DNA of 45,361 nucleotides from positions 1 to 45,361 of IMG/VR virus record IMGVR_UViG_3300044470_000063, one strand, 5' to 3'. Positions within the stretch are counted from its first letter, which is position 1. Every line of letters starts with the position of its first letter. This stretch comes from a virus. The translations under genes were made by a program, and so were the position numbers. Below, in pieces: positions 1-45,361 of this stretch. The notes beneath the pieces are model-generated. The model did not search any database and was not told the DNA's origin. It saw nothing but the letters and a program-made list of their open reading frames with translations.

Positions 1-324
1 CGGCACCGCTCAGGTCGGCAGCGCTCAGGTCGGCACCGCGCAGGTTGGCACCGCTCAGGTTGGCACCGCTCAGGTCGGCACCGCTCAGGTCGGCATCGCT
101 CAGGTCGGCACCGCGCAGGTTGGCACCGCGCAGGTTGGCACCGCTCAGGTCGGCACCGCTCAGGTTGGCACCGCTCAGGTTGGCACCGCTCAGGTCGGCA
201 TCGCTCAGGTCGGCACCGCGCAGGTTGGCACCGCTCAGGTCGGCACCGCTCAGGTCGGCACCGCTCAGGTTGGCACCGCTCAGGTTGGCACCGCTCAGGT
301 TGGCACCGCTCAGGTTGGCACTGC
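1..324. repeat. 15-bp tandem repeat array (pentapeptide codons)
   Basis: About 21 head-to-tail copies of a 15-bp unit. On the + strand the unit alternates between caggttggcaccgct and caggtcggcaccgct, with gcgcaggtt and catcgctcagg variants. Copies are nearly identical at DNA level, including third codon positions, which points to recent expansion by slippage or recombination rather than old divergence under protein constraint. The array continues past the left edge. Confidence 0.95.
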
Positions 325-412
325 GCTTATCCATGAGCAACGATTTGATGCTGTTGTACTCCCCTGAAACAATGGCCGCACCCGTCCACCTGTTCACGAT
401 TGTGATTTGCAT
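1..412 (-). CDS. Pentapeptide-repeat protein, 3' end cut by window edge
   Basis: Reading the - strand from an ATG at 412-410 gives a non-repetitive N-terminus of about 35 residues, starting [17 protein letters not shown], followed by at least 21 uninterrupted pentapeptides of the form A(N/D)L(S/R)(G/D) that run off the left edge. No stop codon is reached. A strong ribosome site, AAGGGGGG, lies just upstream of the ATG. Pentapeptide repeats fold as a right-handed quadrilateral beta-helix; known members include gyrase-protecting DNA mimics such as Qnr and MfpA, but most phage copies have no known role. It is the last visible gene of the leftmost - strand run and has no transmembrane segment in the visible part. 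Function is unassigned; the family call is firm. Confidence 0.9.
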
Positions 413-496
413 ATTCCCCCCTTTGATCCTCGGATTACGCGCCGGGGTCCGCGATTACGGTTGTCGTCTCGCCATTGAACCGGCGGGTGTAGGCTA

Positions 497-922
497 TCAG
501 GCGGCGCGTTGGTTGCTGTTCCAAAATGCCTCCAATTGGCCCTTTATCCAGTCGCCAGCTTTGACTATTTCGGCATAACCGAACGACGCCGAAACGTCCC
601 ATTTGTCCTTATAAACATCGCCGAACTTTGCCGTGTCGATAGTCGGCGCGTTGATAGTGTTCTGTTCCCATTTGATCGTGCAAATCTGGTCGGAGTTGCG
701 ATGCTCGAAAAACGCGATGTTGATCTGTTTGCTGTTGGGTGCCCGCATGGAAATGACGTAGCCCTGTTCGCGGCAGTTTTCCCAGCGGGATATGATCGGT
801 TTTGCCGTGTACCCACATTTTGCATCGTCCCAAGACCCCTCTAAGCCGTCTTGATGGTTGAGGTAGCACGCTACCGCTTGGGCCTGCCAGTTTGCGCCGT
901 CATCGAAGTAATGTTTAAACAT
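497..922 (-). CDS. Hypothetical phage protein, 141 aa
   Basis: The ATG at 922 follows a good ribosome site (AAGGAG, 6 nt upstream). The 141-residue product begins [20 protein letters not shown], is soluble and mildly acidic, and is rich in W, D and N (four Trp in conserved-looking contexts such as [10 protein letters not shown] and [13 protein letters not shown]). No signal peptide, transmembrane segment or known motif is visible. It lies 12 nt after the stop of the upstream gene and is part of a run of closely spaced small - strand genes, each with its own ribosome site. I do not recognise the family. Confidence 0.75.
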
Positions 923-934
923 GGTTGTATCTCC

Positions 935-1273
935 TTAAAGTTTGAACGTGAAATCGTTGCAATCGAAAGAGTGGCAGCAGACGGAGACAACCGCGCCGTT
1001 TGCGTATGTCCTCCACCCGCTTGGCGCTTCCATAATCCGGCGCACGAAGTCGGCAGCACGCTCGCTGAAATCACCCTTGCCAAAGTTGATGGCGTTGTCA
1101 TAGGCGTAATCGTCGGAGTATTTGCCAGTACAGCGCAGGGCCGAAAATTGCCCGTTCATCAGGGCTTTATATACGTGCGGCAGTGTCCACTTGGCAGGAG
1201 CCGCTTTGAGCGCGCGGACCGTCTTGAGTGTGGCGTCGTAACGTTTCTGTGCTTCAAGCCGTTTTGCGTTCAT
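935..1273 (-). CDS. Hypothetical phage protein, 112 aa
   Basis: The ATG at 1273 is preceded by AAAGGGGGATGAG, a clear ribosome site. The product starts with a basic helix (MNAKRLEAQKRYDATLKTVR) and ends in a Cys/His-containing stretch, VSVCCHSFDCNDFTFKL. No catalytic signature or membrane segment is seen. It sits mid-operon in the leftward block, which is probably early-transcribed, between the 141-aa and 71-aa genes. Unknown function. Confidence 0.75.
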   Translation of the reverse strand: MNAKRLEAQKRYDATLKTVRALKAAPAKWTLPHVYKALMNGQFSALRCTGKYSDDYAYDNAINFGKGDFSERAADFVRRIMEAPSGWRTYANGAVVSVCCHSFDCNDFTFKL

Positions 1274-1297
1274 CTCATCCCCCTTTTGCTTCGCTGG

Positions 1298-1513
1298 TTA
1301 GTTGACTGCTACCCGTTCCGACGATACCCAGGTTTCGCCATCACCTGATACCGGAGTGACGAGGTAATCGACGCGCCCGAAGGCTTGCTTCACGTCGCGG
1401 ATTATCACGTTGAACTGCATCTTGTCCGACTGCATCAGGCCGCTTTTGCCGATTACTGTCATGATACCTTTCAGCATTTCACCGGAATGCTTCTTGTAGA
1501 TAGGGAATGCCAT
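1298..1513 (-). CDS. Small hypothetical protein, 71 aa
   Basis: The reading frame is open further upstream, but I place the start at the ATG at 1513 because AAAAAAGGAGACACTT lies immediately before it and the residues upstream are low-complexity Arg-rich shadow coding. The product begins MAFPIYKKHSGEMLKGIMTV and ends SSERVAVN. It looks like a compact soluble beta-rich protein with no known motif. It shares the leftward block with neighbours that use the same AAGGAGA-type ribosome site. Confidence 0.7.
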   Translation of the reverse strand: MAFPIYKKHSGEMLKGIMTVIGKSGLMQSDKMQFNVIIRDVKQAFGRVDYLVTPVSGDGETWVSSERVAVN

Positions 1514-1536
1514 AAGTGTCTCCTTTTTTGATTGGT

Positions 1537-1740
1537 TTAGTGGGGTTCCACCGAGTACCAGCCGTTGTAGAGGTTCGAAATGGTGTGATCCTGGGGGCCA
1601 CGAACGCCGCCGCAAGTGCAGCCTTTGATGCCGCAAAGTTTCTTTCCTGCGCGGATAATGACGGCTTCGGACACTTCCCCATTCTTCACAAGTACGGTCG
1701 CTTCGGAATTGTGGAAATTGTTTTTGAGGGTTGCTTTCAT
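1537..1740 (-). CDS. Small Cys-containing protein, 67 aa
   Basis: The ATG at 1740 follows AAAGGAGACACACC. The product, starting MKATLKNNFHNSEATVLVKN, has a central cluster LCGIKGCTCGGVRG in which three cysteines within seven residues could bind a metal, and a C-terminal NGWYSVEP. Many phages carry small orphan proteins of this size in early operons. No family is recognised; a metal-binding role is inference from the Cys cluster only. Confidence 0.7.
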   Translation of the reverse strand: MKATLKNNFHNSEATVLVKNGEVSEAVIIRAGKKLCGIKGCTCGGVRGPQDHTISNLYNGWYSVEPH

Positions 1741-1789
1741 GGTGTGTCTCCTTTGCGCACTTTGGCCGGTGCGCGCGGCGTGAGGGCGA

Positions 1790-1933
1790 TTAGTCTTCCA
1801 GGATTTCTTCCACTTCTCCGATCACTTCGATGGGCTCGCCGTTTTCGTCGCTCAGGGTGACCGTGACCACCTGTCCGATCTCCGCCTCTTCTACCTGCCC
1901 AACCGTCTGGTCTTTCAAAAGTACAGTCTTCAT
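1790..1933 (-). CDS. Very small acidic protein, 47 aa
   Basis: A 47-residue product starting MKTVLLKDQTVGQVEEAEIG and ending VIGEVEEILED. I chose the ATG at 1933 over the longer upstream opening because GGCAAAGGAGATTCGAT sits directly before it and upstream codons encode improbable Arg/Pro/Gln-rich sequence. The protein is strongly acidic and Val/Glu-rich, and looks like a small beta-barrel or an inhibitor-sized protein. Function unknown. Confidence 0.6.
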   Translation of the reverse strand: MKTVLLKDQTVGQVEEAEIGQVVTVTLSDENGEPIEVIGEVEEILED

Positions 1934-1980
1934 ATCGAATCTCCTTTGCCGGTTATGAGGCGACCGGCGGCGCGGGGGCT

Positions 1981-2199
1981 CTATTTTTTGTAAAAGTCTT
2001 GCTCGTGGCTGTCGTTGACCCATAGTTCGGCGTGGTCCGTCCCCATTGCTTCGTGCGTGGTTCCGGCGTGGTCTGTTGCGAACGTATCAGAGAGCAGCCA
2101 TTCACACTGCTCTTTTGCCTCTTTCTTGGTGTCGCGCGCGCGTTCAGTTATTGTGTCCCCGTTGATGTCGACTAGCCTCGCGAATATCCTTTTTCCCAT
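1981..2199 (-). CDS. Hypothetical protein, 72 aa, first gene of leftward operon
   Basis: The ATG at 2199 follows CAAGGGGGGTGCC, and a good sigma70-type promoter lies 42-70 nt upstream, so this is the first gene of the leftward block. The product starts MGKRIFARLVDINGDTITER, then has a Lys/Glu-rich helix and a His/Asp-rich middle (TFATDHAGTTHEAMGTDHAELW). The regularly spaced HxxxxxH and DH pairs could bind metal, but no family is recognised. Confidence 0.7.
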   Translation of the reverse strand: MGKRIFARLVDINGDTITERARDTKKEAKEQCEWLLSDTFATDHAGTTHEAMGTDHAELWVNDSHEQDFYKK

Positions 2200-2240
2200 G
2201 GCACCCCCCTTGAGTTGTGCTGCATCGTTCTGTTACCCTT

Positions 2241-2268
2241 ATAATATCAGTTGCAGCCGTAATGTCCA
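2241..2268 (-). promoter_or_regulatory. Sigma70-type promoter for leftward operon
   Basis: On the - strand, TGGACA (plus coordinates 2263-2268) is followed after 16 nt by TATTAT (2241-2246); each box matches 5 of 6 consensus bases. It points into the run of - strand genes starting at 2199. A GATGCACATG site lies 8 nt upstream of the -35 box. Confidence 0.65.
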
Positions 2269-2275
2269 GAAAAAA

Positions 2276-2285
2276 GATGCACATG
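2276..2285. promoter_or_regulatory. GATGCACATG site 1 (candidate operator)
   Basis: First of three exact copies of GATGCACATG; a fourth near-copy (AATGCACATA) lies at 6215-6224. All four are outside confident genes, in the 2.2-6.3 kb control region. This copy extends into the perfect palindrome CACATGTG (2280-2287) and lies just upstream of the leftward promoter. Confidence 0.4.
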
Positions 2286-2354
2286 TGATAAAATAATTTC
2301 AGCGGGGAAAACTGCCAGCAATTGCGGGCACTTGCATCGTGTCAAGAGCGAAAC

Positions 2355-2383
2355 TTGACCGGGAGGGAGAAAAAGTTTATATT
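2355..2383 (+). promoter_or_regulatory. Sigma70-type promoter, rightward
   Basis: TTGACC (2355-2360), a 17-nt spacer, and TATATT (2378-2383). Both hexamers match 5 of 6 consensus bases. It lies 31 nt upstream of the ATG at 2414, and the intervening sequence contains a Shine-Dalgarno-like AAGGGG. Confidence 0.65.
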
Positions 2384-2413
2384 GCGGGGGAAGATTGACA
2401 AGGGGTAACAGCG

Positions 2414-2620
2414 ATGAAGAGAAAAGAAGCGGTGGACGCGATCCGTCGTATGACCACGATGGTGCAGGCATTCGATGAAAATTATGACTGCACGACGGAG
2501 ATTGAGTTCGTCAATTTGCTAATTGAGGGCATTTTGCTGGTCTACGACCGGGAGAAGAAAAAACCCGGCCTTACGTCTTCCGATACAGAAGCGGTCCCCG
2601 GTGAGCGTGCTCAGGATTGA
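2414..2620 (+). CDS. Small hypothetical protein, 68 aa
   Basis: A 68-residue product starting MKRKEAVDAIRRMTTMVQAF, largely alpha-helical, with an acidic middle and a polar tail. It sits 31 nt downstream of a well-formed sigma70 promoter and has a modest ribosome site (AAGGGG). Its last 50 nt overlap the 3' end of the convergent winged-helix gene at 2571-2972, which is unusual but tolerated in phages. No motif is recognised. The promoter and start context are the main support. Confidence 0.5.
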   Translation: MKRKEAVDAIRRMTTMVQAFDENYDCTTEIEFVNLLIEGILLVYDREKKKPGLTSSDTEAVPGERAQD

Positions 2621-2972
2621 TCTGAAACCAGATACTTCCCTTGTGCTCCGCTTTCAAAATATAGCCGAGTTCGATCAATCTGCCCATGCCCTTCACCACG
2701 TTCGAGTAGTCCAGGCCGAACTTGGTGGCGACGCTGCGCTGGGTCTCAGCTATCCAGCCGCCCGGCTCCATAATGGTGCAAAGCTTCAGGTAAAGCAAAG
2801 CGTCGGCCTTGCGCACTCGGTCATCCAATGCTATCGCGTGCCAGAGCATAAAATACCCCTTTCCTTTCGCGTCTTTGTTCGACGGTAGGTGAGAAAATGA
2901 CGCAACTATCAGACCGGTCGAAGTGTCCATCAAAATGTACCGATCTGGCTTTTTCTCTTTAAATTCAGGCAT
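2571..2972 (-). CDS. RepL-like winged-helix DNA-binding protein
   Basis: A 133-residue protein starting MPEFKEKKPDRYILMDTSTG. The N-terminal third is a beta-rich lead-in. Residues about 55-110 form a winged-helix arrangement in which LYLKLCTIMEPGG is followed by WIAETQRSVATKFGLDYSNV and a wing-like GYILKAEHKG. It ends SIWFQINPEHAHRG, resembling the C-terminus of RepL-type plasmid replication proteins (INPE followed by a basic Gly tail). The role could be replication initiation or transcription control; I infer the former with modest weight because a DnaA box lies at 6043. A promoter at 3011-3040 drives it. The ribosome site is weak (AGGCGG). Confidence 0.65.
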   Translation of the reverse strand: MPEFKEKKPDRYILMDTSTGLIVASFSHLPSNKDAKGKGYFMLWHAIALDDRVRKADALLYLKLCTIMEPGGWIAETQRSVATKFGLDYSNVVKGMGRLIELGYILKAEHKGSIWFQINPEHAHRGPLLYRKT

Positions 2973-3010
2973 TTAGCCGCCTAGTAAAATATGTCATGAA
3001 AACATGGCAA

Positions 3011-3040
3011 AATATACCACCGGGAAACATGCAAAGTCAA
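3011..3040 (-). promoter_or_regulatory. Sigma70-type promoter for RepL-like gene
   Basis: On the - strand, TTGACT (plus 3035-3040), an 18-nt spacer, and TATATT (3011-3016), each 5 of 6 consensus, 39 nt upstream of the ATG at 2972. A CATGAAAACATG symmetric element lies between promoter and gene and could be an operator. Confidence 0.6.
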
Positions 3041-3043
3041 TGG

Positions 3044-3072
3044 TTTACAACGTGCCTCCTTCTTTATATCTT
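3044..3072 (+). promoter_or_regulatory. Candidate rightward promoter before small terminase
   Basis: TTTACA (3044-3049), a 17-nt spacer, and TATCTT (3067-3072) on the + strand, back-to-back with the - strand promoter at 3011-3040. It would transcribe the 40-aa gene and the small terminase. The -10 box is only 4 of 6, so this is a weaker call. Confidence 0.4.
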
Positions 3073-3205
3073 TACCATGTTGCAGGCTCCAAATCCGGTC
3101 ACAAGCTGGAAAGCCAAGGTTTTAAACCATCCCAGTGTTTCACCCGGAGCCGGTAACGGCGAAGGGATCAATTCAGCTCACTCACACTCACAGGAGGATC
3201 ATCCA

Positions 3206-3328
3206 ATGGCAGCAACGAACCAGCCCAACATCCCCGCAGCATACGCACTCATGGCAATCTTCGGACTCCGCAGGATCGAGACCACCGCCGCCAGCAACCG
3301 GCCCAACGGCGACGGCGTAAAGGGCTAG
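3206..3328 (+). CDS. Very small protein upstream of terminase, 40 aa
   Basis: The ATG at 3206 has a strong ribosome site (CAGGAGGATCATCCA). The 40-residue product begins MAATNQPNIPAAYALMAIFG and contains a short hydrophobic helix followed by a polar Arg/Asn/Gly tail. The frame is open upstream, but the ribosome site fixes this start. Its stop is 4 nt before the GTG of the small terminase, suggesting translational coupling. No family is recognised. Confidence 0.55.
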   Translation: MAATNQPNIPAAYALMAIFGLRRIETTAASNRPNGDGVKG

Positions 3329-3332
3329 CGCC

Positions 3333-3890
3333 GTGACGATCACCTCCGGGCTCAGACTGGCCGAAGTCGCCGGTACAGCCGAAGATATCGAGCGAGCAAG
3401 GGCCAGGATACTCCAGAAGAAAGGTCGCCCGTCTCTGTACTCACCGGAACTCGCTGCCGAGATATTCCTGCGGCTCGAATCGGGCGAATCGCTAACGGCT
3501 GTGTGCAGGGACGACCACATGCCGCATATCAGCCAAATCTACAAGTGGAGAGGCGAACTCCCACATTTTGACGAAGGCTACAGGCGCGCAACCAAGCAGG
3601 CCGCGACCTCATACGCTCATACCGGCCTAGATATGCTGGACGACCTGGAGAAGCCGAAATACGACGAGAACGGCGAGATTATCCCCCTCAGTATGGTTGC
3701 TGTCAGACTGGCAGAGACTAGGGCTAAGTACCGGAAAGACCTCGCCAAAGACTATGACCGCGACACCTTCGGCGACCGGCTCAAAGTCGATCAGACGGTA
3801 GCCGTTGAGACCGTGGAGCAGCAAATCCAGCGGCTAACAGGTGGCTCAATGCCGGTAGAAGTGGTCAATCTCCTGGAGCTGGAAGAGTAA
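3333..3890 (+). CDS. terS: Terminase small subunit-like protein
   Basis: A 185-residue protein starting at a GTG 4 nt after the preceding stop. After an N-terminal helix comes GRPSLYSPELAAEIFLRLES, then an HTH-like segment (about residues 50-75, GESLTAVCRDDHMPHISQIY) and KWRGELPHFDEGYRRA. This order (GRPSxYxPE, CRDxxMP, hYKW) is typical of Sf6-like small terminases, which recognise the packaging site and load the large subunit. The central and C-terminal helices fit the oligomerisation region. Unusually, the large terminase lies 5.9 kb downstream, separated by integrase and accessory genes. The odd non-coding tract immediately 3' may be its packaging-site region (inference). Confidence 0.85.
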   Translation: MTITSGLRLAEVAGTAEDIERARARILQKKGRPSLYSPELAAEIFLRLESGESLTAVCRDDHMPHISQIYKWRGELPHFDEGYRRATKQAATSYAHTGLDMLDDLEKPKYDENGEIIPLSMVAVRLAETRAKYRKDLAKDYDRDTFGDRLKVDQTVAVETVEQQIQRLTGGSMPVEVVNLLELEE

Positions 3891-3907
3891 CCCCGCGATA
3901 TTGCTAG

Positions 3908-3917
3908 GATGCACATG
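3908..3917. promoter_or_regulatory. GATGCACATG site 2 (candidate operator)
   Basis: Second exact copy of the motif, 18 nt after the small terminase stop and abutting a CAACTTA-TCTGT-TAAGTTG inverted repeat. The centre ACATGT is palindromic. Confidence 0.4.
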
Positions 3918-4404
3918 TCAACTTATCTGTTAAGTTGGCCCAAGGGGGCGCGGACCCGCTCTAGGGGCCAGTTTGCAAGCTAGATGCGGGGTTGGTCGGG
4001 GGCTGGGGTAAACTGTGGGCGCGGGTTTTCGGGGGGGCTGTGGGGGGGGGGGTGGGGGGGGGGGGTGACCCCCCACCCATGTCCATGGCCCCCCTGCCCT
4101 CCCCTACGAAGTACCATAGGATACCTCCCCCATTCCCCCGCCCTTTTCACTTTCCCGCTCGTTCTCCCCTTATCCCCTCCTCCGTTTATCTCGTTCTACG
4201 CCCCACGGCTTCATTGTACGTGTGCTGTAGCGGTTTTCTCCCCTCCGCCTATACACTACTATACCCTTGGGTGAGTTCGCCGCTCCTAGGCCATATTTTG
4301 CTCACCGGTCAGGTATCCCCCCCTTACCGAATAAGCCCCCTTATTCTTTGGCACGGACCCCACTAAAATTTTTCTTGGAAATTTCAGAAAACAGTTGCAA
4401 TGAA

Positions 4405-4414
4405 GATGCACATG
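4405..4414. promoter_or_regulatory. GATGCACATG site 3 (candidate operator)
   Basis: Third exact copy, 39 nt upstream of the ATG at 4453 and downstream of a possible -35 TTGCAA (4395-4400). It would lie between -35 and -10 of a promoter for that gene, as the related site at 6215 does for the RHH gene. Confidence 0.4.
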
Positions 4415-4452
4415 ATGATAGGGTTATGCCTACCAATTAAGGAGGTGTTGAT

Positions 4453-4674
4453 ATGAGGTTTTACGGCGAACCAAAACTTGGAGAGAAACGGCACCGCACC
4501 GGGTTCTTGTTTTTGCCTAAGAAGATCGGCAATGAAACACGGTGGCTGGAGGCGACCGTTGGTATTCTGTCAGGTATGGCGGATCGGCAGTTAAAAGGTG
4601 GGATGCCATCGGCAACATCTATGAACATCCCGGATTACTTGGAGCCGAGCCATGACCGACCAGCCACAATATAA
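4453..4674 (+). CDS. Small hypothetical protein, 73 aa
   Basis: The start ATG follows an excellent ribosome site (AATTAAGGAGGTGTTG). The product begins MRFYGEPKLGEKRHRTGFLF, has a KKIGNETRWLE segment and an amphipathic middle, and no recognisable domain. Its final 23 nt overlap the start of the zinc-finger gene at 4652 in another frame, a common phage arrangement. It is the first gene after the G-run tract. Confidence 0.6.
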   Translation: MRFYGEPKLGEKRHRTGFLFLPKKIGNETRWLEATVGILSGMADRQLKGGMPSATSMNIPDYLEPSHDRPATI

Positions 4675-5164
4675 GCTCTGCAAGCGGGGGCACGTGCGGT
4701 CGCCGGACAATTTGAACAAGGGAGGCGCTTGTAAGCAATGCCTAAAATTTCTCCGGTCATCGGATGAATATAGGGCAAAGGACGCCGCTTGGCATAGGGC
4801 GTACCATCGTACACCAGAAGGCAAAGCGTACTTATTGCAGCGGAAGAAAACACCAGCGGACAAAGCGCGCAGAAAAAGATACGCGGCAAAGTATGGGCAA
4901 ACGCCCAAGAATAAAGAGTACCGGAAAGAATACAATCAGCGTCCAGAAACCAAAGCAAGGATAACCGCATGGCGTCAGAGCCCAGCATTCAAAGCGCGAG
5001 AGGCTGCAAGAGGCTCTATGAACAACGAAATTCTTACCAAGAGCATAGTAGCTCGATTAATAGGAATCCCCGCCGCCGATGCAACGCCAGAACTCATCGA
5101 AATTAAACGCTTAACTATCCAACTGAAAAGGAGCCTGAAAAATGTCCAACACAAAAAATGCTGA
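4652..5164 (+). CDS. Zinc-finger, Lys/Arg-rich DNA-binding protein
   Basis: A 170-residue, very basic protein. Near the N-terminus LCKRGHVRSPDNL and GGACKQC give a Cys/His...CxxC knuckle like the zinc site of phage HNH-type and zinc-finger proteins. It is followed by loosely repeated segments (YHRTPEGKAY, RKKTPADKAR, YGQTPKNKEY, YNQRPETKAR, WRQSPAFKAR), about one every 13-15 residues. The C-terminal PELIEIKRLTIQLKRSLK is typical of phage HNH-like proteins, but I see no intact HNH triad. Probably DNA binding; nuclease activity is uncertain. Base composition is more A-rich than its neighbours, hinting at separate origin. Confidence 0.6.
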   Translation: MTDQPQYKLCKRGHVRSPDNLNKGGACKQCLKFLRSSDEYRAKDAAWHRAYHRTPEGKAYLLQRKKTPADKARRKRYAAKYGQTPKNKEYRKEYNQRPETKARITAWRQSPAFKAREAARGSMNNEILTKSIVARLIGIPAADATPELIEIKRLTIQLKRSLKNVQHKKC

Positions 5165-5375
5165 AATCACCACCACCGGGAAACTCCGCTCTGCACTGTC
5201 CGACTGCCTTGAGCGCGTAGCTAAGGGCGAACTCAACGCGAACGACGCCAAGGCAATCATCGGGCTGTCGAACCAGATCACCACCAACATGGCCGTTGAG
5301 CTGAAACACCGGGGGCTTCAGTCCTCGCTCGGCCAGCAGGTCACAACCTTCGGTAAAGTAGAAATCGGAGGATAA
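5142..5375 (+). CDS. Small hypothetical phage protein, 77 aa
   Basis: A 77-residue helical protein starting MSNTKNAEITTTGKLRSALS, with ribosome site AAAGGAGCCTGAAAA. The core SDCLERVAKGELNANDAKAI resembles small phage proteins often found beside replication or recombination genes, but I cannot name a family. It overlaps the end of the zinc-finger gene by 23 nt and ends 2 nt before the integrase start, so these genes are probably co-translated. Confidence 0.65.
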   Translation: MSNTKNAEITTTGKLRSALSDCLERVAKGELNANDAKAIIGLSNQITTNMAVELKHRGLQSSLGQQVTTFGKVEIGG

Positions 5376-5377
5376 CC

Positions 5378-5965
5378 ATGACCCGCCAACAAGCCCAATC
5401 CCAAAACCACCCGCAGCCGGGTTCGATCATCGCCGCCGACCCTCTGCGCACGTTCGACCAGGTGAAGGAAGTAAAGGAGTACCTGGGGCGTCATTCTGTT
5501 CGCGATCTGGCGATGTTCACGTTTGGGGTAAACACAAATTTGCGGGCGTCGGACATAGTTCGGGTGACGGTGGGCGATGTCCATAGCGGGTCACTGACCA
5601 TCCGTGAGCAGAAGACGGGGAAGGTGCGGCGGATCGGGCTGAATGACACGGTTATGGCGGCGCTTCAGCCATTGAGGGGGCGCGAGAGTTCAGCCCCGCT
5701 GTTCGCTTCGGCGAAGGGGGGGGGATTTCTGACCGTATCGGCGCTATCGCGGATGGTGAAGTGGTGGTGCGAGGATTGCGGTTTCAAGGGTAACTTCTCG
5801 GCGCACACGATGCGGAAGACGTGGGCGTTCTTCCAGTATTTCCACTTCGGGACGGACATCGTGCGGATCTCTGACCAGTTAAATCACAGCTCCGTTGCGA
5901 TGACATACCGATACCTCGGGATTACGCCGCGTGAGGTGTCCGAGATGTACGCCAGGGAGATTTAG
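5378..5965 (+). CDS. int: Tyrosine recombinase (integrase), short form
   Basis: A 195-residue protein with the full tyrosine-recombinase active site: Arg56 (NLRASDIVRV), Lys79 (EQKTGK), His143 and Arg146 (HTMRKT), His170 (LNHSS) and the nucleophile Tyr179 (TYRYLGI), which is 9 residues after His170 as in XerD. It would cut and rejoin DNA for integration, excision or multimer resolution. Compared with about 300-400 aa for phage integrases it lacks the N-terminal arm-binding domain and most of the core-binding domain, so it may be a minimal integrase or a resolvase. Ribosome site GGAGGATAACC; 2 nt gap from the upstream gene. Confidence 0.9.
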   Translation: MTRQQAQSQNHPQPGSIIAADPLRTFDQVKEVKEYLGRHSVRDLAMFTFGVNTNLRASDIVRVTVGDVHSGSLTIREQKTGKVRRIGLNDTVMAALQPLRGRESSAPLFASAKGGGFLTVSALSRMVKWWCEDCGFKGNFSAHTMRKTWAFFQYFHFGTDIVRISDQLNHSSVAMTYRYLGITPREVSEMYAREI

Positions 5966-6202
5966 GTTGTCCGCTCCATACCATCGTGGATCTGCCGATG
6001 CCGGTACTTGTTTGATTCTGGATTGCGAAAGCGAGGGTGAAGTTATCCACACATGTCATACGTCCCGCCAGCGCGATTTAAACTATACCATGAGCGACAA
6101 TTGGGGAGGTCAAGTTGCTATCGGCGTCGGCAACGGGTACGACTTGGGCGACGGTAATTATTGGGTGAGCCACCGGTAAAATGGCATAGCGCGTTATTTT
6201 TG
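5966..6202. other. Intergenic region after integrase; possible attachment or origin site
   Basis: About 240 bp without a confident gene. It contains a perfect DnaA box (6043-6051). A 29-codon open frame (ATG 6090, product starting MSDNWGGQVAIGVGNGYDLG) lacks a ribosome site and is not called. Proximity to the recombinase makes it a candidate attP region, but no crossover core can be identified without the host sequence. Confidence 0.5.
6043..6051 (+). promoter_or_regulatory. DnaA box TTATCCACA
   Basis: A perfect match to the strong DnaA-binding consensus TTATNCACA in non-coding DNA. It is a single copy here, so DnaA-dependent replication or regulation is possible but unproven. Confidence 0.5.
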
Positions 6203-6231
6203 TTGACATTGCCGAATGCACATAGTATTGG
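6203..6231 (+). promoter_or_regulatory. Promoter and operator of RHH gene
   Basis: A consensus TTGACA (6203-6208) is followed by a weak -10 (TATTGG at 6226, or TAGTAT at 6223). AATGCACATA (6215-6224) sits in the spacer, and TGCAC...GTGCA forms an inverted repeat (6217-6235). The start codon is at 6239, so the transcript leader is very short or absent. The layout suggests autorepression by the RHH product. Confidence 0.55.
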
Positions 6232-6238
6232 TGCACAC

Positions 6239-6427
6239 ATGGACAAGAAATTGCGCAATAGTCGCAGGACAGGGATGGTCAGAACCAATTTTTACTATCC
6301 CCAGTCGCAGATCGACCGGCTGAAACAGATGAAAGCAGAAACAGGCCTTTGCGTGTCCGAGGCTATCCGTCGCGCCATTGACGAGTATTTGGAGAGGGCA
6401 GATCAACTTAAAAGGGAGGGGCAATGA
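6239..6427 (+). CDS. Ribbon-helix-helix (CopG/Arc-like) regulator
   Basis: A 62-residue protein starting MDKKLRNSRRTGMVRTNFYY. The strand VRTNFYYPQ, helix IDRLKQMKAETG and helix CVSEAIRRAIDEYLERA are the standard order of an RHH domain, which binds DNA as a dimer of beta-ribbons to short inverted repeats. I chose the ATG at 6239 because the TTGACA promoter and TGCAC/GTGCA repeat lie immediately upstream; there is no clear Shine-Dalgarno, so leaderless translation is likely. Its stop overlaps the start of the HU-like gene (ATGA). Confidence 0.8.
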   Translation: MDKKLRNSRRTGMVRTNFYYPQSQIDRLKQMKAETGLCVSEAIRRAIDEYLERADQLKREGQ

Positions 6428-6672
6428 ACAGGAAAGAATTGGTGACAATCGCAGCGAAGAAGACCGGATGCAGCAAGACGGTGGTTGCCGGGATGCTGGA
6501 ATGCTTCATAGAAGCCATCGAGAGTGCCGACAGCGTGGATCTGCGCCCGTTCGGCCAGTTCAAGAGGGTCGAGAAAGCGGCGAGGACCTGCCGAAATCCG
6601 CAGACGGGCGGGACGGTGAACGTGCCGGCGAAAACGGTGCTAGTCTTCCGAGCATCGAAGGTGAAGGGGTAA
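6424..6672 (+). CDS. HU/IHF-family DNA-bending protein
   Basis: An 82-residue protein with the HU/IHF layout: N-terminal helices (MNRKELVTIAAKKTGCSKTV), the strand VDLRPFGQFKRVEKAART, the arm motif CRNPQTGGTVNVPA (RNPxTG is the family hallmark containing the DNA-intercalating Pro) and the C-terminal FRASKVKG. It would bend DNA in packaging, recombination or regulation; closeness to the integrase fits an accessory recombination role. It overlaps the RHH gene by 4 nt, so the two are co-translated. Slightly shorter than the usual 90-99 aa. Confidence 0.9.
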   Translation: MNRKELVTIAAKKTGCSKTVVAGMLECFIEAIESADSVDLRPFGQFKRVEKAARTCRNPQTGGTVNVPAKTVLVFRASKVKG

Positions 6673-6675
6673 GCC

Positions 6676-7005
6676 ATGGCGAAGACAATCAGTTTGACGG
6701 TAGCCGCACTGGCTGCGCTGTTCGCTTTGGGGTGGCTATGCGCCGGGAATGACCTGATGATAAACAAGGTTTTCGCCCCTCGTCAGGAAGCTGTACGCCG
6801 CCAAGTCTTCGAGCAATCGAAGGCATACAACCAAGGGATGGTGCAGGAACTGCAAAACATGCAGTTCGAGTACATCAAGGCTTCGCCGGAGCACAAGGCG
6901 GCATTGGCAGACCTGATTTTGCACCGGGCGGCTGACTACCCCGAAGAAAACATGCCCGCCGATCTCCGCCAATTCATCCACGACCTAAAGGGAGGTGCGA
7001 AGTGA
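6676..7005 (+). CDS. Membrane-anchored hypothetical protein, 109 aa
   Basis: A 109-residue protein with one N-terminal membrane segment (about residues 5-24, ISLTVAALAALFALGWLCAG). A periplasmic-type helical domain follows, containing FAPRQEAVRRQVFEQSKAYN, MVQELQNMQFEY, and an acidic C-terminus ending HDLKGGAK. Proteins of this shape occur in phage genomes beside small lipoproteins. It starts 3 nt after the HU-like gene and overlaps the lipoprotein gene by 4 nt, so the pair is probably co-translated and acts at the envelope. No biochemical function is known to me. Confidence 0.7.
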   Translation: MAKTISLTVAALAALFALGWLCAGNDLMINKVFAPRQEAVRRQVFEQSKAYNQGMVQELQNMQFEYIKASPEHKAALADLILHRAADYPEENMPADLRQFIHDLKGGAK

Positions 7006-7493
7006 AGAAACTTTTTTTGTTGATGGCGGTGGTTATCTCGGTAGTGGGGTGTGTGCCGGAAGACCACGGCAGCGACGCGGTACAGCAGCAGCAGCAAGAA
7101 ACACTCCTTAAGGAAGGGACAGCCAAAGCCGGAATGCCCGCCGTCAAAAACTTCCGCGAGAAAAAGCTCCTCAAGGACATATACGAGCTTAGAGACCAAG
7201 ACGGTCTGACAACGTACACGTACATCGTGGCGGAAATGACCGGCAAACTCGTTTTCCTCGGGGAGTCCATCGGGTACGGCATTCCAGCCTCCACCCAGTA
7301 CACCAACCCGCAGAAAATAGCCGATCATTACCAGGGCGGATACGCAATACTCCCCCAAGCCGACCCGAACGGGCTTTTCTCCCCGGCATCTGCCGAGGGC
7401 ACATGGGTCATGCTGAAAGACCCGCACGGTGGCAAGGTGAGGCCAGTTTACATCGAGCCGAGGATCGTCGTCTCGCCGTTCAAGTTGCAGTAG
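7002..7493 (+). CDS. Predicted lipoprotein, 163 aa
   Basis: The N-terminus MKKLFLLMAVVISVVGCVPE is a lipoprotein signal with lipobox VVGC, so lipidation would be at Cys17. The mature part begins with a Gln-rich linker and continues with a soluble domain containing LRDQDGLTTYTYIVAEMTGKL, VFLGESIGYGIPAS and FSPASAEGTWVMLKDPHGG. It looks like a compact beta-domain of the type found in phage-encoded lipoproteins, and could act in superinfection exclusion or surface modification (inference). Coupled to the preceding membrane protein by a 4-nt overlap. Confidence 0.8.
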   Translation: MKKLFLLMAVVISVVGCVPEDHGSDAVQQQQQETLLKEGTAKAGMPAVKNFREKKLLKDIYELRDQDGLTTYTYIVAEMTGKLVFLGESIGYGIPASTQYTNPQKIADHYQGGYAILPQADPNGLFSPASAEGTWVMLKDPHGGKVRPVYIEPRIVVSPFKLQ

Positions 7494-7688
7494 TCCCCGC
7501 TCTGCTTCGGCATCGGGCGTGACTGCCGGACGCTTCCTCCCTGTGATAGCGCACCATCTGGCGGCCCCGGAGACAACCGGGCTAAAAAACGGCGGACCCT
7601 GGGCCAAATCGGTACGATACCAGCGGAGTGCGTAGCCGCGATGGGGAAAAGCAAACGCTGAGCCGGTGGAAGACCGGCAACTCTCCTT

Positions 7689-7766
7689 GCACCCGAATGT
7701 TCCAAGGCAGGCGACGAAGGCTCCAAACTTTCGTGTGGTGGGTTCGATTCCTGACCGGGTGTGCCA
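7689..7766 (+). tRNA. tRNA-Trp (CCA)-like gene, structurally irregular
   Basis: A 7-bp acceptor stem GCACCCG (7689-7695) pairs with CGGGTGT (7756-7762), followed by G and a genomic CCA. The anticodon arm is GAAGG-CTCCAAA-CTTTC with U33 and anticodon CCA (7723-7725), the same loop as E. coli tRNA-Trp. The D-loop has the GG of G18-G19 and the T-loop is TTCGATT. Irregularities: A instead of U at position 8, a D-stem of mostly wobble pairs, one extra base before the anticodon arm, and a T-stem with an extra base and mismatch. It is tRNA-derived, but possibly decayed or an att-site relic. Confidence 0.55.
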
Positions 7767-7784
7767 ACTGACAAAGGGTTCAAA

Positions 7785-7898
7785 ATGCGCCTAAAGCTTC
7801 GAGTCTACATGCTGGCAGTGAAGTACTGGATACAGGGCGATTCCTGGCGGTTCGCCAAGGATTACGCCGCTGCACTGGTTTACGGATTCAGGAGGTAG
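7785..7898 (+). CDS. Small conserved-looking phage protein, 37 aa
   Basis: Starts at ATG 7785 after AAAGGGTTCAAA. The product contains YMLAVKYWIQGDSWRFAKDY and ends VYGFRR. A short aromatic/basic protein with QGDSWxFAxxYA is a pattern seen in small phage ORFs beside early genes. Its stop overlaps the ribosome site (AGGAGG) of the next gene, which starts 2 nt later, indicating coupling. Function unknown. Confidence 0.6.
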   Translation: MRLKLRVYMLAVKYWIQGDSWRFAKDYAAALVYGFRR

Positions 7899-7899
7899 C

Positions 7900-8184
7900 G
7901 TGGAAATCAGCGACATCAAAAGCGTGTTCGTGCACTGGTCGGAGTCGGGGCTGATAAACTCCGAATTGGGCCACGATGAAGAGGGCAGCATCAGTAAGGA
8001 AGTTGACCCCGTTGTTTTTGACGACCTGGTGCGTCGAGCCTCCGCGCTTGTAGGCCCCGGCTACGACAAAACTTGCCTGACCGTGGAGCTGCACGATGGC
8101 GAGATATGGGGAAAGTACGGGGGATGCAAGTTTTATCTTACCCCATCGAAAGACAGCCTTGTAAAACTGTTCGGCGAAGGCTAG
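7900..8184 (+). CDS. Hypothetical phage protein, 94 aa
   Basis: Starts at a GTG with a strong ribosome site (CAGGAGGTAGC) embedded in the end of the preceding gene. The product begins MEISDIKSVFVHWSESGLIN, is acidic and mixed alpha/beta, with SALVGPGYDKTCLTVELHDG and a C-terminal FYLTPSKDSLVKLFGEG. No signal or membrane segment. Its terminal codons carry the AGGAGG of the following tiny gene. I do not recognise the family. Confidence 0.7.
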   Translation: MEISDIKSVFVHWSESGLINSELGHDEEGSISKEVDPVVFDDLVRRASALVGPGYDKTCLTVELHDGEIWGKYGGCKFYLTPSKDSLVKLFGEG

Positions 8185-8192
8185 GAGGTAAT

Positions 8193-8288
8193 TTGGCCGA
8201 GCGCAAACGAGTAGCGGCAGTCCTGGCAGCGAACCCCGGCATCGGGCGCAACTTCCAGCAATGGATACCCTTCTTTAAGGAGTCGTGA
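8193..8288 (+). CDS. Tiny protein, 31 aa, TTG start
   Basis: A TTG at 8193 follows TAGGAGGTAAT with ideal spacing. The product starts MAERKRVAAVLAANPGIGRN and ends FQQWIPFFKES; it is basic at the N-terminus and aromatic at the C-terminus. The next gene begins 3 nt after its stop, and AAGGAGTCGTGAGAT serves as that gene's ribosome site. The tight packing supports a real small gene, but it could be a translational-coupling peptide. Confidence 0.45.
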   Translation: MAERKRVAAVLAANPGIGRNFQQWIPFFKES

Positions 8289-8291
8289 GAT

Positions 8292-8684
8292 ATGAAAACC
8301 GGATCAGAGACCAAATTTTGCACACACGGATGGGCCGGGTCGGGGCCTTGCCCTACGTGCGCGTCGGAAGTATCGTTCATACACTTCCAACCTCATGCAG
8401 ATAAAGCACCCCGGACGTTCAACGAGATAGCTGCTGAGATCGGGGGAACGGTCACGGTCAAGAACGCCGCCTACGGTGATTCATTCGCCAAGACCGGCGA
8501 CTTCCTCCGGCTGCTTTACCCCGAAGGTATCGCCCCGGAGCAGTACGGTGACGCGCTCTGCATGGTCCGCACCTTCGACAAGCAGATGAGGATTGCCACG
8601 GCAAAAGACGCACTTGGAGAGTCGCCGTATCGGGATATCGCAGGCTATGCCGTGCTGGGTATCGCAAAGGACGCCCCGAAATGA
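8292..8684 (+). CDS. Phage protein of unknown function with DUF1599-like helical core
   Basis: A 130-residue protein. The N-terminus FCTHGWAGSGPCPTC could form a Cys/His zinc site. The remainder is helical: NAAYGDSFAKTGDFLRLLYP, then DALCMVRTFDKQMRIATAKD and SPYRDIAGYAVLG. The order YGDSF / LYP / RxxDKxxRI / SPxxDIAGYAVL resembles the phage all-helical family grouped around DUF1599 (nucleotide-modification-associated domain 1). That link is from memory of motif order and is tentative. Its stop overlaps the next start by 4 nt. Confidence 0.65.
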   Translation: MKTGSETKFCTHGWAGSGPCPTCASEVSFIHFQPHADKAPRTFNEIAAEIGGTVTVKNAAYGDSFAKTGDFLRLLYPEGIAPEQYGDALCMVRTFDKQMRIATAKDALGESPYRDIAGYAVLGIAKDAPK

Positions 8685-9049
8685 CCCCTGCCCATCCCTA
8701 CCGCATCACCTCCGAGATCCTGCCCGGAGAGCGCATCTACCTTGAAACTCAGGTGCAGATTGACGGGGACATGCAGACGATCAGCCGCCAGGTGGTCATG
8801 ACGCGGGACGCGGCGGTGAGGGATTCGTTAATCCGGCTTGGGTGGACTCCGCCCATAAAGCCCCTAGAAAACTGCCCGTACTGTGGGCGTAAAGAGGGTG
8901 AGCTCCACGCTGAAGGGTGCCAATTGCTGCGTCCGTTGCCGACTCCTGACCATTGCTGCCAGCTCGCCATGTGGCGGAAAGGAATGGAAGTTGACCCCGA
9001 TCTGCCGTTCTCCTGCCACGGGTGCCGGTCGGAAGGAGGCCCGTCGTGA
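8681..9049 (+). CDS. Hypothetical protein with zinc-ribbon-like cysteines, 122 aa
   Basis: A 122-residue protein overlapping the previous gene by 4 nt. The N-terminal half is beta-rich (ILPGERIYLETQVQIDGDMQ). The C-terminal half carries ENCPYCGRKEGELHAEGCQL, then HCC and SCHGCRSEG, giving CxxC plus paired Cys/His positions typical of one or two zinc ribbons. The Lys/Arg content suggests nucleic acid or protein binding, but no family is identified. A strong promoter begins 9 nt after its stop. Confidence 0.65.
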   Translation: MTPAHPYRITSEILPGERIYLETQVQIDGDMQTISRQVVMTRDAAVRDSLIRLGWTPPIKPLENCPYCGRKEGELHAEGCQLLRPLPTPDHCCQLAMWRKGMEVDPDLPFSCHGCRSEGGPS

Positions 9050-9057
9050 TACCCCTC

Positions 9058-9086
9058 TTGACTTCACGCAATCAATCCAGTAGAAT
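9058..9086 (+). promoter_or_regulatory. Strong sigma70-type promoter (leader 1 / HNH / terL)
   Basis: TTGACT (9058-9063), a 17-nt spacer, and TAGAAT (9081-9086); both boxes match 5 of 6 consensus bases. An inverted repeat GCAATCA...TGATTGC (9068-9092) overlaps the -10 region and could be an operator. Confidence 0.75.
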
Positions 9087-9113
9087 GATTGCGCTCGTAA
9101 CAAAGAGGACAAA

Positions 9114-9203
9114 ATGACTAAGCTAAGACTGAGAGTCCAGAAGCCGCGAGGCCCTGGGTGGTTCCCCTTACCACGAGCGCTCTCAGTCTTTTTTCGTGCT
9201 TAA
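9114..9203 (+). CDS. Short leader ORF 1, 29 aa
   Basis: ATG 9114 after AAAGAGGACAAA opens a 29-codon frame starting MTKLRLRVQKPRGPGWFPLP. The frame runs straight through a terminator-like hairpin and stops (TAA 9201-9203) one base before the ATG at 9205 of the HNH gene. The arrangement looks like a transcription attenuator: ribosomes translating the ORF would disrupt the hairpin and could re-initiate at the HNH gene. The peptide is basic and Pro-rich. It may instead be part of a short non-coding RNA of about 100 nt. Confidence 0.4.
   Translation: MTKLRLRVQKPRGPGWFPLPRALSVFFRA
9125..9196 (+). terminator. Terminator/attenuator hairpin 1
   Basis: Perfect 11-bp inverted repeat AAGACTGAGAG (9125-9135) and CTCTCAGTCTT (9180-9190), followed by a U-tract (CTTTTTTCG). 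The 44-nt interior contains a small GTGG/CCAC hairpin. It lies between the promoter at 9058 and the HNH/terL genes. Confidence 0.65.
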
Positions 9204-9204
9204 A

Positions 9205-9834
9205 ATGAGGTGCCACTTGGAAGAGAAAGAAGAAATACCTTATGGGTTCTGCCATTGTGGATGTGGCGGCAAGTCCACCATTGCCAAACAGAGCCTTACT
9301 AAATTGGGATGGGTGAAGGGTGAGCCCAAAAAGTTCATACGTGGGCATTCTGGTGGACATGGCGGCACTAAAGGTGTGCTGTATGCTTCCGAGCAAGACC
9401 GTTTTTGGAGCAGAGTTGATGTAAAAGGCCCTGACGAATGCTGGGTTTGGTTACGCGGGAAAATACCGGCAGGTTACGGCATGTTCATAACCGATGCGGG
9501 CAAACATATAGGCGCTCATATATACTCCCGGTCTTTAGTTGAAGGACAAATCCCTGCCGGGCTTTGCGTTCTTCATAAATGCGATAACCCATCATGCGTG
9601 AACCCAAACCATTTGTCTGTCGGGACACAGCAAGACAACATCGCTGACAAAGTCGCAAAGAATAGACAGGCTAGAGGCGAAACCCAAGGATCGGCCAAGT
9701 TGACTGATTCGCAAGTTTTGGAAATACGGAGTATTGGGCGGTCTATGAACCAACGAGACATCGCCAAACAGTTTAACGTCTGCCAGCGTACAGTGCAGAA
9801 GATTTTATCCGGCAGCGGATGGTCCCATATATGA
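9205..9834 (+). CDS. HNH endonuclease with C-terminal HTH (homing type)
   Basis: About 209 residues. An N-terminal Cys/His region (YGFCHCGCGGKSTIA) is followed by FWSRVDVKGPDECWVWLRGK and the HNH_3 core: LCVLHKCDNPSCVNPNHLSV, with the catalytic His in LHKCDNP and the metal-binding Asn/His in NPNHL. The C-terminal KLTDSQVLEIRSIGRSMNQR and DIAKQFNVCQRTVQKILSG is a DNA-binding helix-turn-helix common in homing HNH enzymes. The start is uncertain (ATG 9205, GTG 9196 or TTG 9217), with no clear ribosome site. The gene looks more A/T-rich than terL, consistent with insertion. Its stop overlaps the terL start by 4 nt. HNH proteins beside terminase can also assist cos cleavage. Confidence 0.85.
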   Translation: MRCHLEEKEEIPYGFCHCGCGGKSTIAKQSLTKLGWVKGEPKKFIRGHSGGHGGTKGVLYASEQDRFWSRVDVKGPDECWVWLRGKIPAGYGMFITDAGKHIGAHIYSRSLVEGQIPAGLCVLHKCDNPSCVNPNHLSVGTQQDNIADKVAKNRQARGETQGSAKLTDSQVLEIRSIGRSMNQRDIAKQFNVCQRTVQKILSGSGWSHI

Positions 9835-11621
9835 GCAAAAAACAAAAACCTACGCCAGAACAACAGCAGGTAATTGACAATCATATCCTCCAATGCAGGG
9901 GTAACTATCAATTTTTTGCAAAGCATAATCATTTCATCCAGAACGAAGCCAACGAGTTAGTGCCGATGGTGCTGAATGATGAGCAGATGATTATGGAAGA
10001 GATCTGGGCAGACATTCGTAAGGCTAAACGGATGGTCCGGTTGTTCGTGCTCAAGGGACGCCGCCAAGGGCTAAGTACCTGGTATGCTTCAAGATGCCAT
10101 TGGATGACCAGCGCCAAGGGCAGATTCAAGGCCGATGAAAACGGAGTTGTACGTTTCACCGGAGTGCTCAAAAATCAGAACGTTTCCATCATCGCTCACG
10201 ACCCGAAGACGACCGCATACCTTTTCGAGATGGTGAAGCGACTGGACGCAAACGTGCAGCCTGAGTTGGCGCAGCCGAAGTTGAAGAACAACGGCTATAT
10301 CATCCATTTTCAGTCACCGGAAAACACCGGGCTCGATTCGACAATCATGGTCGGATCGGCTGACACGAAAGACCCGGCATCGGGCATGATGATTACTCAC
10401 TCCCACCGGTCGGAGCTTTCCAAGTGGCCTGCCGAGAACGTGAAATCCATCATGGCATCCCTCGACAATGCCATCCCGCGCAACCAGAATACCTCCGTAC
10501 TCAACGAATCTACGGCGAAGGGACAGGGCAATGCGTTCCATACCGGTTTCATCTCCTGCCGGTACGTTTACGAGGTCTACCAGGACACGGAGCAGAAACC
10601 GCACTGGAAGATGAAGGTAAACGAAGATTCGGACCCTATGAACGAGTGCAGTTCCGTATTTATTCCTTGGTTTGTCGCCAGGAAGTACCGGATGGAGCCG
10701 GTCGAAGGGTTCAAACGGACGGCGGAAGAAGAGGAATGGGTCAAGCGGTACAACCTCTGTGATTCCCAGCTCCAATGGTATCGTTGGGTCTTGAGTAATC
10801 GTTGCAGCGGAGACAGAAACACCCGTTCTCAAGAATATCCAATGAATTCACGTGAGGCATTTATCGCCAGCGGTACTCCGAGCTTCGACGCGGAAAAGGT
10901 GCTGCATCTGCGCGACCTCTGTACGCCACCGTCTGCGCGATACGATTGCCTGTTCACCGCTGGCGGACAGTTCATATCGAAGCCGGACGGGATTGTGCAA
11001 GTCTGGAAAGAGCCGATGCAGAACACGTCGTATTTGATCTCTGCCGACGTAAGCGAAGGTCTTGAACACGGCGACTTTTCATCCGTGGATGTGCTCGATC
11101 ATTTCACCGGGGAACAAGTGGCCTGTGCGCATCTGAAATGCTCGCCCTACGAGTTGGCCGCGCTCATGTACCACTTGGGAATGAGGTATAACACGGCATG
11201 GCTCGCGCCGGAGAAAAACAACCACGGCTTAACGGTCGTGGATGAGCTTCTGCGGATGGAATACCCTCATGTGGTGCAGGACCGATTGGCGGAACCGTTG
11301 AGCAAGGGCCGTCGCCGCTTTGGCTGGCTGACGACAACGAAGTCCCGCCCGATGATTCTGGACAACCTGAAACTGGTAATGTCCGAGCCTGACCCTGGCA
11401 TCCGCTGCGCCGGCACTTACGATGAAATGCTGAATTTTAAGCGCCAGCGTGACGGGAGAGAAGAAGCTGACTCCGGTACGTTCGATGACCGGGTGATGAG
11501 CATCGCCATTGGCAAGTATCTGATAAAGGATCTCGACCCCGTGGTGCCGCCGAAGAGGAATTTTACCCCCTCCTCCCGCGCCTCCACCTCAAAGAAGCCG
11601 AATAAGCGCGCTTGGTATTAA
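9831..11621 (+). CDS. terL: Terminase large subunit
   Basis: A 596-residue packaging motor and nuclease. The ATPase half has a variant Walker A, LFVLKGRRQGLST (residues about 71-83), and an MMITHSHRSELSKW segment in the expected Walker B/coupling region. The nuclease half shows a first acidic residue in LISADVSEGLEHGDFS (about residue 400) and the last pair in SGTFDDRVMSIAIGKYL (about 565). Such enzymes translocate DNA into the prohead through the portal and cut it. Start ATG 9831 overlaps the HNH stop. The small terminase is far upstream, an unusual split. Confidence 0.92.
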   Translation: MSKKQKPTPEQQQVIDNHILQCRGNYQFFAKHNHFIQNEANELVPMVLNDEQMIMEEIWADIRKAKRMVRLFVLKGRRQGLSTWYASRCHWMTSAKGRFKADENGVVRFTGVLKNQNVSIIAHDPKTTAYLFEMVKRLDANVQPELAQPKLKNNGYIIHFQSPENTGLDSTIMVGSADTKDPASGMMITHSHRSELSKWPAENVKSIMASLDNAIPRNQNTSVLNESTAKGQGNAFHTGFISCRYVYEVYQDTEQKPHWKMKVNEDSDPMNECSSVFIPWFVARKYRMEPVEGFKRTAEEEEWVKRYNLCDSQLQWYRWVLSNRCSGDRNTRSQEYPMNSREAFIASGTPSFDAEKVLHLRDLCTPPSARYDCLFTAGGQFISKPDGIVQVWKEPMQNTSYLISADVSEGLEHGDFSSVDVLDHFTGEQVACAHLKCSPYELAALMYHLGMRYNTAWLAPEKNNHGLTVVDELLRMEYPHVVQDRLAEPLSKGRRRFGWLTTTKSRPMILDNLKLVMSEPDPGIRCAGTYDEMLNFKRQRDGREEADSGTFDDRVMSIAIGKYLIKDLDPVVPPKRNFTPSSRASTSKKPNKRAWY

Positions 11622-11632
11622 AGGAGCCCCAA

Positions 11633-12004
11633 ATGACCGCCCCTACCTTTCAAAACATGTCCGAATTACTCCCGGCGTTCGTCGCTGGTTTCTCCGCGTG
11701 GATGAAGGATAACTCCCTTGTCTTCGCCGAGCCTGCCGAGATTGCCCCGCTGCCGATCACCGAGGAGCAACCGCTGCCTGCGTACCTCCTGTGGTTCGTC
11801 CTGCGGCACCAGATCACCGGGGAGACGAAGGGGCTGGGTATCCCCGTCGGCGCGAGATTCGGCTACCTGATGCCGGAAGATCCCGCCGATTTGGTCAAGT
11901 ACGCGGCGGATTCGGTCACACTGGCGTTCTGGCCGGAGCGGGTGAGCGAAGAGGACAAGACCCGGATTGAGAAGCATACGACGTTTCATGAGTCGCCAGC
12001 CTAA
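11633..12004 (+). CDS. Hypothetical protein after terminase, 123 aa
   Basis: Start ATG 11633 follows AAAGGAGCCCCAA. The product begins MTAPTFQNMSELLPAFVAGF, is acidic, and contains PLPAYLLWFVLRHQITGETK and FGYLMPEDPADLVKYAADSV. It is mixed alpha/beta with no signal peptide. Position between terL and portal suggests a head-assembly or packaging accessory role, but no motif supports that. A promoter for the next transcription unit begins 26 nt after its stop. Confidence 0.7.
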   Translation: MTAPTFQNMSELLPAFVAGFSAWMKDNSLVFAEPAEIAPLPITEEQPLPAYLLWFVLRHQITGETKGLGIPVGARFGYLMPEDPADLVKYAADSVTLAFWPERVSEEDKTRIEKHTTFHESPA

Positions 12005-12029
12005 TCACTCCGCCGGATTGATTTTCTTC

Positions 12030-12058
12030 TTGACTATTCGCGCCAATTAGGAAATATT
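12030..12058 (+). promoter_or_regulatory. Promoter of leader unit 2 / head operon
   Basis: TTGACT (12030-12035), a 17-nt spacer, and AATATT (12053-12058, 4 of 6). It lies in a clear intergenic gap and is followed by a leader hairpin, a short ORF and a terminator, repeating the architecture at 9058-9196. Confidence 0.55.
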
Positions 12059-12082
12059 ACCTGCGTCATCAGTAAAAGTAGC

Positions 12083-12158
12083 GTGCTCGCACAAGCGAGG
12101 GACCACAATGCAGAAAGTCAGATCGACAAAAGAGGCCGTATTGCGTTCATCCCCCTGA
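12083..12158 (+). CDS. Leader hairpin plus short leader ORF 2, 16 aa
   Basis: Bases 12083-12100 (GTGCTCGCACAAGCGAGG) form a hairpin CTCGC-ACAA-GCGAG whose 3' side runs into the Shine-Dalgarno-like GAGGGA. The coding part starts only at ATG 12108 and ends at TGA 12158; the 16-residue product is MQKVRSTKEAVLRSSP. The ORF enters the 5' arm of the following terminator, as in an attenuator leader peptide. The same hairpin family precedes the genes at 28029 and 35232. Peptide expression is unproven. Confidence 0.4.
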
Positions 12159-12183
12159 ACGTGTGCGGCCTCTTTTGCGTTTA
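12128..12183 (+). terminator. Terminator/attenuator hairpin 2
   Basis: Perfect 11-bp inverted repeat AAAAGAGGCCG (12128-12138) and CGGCCTCTTTT (12166-12176), with an inner CGTTCA/TGAACG stem, followed by GCGTTTAAT. The downstream U-tract is short but the arms end in T4. It would terminate the promoter-12030 transcript at about 120 nt. Confidence 0.7.
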
Positions 12184-12189
12184 ATCATC

Positions 12190-12345
12190 TCAATGTGTAG
12201 GCCCGGAGACCTCCTTTAGAAAGGGCAGAGTCTAGGCATGTAGCTCCTCCGGGCGCTCTCCTTCGGGCGAGCTTCATACTCGGGCTTATGCTCGGATTGT
12301 AGGCCGGGAGCCTGTCTACGGATTCAAGGCTCCACCATTTCACCA
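12190..12345 (+). ncRNA. Structured untranslated region, candidate RNA
   Basis: No gene is present. Several stems can be drawn: GCCCGGAG (12201-12208) pairs perfectly with CTCCGGGC (12247-12254), enclosing CCTT-TAGA-AAGG and GAG/CTC stems as a three-way junction. Next come a GAGC...GCTC hairpin with CATA/TATG pairing (about 12269-12293) and GGAGCC (12307-12312) with GGCTCC (12328-12333). TGTAGGCC occurs twice (12195 and 12298). The density of stems suggests a functional RNA or long 5' leader for the head operon. It does not match a riboswitch class I know. Confidence 0.35.
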
Positions 12346-12367
12346 ACCATCAACAAGGAGAATCACC

Positions 12368-12493
12368 GTGGCAAACATCAAAAAGATGAAAGAAAGCTCC
12401 AAAGCCCCCGCGAAGGGCAACGTCGGCAAGAGGCCGGGTGGCCCGAAGAAAGACTCCTCCATCATGAAGATCGCGCCGAAGGGCAAAAAGTAA
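12368..12493 (+). CDS. Small very basic protein, 41 aa
   Basis: A GTG at 12368 follows AACAAGGAGAATCACC. The 41-residue product starts MANIKKMKESSKAPAKGNVG and ends KIAPKGKK; over a quarter of it is Lys/Arg. It sits just before portal. Such tiny basic proteins could bind DNA or RNA, or act as a head accessory; no family is recognised. The strong ribosome site and uninterrupted frame support expression. Confidence 0.6.
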   Translation: MANIKKMKESSKAPAKGNVGKRPGGPKKDSSIMKIAPKGKK

Positions 12494-12497
12494 GTCA

Positions 12498-12520
12498 GAG
12501 GGGGCTATACCGGCCCCCTC
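12498..12520 (+). other. Intercistronic hairpin before portal
   Basis: GAGGGGGC (12498-12505) pairs with GCCCCCTC (12513-12520), an 8-bp GC-rich stem with a 7-nt loop. No U-tract follows, so it looks like an mRNA-stability or processing element rather than a terminator. Confidence 0.5.
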
Positions 12521-12540
12521 GTCGCATCAACTGAGGATTC

Positions 12541-14565
12541 ATGGCGCAAGCAGAGAAACAAGACGGGATGGTTGACCTGGACGACGTTTTCAAAGGCATT
12601 GAAGACGGCTCTACCGCTATCCCTACGCCCCATGACTCCCTTGCTGTCCATATCAGAAACGTTTGGCAGATCAACTGGCAATCGCGGCAGGTAATCGAGC
12701 AGGACGAGTTGGCGAACGAACGCCGGTTCAACGGGGAATACGACCCGGAGCAACTGGCGGCGATCAAAGAGGCTGGCCTGCCCGAAGATACGTTGAGGAT
12801 GACGTACCACAAGTGCCGCGACTGCGAATCGTGGATGCTCGACACCATCGACCCGCACGGCGACCGCACATGGGACGTTGAGCCGGACGGTGTAATTGAG
12901 ATCCCCCCCGAAATCAAAGGGCAGCTCATCCAGCAGAAGCAGATTGAAATGTTGCAAGCCGTCATGAGGCAGGCGCAGGCGCAGAATCAGCCGCTTGACG
13001 CTAACCAGGTGGTCGAGATTATCCGCTCATCCGAACCGGAGATAGAGCAGATTGTCTTGGAAGAGGCAAAGGGTGTGGCAGAGGAACGCTGCACCAACAT
13101 GGAGCGGCTGATTATGTCGCAGCTCCATGAGGGCGGATGGGACGACGCTTACAAGGCGTGCGTGACCGACTTTTCGCGCAGGAAAGCGGCATTCATGAAA
13201 GGCCCGTTGCCGAAGACCATCAAGGCGCTGAAATGGGATGACAAGACGCAGAAGTACAAGGCGACGACGAAGGTTGTCCCTGGTTACTGGCGCATCTCTC
13301 CTTTCGATGCCTACCCCTCCCCTACCGCGCTGCACCCGAATGACGGCTCTTTCATCGAGCTTGAGCACCACAACCCGGATGACCTGGCGCGGCTCAAGGG
13401 ACGCCCCGGTTACGACTCCGAAGCAATCGACAAGATCCTTTCGCGGTTCCCGAACGGCAGAAAGGAAACCACCGTCATCGACACGGAGCGGAAGTGGCTT
13501 GAGAACGAAGACATTTCCGGCACCCAGGAGAACGTACCGGGCGGCAAAATCGACGGGCTTTACTTTTGGGGCGACGTGCAGGGCAAGATCCTGCGCGAGT
13601 GGGGCATGAAGGAATCGGACGTACCCGAAGAAAACGACTACTACCCCATCTGCGCCCGGATGGTAGACGACGTTATCTTCCAAGCCCGGTTGAACCCGGA
13701 CCCGCTGGGGCGCATCCCTTACGATTCGGCCTCCTTCGTCAAGACCAACGATTCGATTTGGGGGGAAAGCCCCGCAGATTTGATGAAGGGTATTGAGAAC
13801 CTGACCCGCTCCACCATCCGCAACATGATGGCGAACGTGGCGATTTCCTCCGGTCCTGTTTGGGAGATCGACGAATCCCGGCTTGCCCCTGGCGATGACG
13901 GCGACATCTACCCGAACAAGAAGCTGATGTCCACGAACAAGCGGATGATCGAGGGACCGGCGCTCAGGATGTACCAAGCGAAGCTGAACGCCGCCGAACT
14001 CCTGATGATCTTCGACAAGTTCAAGAAGGAAGCCGACGACCAAGTTGTGCCGGCCTTCGCCAACGCTGCCGGCGGCGGCGAGCGTACAACCTCCGCGCTG
14101 AACATGAGAATGACGGCAGCGGGCCGCAACATGAACATGGCCGTGGACAACTTCGATGCCGGGATCATCATCCCGAAGATGAAGAAGCAGTTTGACTGGA
14201 ACATGCTGAACGTGAACGACCCGAGCATCAAGGGCACGACCCGCGTTGTGTCCCGGTCCACCAAGTCGCAGTCGGCGCGTGAACAGCTTGCAACCCGGCA
14301 GATTGAATTTATCGACCGGATTTCCCGCAACCCGACGTTGGCTCAGATTTCCGGCCAGAAGGGGCTTGCTTACGGGCTGGGCGAGGCATCCAAGGGACTC
14401 GGATGGAGCATCAAGCAGCTCATCCCGAACCTTGAGGCAATCGAGAAGTCACCGAACCAACCGGCAGGCGGCGAAGCACCGAACGGCCAACCGCCCGCAG
14501 CCAATTCGCAGACGCTCGACGCGGCGGGCGCTCCTGCCGGCGGCGAACAGCAAAAGGCGGCGTAG
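12541..14565 (+). CDS. Portal protein
   Basis: A 674-residue protein with the portal pattern of podovirus-like phages: N-terminal helical region (RNVWQINWQSRQVIEQDELA), a long glutamine-rich helix, the beta-rich YWRISPFDAYPSPTALHPND, IPYDSASFVKTNDSIWGESP, and the helix AELLMIFDKFKKEADDQVVP, ending in a Pro/Gly/Ala-rich tail. Twelve copies would form the ring through which DNA enters and leaves, docking the terminase. The length is close to P22-type portals (about 700 aa). It starts the head gene cluster and ends directly against the next ATG with no gap. Confidence 0.85.
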   Translation: MAQAEKQDGMVDLDDVFKGIEDGSTAIPTPHDSLAVHIRNVWQINWQSRQVIEQDELANERRFNGEYDPEQLAAIKEAGLPEDTLRMTYHKCRDCESWMLDTIDPHGDRTWDVEPDGVIEIPPEIKGQLIQQKQIEMLQAVMRQAQAQNQPLDANQVVEIIRSSEPEIEQIVLEEAKGVAEERCTNMERLIMSQLHEGGWDDAYKACVTDFSRRKAAFMKGPLPKTIKALKWDDKTQKYKATTKVVPGYWRISPFDAYPSPTALHPNDGSFIELEHHNPDDLARLKGRPGYDSEAIDKILSRFPNGRKETTVIDTERKWLENEDISGTQENVPGGKIDGLYFWGDVQGKILREWGMKESDVPEENDYYPICARMVDDVIFQARLNPDPLGRIPYDSASFVKTNDSIWGESPADLMKGIENLTRSTIRNMMANVAISSGPVWEIDESRLAPGDDGDIYPNKKLMSTNKRMIEGPALRMYQAKLNAAELLMIFDKFKKEADDQVVPAFANAAGGGERTTSALNMRMTAAGRNMNMAVDNFDAGIIIPKMKKQFDWNMLNVNDPSIKGTTRVVSRSTKSQSAREQLATRQIEFIDRISRNPTLAQISGQKGLAYGLGEASKGLGWSIKQLIPNLEAIEKSPNQPAGGEAPNGQPPAANSQTLDAAGAPAGGEQQKAA

Positions 14566-14829
14566 ATGATCCGGCCCAAGCAAGAACTGAATGACGCATT
14601 GGTGAGGCTCGCAAGTAACCGCGACTTCAACGATTTCGTCAAACACATCGAATCTTCGTTGGCAGAGCAGCAGGACGCCAACATCGACCTCTCCGGTGAA
14701 GAAGGGGAACGCGGCAAGGGCAAAGCCTGGGAGTTGCGCGAAATCCTCGCATTCATCAAAGCAGCACCGCAGCAGGTACAGAATCGGGAAAGCCGATTGT
14801 CGGCACCCACTCAGCGGAGACCGTTATAG
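14566..14829 (+). CDS. Small helical protein after portal, 87 aa
   Basis: Begins immediately after the portal stop with MIRPKQELNDALVRLASNRD. The 87-residue product is helical and charged (DFNDFVKHIESSLAEQQDAN, GKAWELREILAFIKAAPQQV). Several phages have a short helical ORF between portal and scaffold, sometimes acting in assembly, but I cannot match it to a family. No independent ribosome site is obvious, so translation is probably coupled to portal. Confidence 0.7.
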   Translation: MIRPKQELNDALVRLASNRDFNDFVKHIESSLAEQQDANIDLSGEEGERGKGKAWELREILAFIKAAPQQVQNRESRLSAPTQRRPL

Positions 14830-14884
14830 GACCGCACCAATAAAGATCGGGAGAGCGTAACAGCACCCGGAAGGAGCAGAAGTA

Positions 14885-15952
14885 ATGTCAGTGACGGACA
14901 GGGACTCAATCGCAAGGGAGGCGGCGGAAGCGGAAGCGGAACTTGCAGCTATCAAGGCAGAGATGGAAAAGAAGGAAGCCGAGAAGCAGGCAGCAACGAA
15001 GGGCGCAGAACCTCTGGCGACAACTTCGATAGAGGACATCTTCCCCGAAGTAACCACCGCAGACGCAGGCAAGACCGAACTGCCGGGTATCACCAGTCAG
15101 CCCAACGGATTGACCGAGACCCCGCAGCCGAACGCCGAAAACGCGGCTCTCAAGGCGGAACTGGAACAGCTCAAGGCGGATCTTGCCAAGGCTGACCAGC
15201 GTTTCCAGTCCACGTTCGGCAACTACAACAAGGCGGGCTTCGCGGCCCTGAACGCAGAGATTGAAGCTCTGAAAACCCAGCTCGCCGAGAAAACAGCGGC
15301 CCCGGCAGTGGTCGTGCCCGATGCCGATCTGGAAGAACTGACCGGCGAAGTGGGCGCGAAGGGCGCAAACCTCATCGTCGCCCTGAAAAACGAGCTGGCA
15401 TCCGTCAAACAGCAACTCGCCGATGTAACCGGACAGGTCAAAACCACCGGGGAAAAGGCGGGGCACCTGGAAGCGCGGCAGGCCGAAGCCACCACGCGGA
15501 TGCTGAACGACACCATCGACAAACTGGCCCCGAACTGGCGCAAGTACAACGGCGACCCGAACGACGCCAACCGTGTCATGGACCCGCGTTTCGTCCAGTT
15601 CATCGACCAGACGATTCCCGGCACCGACCGGACCTACAACGACATGCTCATCCACCACTATAGCAGCGGCAACGCGTCAAAGGTGGCGGAAGTATTTTCG
15701 CTGTTCGAGAAGTCGCTGGGGAGCGAAGGGGTAGCAGGCACCGGCACCGACATGGTGGCCGAGCCCGACAAGAAAGGCGGCGGTACTCCTACCCCGCAAC
15801 CGAAACCCGAAAAACGGATCTACACCCAAGCCGAGATCGACCGATTCGATGCGCTCAACCGGGCGGGCAAACTGAAAGCCACGCAGGAACAGATCGACGC
15901 CATCGAAGCAGACATCCAGCAGGCGATTTTGGACGGGCGCGTCCGGGGATAA
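14885..15952 (+). CDS. Capsid scaffolding protein
   Basis: A 355-residue, acidic, Ala/Glu/Lys-rich protein with heptad-like coiled coils (residues about 8-40, EAEAELAAIKAEMEKKEAEK, and about 85-145), low-complexity linkers and a C-terminal helix QEQIDAIEADIQQAILDGR. Position directly between portal and major capsid protein and the coiled-coil composition are what is expected of an internal scaffold that templates the prohead and then leaves. The ribosome site GGAAGGAGCAGAAGTA precedes the ATG. Confidence 0.75.
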   Translation: MSVTDRDSIAREAAEAEAELAAIKAEMEKKEAEKQAATKGAEPLATTSIEDIFPEVTTADAGKTELPGITSQPNGLTETPQPNAENAALKAELEQLKADLAKADQRFQSTFGNYNKAGFAALNAEIEALKTQLAEKTAAPAVVVPDADLEELTGEVGAKGANLIVALKNELASVKQQLADVTGQVKTTGEKAGHLEARQAEATTRMLNDTIDKLAPNWRKYNGDPNDANRVMDPRFVQFIDQTIPGTDRTYNDMLIHHYSSGNASKVAEVFSLFEKSLGSEGVAGTGTDMVAEPDKKGGGTPTPQPKPEKRIYTQAEIDRFDALNRAGKLKATQEQIDAIEADIQQAILDGRVRG

Positions 15953-15965
15953 ACCCAATTCCATT

Positions 15966-15982
15966 GAGGGATAACTACCCTC
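15966..15982 (+). other. Intercistronic hairpin before major capsid gene
   Basis: GAGGG (15966-15970) and CCCTC (15978-15982) around ATAACTA, 8 nt upstream of the AAAGGA ribosome site of the major capsid gene. Together with 17049-17068 it brackets that gene. Confidence 0.4.
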
Positions 15983-15998
15983 CACAAAGGAAAACGCC

Positions 15999-17033
15999 AT
16001 GAACAGAATTCTGAGAAGCATCAAAGTCGGCCTCAAGAGGGCCATGCTCGCTCCGTTGAGCGTGCTGATGGGGAACATCCCCGCCGCCGCTGGCTCGCCG
16101 GACTACACCGCATCCGGTGACGCCCGTATCCCCCAGCTTTACAGCCGCATCTACCGCGACAAGTTCTATGCCGCGTGCTGTGCCCCCAACATATCGAACA
16201 CCAAGTTCACCGGGGAGCTGAAAGGGCTGGGTAGCCAGGTCACCATCGACACCATCCCGGATGTCAACATCTACGACCTCGTTGACGGTGCCGGTCGCCA
16301 GTGGCAGAAAGCGTCGAGCCCCCCGGTCATCATGACCGTGAACAGGGGTTCCGGCTTCGACATCCTCATCACCGACGCTCAGAAAGCGCAGATGTGGGAC
16401 AAGGATTTCCTCGGCACGCTGGCGAAGGATGCCCGCGAAAAGCAGGCAATCAAGGTCGATACCCAGTTCTTCGCCACCAACTACCCGAACGCCGCCGCCG
16501 CCAACGTCGGCACCGCAGCCGGTGGCCGCTCCGGCTCAACCGCTACCATCGCTGGCCCCGGCTACAATCTGGGCGTCACCGGCACCCCGCGTGGCATTAA
16601 CGAGGTGAACGCGGTACAGGCGATCCGTGACGCACAAAGCGTCTTGGATGAGGCGGATGTTCCGTCGTCCGACCGCTGGATGGTCATCCCGACATGGATG
16701 GAAAACATCATGGAAATGTCCGACTACAAGGACGAATCCCTGACCGGCCAGACCTCCACCCTCTCCGGTGGCCGTATCGGCACCTCGGCCAAGTTCAAGC
16801 TCTACAGCTCGAACTTGTACACCCCCGTCGCGGACGGCTCCGGGCACACCGCGTACCCGGTTCTCTTTGGCCACATCAGCGCCATCACCTTCGTGCAGCA
16901 GCTCGCCAACGTCAAATACTTCCCCGAGTTGCAGCACACGAACGGTGCCGGCCTGTGCGGGGAGAACATTTACGACTGGATGGTCACCAACCCGACCGCC
17001 CTGGGCGTCCTCTACTGCTACCAGAACCGCTAA
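15999..17033 (+). CDS. Major capsid protein
   Basis: A 344-residue protein placed directly after the scaffold. Recognisable segments are the N-terminal SRIYRDKFYAACCAPNISNT, VTIDTIPDVNIYDLVDGAGR, the long helix DARIPQ...REKQAIKVDTQFFATNYP region, SDRWMVIPTWMENIMEMSDY (the WMVIPPW-like strand-helix of HK97-fold capsids) and the C-terminal YDWMVTNPTALGVLYCYQNR. These match the HK97-like coat family of podo- and siphophages. It would form the icosahedral shell. Strong ribosome site (AAAGGAAAACGCC) and hairpins on both sides fit high expression. Confidence 0.88.
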   Translation: MNRILRSIKVGLKRAMLAPLSVLMGNIPAAAGSPDYTASGDARIPQLYSRIYRDKFYAACCAPNISNTKFTGELKGLGSQVTIDTIPDVNIYDLVDGAGRQWQKASSPPVIMTVNRGSGFDILITDAQKAQMWDKDFLGTLAKDAREKQAIKVDTQFFATNYPNAAAANVGTAAGGRSGSTATIAGPGYNLGVTGTPRGINEVNAVQAIRDAQSVLDEADVPSSDRWMVIPTWMENIMEMSDYKDESLTGQTSTLSGGRIGTSAKFKLYSSNLYTPVADGSGHTAYPVLFGHISAITFVQQLANVKYFPELQHTNGAGLCGENIYDWMVTNPTALGVLYCYQNR

Positions 17034-17048
17034 CCCCTAACCTGTATG

Positions 17049-17068
17049 GAGGGGCAGCAATGCCCCTC
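17049..17068 (+). other. GCAA-tetraloop hairpin after major capsid gene
   Basis: GAGGGGCA (17049-17056), loop GCAA, TGCCCCTC (17061-17068): a perfect 8-bp stem with a GNRA tetraloop and no U-tract, 15 nt after the capsid stop. Probably protects the abundant capsid mRNA or sets relative expression of the next gene. Confidence 0.5.
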
Positions 17069-17086
17069 TAACGGAGGATCATAAAA

Positions 17087-17518
17087 ATGTCCACGACCAC
17101 CAAGACCACCCTCGGCGCTGCCATCCCGTTCACCGGGCAGGGCAAGTGCTTTATCACCCCGCCCGCCACCGTGGCCATCCCGGTTACCGGCATCACCAAC
17201 GACATCGTGCAGGCGCTTCCCTTCAAAGCTGGATGGCTGATCCAGGGCGTCATCCTGAAATCCGTCACCGCAGGCGCAGGCAGCACCATCACCCTGCAAT
17301 GCGGTATTACCGGGGGCACCGTTGACGGCTTCATCGCCGCTTTCGACGGCAAAGCTGCCGGTCCGTTCAAGTCCACTCCGTCCAGCACCTACCCGGCAGC
17401 GGGCGGGTATCTCGCCGCCGCAGACGGCACGGTGGACATCCTGCTCGACAGCATTTCCGCCATGGCCACCGGCCCGGTCTTCACCGCGCAGATGATCGTG
17501 GTTGACACCAACGCCTAA
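17087..17518 (+). CDS. Head decoration-like structural protein, 143 aa
   Basis: A 143-residue, Gly/Ala/Thr-rich, beta-strand-dominated protein starting MSTTTKTTLGAAIPFTGQGK, with VQALPFKAGWLIQGVILKSV and a Gly-rich middle, ending FTAQMIVVDTNA. It follows the major capsid gene, where decoration or stabilising proteins are usually encoded. It shares style and the 'inner hydrophobic strand, outer Thr/Gly' look with the next two genes, and may be a related jelly-roll series. Ribosome site ACGGAGGATC. The family is not identified. Confidence 0.65.
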   Translation: MSTTTKTTLGAAIPFTGQGKCFITPPATVAIPVTGITNDIVQALPFKAGWLIQGVILKSVTAGAGSTITLQCGITGGTVDGFIAAFDGKAAGPFKSTPSSTYPAAGGYLAAADGTVDILLDSISAMATGPVFTAQMIVVDTNA

Positions 17519-17542
17519 CCCACAGAAACAAGGAGATTCATC

Positions 17543-18073
17543 ATGGGAAGGACCAAGGAGACACTCGGAGAAGTAGTTCTCAAAGGTGCGCTGAACAGTG
17601 ACGGCGTGCTCGTCACCCAGCGCGACCAGAACCTTAACGCGACCGAAGGCTGGGCCGCAACTACCCCACCGTCCGGCAAGGCGCATTACGCTGTCGGGTG
17701 CAGGTTCACCGACACCGCCAACGGTGCAGTCTACTACAACACGGGCAGCGTCACGTCCTGCACGTTCACGATGGTAGGCACGGTCGCAGCCGGTAGCGTC
17801 GTCCTCGCCAACCTTGCGACCGGCATTGCCCCGTCGCATGTGGTTAAGTTCGCCGGGAAACACACCACCGCAGGCGGTAGCGCCACCGAAGCGTTCACCG
17901 TGACCGGCGTTGCCGCTACCGACATCGTGGTTGCCACATTGCAGACCAAGGGCGCATCCCCGCAGACCATCGTTACCACGGCCCCCACCTTGAACACCAT
18001 CACGGTGGTATTCAGCGCCGATCCGTCCACCGATCACGTCGTTTCCTACGTGGTCTACAGGGCAGCATCATAG
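17543..18073 (+). CDS. Head decoration-like structural protein, 176 aa
   Basis: A 176-residue beta-rich protein starting MGRTKETLGEVVLKGALNSD. The C-terminal two thirds (SCTFTMVGTVAAGSVVLANL, TAGGSATEAFTVTGVAATDI) look like an Ig-like or jelly-roll fold and end VVSYVVYRAAS. It sits second in the group of three beta proteins after the major capsid gene, and is probably virion surface material. Ribosome site AACAAGGAGATTCATC. No catalytic residues or known motif. Confidence 0.65.
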   Translation: MGRTKETLGEVVLKGALNSDGVLVTQRDQNLNATEGWAATTPPSGKAHYAVGCRFTDTANGAVYYNTGSVTSCTFTMVGTVAAGSVVLANLATGIAPSHVVKFAGKHTTAGGSATEAFTVTGVAATDIVVATLQTKGASPQTIVTTAPTLNTITVVFSADPSTDHVVSYVVYRAAS

Positions 18074-18089
18074 TTTGACCTTTGAAAGC

Positions 18090-18111
18090 GGCCCCTTGGC
18101 AACAGGGGGCC
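18090..18111 (+). other. GCAA-tetraloop hairpin between structural genes
   Basis: GGCCCCTTG (18090-18098), loop GCAA (18099-18102), CAGGGGGCC (18103-18111): a 9-bp stem with one wobble and again a GCAA tetraloop. No U-tract; a translation start follows 40 nt downstream. Confidence 0.5.
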
Positions 18112-18150
18112 AATTTGGACGGCCAAGCAGGAAATCAGGAGGTAGACCAG

Positions 18151-18507
18151 ATGGGCAGAATGAAGATGATCCCGATGAACATTTCCATCCCGTTCGCCGC
18201 GACCGGCACGACGTTTTCCGTCCCGTTGCTGGACAACGGATGGATTGCCGCGATGCAGATAGTGGTGCCGACGCTCACCAATGGCAGCGTGACCGCGACC
18301 GTTACCGTTGTGGACGCTCTGGGCAACACGTGGTTCAACAGCGGGGCGCTGGCATCCAATACCACGACCACCCTCGGCGACCTCATCACCGCTGGCATGA
18401 AAGGCGAGATTCCGGTAAGCGACGCCGCGTGGAAGTTCACGGTTACGCTCTCGGGAGATGCCGGTGACGCTGGCAACATGCAGATTTACGCCTGTCTCAA
18501 AGTCTAA
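18151..18507 (+). CDS. Beta-rich structural protein, 118 aa
   Basis: I use the ATG at 18151 because ATCAGGAGGTAGACCAG is immediately upstream; the frame is open further 5' but includes the hairpin. The 118-residue product starts MGRMKMIPMNISIPFAATGT and repeats Thr/Val strands (TNGSVTATVTVVDALGNTWF, TTTTLGDLITAGMKGE). It resembles the 143-aa protein at 17087 in composition and opening (PFAATGT versus PFTGQG), so the two may be paralogues. Likely a capsid surface protein. Confidence 0.65.
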   Translation: MGRMKMIPMNISIPFAATGTTFSVPLLDNGWIAAMQIVVPTLTNGSVTATVTVVDALGNTWFNSGALASNTTTTLGDLITAGMKGEIPVSDAAWKFTVTLSGDAGDAGNMQIYACLKV

Positions 18508-18532
18508 GACGCAACCCAAAGGAGGAAGTAAA

Positions 18533-18856
18533 ATGAGCAAAGTAAGATACTTGAAACGCGCAGGCGACCCGATCACCCGCTACCACGTATGGACCCCCGA
18601 ACTGGCAAAACGTGCTGACATGTTCGACTTCTGTCCTGCCGACCCGACCAAGAACCTCGCCAAGGAACAGGAACCCATCGTGGAGAAGCCGAAGTATTGG
18701 GCGAAGCATACCAGCTTTGGCAACTTTGACATCTTGCTCGGTGCCAACGAGACACCCATCGAGAGCATCAAGGGGAAGAAAGCAGCTTACGCCAAGGTCG
18801 CCGAACTGAACGGCGAAGAACCGGAGCCGGTGGAAGACGGCGACGAGGAAGCCTAG
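18533..18856 (+). CDS. Hypothetical structural-operon protein, 107 aa
   Basis: The start at 18533 is set by AAAGGAGGAAGTAAA. The 107-residue product begins MSKVRYLKRAGDPITRYHVW, has TPELAKRADMFDFCPADPTK and a WAKHTSFGNFDILLGANETP segment, and ends in an acidic tail (GEEPEPVEDGDEEA). The length, acidic tail and position before the head-tail adaptor suggest a head-completion accessory. Its stop abuts the next ATG exactly. Family not recognised. Confidence 0.65.
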   Translation: MSKVRYLKRAGDPITRYHVWTPELAKRADMFDFCPADPTKNLAKEQEPIVEKPKYWAKHTSFGNFDILLGANETPIESIKGKKAAYAKVAELNGEEPEPVEDGDEEA

Positions 18857-19588
18857 ATGTTACCTTCCGAACTGCTTGAGCGCGTAAGACATAGGCTGCG
18901 GGATACTCGCGGCAACAAGCGGCTATGGTCCGACTACGAGCTGCTTGTGGACTACGGGAATATCGCGGTCAACAAGATGCTTACGGCAGTTCGGAAGCTT
19001 ATCATCGACTCTACTACGGCGGTTGATGTTCAATCTCTGCCGCTGTGCACCCTCCCCCTTGTGGCTGGCACCGCGAACTATGCCATGTCGCCAAAGATCA
19101 TCGAGATTGCGGCAGCATCACTGAACTTTGAGACTCACCCCTTGGAGATCATGACGGTTGCCGAGATGGATGCGAAATACTGGAACTGGCGGAATTTCGG
19201 CGTAGGTGCCCCCCGATGCATCATCACCGACTTGAACACGGATTCGATCACCTTTTGGCCGACTCCCCACGCGAATCCGAACCCGCCGCCCGTGTGGAAT
19301 CCGGTTGCCACGTTCACCGTCCACCGCCGGTTACTGAAACCCCTAGCACTTGCCAACGGTAAAGCCGACGACACTATACCGCTGACCATCCGCGAGGAAT
19401 ACCAGGAGGCGCTTGTCTACGGCATCATGGCCGAAGCCTACGCCAAGGACGACGCCGAGACGAAGAAGCCGGACCTGGCCGCGCTGAATGAAAAGCGGTT
19501 CGCCGACGAAATAGAAAAGATCAAAGCCGACGTGCTTAGGCGTAGCACCGTCAACCGTGGAGTCCGTTGCCGGAGGGCGTTCGTGTGA
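18857..19588 (+). CDS. Head-tail adaptor-like protein
   Basis: A 243-residue protein starting MLPSELLERVRHRLRDTRGN, followed by WSDYELLVDYGNIAVNKMLT, the pattern of gp6-like adaptor proteins (LLxRVRxxLxDxxxxRWSDxELxxYxN) that bind under the portal. The middle is beta-rich with YAMSPKIIEIAAASLNFETH, and the C-terminal helix IREEYQEALVYGIMAEAYAK with paired acidic/basic residues matches the family's terminal helices. It begins directly after the preceding stop and overlaps the next start by 4 nt. Confidence 0.8.
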   Translation: MLPSELLERVRHRLRDTRGNKRLWSDYELLVDYGNIAVNKMLTAVRKLIIDSTTAVDVQSLPLCTLPLVAGTANYAMSPKIIEIAAASLNFETHPLEIMTVAEMDAKYWNWRNFGVGAPRCIITDLNTDSITFWPTPHANPNPPPVWNPVATFTVHRRLLKPLALANGKADDTIPLTIREEYQEALVYGIMAEAYAKDDAETKKPDLAALNEKRFADEIEKIKADVLRRSTVNRGVRCRRAFV

Positions 19589-20628
19589 ATGTAACCTACC
19601 GCTTCAACGGGGGGATGAATAATGTGCTGGACCCGGCAGATGTCGGGGCACCTGTCCCACGGTCGCGCCAACTCATTTACACCGAAGCGGTCAAGTTGCG
19701 GAATCTCGACATCAACAATGCTGGCGGCGTTTCTGTTCGCAAGGGGAGAACAAATGTTCTCAACGCTGCAGGGCTTTCTTCTGGCTGGTCGAATCCCTAC
19801 GACCCGGCAGAGGCATATTTTGTCAATGGCACGGTGCTGAATCGGCTGAATGCTGACGGGTCCATCGCTCCGGTGAAGTTTGACCTGATCCCCGGATTGC
19901 CGGTGGTCTTCTGCCAGGTGAACGACGTGGTTTGCTACTCGAACGGGCAGCAGTACGGCATCATCGAAAATGGAGTTGACACGCCGGTCACACATCCTGG
20001 GCAGGTTGATACCTTCGGCGGTGTCTCTGTCGGCAATAACAAGCAGCGTATGCCCGCTGGCCGGTGCATGGACTTCTACAACGGGCGGCTTTACATGCTG
20101 GTTGACAGTTTCGGCGGAGTGGACGGTTGCGCTCTTGTGTGCTGCGACGACATGACCTCTCCGAACGCGCTTGAGAGCATGGAAATGGCCCCGACCGGCC
20201 CGAATCCGGTTGCGGTTTTCACCGGCAAGGCGAACATGGTCGCCCGCATCGAATCGCGGCAGGGCGGCGGGTTGTTCGTCTCGGCAGGCGATGAAACATT
20301 CTGGTTGCAGGGCACGGACCCGATGGTTGAGGGCGGCATGTCTCAGTTGAGCGTTGCGCCCTACGCCGCCATCCCCGGCACCGCCTACCCGATCAAGGGC
20401 GAACTGCTCGGCATCCAGGGGCTTGCCGGAAACTGCCTCATGTGGGCGTCTACCCGTGGCGTGTGTGTCGGCGCAGCAGGCGGATATTTCAACAACGTGA
20501 CGCAGGACCGGTTCATGTTCCCGGCAGCAGCGGCAGGGTCTGCGCTTGTGAGAGAGCAAAACGGCCTTGCACACTTCATCTGTGCGTTGCAGGGATTAGG
20601 GGCTGTCTACAACGAGTTCGTGTCATGA
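19585..20628 (+). CDS. Putative DNA-stabilisation/tail-hub beta protein, 347 aa
   Basis: A GTG at 19585 after CCGGAGGGCGTTC gives a 347-residue product starting MNVTYRFNGGMNNVLDPADV. It has beta-propeller-like repeats, with Gly/Asp turns such as VGNNKQRMPAGRCMDFYNGR, LFVSAGDETFWLQGTDP and LMWASTRGVCVGAAGGYFNN. This resembles P22 gp10-type head-closure proteins in gene position (after the adaptor) and in the opening that equates loci with a 'VRKGR' segment. Homology is inferred from order and style, not a diagnostic motif. Overlaps its neighbours by 4 nt on both sides. Confidence 0.55.
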   Translation: MNVTYRFNGGMNNVLDPADVGAPVPRSRQLIYTEAVKLRNLDINNAGGVSVRKGRTNVLNAAGLSSGWSNPYDPAEAYFVNGTVLNRLNADGSIAPVKFDLIPGLPVVFCQVNDVVCYSNGQQYGIIENGVDTPVTHPGQVDTFGGVSVGNNKQRMPAGRCMDFYNGRLYMLVDSFGGVDGCALVCCDDMTSPNALESMEMAPTGPNPVAVFTGKANMVARIESRQGGGLFVSAGDETFWLQGTDPMVEGGMSQLSVAPYAAIPGTAYPIKGELLGIQGLAGNCLMWASTRGVCVGAAGGYFNNVTQDRFMFPAAAAGSALVREQNGLAHFICALQGLGAVYNEFVS

Positions 20629-22706
20629 CGGCGCATCCTCGCCTGATATTGGTCGGTAATTCCGCGACTGACTACGTGGGACACGCGCTGGCGCTGCACC
20701 GCAAGTTTTCGCAGACGGGGCTTTTGCGGCAGACCGTGTTGATCGACGGGGTGATTGTTCTTCTTTCCAATCCTGACATCAAGATCCTGGCGGCGGTGCC
20801 CCGGTTCGCGGTGTTCGTGTGGGACCAGATTGCAGCGGCATTTTGTGCGTACTGGCTGGAAACCGCGCCCAAGTCGTTTCCGGCTTTGACTCCTGCGCAC
20901 TTGCCCACGCTTCCGACGTTCTGGCCGCTAACCACGGATAACCCGACCTACCCGGCGACTGGTAGCGCGATGGTTACTCTTTATGACCGGCTGAACTTTT
21001 ACGCTACGCCGCAAAATGGGGTAATGACCAGCACGGTAATGTTTCAAGGACCGATTTTGTCGGTCTACGGTGAATCGCTTGTTTGGGACATCCCGACCGA
21101 ATACATCAACCCGGCGACCGGCAACCGGTGGGCGCTACTCCGGTATTTCCTTGAGGGGTATTACAACGTCAACGACCTGAACATCAACACGAAGTTGGTT
21201 AATACTTCGCAAGATGCGAACAATCTCTACGAGACGGACTACGCCGCACCGAACGTCTACGCTATTTCTCAATCCGAGGTGACAACCGGGCTTGAGTTGC
21301 CGGGTATCCGGTATCACGTGCTGCCGGAAATGGTCACGGCCTACATCCACGATGCCACGACCTACTCAGGGACGCTGTTCAAGGTGACTGAGGCTAGTGA
21401 CCAGACTTTTGACTCGGTGCCTCTTGCGATCACCCCCGCGCCACACGGAGCAAGGCTCACGCCGCCAGATTTGGGGGCAACGCCTGCCCCGGCTGGAAGT
21501 CGCCACATGGACAACATGCTCGACATCTTCACCTCGCCTGCCGCAAAGCACTATTACATCGTGCGGCTGACTGTGGATAATGCGGTAAACCATTACATGG
21601 GACTGAGCGACTACAGCTACGATCCGTCCGGTAGCGATACGGTGCTTTTCCCCGGCACGGCGCTTACTGTGGACAAAGTGCGCAAGTCGGATATGGCACT
21701 CGTTCAAATCTACAACCTGACGCCCTCGTCGCGGGATTACGTATTGCAGGGGTTCCGACCGTCTACGCCCGAGACGCTTGCCGCAGTTGGCTACCCGGAC
21801 AATCCATCCACCTACGGATGGGCGCTCAACGGGCGGCTTGTAGCGTGGGGGCAACTCAATACCGCACCGACGTTCAACATGGATCAGATTGCAGCACAGA
21901 CGCGGATTATCCCCCAAAATGGCTATGTGCTGGTTGACAGTTCTGGCAATGAGTACCCGATTCTTACGGGGTCCATACTCACACAGGACGGTTTTGGCTC
22001 CGTCATTTCGGCGATCAATGGAGGCGGGACGAGTGGCAAAGGCATGGACGTTTTCTGCCAGGCGGTCGTTTTGTGGCTTGGCACTCCTCCGTCCGGCGTT
22101 GACTGCTACACGTGGGACGGGGTGGACGCGGCAGGGCTGAAACTCTCCACGGCGCAACCGGGGCTGAGGAATGATGCTGGCATCGGCGACATGCACGTTC
22201 ACTACCCTGGCATCGGAGACAGCAACTCCGTCATGCTGCAACTTGTGCCGATACTGTCTGGTAACATCTTCGACACGGTGAACTATTCCGTCGCTCAATG
22301 CACCGTCAGATGCTCGAATTTCCGTTCACGCGACGACGTAGACGACAAGGGCGGTATCACTATCGGGGATCAGTTCTTTGTGGACAACCAGTTTGTTTTC
22401 ACTGTCACCGATGATTCGAGCGGCAGCATGGTTGCAAACGCGGTCAACGGGATCATGGCCGGCATCAACGCGCAGGGGATATACTCGGCCACCGACGCAG
22501 TGATTGTTGATTCGTCGGGAATCAGTACGTTCACGCTCACCCGTAAGGACGGCACGGCAAACAAAGCACAACTCGGATATACCTCGATATGGGGCTACCG
22601 GATGGAACAGCGGATGGTATCGGTGCAACTTGTCGGCGGCATCCCGACTCTAAGGCTGGAAGCAATCATAAACAGGTCACAATCTGTAAGCATGTTCGCT
22701 ATTTAG
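20625..22706 (+). CDS. Large tail structural protein, 693 aa
   Basis: Start ATG 20625 overlaps the previous stop (ATGA), giving 693 residues starting MTAHPRLILVGNSATDYVGH. The frame is open far upstream but that region belongs to another gene. The protein is beta-rich throughout with many Gly/Asp/Thr turns, no transmembrane segment and no enzymatic signature. Segments such as PAAKHYYIVRLTVDNAVNHY and DNQFVFTVTDDSSGSMVANA look like stacked Ig-like or tail-nozzle domains. Position after the head-closure gene suggests a tail nozzle or tail-shaft protein. Family not recognised. Confidence 0.65.
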   Translation: MTAHPRLILVGNSATDYVGHALALHRKFSQTGLLRQTVLIDGVIVLLSNPDIKILAAVPRFAVFVWDQIAAAFCAYWLETAPKSFPALTPAHLPTLPTFWPLTTDNPTYPATGSAMVTLYDRLNFYATPQNGVMTSTVMFQGPILSVYGESLVWDIPTEYINPATGNRWALLRYFLEGYYNVNDLNINTKLVNTSQDANNLYETDYAAPNVYAISQSEVTTGLELPGIRYHVLPEMVTAYIHDATTYSGTLFKVTEASDQTFDSVPLAITPAPHGARLTPPDLGATPAPAGSRHMDNMLDIFTSPAAKHYYIVRLTVDNAVNHYMGLSDYSYDPSGSDTVLFPGTALTVDKVRKSDMALVQIYNLTPSSRDYVLQGFRPSTPETLAAVGYPDNPSTYGWALNGRLVAWGQLNTAPTFNMDQIAAQTRIIPQNGYVLVDSSGNEYPILTGSILTQDGFGSVISAINGGGTSGKGMDVFCQAVVLWLGTPPSGVDCYTWDGVDAAGLKLSTAQPGLRNDAGIGDMHVHYPGIGDSNSVMLQLVPILSGNIFDTVNYSVAQCTVRCSNFRSRDDVDDKGGITIGDQFFVDNQFVFTVTDDSSGSMVANAVNGIMAGINAQGIYSATDAVIVDSSGISTFTLTRKDGTANKAQLGYTSIWGYRMEQRMVSVQLVGGIPTLRLEAIINRSQSVSMFAI

Positions 22707-22723
22707 GTAGAAATCAATCCGTC

Positions 22724-22739
22724 GCGGGAGAACACCCGC
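22724..22739 (+). other. Intercistronic hairpin
   Basis: GCGGG (22724-22728), loop AGAACA, CCCGC (22735-22739), located 5 nt before the AAAAAGGAAACG ribosome site of the next gene. Confidence 0.35.
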
Positions 22740-22755
22740 CAAAAAGGAAACGATC

Positions 22756-23730
22756 ATGGCACTCAATATGTACTCCGATTCCGCCTGCACTCAGCAGGTC
22801 TTCATGGCGCAGGCGTTCGCTGGCACCGGCGCGCAGACGGCCTTTGCTCTCACCGCGTTCGCAGGTTCCCAACTCGGCAGCGTCTACCTCGAAACGCAGA
22901 CCGCACAGACGGGTGTGACCTTCGCGGCGGGCGTTGGGTCCGGCTTCTCCGGGCTGACCGCAAGTACCCTGATTGGCTATCGCGTCATCCACAACGGCAC
23001 TTTCAGGGGCACCGTGACGGCTAACGACGCAACCACCGTCACCATTTCCGACCTGACCTACACCCAGGCGACGGCATCGACGGCGACTCTGAGCGTCTAC
23101 GCCAAGCTCACCGTGACCCTGGATTACTCCGTGGCAGCCAACACCATCACCACCGTGGCAACGCCGTCTGCCGCGCAGACCCTCCATGTCATCCCGGCAT
23201 CTGCGCTGACTGCCAACTTCGGCGGCACAGCTGGCTCGGTTGTCACCAAATCCGTACCTTTCTGGCTCAAGGCCGACAGCGGCTACGTCTACACCGGCTT
23301 GCAGATCCAGTCTCTCGACCACTCGCAGACACAGGCGGCGTTGACTCAGACCGGCGTGACCTTCGCATCGGGTGTCGGTTCCGGATTCTCCGGGCTGACC
23401 GCTGGTGCTCTGATTGGCCGCGCCTGCAATCACAACGGTGCCTTCGTCGGCACCGTGACGGCCAACACCACGACCACCGTTACCATCTCGAATCTCAGTT
23501 ACACGAACGCCACGGCAGCGCCGGCTGTCATCTACACCATCGGCTCGGCAGTCTTCGCTATCGACAGCGGCTCCGGGCCGGGTTCCTATGCTCCGGTGCT
23601 CAACCCGTCCGACATCACGACCACGGATGCGGTCAAGTTCTGGATGCAGGACACCGAGACGGTGCCCGCGAATCCGATGAACTACCCGAACCAGATCCCT
23701 TACGTGACAGGCTTCGCCGGGGTAGCGTAA
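22756..23730 (+). CDS. Tail structural protein with internal duplication, 324 aa
   Basis: A 324-residue Thr/Ala/Gly-rich beta protein starting MALNMYSDSACTQQVFMAQA. Two segments of about 58 residues are near-copies: the first from about residue 52 (QTGVTFAAGVGSGFSGLTAS) and the second from about residue 198 (QTGVTFASGVGSGFSGLTAG), each continuing with HNGxFxGTVTAN and TTVTIS. The DNA copies are also similar (from 22908 and 23347), so the duplication is fairly recent. Probably an oligomeric tail protein. No independent function evident. Confidence 0.7.
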   Translation: MALNMYSDSACTQQVFMAQAFAGTGAQTAFALTAFAGSQLGSVYLETQTAQTGVTFAAGVGSGFSGLTASTLIGYRVIHNGTFRGTVTANDATTVTISDLTYTQATASTATLSVYAKLTVTLDYSVAANTITTVATPSAAQTLHVIPASALTANFGGTAGSVVTKSVPFWLKADSGYVYTGLQIQSLDHSQTQAALTQTGVTFASGVGSGFSGLTAGALIGRACNHNGAFVGTVTANTTTTVTISNLSYTNATAAPAVIYTIGSAVFAIDSGSGPGSYAPVLNPSDITTTDAVKFWMQDTETVPANPMNYPNQIPYVTGFAGVA

Positions 23731-24435
23731 ATGTCGAGCCTGTTCAACACAGGAGCCAATGTCATTGACATCGGACTTGGTGCTTCCGAGGTCGCTACCG
23801 GTGCGGACATCTTGGGTGGCGTCTATACCGCATGGCTCAACTCGTTCAAAGGGCCAGCGGGGGGCGCGGCGGCTACGCTTGTTGCCGGGCATCTGTTCTC
23901 GTTGCTGATTATTTACACCGATGTCAACAAACAGGCATGGGAGAAAAACCCGTATCTGACGGTTGATGGTAATCCGTGGGTGCCGAATCCCCTACCGGTA
24001 GGTAATGGAACCGCCTATGCGGTAGCGACGTTCCTGACCTACAAAGAAGCGACTGAAGCGGGCTTTGTAGGAGGAACACCTCAGAACTTCGGCGGGTACC
24101 TCGGCATAGGCGGGACGTTGAGCGGGGCGCCTGTGTTTATGGTCTCCGATGGGTCGTGGGGGTGGACGGTACGAAGCAACCCACCGTTTGCCATTCAGGA
24201 CTTTCTGCTCGACTGGCCCGTGTATATATATTTTTCGGACGGTTCCCGAACGCTGCAATACCCGCCGTATACAACCGGATTCATCTGCCGCGATTCGACT
24301 GGGACTCAGTTCGCCATAAGCACCGACAACGGCTATACGTGGCACACTGTTTCCGGCGCGCCTGTGTGGACTGATGCACTAGGTAACGTTCAGGAATATG
24401 GCCCACTGGCGTGGCTGGATGGGACAGCTTTCTAG
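23731..24435 (+). CDS. Tail structural protein, 234 aa
   Basis: Begins directly at the preceding stop, starting MSSLFNTGANVIDIGLGASE. The 234-residue product has an N-terminal hydrophobic helix-like region (AAATLVAGHLFSLLIIYTDV), then aromatic beta segments (WGWTVRSNPPFAIQDFLLDW, YIYFSDGSRTLQYPPYTTGF, FAISTDNGYTWHTVSG). The 'STDNGYTWHTVSG' phrase resembles Asp-box/BNR-type beta-propeller turns, which occur in phage tail and glycan-binding proteins. A carbohydrate-contacting tail role is possible but not shown. Confidence 0.6.
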   Translation: MSSLFNTGANVIDIGLGASEVATGADILGGVYTAWLNSFKGPAGGAAATLVAGHLFSLLIIYTDVNKQAWEKNPYLTVDGNPWVPNPLPVGNGTAYAVATFLTYKEATEAGFVGGTPQNFGGYLGIGGTLSGAPVFMVSDGSWGWTVRSNPPFAIQDFLLDWPVYIYFSDGSRTLQYPPYTTGFICRDSTGTQFAISTDNGYTWHTVSGAPVWTDALGNVQEYGPLAWLDGTAF

Positions 24436-24465
24436 GCAAAGCACGGCTTATATAGGAGCGAGTAG

Positions 24466-25089
24466 ATGCCTGTAGCACCAGCATATTACTTCTATCGAAT
24501 AGTCTCAGCGTCGAGCACTGGTTTTACCGTGCAGGGGCTCAGACTCCAATACCCGCCCTATCCGGATTGGGCCGATGTCGGATCTGTCAGCGGTGCTGTC
24601 GTATCTCCGGCGATAAAGGCGCGCATCGACATCTACAACGTCATCGGCAATACCGGGGTCGGCAGCGACAACTACGCGGGGAGTCTTGGGGCCTACAGCA
24701 TTGGTGGTGAGCTGCGCACATTTCAAGCTACGCTGCACACTGGCGCTTTTGTAACGGCTTCGACCGGGATCACCGTTCCCGAGACCGGCGCGACCTACTC
24801 GTTGACCATCGGCGACGACCCGGTCTACGTAATCACCAGTTCATCGGGTATGGTCTTCACCTCTACCGATTTTGTGTCCTGGGTGCAGAAAGATAACATT
24901 CAGTCCGGCGCGCCTGGTACTCCGGCAGTCAGCGTCTCCCAGGCAGACATCGACACCTTCAACGCGGCGCACTCGGGCGACGGGCTGATTGTGACGAAGG
25001 TGGGAACGCCGAGTATACCGCCGGGAATCGCCCCGCCCCAACCAGCGCCGACACCTCCACCTATCGCCCCAGCGGTGCCAATCACATGA
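24466..25089 (+). CDS. Tail structural protein with Pro-rich tail, 207 aa
   Basis: A 207-residue protein starting MPVAPAYYFYRIVSASSTGF, with LRLQYPPYPDWADVGSVSGA (sharing the LQYPPY phrase with the gene before it), a second Asp-box-like segment (VITSSSGMVFTSTDFVSWVQ) and a Pro-rich C-terminus (GIAPPQPAPTPPPIAPAVP) typical of flexible linkers between tail components. Ribosome site TAGGAGCGAGTAG. The shared phrases indicate that this and the preceding protein are partly paralogous modules. Overlaps the next gene by 4 nt. Confidence 0.6.
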   Translation: MPVAPAYYFYRIVSASSTGFTVQGLRLQYPPYPDWADVGSVSGAVVSPAIKARIDIYNVIGNTGVGSDNYAGSLGAYSIGGELRTFQATLHTGAFVTASTGITVPETGATYSLTIGDDPVYVITSSSGMVFTSTDFVSWVQKDNIQSGAPGTPAVSVSQADIDTFNAAHSGDGLIVTKVGTPSIPPGIAPPQPAPTPPPIAPAVPIT

Positions 25090-26261
25090 AAAATGCGATC
25101 TATACGACGTTCCACGATGGCACCGGCAAGGTCTACAACTACCATACAAGTGTATGGCAGGAGACCGAGACAGCATCGTGCCGGTTCCAGCTTCTTGAGT
25201 TCCCCTACACGCTCAATGGGATAGCTGGCGCTGCGATTGATTCCGCTGCTTGCGGTGCGGTAATTTCCGTTACGTTCCTCGCAGTAGGAAACCCAGTCTA
25301 TATCCTGTGGGCGAAAAGCACGTCTACTGTCGTGACCGCCGCCGTGGCCTCTGACGGCGCGTATACCGCGTTTGCCCCGAGCACCTACTGGTCATACCTT
25401 CAACGGTTCTGGGACAACGGATGGGACAATTCGTGGAGCCTACAGCGGTATGCAGGACCGGCATCGAATGCCGACTACCTCACATGGGATGCCGCCAACG
25501 CATCCGCCTATCTCAACAACAGCATTCTCGGGATGAACCCATTGATTCAACCGGATGCTGAGTGGTGGGTTTATATCGCCCCAGACGGGAAATTGCGGAC
25601 GATCAACAACTACTATACCCCGCTGTCCTATGTAGAATTTGGCAACCTCGGGTATAACAACCCGAATTACTTTTTGTACTACTATTTCCACTTCCGGAGA
25701 GGACCGACCGACCCGGCGTATGCGGACGAGTTCCCCGCATTTCTCCGCGAGAACGTCGTCATCTATACGGTTAAATTCGCTGGTGAATCGCTCACAGACG
25801 GTTACGTCGTAAAGACTTGGCGGCCAGATGCGCAGGCATCTGGACCGGACGTGTTTTATACAGTCATGCCGGGTAGCGTAGACGTTGACAATTGGACCGC
25901 CATAGTCTCCGGATACGACACTGTGAACGGCCATCCTGTGCCCCCGGTTAACCCGTATCCTCCTGCCACCCCCGGTACTCCGTCTGCTCCGTCCGGCCCT
26001 TGGGTACCGCCCGCACCGCCGATCACTGCCGAGACAACTTTCCTCTGCGGCGGGTCGTGGTCAGAACTCGCCACCGCCCCGGCACCGTTCGCCCTTGGCG
26101 GGAGCCTCGCAGAAGTCGCCACCGCGCCAGCCCCGTTCACCACAGGCGGCTCGACGCTTGAGCGCATGGCACCGAACGCGCTGCCGGTTGTTCCTGGTTT
26201 GCCGCAACCATCCGGCAGCATGAAGGAGCGGATGTGTCTGCCGTTCAAGATAGGAGGATAG
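25086..26261 (+). CDS. Tail structural protein with C-terminal GGS repeats, 391 aa
   Basis: A 391-residue aromatic-rich protein starting MKNAIYTTFHDGTGKVYNYH, with WDNGWDNSWSLQRYAGPASN and YYYFHFRRGPTDPAYADEFP, then a Pro-rich linker (VNPYPPATPGTPSAPSGPW). The last about 70 residues contain a repeat: FLCGGSWSELATAPAP, FALGGSLAEVATAPAP, FTTGGSTLERMAP, plus SGSMKERMCLPFKIGG. The same repeat resumes at the start of the following gene. No known domain. Overlaps the previous gene by 4 nt. Confidence 0.6.
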   Translation: MKNAIYTTFHDGTGKVYNYHTSVWQETETASCRFQLLEFPYTLNGIAGAAIDSAACGAVISVTFLAVGNPVYILWAKSTSTVVTAAVASDGAYTAFAPSTYWSYLQRFWDNGWDNSWSLQRYAGPASNADYLTWDAANASAYLNNSILGMNPLIQPDAEWWVYIAPDGKLRTINNYYTPLSYVEFGNLGYNNPNYFLYYYFHFRRGPTDPAYADEFPAFLRENVVIYTVKFAGESLTDGYVVKTWRPDAQASGPDVFYTVMPGSVDVDNWTAIVSGYDTVNGHPVPPVNPYPPATPGTPSAPSGPWVPPAPPITAETTFLCGGSWSELATAPAPFALGGSLAEVATAPAPFTTGGSTLERMAPNALPVVPGLPQPSGSMKERMCLPFKIGG

Positions 26262-26265
26262 CCTC

Positions 26266-27003
26266 ATGCTGATGCGCATGACACCTGGAATATCGGTCGG
26301 TAGCGGATCTGGTGGCATTGGAGGTGGATTCATAGCCGAAATGTCGCCGACGTTTGCGACAGGCGGGGGATTCGTAGCCGTACCTATACCGCCCTTCGCA
26401 CTTGGCGGGTCAGCCGTGGAACGGATGGAAGTGCCGTTCTATGATGGTGGGGCCGCTGTCGAATTCACGCTTGTTGCAACCGAAATTGGCGGGGCGTTCG
26501 TCGCAGATTTGGTGCCCGGTGCCGCGCTACCTGCCCCGGCGTCCGCATTCTCGCTCAATGCCAAGCTACTCGCCGCCGCTGAGTATGACAATTACCCGTT
26601 CACGTCACTTTTCCGGTTGGGAACTGACGTTTACGGCATCGCCGCAGGCGGACTCTACAAACTGACCGGGGCCAACGACAACGGGGCGCAGATTACCGCC
26701 GAGATCATCAGCGGAGTGTCCACTTGCGGCTTCCCGCAGCTCAAGAACGCGCCCGACGTGTATCTCGATCTGCGCGGCGACGGTGACATTGCCATTACCC
26801 CGGTCTACGACGAAGACGATGATCCCTACGAGTTCATCGAGCCTTGCGACAATGATATGCACCTGACCACTCAGCGGGTGCAGCTCGACCGGGGCGCGGA
26901 AGGAACACACATTCAATGGCGGCTACGGAACATGGACGGGTCCAACTTCGACCTCCAATCCGTGATGGTATCGGTGCAGCCTAGAAGGAGGATTATCAAG
27001 TGA
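26266..27003 (+). CDS. Tail structural protein with N-terminal GGS repeats, 245 aa
   Basis: Starts 4 nt after the previous stop (ribosome site ATAGGAGGATAGCCTC) with MLMRMTPGISVGSGSGGIGG. The first 85 residues continue the repeat of the previous gene (FATGGGFVAVPIPP, FALGGSAVERMEVP, FYDGGAAVEF, IGGAFVADL). The rest is an independent beta domain with VYGIAAGGLYKLTGANDNGA, DVYLDLRGDGDIAITPVYDE and an acidic DEDDDPYEF. That part resembles a small propeller or receptor-side tail domain. The shared repeat implies a common origin or co-assembly with the preceding protein. Confidence 0.6.
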   Translation: MLMRMTPGISVGSGSGGIGGGFIAEMSPTFATGGGFVAVPIPPFALGGSAVERMEVPFYDGGAAVEFTLVATEIGGAFVADLVPGAALPAPASAFSLNAKLLAAAEYDNYPFTSLFRLGTDVYGIAAGGLYKLTGANDNGAQITAEIISGVSTCGFPQLKNAPDVYLDLRGDGDIAITPVYDEDDDPYEFIEPCDNDMHLTTQRVQLDRGAEGTHIQWRLRNMDGSNFDLQSVMVSVQPRRRIIK

Positions 27004-27944
27004 GTGATGTAACCGGCCAGGATTTACTCAATCAGTCGTATGCCCAAGTTCTGGCATTGCAGAGCACCATTGAGTCATCGCTGTCGAATTTGACCGCCAT
27101 TGCCAACGGGCAAAACTTGACGTGGTTCGACTTCTCCGCGACTCCAACGCCGCCAACTATTCCGCCAACTCCGGTCGCACTTGGGGCGATACCCACGTTG
27201 ACCACGCCGGCTATGACCACCGCGCCCGATTTCGGTTACACGCCGGTAGGATTCGACGCCCTACAATCGGCTGTAATGGACATTATCGACAGCGGCGGGG
27301 CCAACGTAAGCCCGACAATCCAGGATGCCGTCTATAACCAAGGAATCGAACGGGACTTGCAGACGCAGCGAATGGCCCTTGACCTTGCCGGGGCGCGGAC
27401 AGGGAGTAAAGGTTTCCGTATCCCTAACGGCATGACCACCGGGCTACAGAACCAAGTCATCCAGGAATTTGCATGGCGGAAGTCGGACCAGTCGCGCACC
27501 CTCACGCAAACCATCGGCGAACTTGTGACGCGCAACTTACAAATGGCAATTGCATCCGGGACGAGCATTCAAGAAGCTCTAGCCAACATTGCCATTAAGA
27601 CCTATGAGGTACTGCTTGACGGGCAGCGGCTTGTCCTCGAACGCTTCAAGACCCAGGCCGATGTTGCACTGGTGTCGTTCAAAGAAGAAGTGGCGACGAT
27701 CATAGCGGTGATGGAAGCCGACATTGAGACACAGAAACTCAGCATGGAGCGGCAAGGGCTGATAGTGAAAGAGTGGGAAGTCACCGTCAACGCGCTTGTC
27801 GAAAAAGGCAAATCTCAGATTGCTCAAGCCGAAACATCGAATGCGCTGATGCTGACTGCGATAGATTCGCTGGCGAAGTCTTACATCGGCATTGCACAAA
27901 CGATGGGCAACCAAGGTGTAGCCATAACTACGCACAATACTTAA
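27000..27944 (+). CDS. Helical tail/connector protein, 314 aa
   Basis: A GTG at 27000 (ribosome site AGAAGGAGGATTATCAA) overlaps the previous stop. The 314-residue product starts MSDVTGQDLLNQSYAQVLAL. A Pro-rich stretch (TPTPPTIPPTPVALGA) is followed by long helices (LQTQRMALDLAGARTGSKGF, KTYEVLLDGQRLVLERFKTQ, VATIIAVMEADIETQKLSME). The helical, coiled-coil-like C-terminal half suggests an internal virion protein or a tail stem. Position just before the ejection-protein genes fits that. No signature motif. Confidence 0.6.
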   Translation: MSDVTGQDLLNQSYAQVLALQSTIESSLSNLTAIANGQNLTWFDFSATPTPPTIPPTPVALGAIPTLTTPAMTTAPDFGYTPVGFDALQSAVMDIIDSGGANVSPTIQDAVYNQGIERDLQTQRMALDLAGARTGSKGFRIPNGMTTGLQNQVIQEFAWRKSDQSRTLTQTIGELVTRNLQMAIASGTSIQEALANIAIKTYEVLLDGQRLVLERFKTQADVALVSFKEEVATIIAVMEADIETQKLSMERQGLIVKEWEVTVNALVEKGKSQIAQAETSNALMLTAIDSLAKSYIGIAQTMGNQGVAITTHNT

Positions 27945-27951
27945 ATCGCCA

Positions 27952-27980
27952 TTGTCAAGCATAATTTTACGTGCTATAAA
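27952..27980 (+). promoter_or_regulatory. Promoter of ejection-protein operon
   Basis: TTGTCA (27952-27957), a 17-nt spacer, and TATAAA (27975-27980); 5 of 6 consensus in both boxes. A symmetric AATCAATCCAGTTGATT follows the -10. The same AATCAATCCAGT occurs in the promoter at 9058. Confidence 0.65.
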
Positions 27981-28004
27981 TCAATCCAGTTGATTGACGG
28001 TCTA

Positions 28005-28028
28005 GTGCCCGCCGACGCGGAGGAATAA
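28005..28028 (+). promoter_or_regulatory. Leader hairpin overlapping the ribosome site (ejection operon)
   Basis: AGTGCCCGC-CGAC-GCGGAGGAA just before ATG 28029. CCGC pairs with GCGG, placing the base of the stem against the AGGAG Shine-Dalgarno. Related elements lie at 12083 and 35207. Confidence 0.5.
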
Positions 28029-30020
28029 ATGTTTAATCCCGCCATCGAAGACTTGGTACGGCGTAAGGTCGCCGAGTACAACATGAGCATCGGCCACCCG
28101 GTCACGCCCGGTCAGGGCTTCGCGGAAGGTGGCTCGCCGCAGATGGGCATATCGGCCCCCGCTGGCATGATACCCGGCCCGGTGACTCCCGGCGGCGGCG
28201 ACAATACCAAACTTCCGGTACAGACCGGCGAGTACATCATCCCGGTTGATGCGGTAATGGGTATCGGGCTTCGTAATGGTGCTCAGTCTCCTGGCGATGC
28301 GCTGGCAATCGGCAAGTCGATGTTGGACAAGGAAGTCTCCGGGCTGAAAAAGGAGATGGGCAACCCTAATCCGCCGCGCAACGCTGGTATCGGTATCCCG
28401 CCGCAACAGGGGGTAGGATTCGAACAAGGCGGGTCGCCTACCGACAAGGATAAGGCGATTGCCGCAGACAAAGCCATTTCTGCGGCTCCCACGGTCCCGA
28501 ATCCCTCTGCGGGGATTGGTACTCAGAACCTTACCAAGATGAGCAACGGGACGGTGCCCGCACCTACCCCGCCGCCTACCCCTCTGTTCTCCCTCTCCCC
28601 CGGCGACGGCAAGAAGGGCATCGGCATCAACACCGGCAACATCGACCGCTTGGCCGCTCAACCAGGGCGCGTAGGCGGCGTCGCAAACGCGGTTCAGTCG
28701 GTGCAGGACGCATCCACCGGCAACAACGCATTCAACGGCGACGTGGGAAGCCCGATTGTCTCGCTCAATGGCCCACTCAGCCCTGAAGCAGATGCTGCAA
28801 TACGCAACCGCGTCGATTGGTCACCCGGTAGCCAGAACATGAAACCATACGAACAGCAGATGGAAGTGGGGCTGGACGGGGTGCGTCGGCCTCACTATAC
28901 AACTGCGCTCGAAGCATCCAGAGATGCGGTGAAACAGCGACTAGGGTACGTCCCGCTCGACTACGACCAGAACCACTCAAAATATGATGCGTTACTTGCC
29001 AGTACCCATGCCGCAGACGAGGGCGCAAAAGGGATCGGGGCATTGCGGCAATCGGAGATCACCAAGAATCAGGCACAGGCCGACTACATGAAAAAGGGCA
29101 AGCCGGGTACAGGTCAGCCGAACGCTTACAAGGATGTCCGTGCAGCGGAAGAGGAAAAGCTGAACGCCGAAGGCGTCACTGACCCGATTGAGCGCAGCCG
29201 GAGGATATTGGAAGCCGAAGCCAAGTTCAAGAAGGACAGCAGCGGTACAAATGGCAGGATGTACTCGATGCTGAACAAGGAAACGGGGCAGATTGAGTTG
29301 GTTTCGTCCGATGACCGGGCGAAGAACCCCGATAAGTACGGTGCCAGTGCTCAAGACCCCAACGTCAAGGCATGGACTAAAAACGTCGCATACCGTACAG
29401 CCAATGCGAACTTCGTGAACACAATCGACAATTTTGGCTCACTCGTTACCGACATAGCAAAGAGGTACAACCTCAACAGCGACCCGAAACTCGCCAACTA
29501 TACGATTCAGCAACTTATCAAACTCAAGGGCATGGGGTCTGGCGAGGTCGCATCCCTCAACAACGTCCTCACCGGTCTCCGTGGCGAAATGTCCAAGATG
29601 GCAGAGGGCAGTTTAGGTGTGGCCGGTGCCAAGGCTGAGACCGCCAAGAAATACGAGCAGAGCGTCAATGATTCGATGCCGTTGAAAGAGTTACAGAAAA
29701 TGATCCAATGGGCCAGCAAAGAGGGCCAAAGCCGGTTGTCGGGGATCGACGTTGAAACAAACCGGCTGCGCAAGGAATTGGGGATCAAAGAAAAACCGGG
29801 AGAGTCCGCCGGATCATCGGCTCCGCCCAATGGTGATGCCCGCAACGCCGAATTGGTCAAAAAAGACTTGGCGAGGGGGCTTAAACCTTCAACCCTGATT
29901 GGGACTTTACTTAGCCGCAAATTGTCCGAGTCTGAAGTCATCTCAGCCTTGCGCGGTGCGGGCATGAGCGACCAGGCGATAGCCTCGGCGCATGACGAAT
30001 ACGTGGGGAGCACTAAGTAA
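28029..30020 (+). CDS. Putative internal virion (ejection) protein 1, 663 aa
   Basis: A 663-residue protein starting MFNPAIEDLVRRKVAEYNMS. The N-terminal third is Gly/Pro-rich and contains GQGFAEGGSPQMGI and TGEYIIPVDAVMGIGLRN; the remainder is helical and polar (LEASRDAVKQRLGYVPLDY, IERSRRILEAEAKFKKDSSG, MSKMAEGSLGVAGAKAETAK). Large polar Gly/Ala/Pro-rich proteins placed before tail-fibre genes are usually podoviral internal proteins ejected with DNA. No enzyme motif is seen. Preceded by its own promoter; its stop shares one base with the next ATG. Confidence 0.6.
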   Translation: MFNPAIEDLVRRKVAEYNMSIGHPVTPGQGFAEGGSPQMGISAPAGMIPGPVTPGGGDNTKLPVQTGEYIIPVDAVMGIGLRNGAQSPGDALAIGKSMLDKEVSGLKKEMGNPNPPRNAGIGIPPQQGVGFEQGGSPTDKDKAIAADKAISAAPTVPNPSAGIGTQNLTKMSNGTVPAPTPPPTPLFSLSPGDGKKGIGINTGNIDRLAAQPGRVGGVANAVQSVQDASTGNNAFNGDVGSPIVSLNGPLSPEADAAIRNRVDWSPGSQNMKPYEQQMEVGLDGVRRPHYTTALEASRDAVKQRLGYVPLDYDQNHSKYDALLASTHAADEGAKGIGALRQSEITKNQAQADYMKKGKPGTGQPNAYKDVRAAEEEKLNAEGVTDPIERSRRILEAEAKFKKDSSGTNGRMYSMLNKETGQIELVSSDDRAKNPDKYGASAQDPNVKAWTKNVAYRTANANFVNTIDNFGSLVTDIAKRYNLNSDPKLANYTIQQLIKLKGMGSGEVASLNNVLTGLRGEMSKMAEGSLGVAGAKAETAKKYEQSVNDSMPLKELQKMIQWASKEGQSRLSGIDVETNRLRKELGIKEKPGESAGSSAPPNGDARNAELVKKDLARGLKPSTLIGTLLSRKLSESEVISALRGAGMSDQAIASAHDEYVGSTK

Positions 30021-32128
30021 TGGGCGCTTTCGACGATCTCAAGGCAGGTTTGCACGGAGACGACGGCGCGGAGACCTTCGCTTCGCTCAAATCTAAAGTC
30101 GCGCCCGCCCCAACTACCGCAATTGGCAAAGCTACACAATGGGCGTCTACCCCGACGCCCGAAGCAACCAGCATCGGTGACTTCGCTACAAGAGTCGTCC
30201 CCGCGTCGGCAGGCAAGGCCGCTGTCGGCATCCCTTCCGCCGCTTACGGTCTTGGCAAGGAGTTATCGCAAGGATTGTCCGCAGACACCGCCGCAGGCAC
30301 AAGCGGGGGGATCGGCAACGCTCTGTACTATGGCATCGTCCACCCGAACACGTTGAAAGCCGCATGGCAGGGTGTCAAGGGCATCGGCGCGTTCACCGGG
30401 GAGAAGACTGGCATACTTCCCCCCAGCCAGACGGCAACAGGAGACGCCCCGCTGGACTACGGGCAAGGACTTCCTTCGAGCGTCGGCCAATGGGCGCAGC
30501 GCGTCGGGCACCAAGTAATCACGGACCCTGTAGGCGTAGGCATGGCGGCAGAAGGTGCAAAGGGCGCGTTAAAACCTGCCGCTAAAGCCGTTGCTGAATC
30601 GTCGCCGCTTGAAGCTGTGGCCGGTGCGTCCCATGCCGCCGCCAACAAGCTCACCGATATAACACTGAAACAATCATCCACGATAAAACCCAAAACCCGC
30701 GCACAGAACACACAGACCGCATTAGAGGGGGGATTCCTCCCGAATGCAAAAGGTGTGGACTCGCTCAATGCCGCGATTGCCGACACTGAGCAAAAGCTAC
30801 AGGCGGGCATCGCTAGCGGAGATGCTGCCCAAGTTCGCGGGACGCTTGATAGGGCTATCGCAAACGTAGAATCGTTAAGGGACAAGGCCAACCGGTCAAG
30901 CGACCCAGCAAAGAACAACGCGCTTCTTGACGCGGAGATTGAGCGGCTGAGAACGCACCCTATGCTTGACGAAAGCGGGACCGTAGACATGGGCACGCTC
31001 CAACAGGCAAAAGTGGAGCAAGGCCAAGAGATAAGCAAGAAGTATGGGCAACCCGGATACGACGATTTCACGACTCAGGTAGATAAGGCACGAGTCCGTG
31101 GCATGAAGGAAGAGTTGGAATCCCAAATGGACGAGACTTTTCCCGAGCTTGCTGCGACCAACAAGAAATTAAGCGAGTATTACGCGCTGAAGAAAGTGCT
31201 AGACCACGCTGCCAACAGGATAGGCCGCAACCAAGGCGGGCGTATTGGCCTACCCATAAAGTCGGGCGCAGGGGCCACTATCGGCGGCATGTTGGCTGGT
31301 CCGGCAGGCGCGGCAGTCGGTGGCGGCATCGGAGCACTCATCGGGGTAATCGAACATCCTTCTGTCGCCCCGAGATTGGCCCGTCAACTCTACAAACTCA
31401 GCAAGGGTGCCATGACGTACAGCGAGGCGTTAAAGTCCGTCAAATCCCGACTGTCGGGTCTGGTGGAGAGAAAACGCGCCGATGCCGTATTTGCTGATTA
31501 CAGCCCGCCGTCCGACCCGGAAGCATATGATTCTTCGGTCCGCACTCCCGGTGGGACGGCCCCTGAGTTCGAGGGTAACGCCACCCCGAGCGAACCGTTA
31601 GGGTATGGCGAGCGTGAACTTCGCCCCGGCGTTGACACATCGATAGCGCCCACGCTGGATGCGGCATACGACACTGACACTCCGTTATGGCAGCAGAAAA
31701 TGGCGGGCTTCCCGAAGGGTAAACAACCGACTCCCCCACCGCGCAAGCCCGGCAGCGCAGCCGACAACCTCTATCTGCATCGGAGCGATGGTTACGCCGA
31801 GGGCGGCATGGTATCCCACGGCCTCCGCCCCGCCGTCAAGTTCAAGGGCAAGCAGATCGACGGCGAACTAGGCCAGCACCACGCCGACATTCTGAAAGCC
31901 AACAAGATAGGCACCAAGCAACCGCACACTCGCGGATTCGTCACGCCGGAGGGGAAATTTCTCAACCGGCAAGAGGCTGATTCGTGGATGAAGGAGAACC
32001 AGCCGGCAGAGTTCGATAAGTTGGATGCCGGGGCAAAGCGGGAACTGCATAGCCAGGATTTACCGAAGAAGTCGGGCAAGAAAAAACAATCGCGGCAGTG
32101 GAGGGACATTGGGCGAGAGCTTGAATAA
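30020..32128 (+). CDS. Putative internal virion (ejection) protein 2, 702 aa
   Basis: A 702-residue protein starting MGAFDDLKAGLHGDDGAETF. Visible parts: Ala/Gly-rich hydrophobic N-terminal third, coiled coils (about residues 240-310 and 340-400), a glycine-zipper membrane segment (about residues 411-440, GATIGGMLAGPAGAAVGGGI) of the type that inserts into membranes, a Pro-rich linker, and a C-terminal module containing YAEGGMVSHG, IDGELGQHHADILK and FVTPEGKFLNRQEADSWMK. The glycine zipper fits a protein that helps form the DNA channel across the inner membrane. Translationally coupled to the preceding gene. Confidence 0.6.
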   Translation: MGAFDDLKAGLHGDDGAETFASLKSKVAPAPTTAIGKATQWASTPTPEATSIGDFATRVVPASAGKAAVGIPSAAYGLGKELSQGLSADTAAGTSGGIGNALYYGIVHPNTLKAAWQGVKGIGAFTGEKTGILPPSQTATGDAPLDYGQGLPSSVGQWAQRVGHQVITDPVGVGMAAEGAKGALKPAAKAVAESSPLEAVAGASHAAANKLTDITLKQSSTIKPKTRAQNTQTALEGGFLPNAKGVDSLNAAIADTEQKLQAGIASGDAAQVRGTLDRAIANVESLRDKANRSSDPAKNNALLDAEIERLRTHPMLDESGTVDMGTLQQAKVEQGQEISKKYGQPGYDDFTTQVDKARVRGMKEELESQMDETFPELAATNKKLSEYYALKKVLDHAANRIGRNQGGRIGLPIKSGAGATIGGMLAGPAGAAVGGGIGALIGVIEHPSVAPRLARQLYKLSKGAMTYSEALKSVKSRLSGLVERKRADAVFADYSPPSDPEAYDSSVRTPGGTAPEFEGNATPSEPLGYGERELRPGVDTSIAPTLDAAYDTDTPLWQQKMAGFPKGKQPTPPPRKPGSAADNLYLHRSDGYAEGGMVSHGLRPAVKFKGKQIDGELGQHHADILKANKIGTKQPHTRGFVTPEGKFLNRQEADSWMKENQPAEFDKLDAGAKRELHSQDLPKKSGKKKQSRQWRDIGRELE

Positions 32129-32774
32129 AAAGAAGATCGGCATACTCTCTGGTATGGGTGCTGCCGCTGGTGCGCGTTTCTATTCTGTCCTTGTGGAAGA
32201 ATGCCAGCGGCTCGGGGCGAAGTGTGACAGCGATTTCCCCGAGGTGGTTCTATACAACGTATCATCTAAGGGTATGGATGAAACCGGAGTCTGTGATGAA
32301 TCCACGTTGAAGGTTGATCTTCTGGCAGCACTCAAGCATCTGGACGCTTGCGGATGCGAACTGATTATTATGGCGTGCAACACCATCCACATCTATCTCC
32401 GGTTACTTCAGCACCATACCAAGGCCGAGATACTTAACATGGTGGACCTCACCCAACAGTCCGCGATGGCGAACAGTGTCGGCGTGGTATGCTCGCGTAC
32501 ATCTCGGGATCGCGGGCTGTACCTGGGTATCCAAGTCACAGATGAGCAGCAAGATGAAGTGGACGCCATGATCGGACGAGTAATCGCGGGATATTCCGGC
32601 ACCGCGATACATGCCCGCGACAAAATGACGCTCATGGGCATAATCGACTCGCTCTTTGAACGAGGGGCGCAGCGCGTAATCATAGGGTGTACCGAATTAC
32701 CCCTGATTACCGAACGGCGCACAGGCACCATTGACCCCGCCGAGATAGTAATCAGGAGGGCTTTGACGTTATGA
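32121..32774 (+). CDS. Aspartate/glutamate racemase-family enzyme
   Basis: About 217 residues. KIGILSGMGAAAGARFY matches the GILGGMGPxA loop of PLP-independent aspartate racemases. The two catalytic cysteines are in place: Cys86 in MACNTIH and Cys190 in GCTELPLI, the standard CNT and GCTE motifs. Such enzymes move the alpha proton of Asp, Glu or related acids between two Cys thiols. The start is uncertain: TTG 32121 overlaps the previous stop, while TTG 32109 is closer to GGAGGG. The stop overlaps the next ATG (ATGA). A metabolic enzyme between ejection and fibre genes is very unusual and indicates cargo. Confidence 0.85.
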   Translation: MNKKKIGILSGMGAAAGARFYSVLVEECQRLGAKCDSDFPEVVLYNVSSKGMDETGVCDESTLKVDLLAALKHLDACGCELIIMACNTIHIYLRLLQHHTKAEILNMVDLTQQSAMANSVGVVCSRTSRDRGLYLGIQVTDEQQDEVDAMIGRVIAGYSGTAIHARDKMTLMGIIDSLFERGAQRVIIGCTELPLITERRTGTIDPAEIVIRRALTL

Positions 32775-34147
32775 AATTCGTGTTCATCTGCTATTACTTT
32801 TACAGTTACCCCTTGGCTTATCACCTCCACGATGAAGGGTATGAGGTGATTGTTGGAGTCGTAGAGAACAAGAAAGACCTCAAGCTCCCCGGCGATAAGG
32901 ATGACGAGACGCCGCTTGAACGCCGCCGTAGGCTTTCCACTTACAAAGGGATGATCCGCAAGCACTCGCTTGAAGACGTGATGAAGTTCTTGAAATCGGT
33001 CCCGGCAGATGAACGCGATGACTACTTTATTTTCTTCGACTACAGCGATATGTACGTCATTTCGGAACAGATCATGGCGATGGGGTTCAAAAACGGAATG
33101 TTCCCCACCAAGTTCTACTACGAAATGGAAAAAGAGCGGGACAAGGCCAAGGATTTCGTCAAGAAGCACTACGACAGGATCGTAGTGGAGGCTGAATACC
33201 CCTTCAGTAAAGCCCAAGACGCCATTGACTTTGTGGAGGATTCCGAGGACATATGGGTACTGAAGGGCAACGGCGACGTGGGGGCTAAAACAGTGGTCCC
33301 TTATTCTTCTGACCTTTCACACGCCAAGAAGATGATAAAGGACGCGCTCATCAAGGACGGGAACCTGTACGAGATGGGCGGATTTATCTTGGAAAAGAAG
33401 ATCCAGAATTGCCTAGAATTGACGCCAGTTATGGTTTTCTACAACGGAGAGTATGTTTATTCCCTTGTAGAGCTTGAAAACAAGGAATATGGAGCCGGCA
33501 ACATTGGCATCCAGAAGGGCGGCAATCAGGCACTTTCCATTCGCACCAAGAAGAATTGCGAACTGAACGCTATCGCCTTCCCTGAAATCGTGTATCAGCT
33601 CGCAAAGAAACAACCGGGCTTGTCGATCTATGACGCGGGACTACTCTACGACGGCAAGAATTTCTACTTCACTGAGTTCTGCGCCATGAGGTTCGGTTAT
33701 GATGGTATATTCTCGGAGATCGTCATGCGAGATGACGGAGAACCGTTCGTGGGCGCGTACTTCGAGGATGTCATAAACGGAGTCTCGCCGCTCAAAAACA
33801 AGTATGGCGTCTCGGTCCGGCTGTTCAACAACGAGGGCAACCGGGAGTGCCTACGCGAACCCAAAGACGACATCCCGATCATGTGGTATCCCTCTGTAGA
33901 AGACAATATGTTCCTCTATTCGGTCAAAAAACAAGGCGACGACATTATGACTGTAGGCGGAATGGACTTCGTGGGGTGCATGACGGGTGCTGCCGATACA
34001 CTTGAAGCCGCAGTCAATAAGACATACGCTCGTGTCGATAAGTTCGATTTTGAGCAACTATACTACCGCTACAAAGGCGATTTCTTGGCAACGGACTACA
34101 AAACATCCATCCCTAACCGGCTAGAGGCCATAAAGAGGTTCCTATGA
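32771..34147 (+). CDS. ATP-grasp ligase related to PurD (GAR synthetase)
   Basis: A 458-residue protein. An N-terminal pre-ATP-grasp domain (MKFVFICYYFYSYPLAYHLH) is followed by an ATP-grasp: VLKGNGDVGAK (Lys165 and Gly loop), GGFILEKKI (Glu209, Lys210), FYFTEFCAMRFGYDG (metal-ligand Glu302, then RFG), and a C-terminal VGCMTGAADTLEAAVNKTY plus YYRYKGDF. The order matches PurD-type phosphoribosylamine-glycine ligases, but it lacks housekeeping context and diverges at the substrate loop, so the likely reaction is ATP-dependent ligation of an acid to an amine of unknown identity. Four-base overlaps on both sides tie it to the racemase and the next gene. Confidence 0.8.
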   Translation: MKFVFICYYFYSYPLAYHLHDEGYEVIVGVVENKKDLKLPGDKDDETPLERRRRLSTYKGMIRKHSLEDVMKFLKSVPADERDDYFIFFDYSDMYVISEQIMAMGFKNGMFPTKFYYEMEKERDKAKDFVKKHYDRIVVEAEYPFSKAQDAIDFVEDSEDIWVLKGNGDVGAKTVVPYSSDLSHAKKMIKDALIKDGNLYEMGGFILEKKIQNCLELTPVMVFYNGEYVYSLVELENKEYGAGNIGIQKGGNQALSIRTKKNCELNAIAFPEIVYQLAKKQPGLSIYDAGLLYDGKNFYFTEFCAMRFGYDGIFSEIVMRDDGEPFVGAYFEDVINGVSPLKNKYGVSVRLFNNEGNRECLREPKDDIPIMWYPSVEDNMFLYSVKKQGDDIMTVGGMDFVGCMTGAADTLEAAVNKTYARVDKFDFEQLYYRYKGDFLATDYKTSIPNRLEAIKRFL

Positions 34148-34626
34148 ACATTCAAGTAAAAACCGTCACCAAAATGGAAGACTTCCCCATCCACACTACG
34201 ACTGTCGGCTATTGGGCCGAAGGCTCAGAAGGTCTCGCAGTGTATCTATTCGCGCTTTCAGATTGGCGCTTCACCCTTGCCGTTCTCTTCCATGAAATCA
34301 TCGAATGGGCGATCACCAAGGCGGCAGGCATAACAACCGTAGAGTGCGACATTTTTGATGAAGCATGGGAAGACGATTGTGATTCCGGTGTTCGGTCCCT
34401 TGCAGACGAACCGGGTGATGATCCCGCTTGCCCTTACCACCGGGGCCACATGTGGGGAAGTCAGTTCGAGCGACTGGTTATCTTCCTTTCCGGCGCTTCG
34501 TGGAGCGAATATTTGGACGAATGCGGTCGCATTTGCTCATGCGAGTATAACGAACCGGAACAAGACAAACTCATTGGCGGGGAGTGGATAGCGTACTCGG
34601 AAGATGTGGAACGGAATCGAGTCTGA
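34144..34626 (+). CDS. HEIIE-motif protein, third gene of cargo operon
   Basis: A 160-residue protein starting MNIQVKTVTKMEDFPIHTTT. It has a helix AVLFHEIIEWAITKAAG (His50, Glu51, Glu54), DEPGDDPACPYHRGHMWG with His99 and His102, and QFERLVIFLSGASWSEYLDE. The HExxE pattern followed by two more histidines is compatible with a metal-dependent hydrolase or zincin-like fold, but it is not the canonical HExxH. It overlaps the ATP-grasp stop by 4 nt, so it is part of the same translational unit. The product family is seen in phage cargo regions, but its function is unknown to me. Confidence 0.6.
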   Translation: MNIQVKTVTKMEDFPIHTTTVGYWAEGSEGLAVYLFALSDWRFTLAVLFHEIIEWAITKAAGITTVECDIFDEAWEDDCDSGVRSLADEPGDDPACPYHRGHMWGSQFERLVIFLSGASWSEYLDECGRICSCEYNEPEQDKLIGGEWIAYSEDVERNRV

Positions 34627-34632
34627 TTTTAG

Positions 34633-34661
34633 TTGCCGTTGTCAAGTAAAAAAGGTAGTAT
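34633..34661 (+). promoter_or_regulatory. Candidate promoter before fibre cluster
   Basis: TTGCCG (34633-34638), a 17-nt spacer, and TAGTAT (34656-34661), each 4 of 6 consensus, 30 nt before the ATG at 34692. Moderate support; TTGTCAAG in the spacer repeats the -35 region of the promoter at 27952. Confidence 0.4.
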
Positions 34662-34691
34662 GAGCGACAAAATAAATGCCGGAGTCCACCG

Positions 34692-35189
34692 ATGACACAA
34701 CCGCACTCAGCAGCAGAATGTATCCAGACCCCGGCACTCACCGCCCTCAGCCAGACCATCGCGGCTCAAGGGCAAACACAGCTCCACATCCTCGACTCGC
34801 TCAAGCGACTGGATGCCCACGGCGAGCGAACGGCGGCCGCGATGGAGCGAATGGCAGAAAACTCAGCCACCATCGAGGCTCAGACCAAACGGCTCGACCA
34901 GCACGACACGGCGTTTATTGAACTGTTCAACTGGCGGCGAAACTTCGTGGAAAAGCAGGACGGCGATTACAGGAACAACTTGGATCGGATTGTCGCTTTG
35001 GAGAAGCATGTTGCAGTTGACGGCGCTCTTGAAGAGGTCGCCAAGGAAAAAGACAAATTTTGGACCGACGTGAAGATCAAGCTGATCGGCCCGATTCTTA
35101 CCGGGGCGCTGTTTGTACTGTACGTCGCCGACAAGACCGGCCTGATTGACAAGTTGTTTGATCTTTGGTCCGAGTTCGCAGGTAAGTAG
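34692..35189 (+). CDS. Coiled-coil protein with C-terminal membrane segment, 165 aa
   Basis: A 165-residue protein starting MTQPHSAAECIQTPALTALS. Residues about 15-120 form a helical coiled coil (SLKRLDAHGERTAAAMERMA, FVEKQDGDYRNNLDRIVALE), then a membrane helix at about 130-148 (LIGPILTGALFVLYVADKTG), ending in a short acidic/aromatic tail. This layout (long coiled coil plus one C-terminal transmembrane segment) occurs in phage inner-membrane proteins and in some holin-like or tail-accessory proteins. Weak ribosome site (CCGGAGTCCACCG). Family not recognised. Confidence 0.6.
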   Translation: MTQPHSAAECIQTPALTALSQTIAAQGQTQLHILDSLKRLDAHGERTAAAMERMAENSATIEAQTKRLDQHDTAFIELFNWRRNFVEKQDGDYRNNLDRIVALEKHVAVDGALEEVAKEKDKFWTDVKIKLIGPILTGALFVLYVADKTGLIDKLFDLWSEFAGK

Positions 35190-35206
35190 CCCATTGACTC
35201 AGATAA

Positions 35207-35231
35207 GTGCCCGCACAAGCGGAGGAAGTAA
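35207..35231 (+). promoter_or_regulatory. Leader hairpin overlapping the ribosome site (fibre operon)
   Basis: AGTGCCCGC-ACAA-GCGGAGGAAG before ATG 35232. CCGC pairs with GCGG. Relative to the element at 12083 (CTCGC-ACAA-GCGAG) one stem pair changes from T-A to C-G, a compensatory change that supports a real hairpin. Confidence 0.55.
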
Positions 35232-35594
35232 ATGCAGACCTACAACATAGGCATCAACGGCGACGACGGCATGAGCGGACCGCCGATTATTCAGGGTTCG
35301 ACCTTCCAACTTCCCTTCACCGTGACCAACGTGTTTTCCGCAGCGGGCGTCGGCGCTACCATTCGGGGCCAACTCCGCACCGATTACACGGCGTCTGCCG
35401 ATGTCCCTTTCTCCTGCGCCATCCTCACGGCTACTGCCGACCTCCTCACATGCATGGCAACTCTCGACGCTACGACCACCGCCGCGATGACTCCCGGCAA
35501 GTACGTCTACGACATCGAGATCCAGGGCGAGGACGGCTTTGTACTGAAGCCCTTGCGCGGTCGTGCACTCGTACTGCCCGAGGTTACGCGGTGA
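35232..35594 (+). CDS. Tail/baseplate structural protein, 120 aa
   Basis: A 120-residue beta-rich protein starting MQTYNIGINGDDGMSGPPII, with STFQLPFTVTNVFSAAGVG and GKYVYDIEIQGEDGFVLKPL. The 'P..I..G.TF..P...T......T..G.LR' lead and the 'GKYVYDIEI' strand are like the N-terminal Ig-type domain of phage baseplate and BppU-type proteins that attach fibres. No enzymatic residues. Ribosome site GCGGAGGAAGTA is inside the leader hairpin. Overlaps the next gene by 4 nt. Confidence 0.6.
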   Translation: MQTYNIGINGDDGMSGPPIIQGSTFQLPFTVTNVFSAAGVGATIRGQLRTDYTASADVPFSCAILTATADLLTCMATLDATTTAAMTPGKYVYDIEIQGEDGFVLKPLRGRALVLPEVTR

Positions 35595-36154
35595 CAGACG
35601 TGAACGTCACCATAGACCCGGCCACGATAGAGGTCGTAATCCCGCCGCAAGTGCCGGTCAACGTTATTGCCACACCACAGGGCGAAATCGACGTCCAGGT
35701 GGTCGCAGCTCCCGTAGGTGTGCAAGTCACCCCTCCCGCAGAGATTGGCGTCTCCGTATCCCCTCCTGAGCCTGTCGTGGTCACTCTCTACCAGGGGATA
35801 CCGGGCAAAGACGGCGCATCTGCCGCTGGCGAGCTGACCACTGTTTTCAACTTCGCGTTTGGTGACGCCTCCCCGGCAGTGCTCAACGTCGCCACTGCCG
35901 GCAAACAGATTTTCGACGTGGAAGTGAATTTAACCCAACCGTTCGACGGCGTGGGCGCATCGCTCACCATCGGAGATGCTGCCATACTTGACCGGCTCAT
36001 GTCGGAATCGCAGAACGACCCGGCTACCGCCGGTCGGTACCAGACGGCCCCCGAGTTCGTCTACGGCGGCGACACACAATTACTTCTCAGCATCATCCCC
36101 GGCGAGGGGGCAACAACGGGCGCAGGCGTCGTGGCGATCCGAGTTCAGGCATAG
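35591..36154 (+). CDS. Tail fibre protein with collagen-like segment, 187 aa
   Basis: A GTG at 35591 overlaps the previous stop and gives 187 residues starting MTDVNVTIDPATIEVVIPPQ. The first 70 residues are tandem beta strands with Pro/Val (VPVNVIATPQGEIDVQVVAA, SVSPPEPVVVTLYQG), then IPGKDGASAAGE, a short collagen-like linker common in phage fibres, then a beta domain VFNFAFGDASPAVLNVATAG. The frame is open further 5' but that would require overlap with the previous gene. Likely a fibre stem. Confidence 0.65.
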   Translation: MTDVNVTIDPATIEVVIPPQVPVNVIATPQGEIDVQVVAAPVGVQVTPPAEIGVSVSPPEPVVVTLYQGIPGKDGASAAGELTTVFNFAFGDASPAVLNVATAGKQIFDVEVNLTQPFDGVGASLTIGDAAILDRLMSESQNDPATAGRYQTAPEFVYGGDTQLLLSIIPGEGATTGAGVVAIRVQA

Positions 36155-36163
36155 GAGACCATC

Positions 36164-36856
36164 ATGGGATTCTGGAGCGATCTGGTCGGCGTGACCACCA
36201 ACTATTTCCGCATCGGCACCGCCGGTGTGAGGCTGAAAAACAACAGCGGCAACCTGAGCGTGCGCAACGCGGGCGACTCCGCCGACGCGTCGGTCACTGC
36301 CAGCACGGTTAACATCTCGGGGGACGGTCTGACCATCAACTCCGACGCCGCTGAGACCGGGTCCGACTACCAGTACCTCATCAACCGCCCGACCTCCGGC
36401 ATGACGGCAGACGTGACAATCACCCTGCCGACCACCCACGGCACCGCCAACCAGGTCTTGCAGACGGACGGCACCGGGGTCACAACCTGGGCAAGTGCCG
36501 CCAGCACTTCGGCGTGCGTGTCGGTGAAAAGTACGGCGCTTGCTTACGGGTCATCCTCTCCGGTTTCCATGTTCACGCTGCCCGCCAACGCCGTCATCGT
36601 CCGTGTTGACCTGATCCTTGATACCCCGTTCTCCGGCGGCACCGGGGCGACGGTGAGCATGGGGGTGTCGGGCACGGCGTCCAAGTATTTCGGCACGGGC
36701 GACGTGAACCTGCAAGGGTCCGCTGGCGACATCTATCAGATTTTCCCGACCGCAACCCCGGACGGGTCCACGGAAGCCTTGATTCTGACCTACTCCGCAG
36801 GCAGTGCGTCTGCCGGGGCAGCGCGGGTGCTCACCCACTACGTCGTACCGGCCTAA
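36164..36856 (+). CDS. Tail fibre protein, 230 aa
   Basis: A 230-residue protein starting MGFWSDLVGVTTNYFRIGTA, with ribosome site CATAGGAGACCATC. Its first half is a fibre-type beta repeat (VRLKNNSGNLSVRNAGDSAD, SASTVNI, ITLPTTHGTANQVLQTDGTG, typical 'TLPttxGsanQvLqTDGtG' fibre phrase) and the second half a Gly/Ser-rich jelly-roll-like domain (GATVSMGVSGTASKYFGTGD). Probably a trimeric fibre that carries or supports the receptor-binding protein. No catalytic motif. Confidence 0.7.
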   Translation: MGFWSDLVGVTTNYFRIGTAGVRLKNNSGNLSVRNAGDSADASVTASTVNISGDGLTINSDAAETGSDYQYLINRPTSGMTADVTITLPTTHGTANQVLQTDGTGVTTWASAASTSACVSVKSTALAYGSSSPVSMFTLPANAVIVRVDLILDTPFSGGTGATVSMGVSGTASKYFGTGDVNLQGSAGDIYQIFPTATPDGSTEALILTYSAGSASAGAARVLTHYVVPA

Positions 36857-36865
36857 GAGGCTTCC

Positions 36866-38005
36866 ATGCTCGCTTGCACCAACCAACGCCTGATTCAGCC
36901 GCAGACCATCGGCAACCTCGTTGTCCCGACCGGGATGAATGCGGAGCTGATAGGCCCGGTTGTGACCGTTACCGGGACTGTGATGGTGCAGGGTTCTTCG
37001 ACTCTGACGGTCTCGGGGGGTGGTGTCAAGGGCGTTGGTTCGGCGCTACCCCAGATGGACGGTGCCGCCTCACAGGGCGTCTCTCCACTCGTCGCGGCCC
37101 AAGACCACGTGCATCCGACCGACACGAGCAGGGCGGCGAGCGGCGGCGGGAACGCTACAGGGACTTGGCCGATCAGTATCACGGGGAATGCGGCAACGGT
37201 CACAGGCGTCACCGGCACCAACAGCGGAGATGTGACACTCGGGACCGCGAGTGGCCTTTCCCTTGCCGGGCAAGTCTTGAGCTTGCAAGCAGCCAGTGGG
37301 AGCCAAACTGGGGCGCTCACTTCTACCGACTGGACGACGTTCAACGGGAAACAGGCAGCACTTGGCTACACACCGATGAAGACGGATTACAGCAACGCAG
37401 GAACTGCCCCGACGTGGAACCAGAACACAACCGGGACGGCAGCAAACCTGACCGCAGGCGTGGCACTCCCGGTGGCGACCACCTTGACGGTGAAAGATAC
37501 GACCTCTTCGTCTCCTGACTACGCTCTTGGCGTTGGAGAGACGGCCACCGTCACATTCTCGGCTTCAACTTCCGTGCCGCTGCATATCGCGACGGTAGAG
37601 GGACTGTACGAGCTTTCCGTGCAGTGTGACTCCACGACAACGCCGGGGTCGGTGAAACTGGCGTACCTGCTACCCAATAACACGGTGCAGACAAGCGCCT
37701 GTTACGACATCTATTCAGGATACAGGGCGAACAATACGACTGTCGCTCAGGCGGATAATAATGTAAGTGCCCTACTTCTCGGCTGGTGTGTATTGTGGGA
37801 GATGACGGCCAAGGTTTCAACTAAGACCAACAGTAAGAGCCTTTTAGCGCAAGCGTTGTATGCCGATTCAGGGGCAGCGAGTTATATGGCAGTCGCCAAC
37901 ATCGCCTCTTATTGGGCCAACACTTCAACTGCATGGACCTCGCTCGGCACAATCACTTTTGGCCAAGCTCAATCCGGCATCGTGACAATTAGGAGGATTT
38001 CGTGA
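36866..38005 (+). CDS. Tail fibre protein, 379 aa
   Basis: A 379-residue protein starting MLACTNQRLIQPQTIGNLVV. Repetitive beta-fibre motifs: SITGNAATVTGVTGTNSGDV, LQAASGSQTGALTSTDWTTF, TNGKQAALGYTPMKTDYSN, TGTAANLTAGVALPVATTLT, all typical of phage long fibres ('GNAATVT', 'SAADWNTFNGKQ'). The C-terminal half has a globular beta domain with SLLAQALYADSGAASYMAVA. Probably the distal or intermediate fibre. Its stop overlaps the start of the DGR target gene by 4 nt. Confidence 0.75.
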   Translation: MLACTNQRLIQPQTIGNLVVPTGMNAELIGPVVTVTGTVMVQGSSTLTVSGGGVKGVGSALPQMDGAASQGVSPLVAAQDHVHPTDTSRAASGGGNATGTWPISITGNAATVTGVTGTNSGDVTLGTASGLSLAGQVLSLQAASGSQTGALTSTDWTTFNGKQAALGYTPMKTDYSNAGTAPTWNQNTTGTAANLTAGVALPVATTLTVKDTTSSSPDYALGVGETATVTFSASTSVPLHIATVEGLYELSVQCDSTTTPGSVKLAYLLPNNTVQTSACYDIYSGYRANNTTVAQADNNVSALLLGWCVLWEMTAKVSTKTNSKSLLAQALYADSGAASYMAVANIASYWANTSTAWTSLGTITFGQAQSGIVTIRRIS

Positions 38006-39237
38006 GTTCTCAAATACAGGTAGATCAGGTCGTTTCTTCGTCGGGTGGGGCGGTTTCGTTCCCTCAGTCTTGCACTGTCTCTGGTCACCCCACCATCGAA
38101 GGTGTCACATCCACAGGTGCCACCGGCACGGGCAACCTCGTCTTTTCTGCCTCCCCAACCTTCACAACGCCCACGGTGGCGGCCGAACCCCCTTCGACGG
38201 ATAACGGTCTGGGCCTGGTGCCTACCATCTGGGTTAAAGACACCCTGCGCGCCCAACTGGAAGGCACGACCGGCGGCCAATGCACGGTGCTCTACGATGT
38301 CGCGGGCAACCCCAACTTCATGCGGATCATACCCGCGTTCAACGGCTACGACGTGAGCCCCAACCTGGGAGCCGCCGGAGTGTCCCATCCAGCCTTCTAC
38401 GTCAACGGGGTGTTCAAATCCCAGATATTCATCGGCATGTACCCTGCGGCGAACGTCGGCGGCCTCGGCTGCTCAATTCCGAATGCCGCGCCCTACGTAA
38501 ACATCAACTGGGACAATGCCAAGACTGCCTGCACCAACAAGGGGCCCGGCTGGCACATGATGTCCAACTGGGAATGGGCCGGAGTTGTTCTCTGGTGCAT
38601 TAAAAACGGCATCCCCCTGGTCCGTGGTAACACCTATTACGGACAGTCGGACAGCAAGCCGGTCGAGACCGGCCGCAGATGCGATGCAGGAATCCCCGGA
38701 AACACTGCCAGCGGAAATCCCGCCATTCTCAGCGGCTCCGGTCCGGCCTCCTGGAGGCATGACGGCACCATGTTCGGGATCTCCGATCTGGTCGGCAGTG
38801 TCTGGGAATGGGTCGATGGCTTTAAAACCGTGGCAGGCGCGATCCAGATGCCCACCGACAACTACTACACGCTGGCCGATTCGAGTTGGCCGGGCCACGG
38901 CGCCATTGACGGCACCGGCGGAGTAGCTGTCATATCCGAGACCGTCAGCAATCGTTCCACGGGCACATACAATGTCTGGAACTCCACCACATCTAACGCA
39001 ACCACCAACGCGACTATCCTGAAGCAGGCGCTGATCTGCCCCTACGATACCGCCGCTAATATGGGGAACGTTGCAGGCGGGTTCTGGGTGAACAACAGCA
39101 CAAGCTTTGAAGCTCTGCCGCTCCGCGGCGGCGATTGGGGCAACGCCAGCTACTGCGGCCTGGCTGCCTTGAACTTGAACAGTCAGCGCTCCTTCGTGAG
39201 CGCGGGCGTCGGTTTCCGTCCCGCTTTTATCGTTTAA
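38002..39237 (+). CDS. DGR-diversified receptor-binding protein, FGE/C-type-lectin fold
   Basis: A 411-residue protein. The N-terminus is fibre-like (VTSTGATGTGNLVFSASPTF). Residues about 110-370 are a formylglycine-generating-enzyme-type C-type-lectin fold: KGPGWHMMSNWEWAGVVLW, SGPASWRHDGTMFGISDLVG, SVWEWVDGFK. The C-terminus LPLRGGDWGNASYCGLAALN, then LNSQRSFVSAGVGFRPAFIV, is a classic DGR variable region, RGGxWxNxSxxGxxALNLNxxRS...GFRPA. The codons at the variable positions are NNC or NNT, as expected from mutagenised AAC/AAT codons. It would be the adhesin tip. Overlaps the previous gene by 4 nt; a perfect inverted repeat follows. Confidence 0.88.
   Translation: MSSQIQVDQVVSSSGGAVSFPQSCTVSGHPTIEGVTSTGATGTGNLVFSASPTFTTPTVAAEPPSTDNGLGLVPTIWVKDTLRAQLEGTTGGQCTVLYDVAGNPNFMRIIPAFNGYDVSPNLGAAGVSHPAFYVNGVFKSQIFIGMYPAANVGGLGCSIPNAAPYVNINWDNAKTACTNKGPGWHMMSNWEWAGVVLWCIKNGIPLVRGNTYYGQSDSKPVETGRRCDAGIPGNTASGNPAILSGSGPASWRHDGTMFGISDLVGSVWEWVDGFKTVAGAIQMPTDNYYTLADSSWPGHGAIDGTGGVAVISETVSNRSTGTYNVWNSTTSNATTNATILKQALICPYDTAANMGNVAGGFWVNNSTSFEALPLRGGDWGNASYCGLAALNLNSQRSFVSAGVGFRPAFIV
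39118..39228 (+). other. DGR variable region (VR)
   Basis: The C-terminal coding stretch of the lectin-fold gene. Codons at the expected adenine-mutagenised positions read GAT (378), GGC (380), AAC (381), AGC (383), TAC (384), TGC (385), AGT (394), TTC (398), AGC (400) and GGC (402), all ending in C or T. The flanks are GC-rich and invariant-looking, ending GTCGGTTTCCGTCCCGC, the position where the initiation of mutagenic homology would lie. The matching adenine-rich template is not found in this window. Confidence 0.75.
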
Positions 39238-39268
39238 TCTGGCCTCTGGGCCTCTGAGAATCTGTATG

Positions 39269-39299
39269 GGGCAGTAGGGGCAAAGAGCCCCTACTGCCC
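39269..39299 (+). other. Perfect 13-bp inverted repeat downstream of VR (DGR hairpin/cruciform)
   Basis: GGGCAGTAGGGGC (39269-39281), loop AAAGA, GCCCCTACTGCCC (39287-39299), 32 nt after the target-gene stop. Well-studied DGRs need a GC-rich hairpin or cruciform a short distance 3' of VR for retrohoming. There is no U-tract, so it is unlikely to be a terminator. Confidence 0.75.
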
Positions 39300-39312
39300 G
39301 AAGGGCATAGTT

Positions 39313-39492
39313 TTGGAAAACCTTAAAATAAAGCAGAAGCATGAAGACATGATCAAATACGGATACATCGCGCTGAGGCAGTTCCCGAAATCGGAAAAGT
39401 TTTCTCTTGCGCAGGACATCGCCGACGAGCTGTGCGATGAGGAGGTGAACCTGGGCAAAGGCCGCGCCGTGATCGCGGTGATCGTGCACTAA
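39313..39492 (+). CDS. Avd-like (four-helix bundle) fragment, 59 aa
   Basis: A TTG at 39313, 7 nt after GAAGGG, opens a 59-codon frame. The N-terminal helix MENLKIKQKHEDMIKYGYIA and the phrase ALRQFPKSEKFSLAQDI match the start of DGR accessory variability determinant (Avd) / four-helix-bundle proteins, which recruit the template RNA to the reverse transcriptase. Full-length Avd is roughly 110-130 aa; here the frame diverges after DIADEL and ends GRAVIAVIVH, so it is truncated, a minimal form or a decaying relic. Its place right after the VR hairpin is the canonical DGR position. An ATG at 39349 is an alternative start. Confidence 0.6.
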   Translation: MENLKIKQKHEDMIKYGYIALRQFPKSEKFSLAQDIADELCDEEVNLGKGRAVIAVIVH

Positions 39493-39502
39493 AGGAGGTT
39501 AA

Positions 39503-39901
39503 ATGAAAATCCTCGCCCTCATCCTGTTCTTACTTCTCCCGGCCGCCGCCCTTGCCGACTCCTGGACGACCTCGGATACCGTCATGCAACTGGCGGCTAC
39601 CGGCGTAACAACCGTCGACTGGCTCCAGACCCGCTACATCTCGACCCATCCGGCTACCTGCTCGGAGGCTAACATCGCCCTTGGGCAGCATCCGACTTTA
39701 GGCCGCGTTGACGCATATTTCGCTTCAGTGGTGGCAGGCGAAGTCTTGCTGGCCTACGTAGCCCCCAAGGTGGTCCTTCTGTTCGGAGGAAGTGAACTTC
39801 TCGCTGCTAAATCCAGGACAGCCGTTCAAGCCATCACCATTGGCGTCGAAGCGACCGCAACCAGCCTGAACTTCCGCTACGGCGTGAAGATGGAGTTCTG
39901 A
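39503..39901 (+). CDS. Secreted hypothetical protein, 132 aa
   Basis: A Sec-type signal peptide (MKILALILFLLLPAAALADS, cleavage expected after ALA) precedes a domain with LAATGVTTVDWLQTRYISTH, a pair of Cys/Ala helices and a hydrophobic segment AVAGEVLLAYVAPKVVLLFG that could be a membrane helix. The gene lies between the DGR and the endolysin, so it may be part of the lysis or envelope group. Ribosome site AAAGGAGGTTAA. Function unknown. Confidence 0.65.
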   Translation: MKILALILFLLLPAAALADSWTTSDTVMQLAATGVTTVDWLQTRYISTHPATCSEANIALGQHPTLGRVDAYFASVVAGEVLLAYVAPKVVLLFGGSELLAAKSRTAVQAITIGVEATATSLNFRYGVKMEF

Positions 39902-39912
39902 GGAGGGACTAG

Positions 39913-40488
39913 ATGAAGTCTTTGAACGAGATGTTTGACGAAGTAATCCTCAATAACGAACTGAGCGGCAATCTGGATGCCGCCTACCGTTTCAGCCACG
40001 CGGAAGGGGGGACGAGCGGGTGGAGTTTTGGGCGTTCACAGTTCGACGTAAAGAACAACTCCACCGCGCGCGCTCTGCTTTCCAAACTCGGGTTCACGGC
40101 ATCTCAGGTGCTCGCCATTCAGGACGAGACCGCCGATCCTCGGCAGTGGAACGACCGGCTCAAAGCGGGTGCCGCCATCATCGACGCCGCCGACACGGAC
40201 CAGTTGAGCTACTGCCTCGGTATCGCGCTGAACTTCGCCACGGCGCACGGTATCCCAGTTGAGAACCCGTCCGGCATCCTCGGGCTGGCCGATTACTGCA
40301 ACCAGTACGGGACTCCCGGCGCGGAGTCTGCCGCTTACTACACCACACTCGGGCACCCGGTTACTGCCGCCGACGTGCTCAATTTCAAGCTCAATCACAC
40401 GGCCTACGGTAAGGCGAACCCGGCTGACTGCCGCCGAAGATACGCTGGCGTCATGAAAGCCATCACGGACGGAGGGACCAATGGATAA
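39913..40488 (+). CDS. Putative endolysin (muramidase-like)
   Basis: A 191-residue protein starting MKSLNEMFDEVILNNELSGN. SHAEGGTSGWSFGRSQFDVK is reminiscent of muramidase-type cores (catalytic Glu in AEGG, then SFGRxQFD), followed by a helical lobe (AADTDQLSYCLGIALNFATA, NPSGILGLADYCNQYG) and NHTAYGKANPADCRRRY. The size (about 190 aa), the lack of a signal peptide and the adjacent two-helix holin are what a phage endolysin cassette looks like. The precise glycosidase family is uncertain. Its last 8 nt overlap the holin gene. Confidence 0.6.
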   Translation: MKSLNEMFDEVILNNELSGNLDAAYRFSHAEGGTSGWSFGRSQFDVKNNSTARALLSKLGFTASQVLAIQDETADPRQWNDRLKAGAAIIDAADTDQLSYCLGIALNFATAHGIPVENPSGILGLADYCNQYGTPGAESAAYYTTLGHPVTAADVLNFKLNHTAYGKANPADCRRRYAGVMKAITDGGTNG

Positions 40489-40627
40489 GGACGATTACCT
40501 CAAGATTTCGCTGGTAGTGGCGCTCATTGCTATCGGCATCACCTCGGCATGTGTGCCAGCGTGGACCGGTGCTAGTGCCATCATCACCGGCATCTTCGCG
40601 CTGCTCAACTTCCACCCAAAAAACTAA
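40481..40627 (+). CDS. Putative holin, 48 aa, two membrane segments
   Basis: ATG 40481 after GGAGGGACCA gives a 48-residue product starting MDKDDYLKISLVVALIAIGI. It has two hydrophobic helices (about residues 9-23, SLVVALIAIGITSA, and 28-43, WTGASAIITGIFALLN) joined by a short CVPA turn, with charged ends. A tiny two-helix membrane protein overlapping the endolysin gene by 8 nt is the standard signature of a class II-type holin that opens the inner membrane for the endolysin. No dual start is evident. Confidence 0.7.
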   Translation: MDKDDYLKISLVVALIAIGITSACVPAWTGASAIITGIFALLNFHPKN

Positions 40628-40683
40628 CCCGCCCGAGTGCTGATCTGGCCTCGGGCATAACCCAAGAACAGGAGAAACAAATC

Positions 40684-41112
40684 ATGTCGTTCATCACTGA
40701 GTTGAAAGAGATCCAATCGGACATCGAACCCTTCGTGGACAAACTGTTGAAACTCATCGGCTGTGGTGCGCTCATCGCTGAATCCGTATCCCCCCTGACC
40801 GGTGCGGCCGCGCCCGAAGTCGCTGCCGGTGCCGCCGCTGCCGGTGCCATCGCCAACGGGCTGTCTGCCGCGCTGGATGCTCACCAAGCCGCTGTTGCCG
40901 GCGGGGCTGACCCGACTGCCAGCGCAACCGCCCTCGCCGCTTCCGCCATCCAGACCGTCGTGAATTCCGGCGTCATCAAAGACACGAATACCACCACGGC
41001 GCTTACCCAGGCTGCGACCATCGTGCAGAACGCTACCCCGGAAATCCAGACCGCCGTGCAGGTGCTCAACTCCACGACCGACCCGCAGACGCTGGCAGGG
41101 ACCGTAGGGTGA
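40684..41112 (+). CDS. Ala-rich protein in lysis cassette, 142 aa
   Basis: A 142-residue protein starting MSFITELKEIQSDIEPFVDK, then a Gly/Ala-rich stretch (TGAAAPEVAAGAAAAGAIAN) and long Ala/Thr helices (TASATALAASAIQTVVNSGV, TALTQAATIVQNATPEIQTA). It could insert into or span a membrane at the Ala-rich stretch, but hydrophobicity is marginal. Placed between holin and peptidase genes, it may be a lysis accessory or a late virion protein. Ribosome site CAGGAGAAACAAATC. Not recognised. Confidence 0.6.
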   Translation: MSFITELKEIQSDIEPFVDKLLKLIGCGALIAESVSPLTGAAAPEVAAGAAAAGAIANGLSAALDAHQAAVAGGADPTASATALAASAIQTVVNSGVIKDTNTTTALTQAATIVQNATPEIQTAVQVLNSTTDPQTLAGTVG

Positions 41113-41615
41113 ACGCAGGGCAGGTAAAAGCGACGGCGCAGACCGGTGACGTGTTGCTGGTAAGCGGCAACGATGCGGAACAGGTAGGCATACAGATTGC
41201 CACCTGTTCCGCGTTCTGTCACGCTGCCTTGCTGGTACGTGAAGGCGGGCAGTTAATCGTAGCGGAGTTTTTGGAGCCTGACGGCTACCGTACCATTTCT
41301 TTTGACGACTGGCTCACCGAACGCGCAGGGCAAAAGATCTTTTACGGGGTCGCGCCCGATACTGTGCGGGCGGGGGAACCAGCTATGCTGGCGGGGTTGT
41401 CGAAATACACCGATCCTGCCGCCCGCAAGTACGATTTCGCCGCCCTTCCTCTCGTCTGGCTGTCCCATGTCACCGGGAAGGACTATCACCCCAGCGGCGA
41501 GGTTTGCAGCCTACTCGTCGCGGACGAATGGGAGACTACCGGGTACAAAGTCGGCTTCGATCCGGCACCCGCTGATTTCCTGTTTCTGTGCGAGTCAGTG
41601 GCGATTATCCGCTGA
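41109..41615 (+). CDS. Permuted NlpC/P60-type (YiiX-like) cysteine peptidase/amidase
   Basis: A GTG at 41109 (overlaps the preceding stop) gives 168 residues. TGDVLLVSGNDAEQVGIQIA and FCHAALLVREGGQLIVAE carry His38 near the N-terminus; the nucleophile Cys133 is in GEVCSLLVADEW near the C-terminus. This His-before-Cys order is the permuted papain-fold NlpC/P60 arrangement (YiiX/YebB-like). It could cut peptidoglycan cross-links or lipid/acyl substrates and be part of the lysis cassette. The phage-typical neighbours and absence of a signal peptide fit a cytoplasmic lysis enzyme. It is the last + strand late gene. Confidence 0.75.
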   Translation: MNAGQVKATAQTGDVLLVSGNDAEQVGIQIATCSAFCHAALLVREGGQLIVAEFLEPDGYRTISFDDWLTERAGQKIFYGVAPDTVRAGEPAMLAGLSKYTDPAARKYDFAALPLVWLSHVTGKDYHPSGEVCSLLVADEWETTGYKVGFDPAPADFLFLCESVAIIR

Positions 41616-41623
41616 GAATAAAA

Positions 41624-41651
41624 AAAGGCCCTTTCGTTTGAGAGGGCCTTT
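41624..41651. terminator. Bidirectional terminator between convergent operons
   Basis: AAAGGCCCT (41624-41632) and AGGGCCTTT (41643-41651) with a 10-nt loop. On the + strand it is followed by CTGTTTCATTT; on the - strand it is followed by TTTTTTTATTC, an ideal U-tract. It separates the + late operon from the - strand early operon. Confidence 0.85.
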
Positions 41652-41755
41652 CTGTTTCATTTGGTAATGGTCCGATAGGTTAACCCTGGTTGATAGCAGT
41701 CCTAATCACGGCGAATCTATTTCCGGCTGTGGGCGCTATCAGCGGGCGTTGGCTT

Positions 41756-42628
41756 TCATACCTCCTCCCCCACCGGTACTCCGCGGATGATGAGGGTGGC
41801 AGAGTAGCTGCTCCGCGCACATGGCACTTCCGACTGACCCTGAAACCGGACGATGTGGTCTCCGCCCGGCTGGGTGAACACGCGTACCTCCTTCACCACA
41901 TCCCTCACCTTGGGAGGCGCGGGGATGTGGGTGCCGATAAGCTTGATGAGGTCACAAGCAGGAACACCACAACAGTGGTCACGATAGGTAATGTCCTTGT
42001 CTATCCCGCCGCACTTAGGGCACTCCCACCTCACCACCTCCACCGGCTCAGGCGCAACCGGCTTCGGGCGCTCGATGATGTGGGGTACGTCCCAGTAGAG
42101 GGTGCGGAGGGTGTCGCTGCATCCTTGGCCAACCCCAGCTAGCCCAAACCTGAACGTGATCCCGTAATCCGTCTCTATGTAAAGAGTATCTGGATTTCGT
42201 TGAGATATGACCGCCCGCCCAAACCTCGCACTCCACACCCGATCCCCAACTTTCGCGTCTGCGAAGGGTTGAGGGGCTTTTTGGTTCTGTTCTATTGGGC
42301 TGCACTCAGGGCAGTGCTCATGGCTTTTCATTCCGTGCGGGCACATTACCTTTTTCCTCTTCTCTTCCTCCTCTGTAGGTATCTCTTCCAGCATCCAAGG
42401 GGCGATAAAATAGCCATCCAGCTCGTTGCTGCACCACCCATCTTTATCTATCTCCGAGGGCACGTACTTGCGGCCACAAAGCCTGCGCATAGTATCGTGG
42501 AACATATGATTAGGGCCGGTAATATCCCCGGTGGGGTCCAGCCCAAACTCCGCCACCATATCCTCCCACTGCCGGATGCGGTAGATCTTGCCGGGGATGA
42601 TGTCTTCTGGTTTAAGTCCGTGTTTCAT
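41756..42628 (-). CDS. Modular zinc-binding hypothetical protein, 290 aa
   Basis: The start at 42628 has GGAGGACTCCGA upstream. The product starts MKHGLKPEDIIPGKIYRIRQ, then GPNHMFHDTMRRLCGRKYVP, a CPHGMKSHEHCPEC zinc knuckle, VGDRVWSARFGRAVISQR, and a second CPKCGG...DHCCG region, ending in a beta domain. Two zinc-ribbon-like modules and a barrel-like segment suggest a nucleic-acid or protein-interaction scaffold encoded early. Last gene of the - strand operon. No family is recognised; it could have been built by fusion of small phage domains. Confidence 0.65.
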   Translation of the reverse strand: MKHGLKPEDIIPGKIYRIRQWEDMVAEFGLDPTGDITGPNHMFHDTMRRLCGRKYVPSEIDKDGWCSNELDGYFIAPWMLEEIPTEEEEKRKKVMCPHGMKSHEHCPECSPIEQNQKAPQPFADAKVGDRVWSARFGRAVISQRNPDTLYIETDYGITFRFGLAGVGQGCSDTLRTLYWDVPHIIERPKPVAPEPVEVVRWECPKCGGIDKDITYRDHCCGVPACDLIKLIGTHIPAPPKVRDVVKEVRVFTQPGGDHIVRFQGQSEVPCARSSYSATLIIRGVPVGEEV

Positions 42629-42900
42629 TCGGAGTCCTCCGCGGTAACAGCGATCAGCCAATGTCCATGTTTCTCGTTCACCCTCGTATAAGACTGCGAA
42701 CGGTCTATATCCCAGGTGGTGCGCGCTTCCATAATAGGGTAGTCGGCGCAGTCGAAGCCGTAGGCCGTTACCATCTCACCGCGAGTGTGCCCGTTGTACA
42801 TCCCTTCTGGGTCGCTGAAGCTGCTGAAGACCCTCAACTCGGGGCCGTGAGCTTTGCGAATAGCGATCCAAACTTCCTCAGTGGTCGGGATTCGTTTCAT
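42625..42900 (-). CDS. Hypothetical protein, 91 aa
   Basis: A 91-residue protein starting MKRIPTTEEVWIAIRKAHGP, with FSSFSDPEGMYNGHTRGEMV and WDIDRSQSYTRVNEKHGHWL. Clear ribosome site (GGAGGAACAAGGGAG). The layout (short helix, then aromatic/charged strands) is that of a small single-domain phage protein. Its stop overlaps the next start. Function unknown. Confidence 0.7.
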   Translation of the reverse strand: MKRIPTTEEVWIAIRKAHGPELRVFSSFSDPEGMYNGHTRGEMVTAYGFDCADYPIMEARTTWDIDRSQSYTRVNEKHGHWLIAVTAEDSE

Positions 42901-42917
42901 CTCCCTTGTTCCTCCCT

Positions 42918-43217
42918 CTAAAAGTGCTTGTTGTAAAAGCCCAGCAAAGCCGGCCCGAAAAGTGTATCGGGGAAAGCCGCGCCTTCTCCACTTTCGTGCT
43001 GTATCCAGACGTTTTTGGAATCCTGGCGGCAGATGGTCAGGTCACCTACCTTCACCTGCGGGTAGTTGGGGTCTGCCACGGCATACATCCCTAGGTCATT
43101 GAATACTACAGGCGCAGTAAGGCGCTCACACTCCTCTAAAAGCCACTCTATCACCTCGCAGTCACCGAACTGCGGGTAAGCCTTTTTTCGGTCTTCTAGG
43201 ATCTCTTCGATGTTCAT
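42918..43217 (-). CDS. Hypothetical protein, 99 aa
   Basis: A 99-residue protein starting MNIEEILEDRKKAYPQFGDC, then WLLEECERLTAPVVFND, a DPNYPQVKVGDLTI segment and FPDTLFGPALLGFYNKHF. It looks like a small mixed alpha/beta domain; no cofactor motif. Starts inside the end of the preceding gene (4-nt overlap), ribosome site GAGGGAGGAACA. Unknown function. Confidence 0.7.
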   Translation of the reverse strand: MNIEEILEDRKKAYPQFGDCEVIEWLLEECERLTAPVVFNDLGMYAVADPNYPQVKVGDLTICRQDSKNVWIQHESGEGAAFPDTLFGPALLGFYNKHF

Positions 43218-43534
43218 TGTTCCTCCCTCTCGTTTAGTGCCAGTGTTGCAGCGGTGACGGCTTCGGAGATGGTAGCCTTCCCGACAAACTCCCCGAAGGC
43301 TAAATCAGCATCGCAGTACCAACAATTATCCTGCCAATCCCACCACAGATTAGGTCTGCGCTCCTTCTCCACCAGCGCGTTCAGGAGTTCGACGGCCTCG
43401 GCGTCGGTGAAGGAGAGCTTTTCACCTATAATTCCTTTAGTCTGGTGGTCTTTATCCCTCCAGAATACGTGCACTTTCTCCCACCCCATAAACAGTGCAA
43501 TCTTCTCGAATTGCTCAGGTGTTAGGTTCATCAT
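43214..43534 (-). CDS. Phage ABA-sandwich-like protein, 106 aa
   Basis: A 106-residue protein starting MMNLTPEQFEKIALFMGWEK. It has an N-terminal helix, then AVELLNALVEKERRPNLWWD, WQDNCWYCDADLAFGEFVGK and AVTAATLALNEREE, a pattern seen in small phage proteins annotated as 'phage ABA sandwich domain' (WE..DW..YVDADL.......A). The match is from motif style, not alignment. It lies mid-operon with 4-nt overlaps on both sides. Confidence 0.6.
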   Translation of the reverse strand: MMNLTPEQFEKIALFMGWEKVHVFWRDKDHQTKGIIGEKLSFTDAEAVELLNALVEKERRPNLWWDWQDNCWYCDADLAFGEFVGKATISEAVTAATLALNEREEQ

Positions 43535-43731
43535 TTCCCACCTCTAAAGTTTTCAATAAAACTCCGCATCCACGACTTTCCGATTTTGCTGGTGGCCGAC
43601 ATAATATCCGAGTGTTGTTTGTTGAGTACGCGCAGACAGTCATCGCACACCATCTTGATATTCTCCGTTTGATAGTGCGCTACCAGCTCAGTTAACCCGG
43701 TCGTAGCTTTACCGCAGGTGTCACAACTCAT
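43531..43731 (-). CDS. Small zinc-finger protein, 66 aa
   Basis: A 66-residue protein with two CxxC pairs: SCDTCGKATTGL at the N-terminus and MVCDDCLRVLNK in the middle, then a basic helix (SKIGKSWMRSFIENFRGGK). The four cysteines form a classical zinc ribbon, suggesting DNA, RNA or protein binding, a common small early-phage regulator form. Overlaps both neighbours by 4 nt. Confidence 0.75.
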   Translation of the reverse strand: MSCDTCGKATTGLTELVAHYQTENIKMVCDDCLRVLNKQHSDIMSATSKIGKSWMRSFIENFRGGK

Positions 43732-43967
43732 TTCACTTCCTCCCTGGCCTTGAGCATGGCGGAGGCAATCCGATAGGTGCAGTCCACAAGCCCTTCAATG
43801 CTCGACTCGAGCCCGTGTTTCGCCAAAAGCCCCGTCAGCGCGGCAGCGGCGAAGTAGTCGAGCATGGTTAATCCGCCCCTAGCTACAAGTACAAGACTCT
43901 CTTGATACTTGTCATAGTCGTATTCTGGTTGTGGAAACGCCGGTCCTCCTGTTTTATCGTTCATCAT
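43728..43967 (-). CDS. Small phage protein with GGPAFP motif, 79 aa
   Basis: A 79-residue protein starting MMNDKTGGPAFPQPEYDYDK. GGPAFP followed by GGLTMLDYFAAAALTGLLAK is a widespread phage pattern (GGPAFP...GLTlRDYFAA.AL.Gll), present in many early operons without assigned function. The remainder is a helix, IEGLVDCTYRIASAMLKARE. Two adjacent ATGs exist; AAAGGAGTGGA precedes the first. Overlaps the preceding coiled-coil gene. Confidence 0.75.
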   Translation of the reverse strand: MMNDKTGGPAFPQPEYDYDKYQESLVLVARGGLTMLDYFAAAALTGLLAKHGLESSIEGLVDCTYRIASAMLKAREEVK

Positions 43968-44713
43968 TCCACTCCTTTCGTCTCTTCCTCAGCCAGATTG
44001 TTTTCCTCCTCCAGCGACAGGGCTCGAACAGCTACCATCAGGTTGAACAGCTTCGTCCTGACGGCTATTACTGTTGCCGACTCCCGCTCTTGTTCGAGCT
44101 TGCAAAAGACAGCTTCTCGCATCTCCTCCGCACCTTCGAGACGGGCGGCATCCACATCCGATTGGGTCTTGCAGCTTTGCAGTGCCTTGCGAAGCTCTTT
44201 CGCTTCTGCTATCAGGACGGCTCCGTTTATCTGTTCTCGGCTCAGTTCTCGGCGAAGGGCGGAGTTCTCGGCGGTAAGGCGGTCAAAGCCCTCGCGGAGA
44301 CCGAAGGCGGTTGCATCGGCGACAGTGGTTTCGTAGCGGGATTGGCTTAGTTCCTCCCGGAGCTTCGCCACATCTGCGTCGTAATCGGCTCGCGGGACCA
44401 TTCGCTGCTGCTTCTCCATCAGGATACTTATGTCATCCTTGAGCTTCGCCACCTCACTTTTCTCTCCGTTGGCGAGGGCGAGAATGGCGTCAGCTATCCA
44501 TTCGCGTAACGTTAGGCCGCTAGCAAACTTACCAGGGTACTCAAGCTTATAATCCCGTGCCACCCTCGCTGCATCCTCCAGACCTTGGAGGTAGCCGTCG
44601 CGGTGGGCGGGTATTCTTCCGGCAGCGTAAGACTCGCGCATATTTTCAATTTGGTCGGCGTTCCATTGGTGCCGCTGATGCACGCTATCGAACCATTTGT
44701 CAAAGTTTTCCAT
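43964..44713 (-). CDS. Coiled-coil hypothetical protein, 249 aa
   Basis: A 249-residue protein starting MENFDKWFDSVHQRHQWNAD. Residues 1-80 are a globular helical head (GYLQGLEDAARVARDYKLEY, LREWIADAILALANGEK). Residues about 85-235 are an acidic/basic heptad coiled coil (LKDDISILMEKQQRM, ALRREL, LEGAEEMREAVFCKLEQERE). It resembles structural or regulatory phage coiled coils, but I do not recognise it. Strong ribosome site GCAGGAGGGAAGGG. Second gene of the operon after the HTH gene. Confidence 0.7.
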   Translation of the reverse strand: MENFDKWFDSVHQRHQWNADQIENMRESYAAGRIPAHRDGYLQGLEDAARVARDYKLEYPGKFASGLTLREWIADAILALANGEKSEVAKLKDDISILMEKQQRMVPRADYDADVAKLREELSQSRYETTVADATAFGLREGFDRLTAENSALRRELSREQINGAVLIAEAKELRKALQSCKTQSDVDAARLEGAEEMREAVFCKLEQERESATVIAVRTKLFNLMVAVRALSLEEENNLAEEETKGVE

Positions 44714-44738
44714 CCCTTCCCTCCTGCGCCATTGGCGG

Positions 44739-44924
44739 TTATTGAAGCTCCCATACTTTCTTTTTCATCCCCTGTGCTATGAGGGTGGCTGTGCCGAGGG
44801 TGACAATCCCTCCCCTGATAGCTTTATAGATAGTGGACGCTGATAGCCCCGTTTTCACCGCCAATTCTTCCGGCCTCATATCTCCCATAGCTTCTTTCAA
44901 CTTAGTAAGTTTAATGCCTCTCAT
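44739..44924 (-). CDS. XRE/Cro-like HTH regulator, 61 aa
   Basis: A 61-residue protein starting MRGIKLTKLKEAMGDMRPEE. It has an N-terminal helix, then ELAVKTGLSASTIYKAIRGG, the HTH of the XRE/Cro family (T-G-x-S-x-x-T-I-Y-K), then ATLIAQGMKKKVWELQ. Cro-size proteins at the head of an early operon set phage gene expression. Strong ribosome site ACGGAGGTGTAA and the promoter at 44953 indicate that it autoregulates its own operon. It faces a divergent promoter for the repeat-protein gene. Confidence 0.85.
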   Translation of the reverse strand: MRGIKLTKLKEAMGDMRPEELAVKTGLSASTIYKAIRGGIVTLGTATLIAQGMKKKVWELQ

Positions 44925-44952
44925 TTACACCTCCGTTATAAAAGATGTTGCC

Positions 44953-44980
44953 AATATATATGATGCGCGGAGAAAAGCAA
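44953..44980 (-). promoter_or_regulatory. Promoter of - strand early operon
   Basis: On the - strand TTGCTT (plus 44975-44980), a 16-nt spacer, and TATATT (44953-44958; 5 of 6). It sits 29 nt upstream of the HTH start and back-to-back with a rightward promoter. Confidence 0.6.
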
Positions 44981-45007
44981 GAAAAATATATTACGCAAAA
45001 TTTTTTC

Positions 45008-45037
45008 TTGACTCTGCCGTCCCACCTATGACAGTAT
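45008..45037 (+). promoter_or_regulatory. Rightward promoter of repeat-protein gene
   Basis: TTGACT (45008-45013), an 18-nt spacer, and CAGTAT (45032-45037), followed 38 nt later by the ATG at 45075 and a CAAGGAGGACACAA ribosome site. The -10 is weak (3 of 6). Confidence 0.5.
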
Positions 45038-45074
45038 GCAACCACCAATGCAAGACACCCCAAGGAGGACACAA

Positions 45075-45361
45075 ATGAAAAGATCGGAATTTCTGAAACT
45101 CGTCAGCGCAGTCGCAGCCCGCACGCTGGTCTTGGTTGGCAAAGAAGCCCTGAAAGCGGTCGAGAGAAACGGCGCCGCGCTGCAGTACGTGAAGGATCAG
45201 ACCGAACCCATCTGCCTGAAAGCGGTCGAGAGAAACGCCTACGCGCTGCAGTACGTGAAGGATCAGACCGAACCCATCTGCCTGAAAGCGGTCGAGAGAA
45301 ACGGCGACGCGCTGCAGTACGTGAAGGATCAGACCGAACCCATCTGCCTGAAAGCGGTCGA
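45075..45361 (+). CDS. DUF4116-like repeat protein, 3' end cut by window edge
   Basis: ATG 45075 after CAAGGAGGACACAA. A short lead (MKRSEFLKLVSAVAARTLVL) is followed by tandem 22-residue units of the type LKAVERNGAALQYVKDQTEP plus IC, three complete and a fourth cut off. The pattern (hKAVExNGxALQYVKDQTxxIC) matches DUF4116-type helical repeats, often found in large repeat proteins of giant viruses, protists and phages and usually of unknown role. It could form a superhelical scaffold. The gene runs off the right edge. Confidence 0.85.
   Translation, partial: MKRSEFLKLVSAVAARTLVLVGKEALKAVERNGAALQYVKDQTEPICLKAVERNAYALQYVKDQTEPICLKAVERNGDALQYVKDQTEPICLKAV
45150..45361. repeat. 66-bp tandem repeat array (DUF4116-like units)
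   Basis: Period 66 bp: units begin at 45150, 45216, 45282 and 45348. Units are identical apart from two codons after AGAAAC (GGCGCC, GCCTAC, GGCGAC). Such identity at DNA level indicates very recent expansion, and the array continues past the right edge. Confidence 0.95.

Follow-up and report, generated by a model that had tools for sequence, protein, structure and literature searches.

A tightly packed operon among the virion genes of an uncultured phage, encoding an amino-acid racemase, an ATP-grasp ligase and a small protein with a HEIIE motif, raises the question of whether the three proteins form one enzyme system, and of what such a system would modify. The window, i.e. the whole 45,361-nucleotide stretch that was analysed, is a 45.4-kb IMG/VR virus record with podovirus-type genes. 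The sequence-only reading had placed the operon in a virion gene region, and this was borne out: families for terminase, portal, major head protein and head closure lie upstream of the operon, at 9.8-20.6 kb, and one of the tail-fibre-assembly type lies downstream. The portal protein of the window was at most 28% identical to that of any named phage (best match: Rhizobium phage RHph_TM3_14A), and a search baited with the terminase gave no matches. One tRNA-Trp (CCA) gene was located at 7689-7766. The features of the operon and its surroundings are as follows.

30020..32128, + strand: 702-aa virion-module gene directly 5′ of the racemase gene, putatively of DNA-ejection/internal-virion type, judging by position and composition
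32121..32774, + strand: P0001, Asp/Glu-type amino-acid racemase (TTG start, both catalytic Cys, PF01177)
32771..34147, + strand: P0002, PurD-fold ATP-grasp ligase, a divergent member of an uncultured-phage family (family profile, AF2 model, tree)
34144..34626, + strand: P0003, HEIIE protein, a small zincin-like putative metalloprotein and partner of the ATP-grasp ligase (family profile, invariant residues)
35232..35594, + strand: start of the downstream tail-fibre block (phrog_1084, E 1e-15; phrog_3304 'L-shaped tail fiber protein assembly', E 6e-7)

Operon layout and the three gene products

The racemase, ATP-grasp and HEIIE ORFs follow one another on the + strand, uninterrupted and tightly packed. 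ATGA overlaps had been claimed for all three genes; both internal junctions were indeed exact 4-nt ATGA overlaps (racemase/ligase, 32771-32774; ligase/HEIIE, 34144-34147), preceded by AGGAGG and AGAGG-like ribosome-binding sites, whereas the racemase gene starts with TTG at 32121 and shares 8 nt, stop codon included, with the 702-aa gene before it. The product of that preceding gene had no PHROG match. The GC content was 0.53 for the racemase gene and 0.49 and 0.52 for the ligase and HEIIE genes, compared with 0.59 for the flanking large gene. Across 32001-34000 (racemase and ligase), GC fell to 0.51 against 0.55-0.60 on either side.

P0001 passed Pfam PF01177 with 64.3 bits (cut-off 31) and contained both catalytic Cys regions, MACNTIH and GCTELPLI, confirming the racemase assignment made from the letters alone. 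Its alignment with the aspartate racemase 1jfl began at residue 4, which supports the TTG start at 32121. The best profile was that of the cysteate racemase CuyB (NF052483) with 99.3 bits, under the equivalog cut-off of 190. P0001 thus shares both Cys regions, length and start with the Asp/Glu/cysteate racemases, but differs from them in its low identity to the nearest ones found (26-34%), in its score below the CuyB cut-off and in its phage operon setting. The matches to phage racemases, at 26-34% identity, lay on contigs of fecal phages or on fragments of bacterial type and were set aside.

The second gene had been described as PurD-like, and the searches agreed: P0002 scored 32.2 bits against the purD equivalog (TIGR00877), below the cut-off of 288, matched PurD 5vev in the PDB with an E value of 1e-6, and reached 278 bits against the phage-family profile, the seed of which included P0002 itself. 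The AF2 model (pLDDT 79, pTM 0.82) aligned with GAR synthetase 2yw2 over 379 residues (Z 25.7, rmsd 3.9), indicating a predicted whole-length PurD fold. The profile of the ligase family matched PDB PurD 2xcl end to end (E 9e-50), and GARS_A and GARS_C domains were found in relatives of P0002. The ATP-site residues K165, E216, E236, K238, E302 and R307 are conserved in the family and kept in P0002.

P0003 was recognised by the HEIIE-family profile, built from 70 members with P0003 excluded, at about 84 bits (E 2.6e-28). The presence of HEIIE and of a later conserved His, His102, was in accordance with what had been read from the sequence. All 11 residues invariant in 54 HEIIE sequences are kept in P0003 (H50, E51, E54, D72, G91, D92, D93, P97, Y98, H102 and E109); HExxE occurred in 54/54 of them and the HExxH of zincin peptidases was absent. 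In Pfam, PHROGs and NCBIfam, P0003 had no match better than E 0.39. The HEIIE model (pLDDT 86) has strands leading into a predicted active-site helix that bears the HE. Its structural matches were all weak, and those at the top were zincins: 6ait was best by VIA with Z 4.4, followed by 7t5t (CapP, 3.9), 6mdw (SPRTN, 3.7) and 4jix (jannalysin, 3.6), and Foldseek gave 4l7a at E 0.057 as its best match, with none below 0.001. The order of strands and HE helix resembles minigluzincin/zincin folds (SPRTN, jannalysin, BepA, CapP, YfcM/EpmC), but the family differs from these in having HExxE for HExxH and additional invariant GDD, PY, His and Glu residues, and the scores are too low for membership. 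The HEIIE protein is likely to bind metal. E. coli YfcM/EpmC with Co(II) (3wtr), a hydroxylase for which the fold and a 2-His-1-carboxylate site have been described (PMC4231759), matched the model with Z 2.6 at rank 19, below several peptidases, and this likeness of the modelled protein is taken as a lead only.

Pairing of the ligase and HEIIE genes in uncultured phages

Direct searches with P0001, P0002 and P0003 yielded no IMG/VR relatives and only ordinary matches in phages, because the members in the window are too divergent. The families were reached through a weak plasmid match of P0002 to a Halarchaeum protein, which led to a PurD-like group including Roseomonas and the metagenomic phage MW202796; an alignment of this group identified 85 IMG/VR loci. 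The first HEIIE homologue was found at L105, adjoining the ligase in the gene order of the window. A degenerate DNA pattern for GDDxxAPYxxEH was then used to collect the HEIIE family and gave 89 IMG/VR stretches, with one HEIIE family in 80/80 loci checked. One earlier alignment (A2) had yielded poor search patterns, and a DNA pattern for HEIIEWA retrieved 27 unrelated proteins instead of the family; these were reused as controls. Cellular homologues of the ligase were seen on plasmids (L040, L043 and L044; Halarchaeum, Sphingomonas, where it is split, and Roseomonas).

An ATP-grasp gene was directly adjacent on the same strand in 47 of 88 viral HEIIE loci, in the order HEIIE-ligase in 25 and ligase-HEIIE in 22, and 28 of the 47 pairs showed the exact 4-nt overlap. 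In a further 14 of the 88 loci the ligase lay within the same stretch without being adjacent. After dereplication at 70% identity, 30/69 HEIIE loci were still adjacent to a ligase. Where the HEIIE record had no ligase neighbour, a ligase was found elsewhere in 13/14 records of at least 19 kb, compared with 0/8 short fragments; it was present in 0/29 control records, of which 22 were IMG/VR contigs and 7 were phages. The association of the two genes is therefore strongly beyond chance. A mirror-tree comparison revealed no correlated divergence of the two families (r = -0.05; 1320 of 2000 permutations as high). The HEIIE gene was present in only 3/28 further ATP-grasp records and, since the ATP-grasp gene is the more widespread, HEIIE looks like an accessory to the ligase: it nearly always accompanies the ligase, and the ligase is often alone. 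In L079 (7308-7643), L082 (7307-7654) and L086 (7332-7988) a small Cys protein of the YNAxCSMCGRKRKAS type lies directly 3′ of the ligase, in the slot that HEIIE takes in L105.

A large ORF ended on or beside the ligase start in 35/38 non-redundant loci, the overlap being exactly 4 nt in 21, and tail-fibre-type genes often lay downstream. At some HEIIE loci the pair instead followed different large structural-block genes. One of the large upstream proteins was weakly similar (E 0.004) to phrog_770 'DNA transfer protein' and ten out of ten others had no PHROG match; the label 'ejection protein' is therefore an inferred one. The window has the large gene-ligase layout of its relatives, with the racemase inserted in between.

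Recurrence in other phages had been set beforehand as the observation by which the three-gene idea should stand or fall, and it separated the trio, which did not recur, from the ligase-HEIIE pair, which did. A D-amino-acid conjugate made by all three genes, proposed as a general system, was not supported by a profile search, in which PF01177 was found in 0/100 related viral records carrying the other genes; an identical search detected the racemase in the window as a positive control. Many of these 100 records are fragments, so that the racemase could still co-occur rarely. As it recurs nowhere with the pair, its link to the pair rests on one operon, and by its distribution among these records it looks like a local addition in this one phage and not part of the recurrent set. 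The reading of the operon as a biosynthetic or modification module built round a ligase was thus supported for the second and third genes, which recur in diverse phages, and not for the racemase as a member. The ligase and HEIIE genes are a recurrent, previously undescribed module of many uncultured phages, situated near particle-building genes.

The HEIIE family was also present in contigs binned as Thaumarchaeota/Nitrososphaerales (L214, L220, L222, L224, L227 and L228), with an ATP-grasp gene elsewhere in most of these MAGs. These contigs may possibly be archaeal viruses.

Relation to PurD and to known phage ligase clusters

The ligase family resembles PurD/GAR synthetase (TIGR00877; 2yw2, 2xcl, 1gso) in its full-length fold, its domain order and the Lys and Glu of the ATP-grasp site. 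It differs in lacking REHA, in having Thr or Cys for the Mg-binding Asn, and in its own clade, its phage structural context and its metalloprotein partner. The N-domain motif GxGGREHA was present in 5/6 PurD controls and in 0/43 family members, and the metal motif ExNxRxG in 6/6 and 0/43, respectively. At the position of the Mg-co-binding Asn of PurD (ExN), 47/55 family sequences have Thr and 7/55 Cys, and catalysis could therefore be altered or lost. The catalytic residues, which had been singled out for checking, were thus present in the racemase and largely so in the ligase, with the ATP site kept and the ExN Asn lost. In the tree, 43 ligase-family sequences split from PurD with a support of 100. 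P0002 fell on the phage side of this split; its branch is very long (2.56), and where it belongs within the phage family is uncertain.

In three relatives the ATP-grasp gene carried in-frame inserts beginning with Cys and ending in Asn-Thr or Gln-Cys, situated at two catalytic motifs, TGEMG/T and EAT/CRPG, within open frames of 748-823 aa. The carriers are two thaumarchaeal MAG contigs (L246 and L247) and the IMG/VR record behind L158 (L248). Conserved active sites are the usual home of inteins, and from their boundaries and sites these inserts are probably inteins. Putative inteins in catalytic motifs support an active ligase.

Members of the ligase and HEIIE families had no confident PHROG match, and the best Pfam match of the HEIIE family was E 0.003. 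A search of 50,697 phage records found the ligase family in one metagenomic genome, the other matches being bacterial-type PurD at ~25%, and the HEIIE family in none. No named phage isolate with either family was found, neither is represented by a dedicated Pfam or PHROG family, and a literature search under the terms tried gave no account of the pair. A class of phage amidoligase/ATP-grasp clusters was reportedly described by Iyer et al. in 2009. Clustered ATP-grasp/amidoligase genes are likewise encoded by LUZ24-like phages (UFV-P2 ORFs 23, 25, 28 and neighbours; PMC3890496), but these clusters, as described in the parts of the UFV-P2 account that were consulted, differ in comprising a COOH-NH2 ligase, an Amidoligase_2 and a glutamine amidotransferase in the early region, and those parts report no PurD-type ligase or HEIIE protein (PMC3890496). 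The Pfam domains of COOH-NH2 ligase and Amidoligase_2 had no match in the three proteins of the window at E values up to 1.

Proposed function and alternative explanations

Starting from the pairing, its position and 4-nt coupling, and from the predicted fold of the ligase, the conserved residues and the lost PurD motifs, we propose a conserved two-gene module in which an ATP-dependent amide ligase and a metal-dependent partner act late in infection, fed in this phage with a D-amino acid; we give this proposal about an even chance of being correct. The PurD-fold ligase, with its changed substrate site, would activate a carboxylate using ATP and couple it to the amine of an acceptor other than phosphoribosylamine. 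The small zincin-like metalloprotein would act on the same substrate or on the product, presumably in a metal-dependent manner. The target may be a protein associated with the virion or a small molecule produced while particles are assembled, and action late in infection is most likely because the pair sits among particle genes. The racemase inserted here would probably supply the D-form of an acidic amino acid to the ligase.

The ligase could instead be a diverged PurD that still works and raises purine synthesis in the host to supply phage DNA, as the full-length fold and the end-to-end profile match would allow. An ocean-virus survey has reported a virus-enriched phosphoribosylamine-glycine ligase (GART, K11787) as a new auxiliary purine gene in marine viruses (PMC11360552). 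A clade separated from PurD with a support of 100, the loss of REHA and ExN in 43/43 family members, a score of 32 bits far under the purD cut-off of 288, and a fixed place by large structural-block genes with a recurrent small-metalloprotein partner speak against this role, which we regard as improbable. A modification of virion proteins or peptides resembling that of EF-P by EpmA/EpmB/EpmC, in which the ligase adds an amino acid, HEIIE hydroxylates or trims it and the racemase takes the part of the aminomutase, would reproduce the logic of an amino-acid-altering enzyme, a ligase and a metalloenzyme, and YfcM/EpmC with Co(II) and its 2-His-1-carboxylate site (PMC4231759) was among the matches of the HEIIE model. 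However, that match was weak and ranked behind several peptidases, the ligase is of the PurD type and not of the tRNA-synthetase type, and the racemase occurred in the window only, so that this scheme is unlikely.

The resemblance of the HEIIE model to small zincin peptidases such as CapP, SPRTN and jannalysin, and the proximity of the pair to probable ejection proteins, would also suit an anti-defence or host-takeover pair, packaged or made late, in which HEIIE would be a protease of the zincin type and the ligase would produce a signal or decoy molecule. The motif is, however, HExxE and not the HExxH of zincin peptidases, every structural score was weak and no defence-island context was seen, and we attach little credence to this explanation. 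Similarly small is the probability that the three genes are independent morons packed together by chance. Phage genomes are compact and gene overlaps common, the racemase was never with the pair elsewhere, and all three genes are lower in GC (0.49-0.53) than their neighbours. For the second and third genes this is contradicted by their adjacency in 30 non-redundant loci in both orders, by the ligase in 13/14 of the longer remaining records and by its absence from the controls; the racemase alone may still be an independent moron. A role in DNA modification was considered and dropped for want of specific support.

The two-gene module thus adds two protein families, for which no Pfam or PHROG family is named, that travel together in dozens of phages, mostly within the structural block. 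More tentatively, and with some doubt, it may be a new enzyme system, belonging to uncultured tailed phages and some archaeal-MAG contigs, in which a repurposed PurD ligates an amino acid onto a target of virion or host origin and a small HExxE metalloenzyme processes it, the D-isomer being provided in this phage by its own racemase. Defined proteins are now at hand for the biochemistry of this putative phage modification. The findings are concrete grounds for questioning whether every viral PurD-like gene is a purine gene; if the proposed system is real, many viral 'purD' purine genes in metagenome surveys may carry the wrong name.
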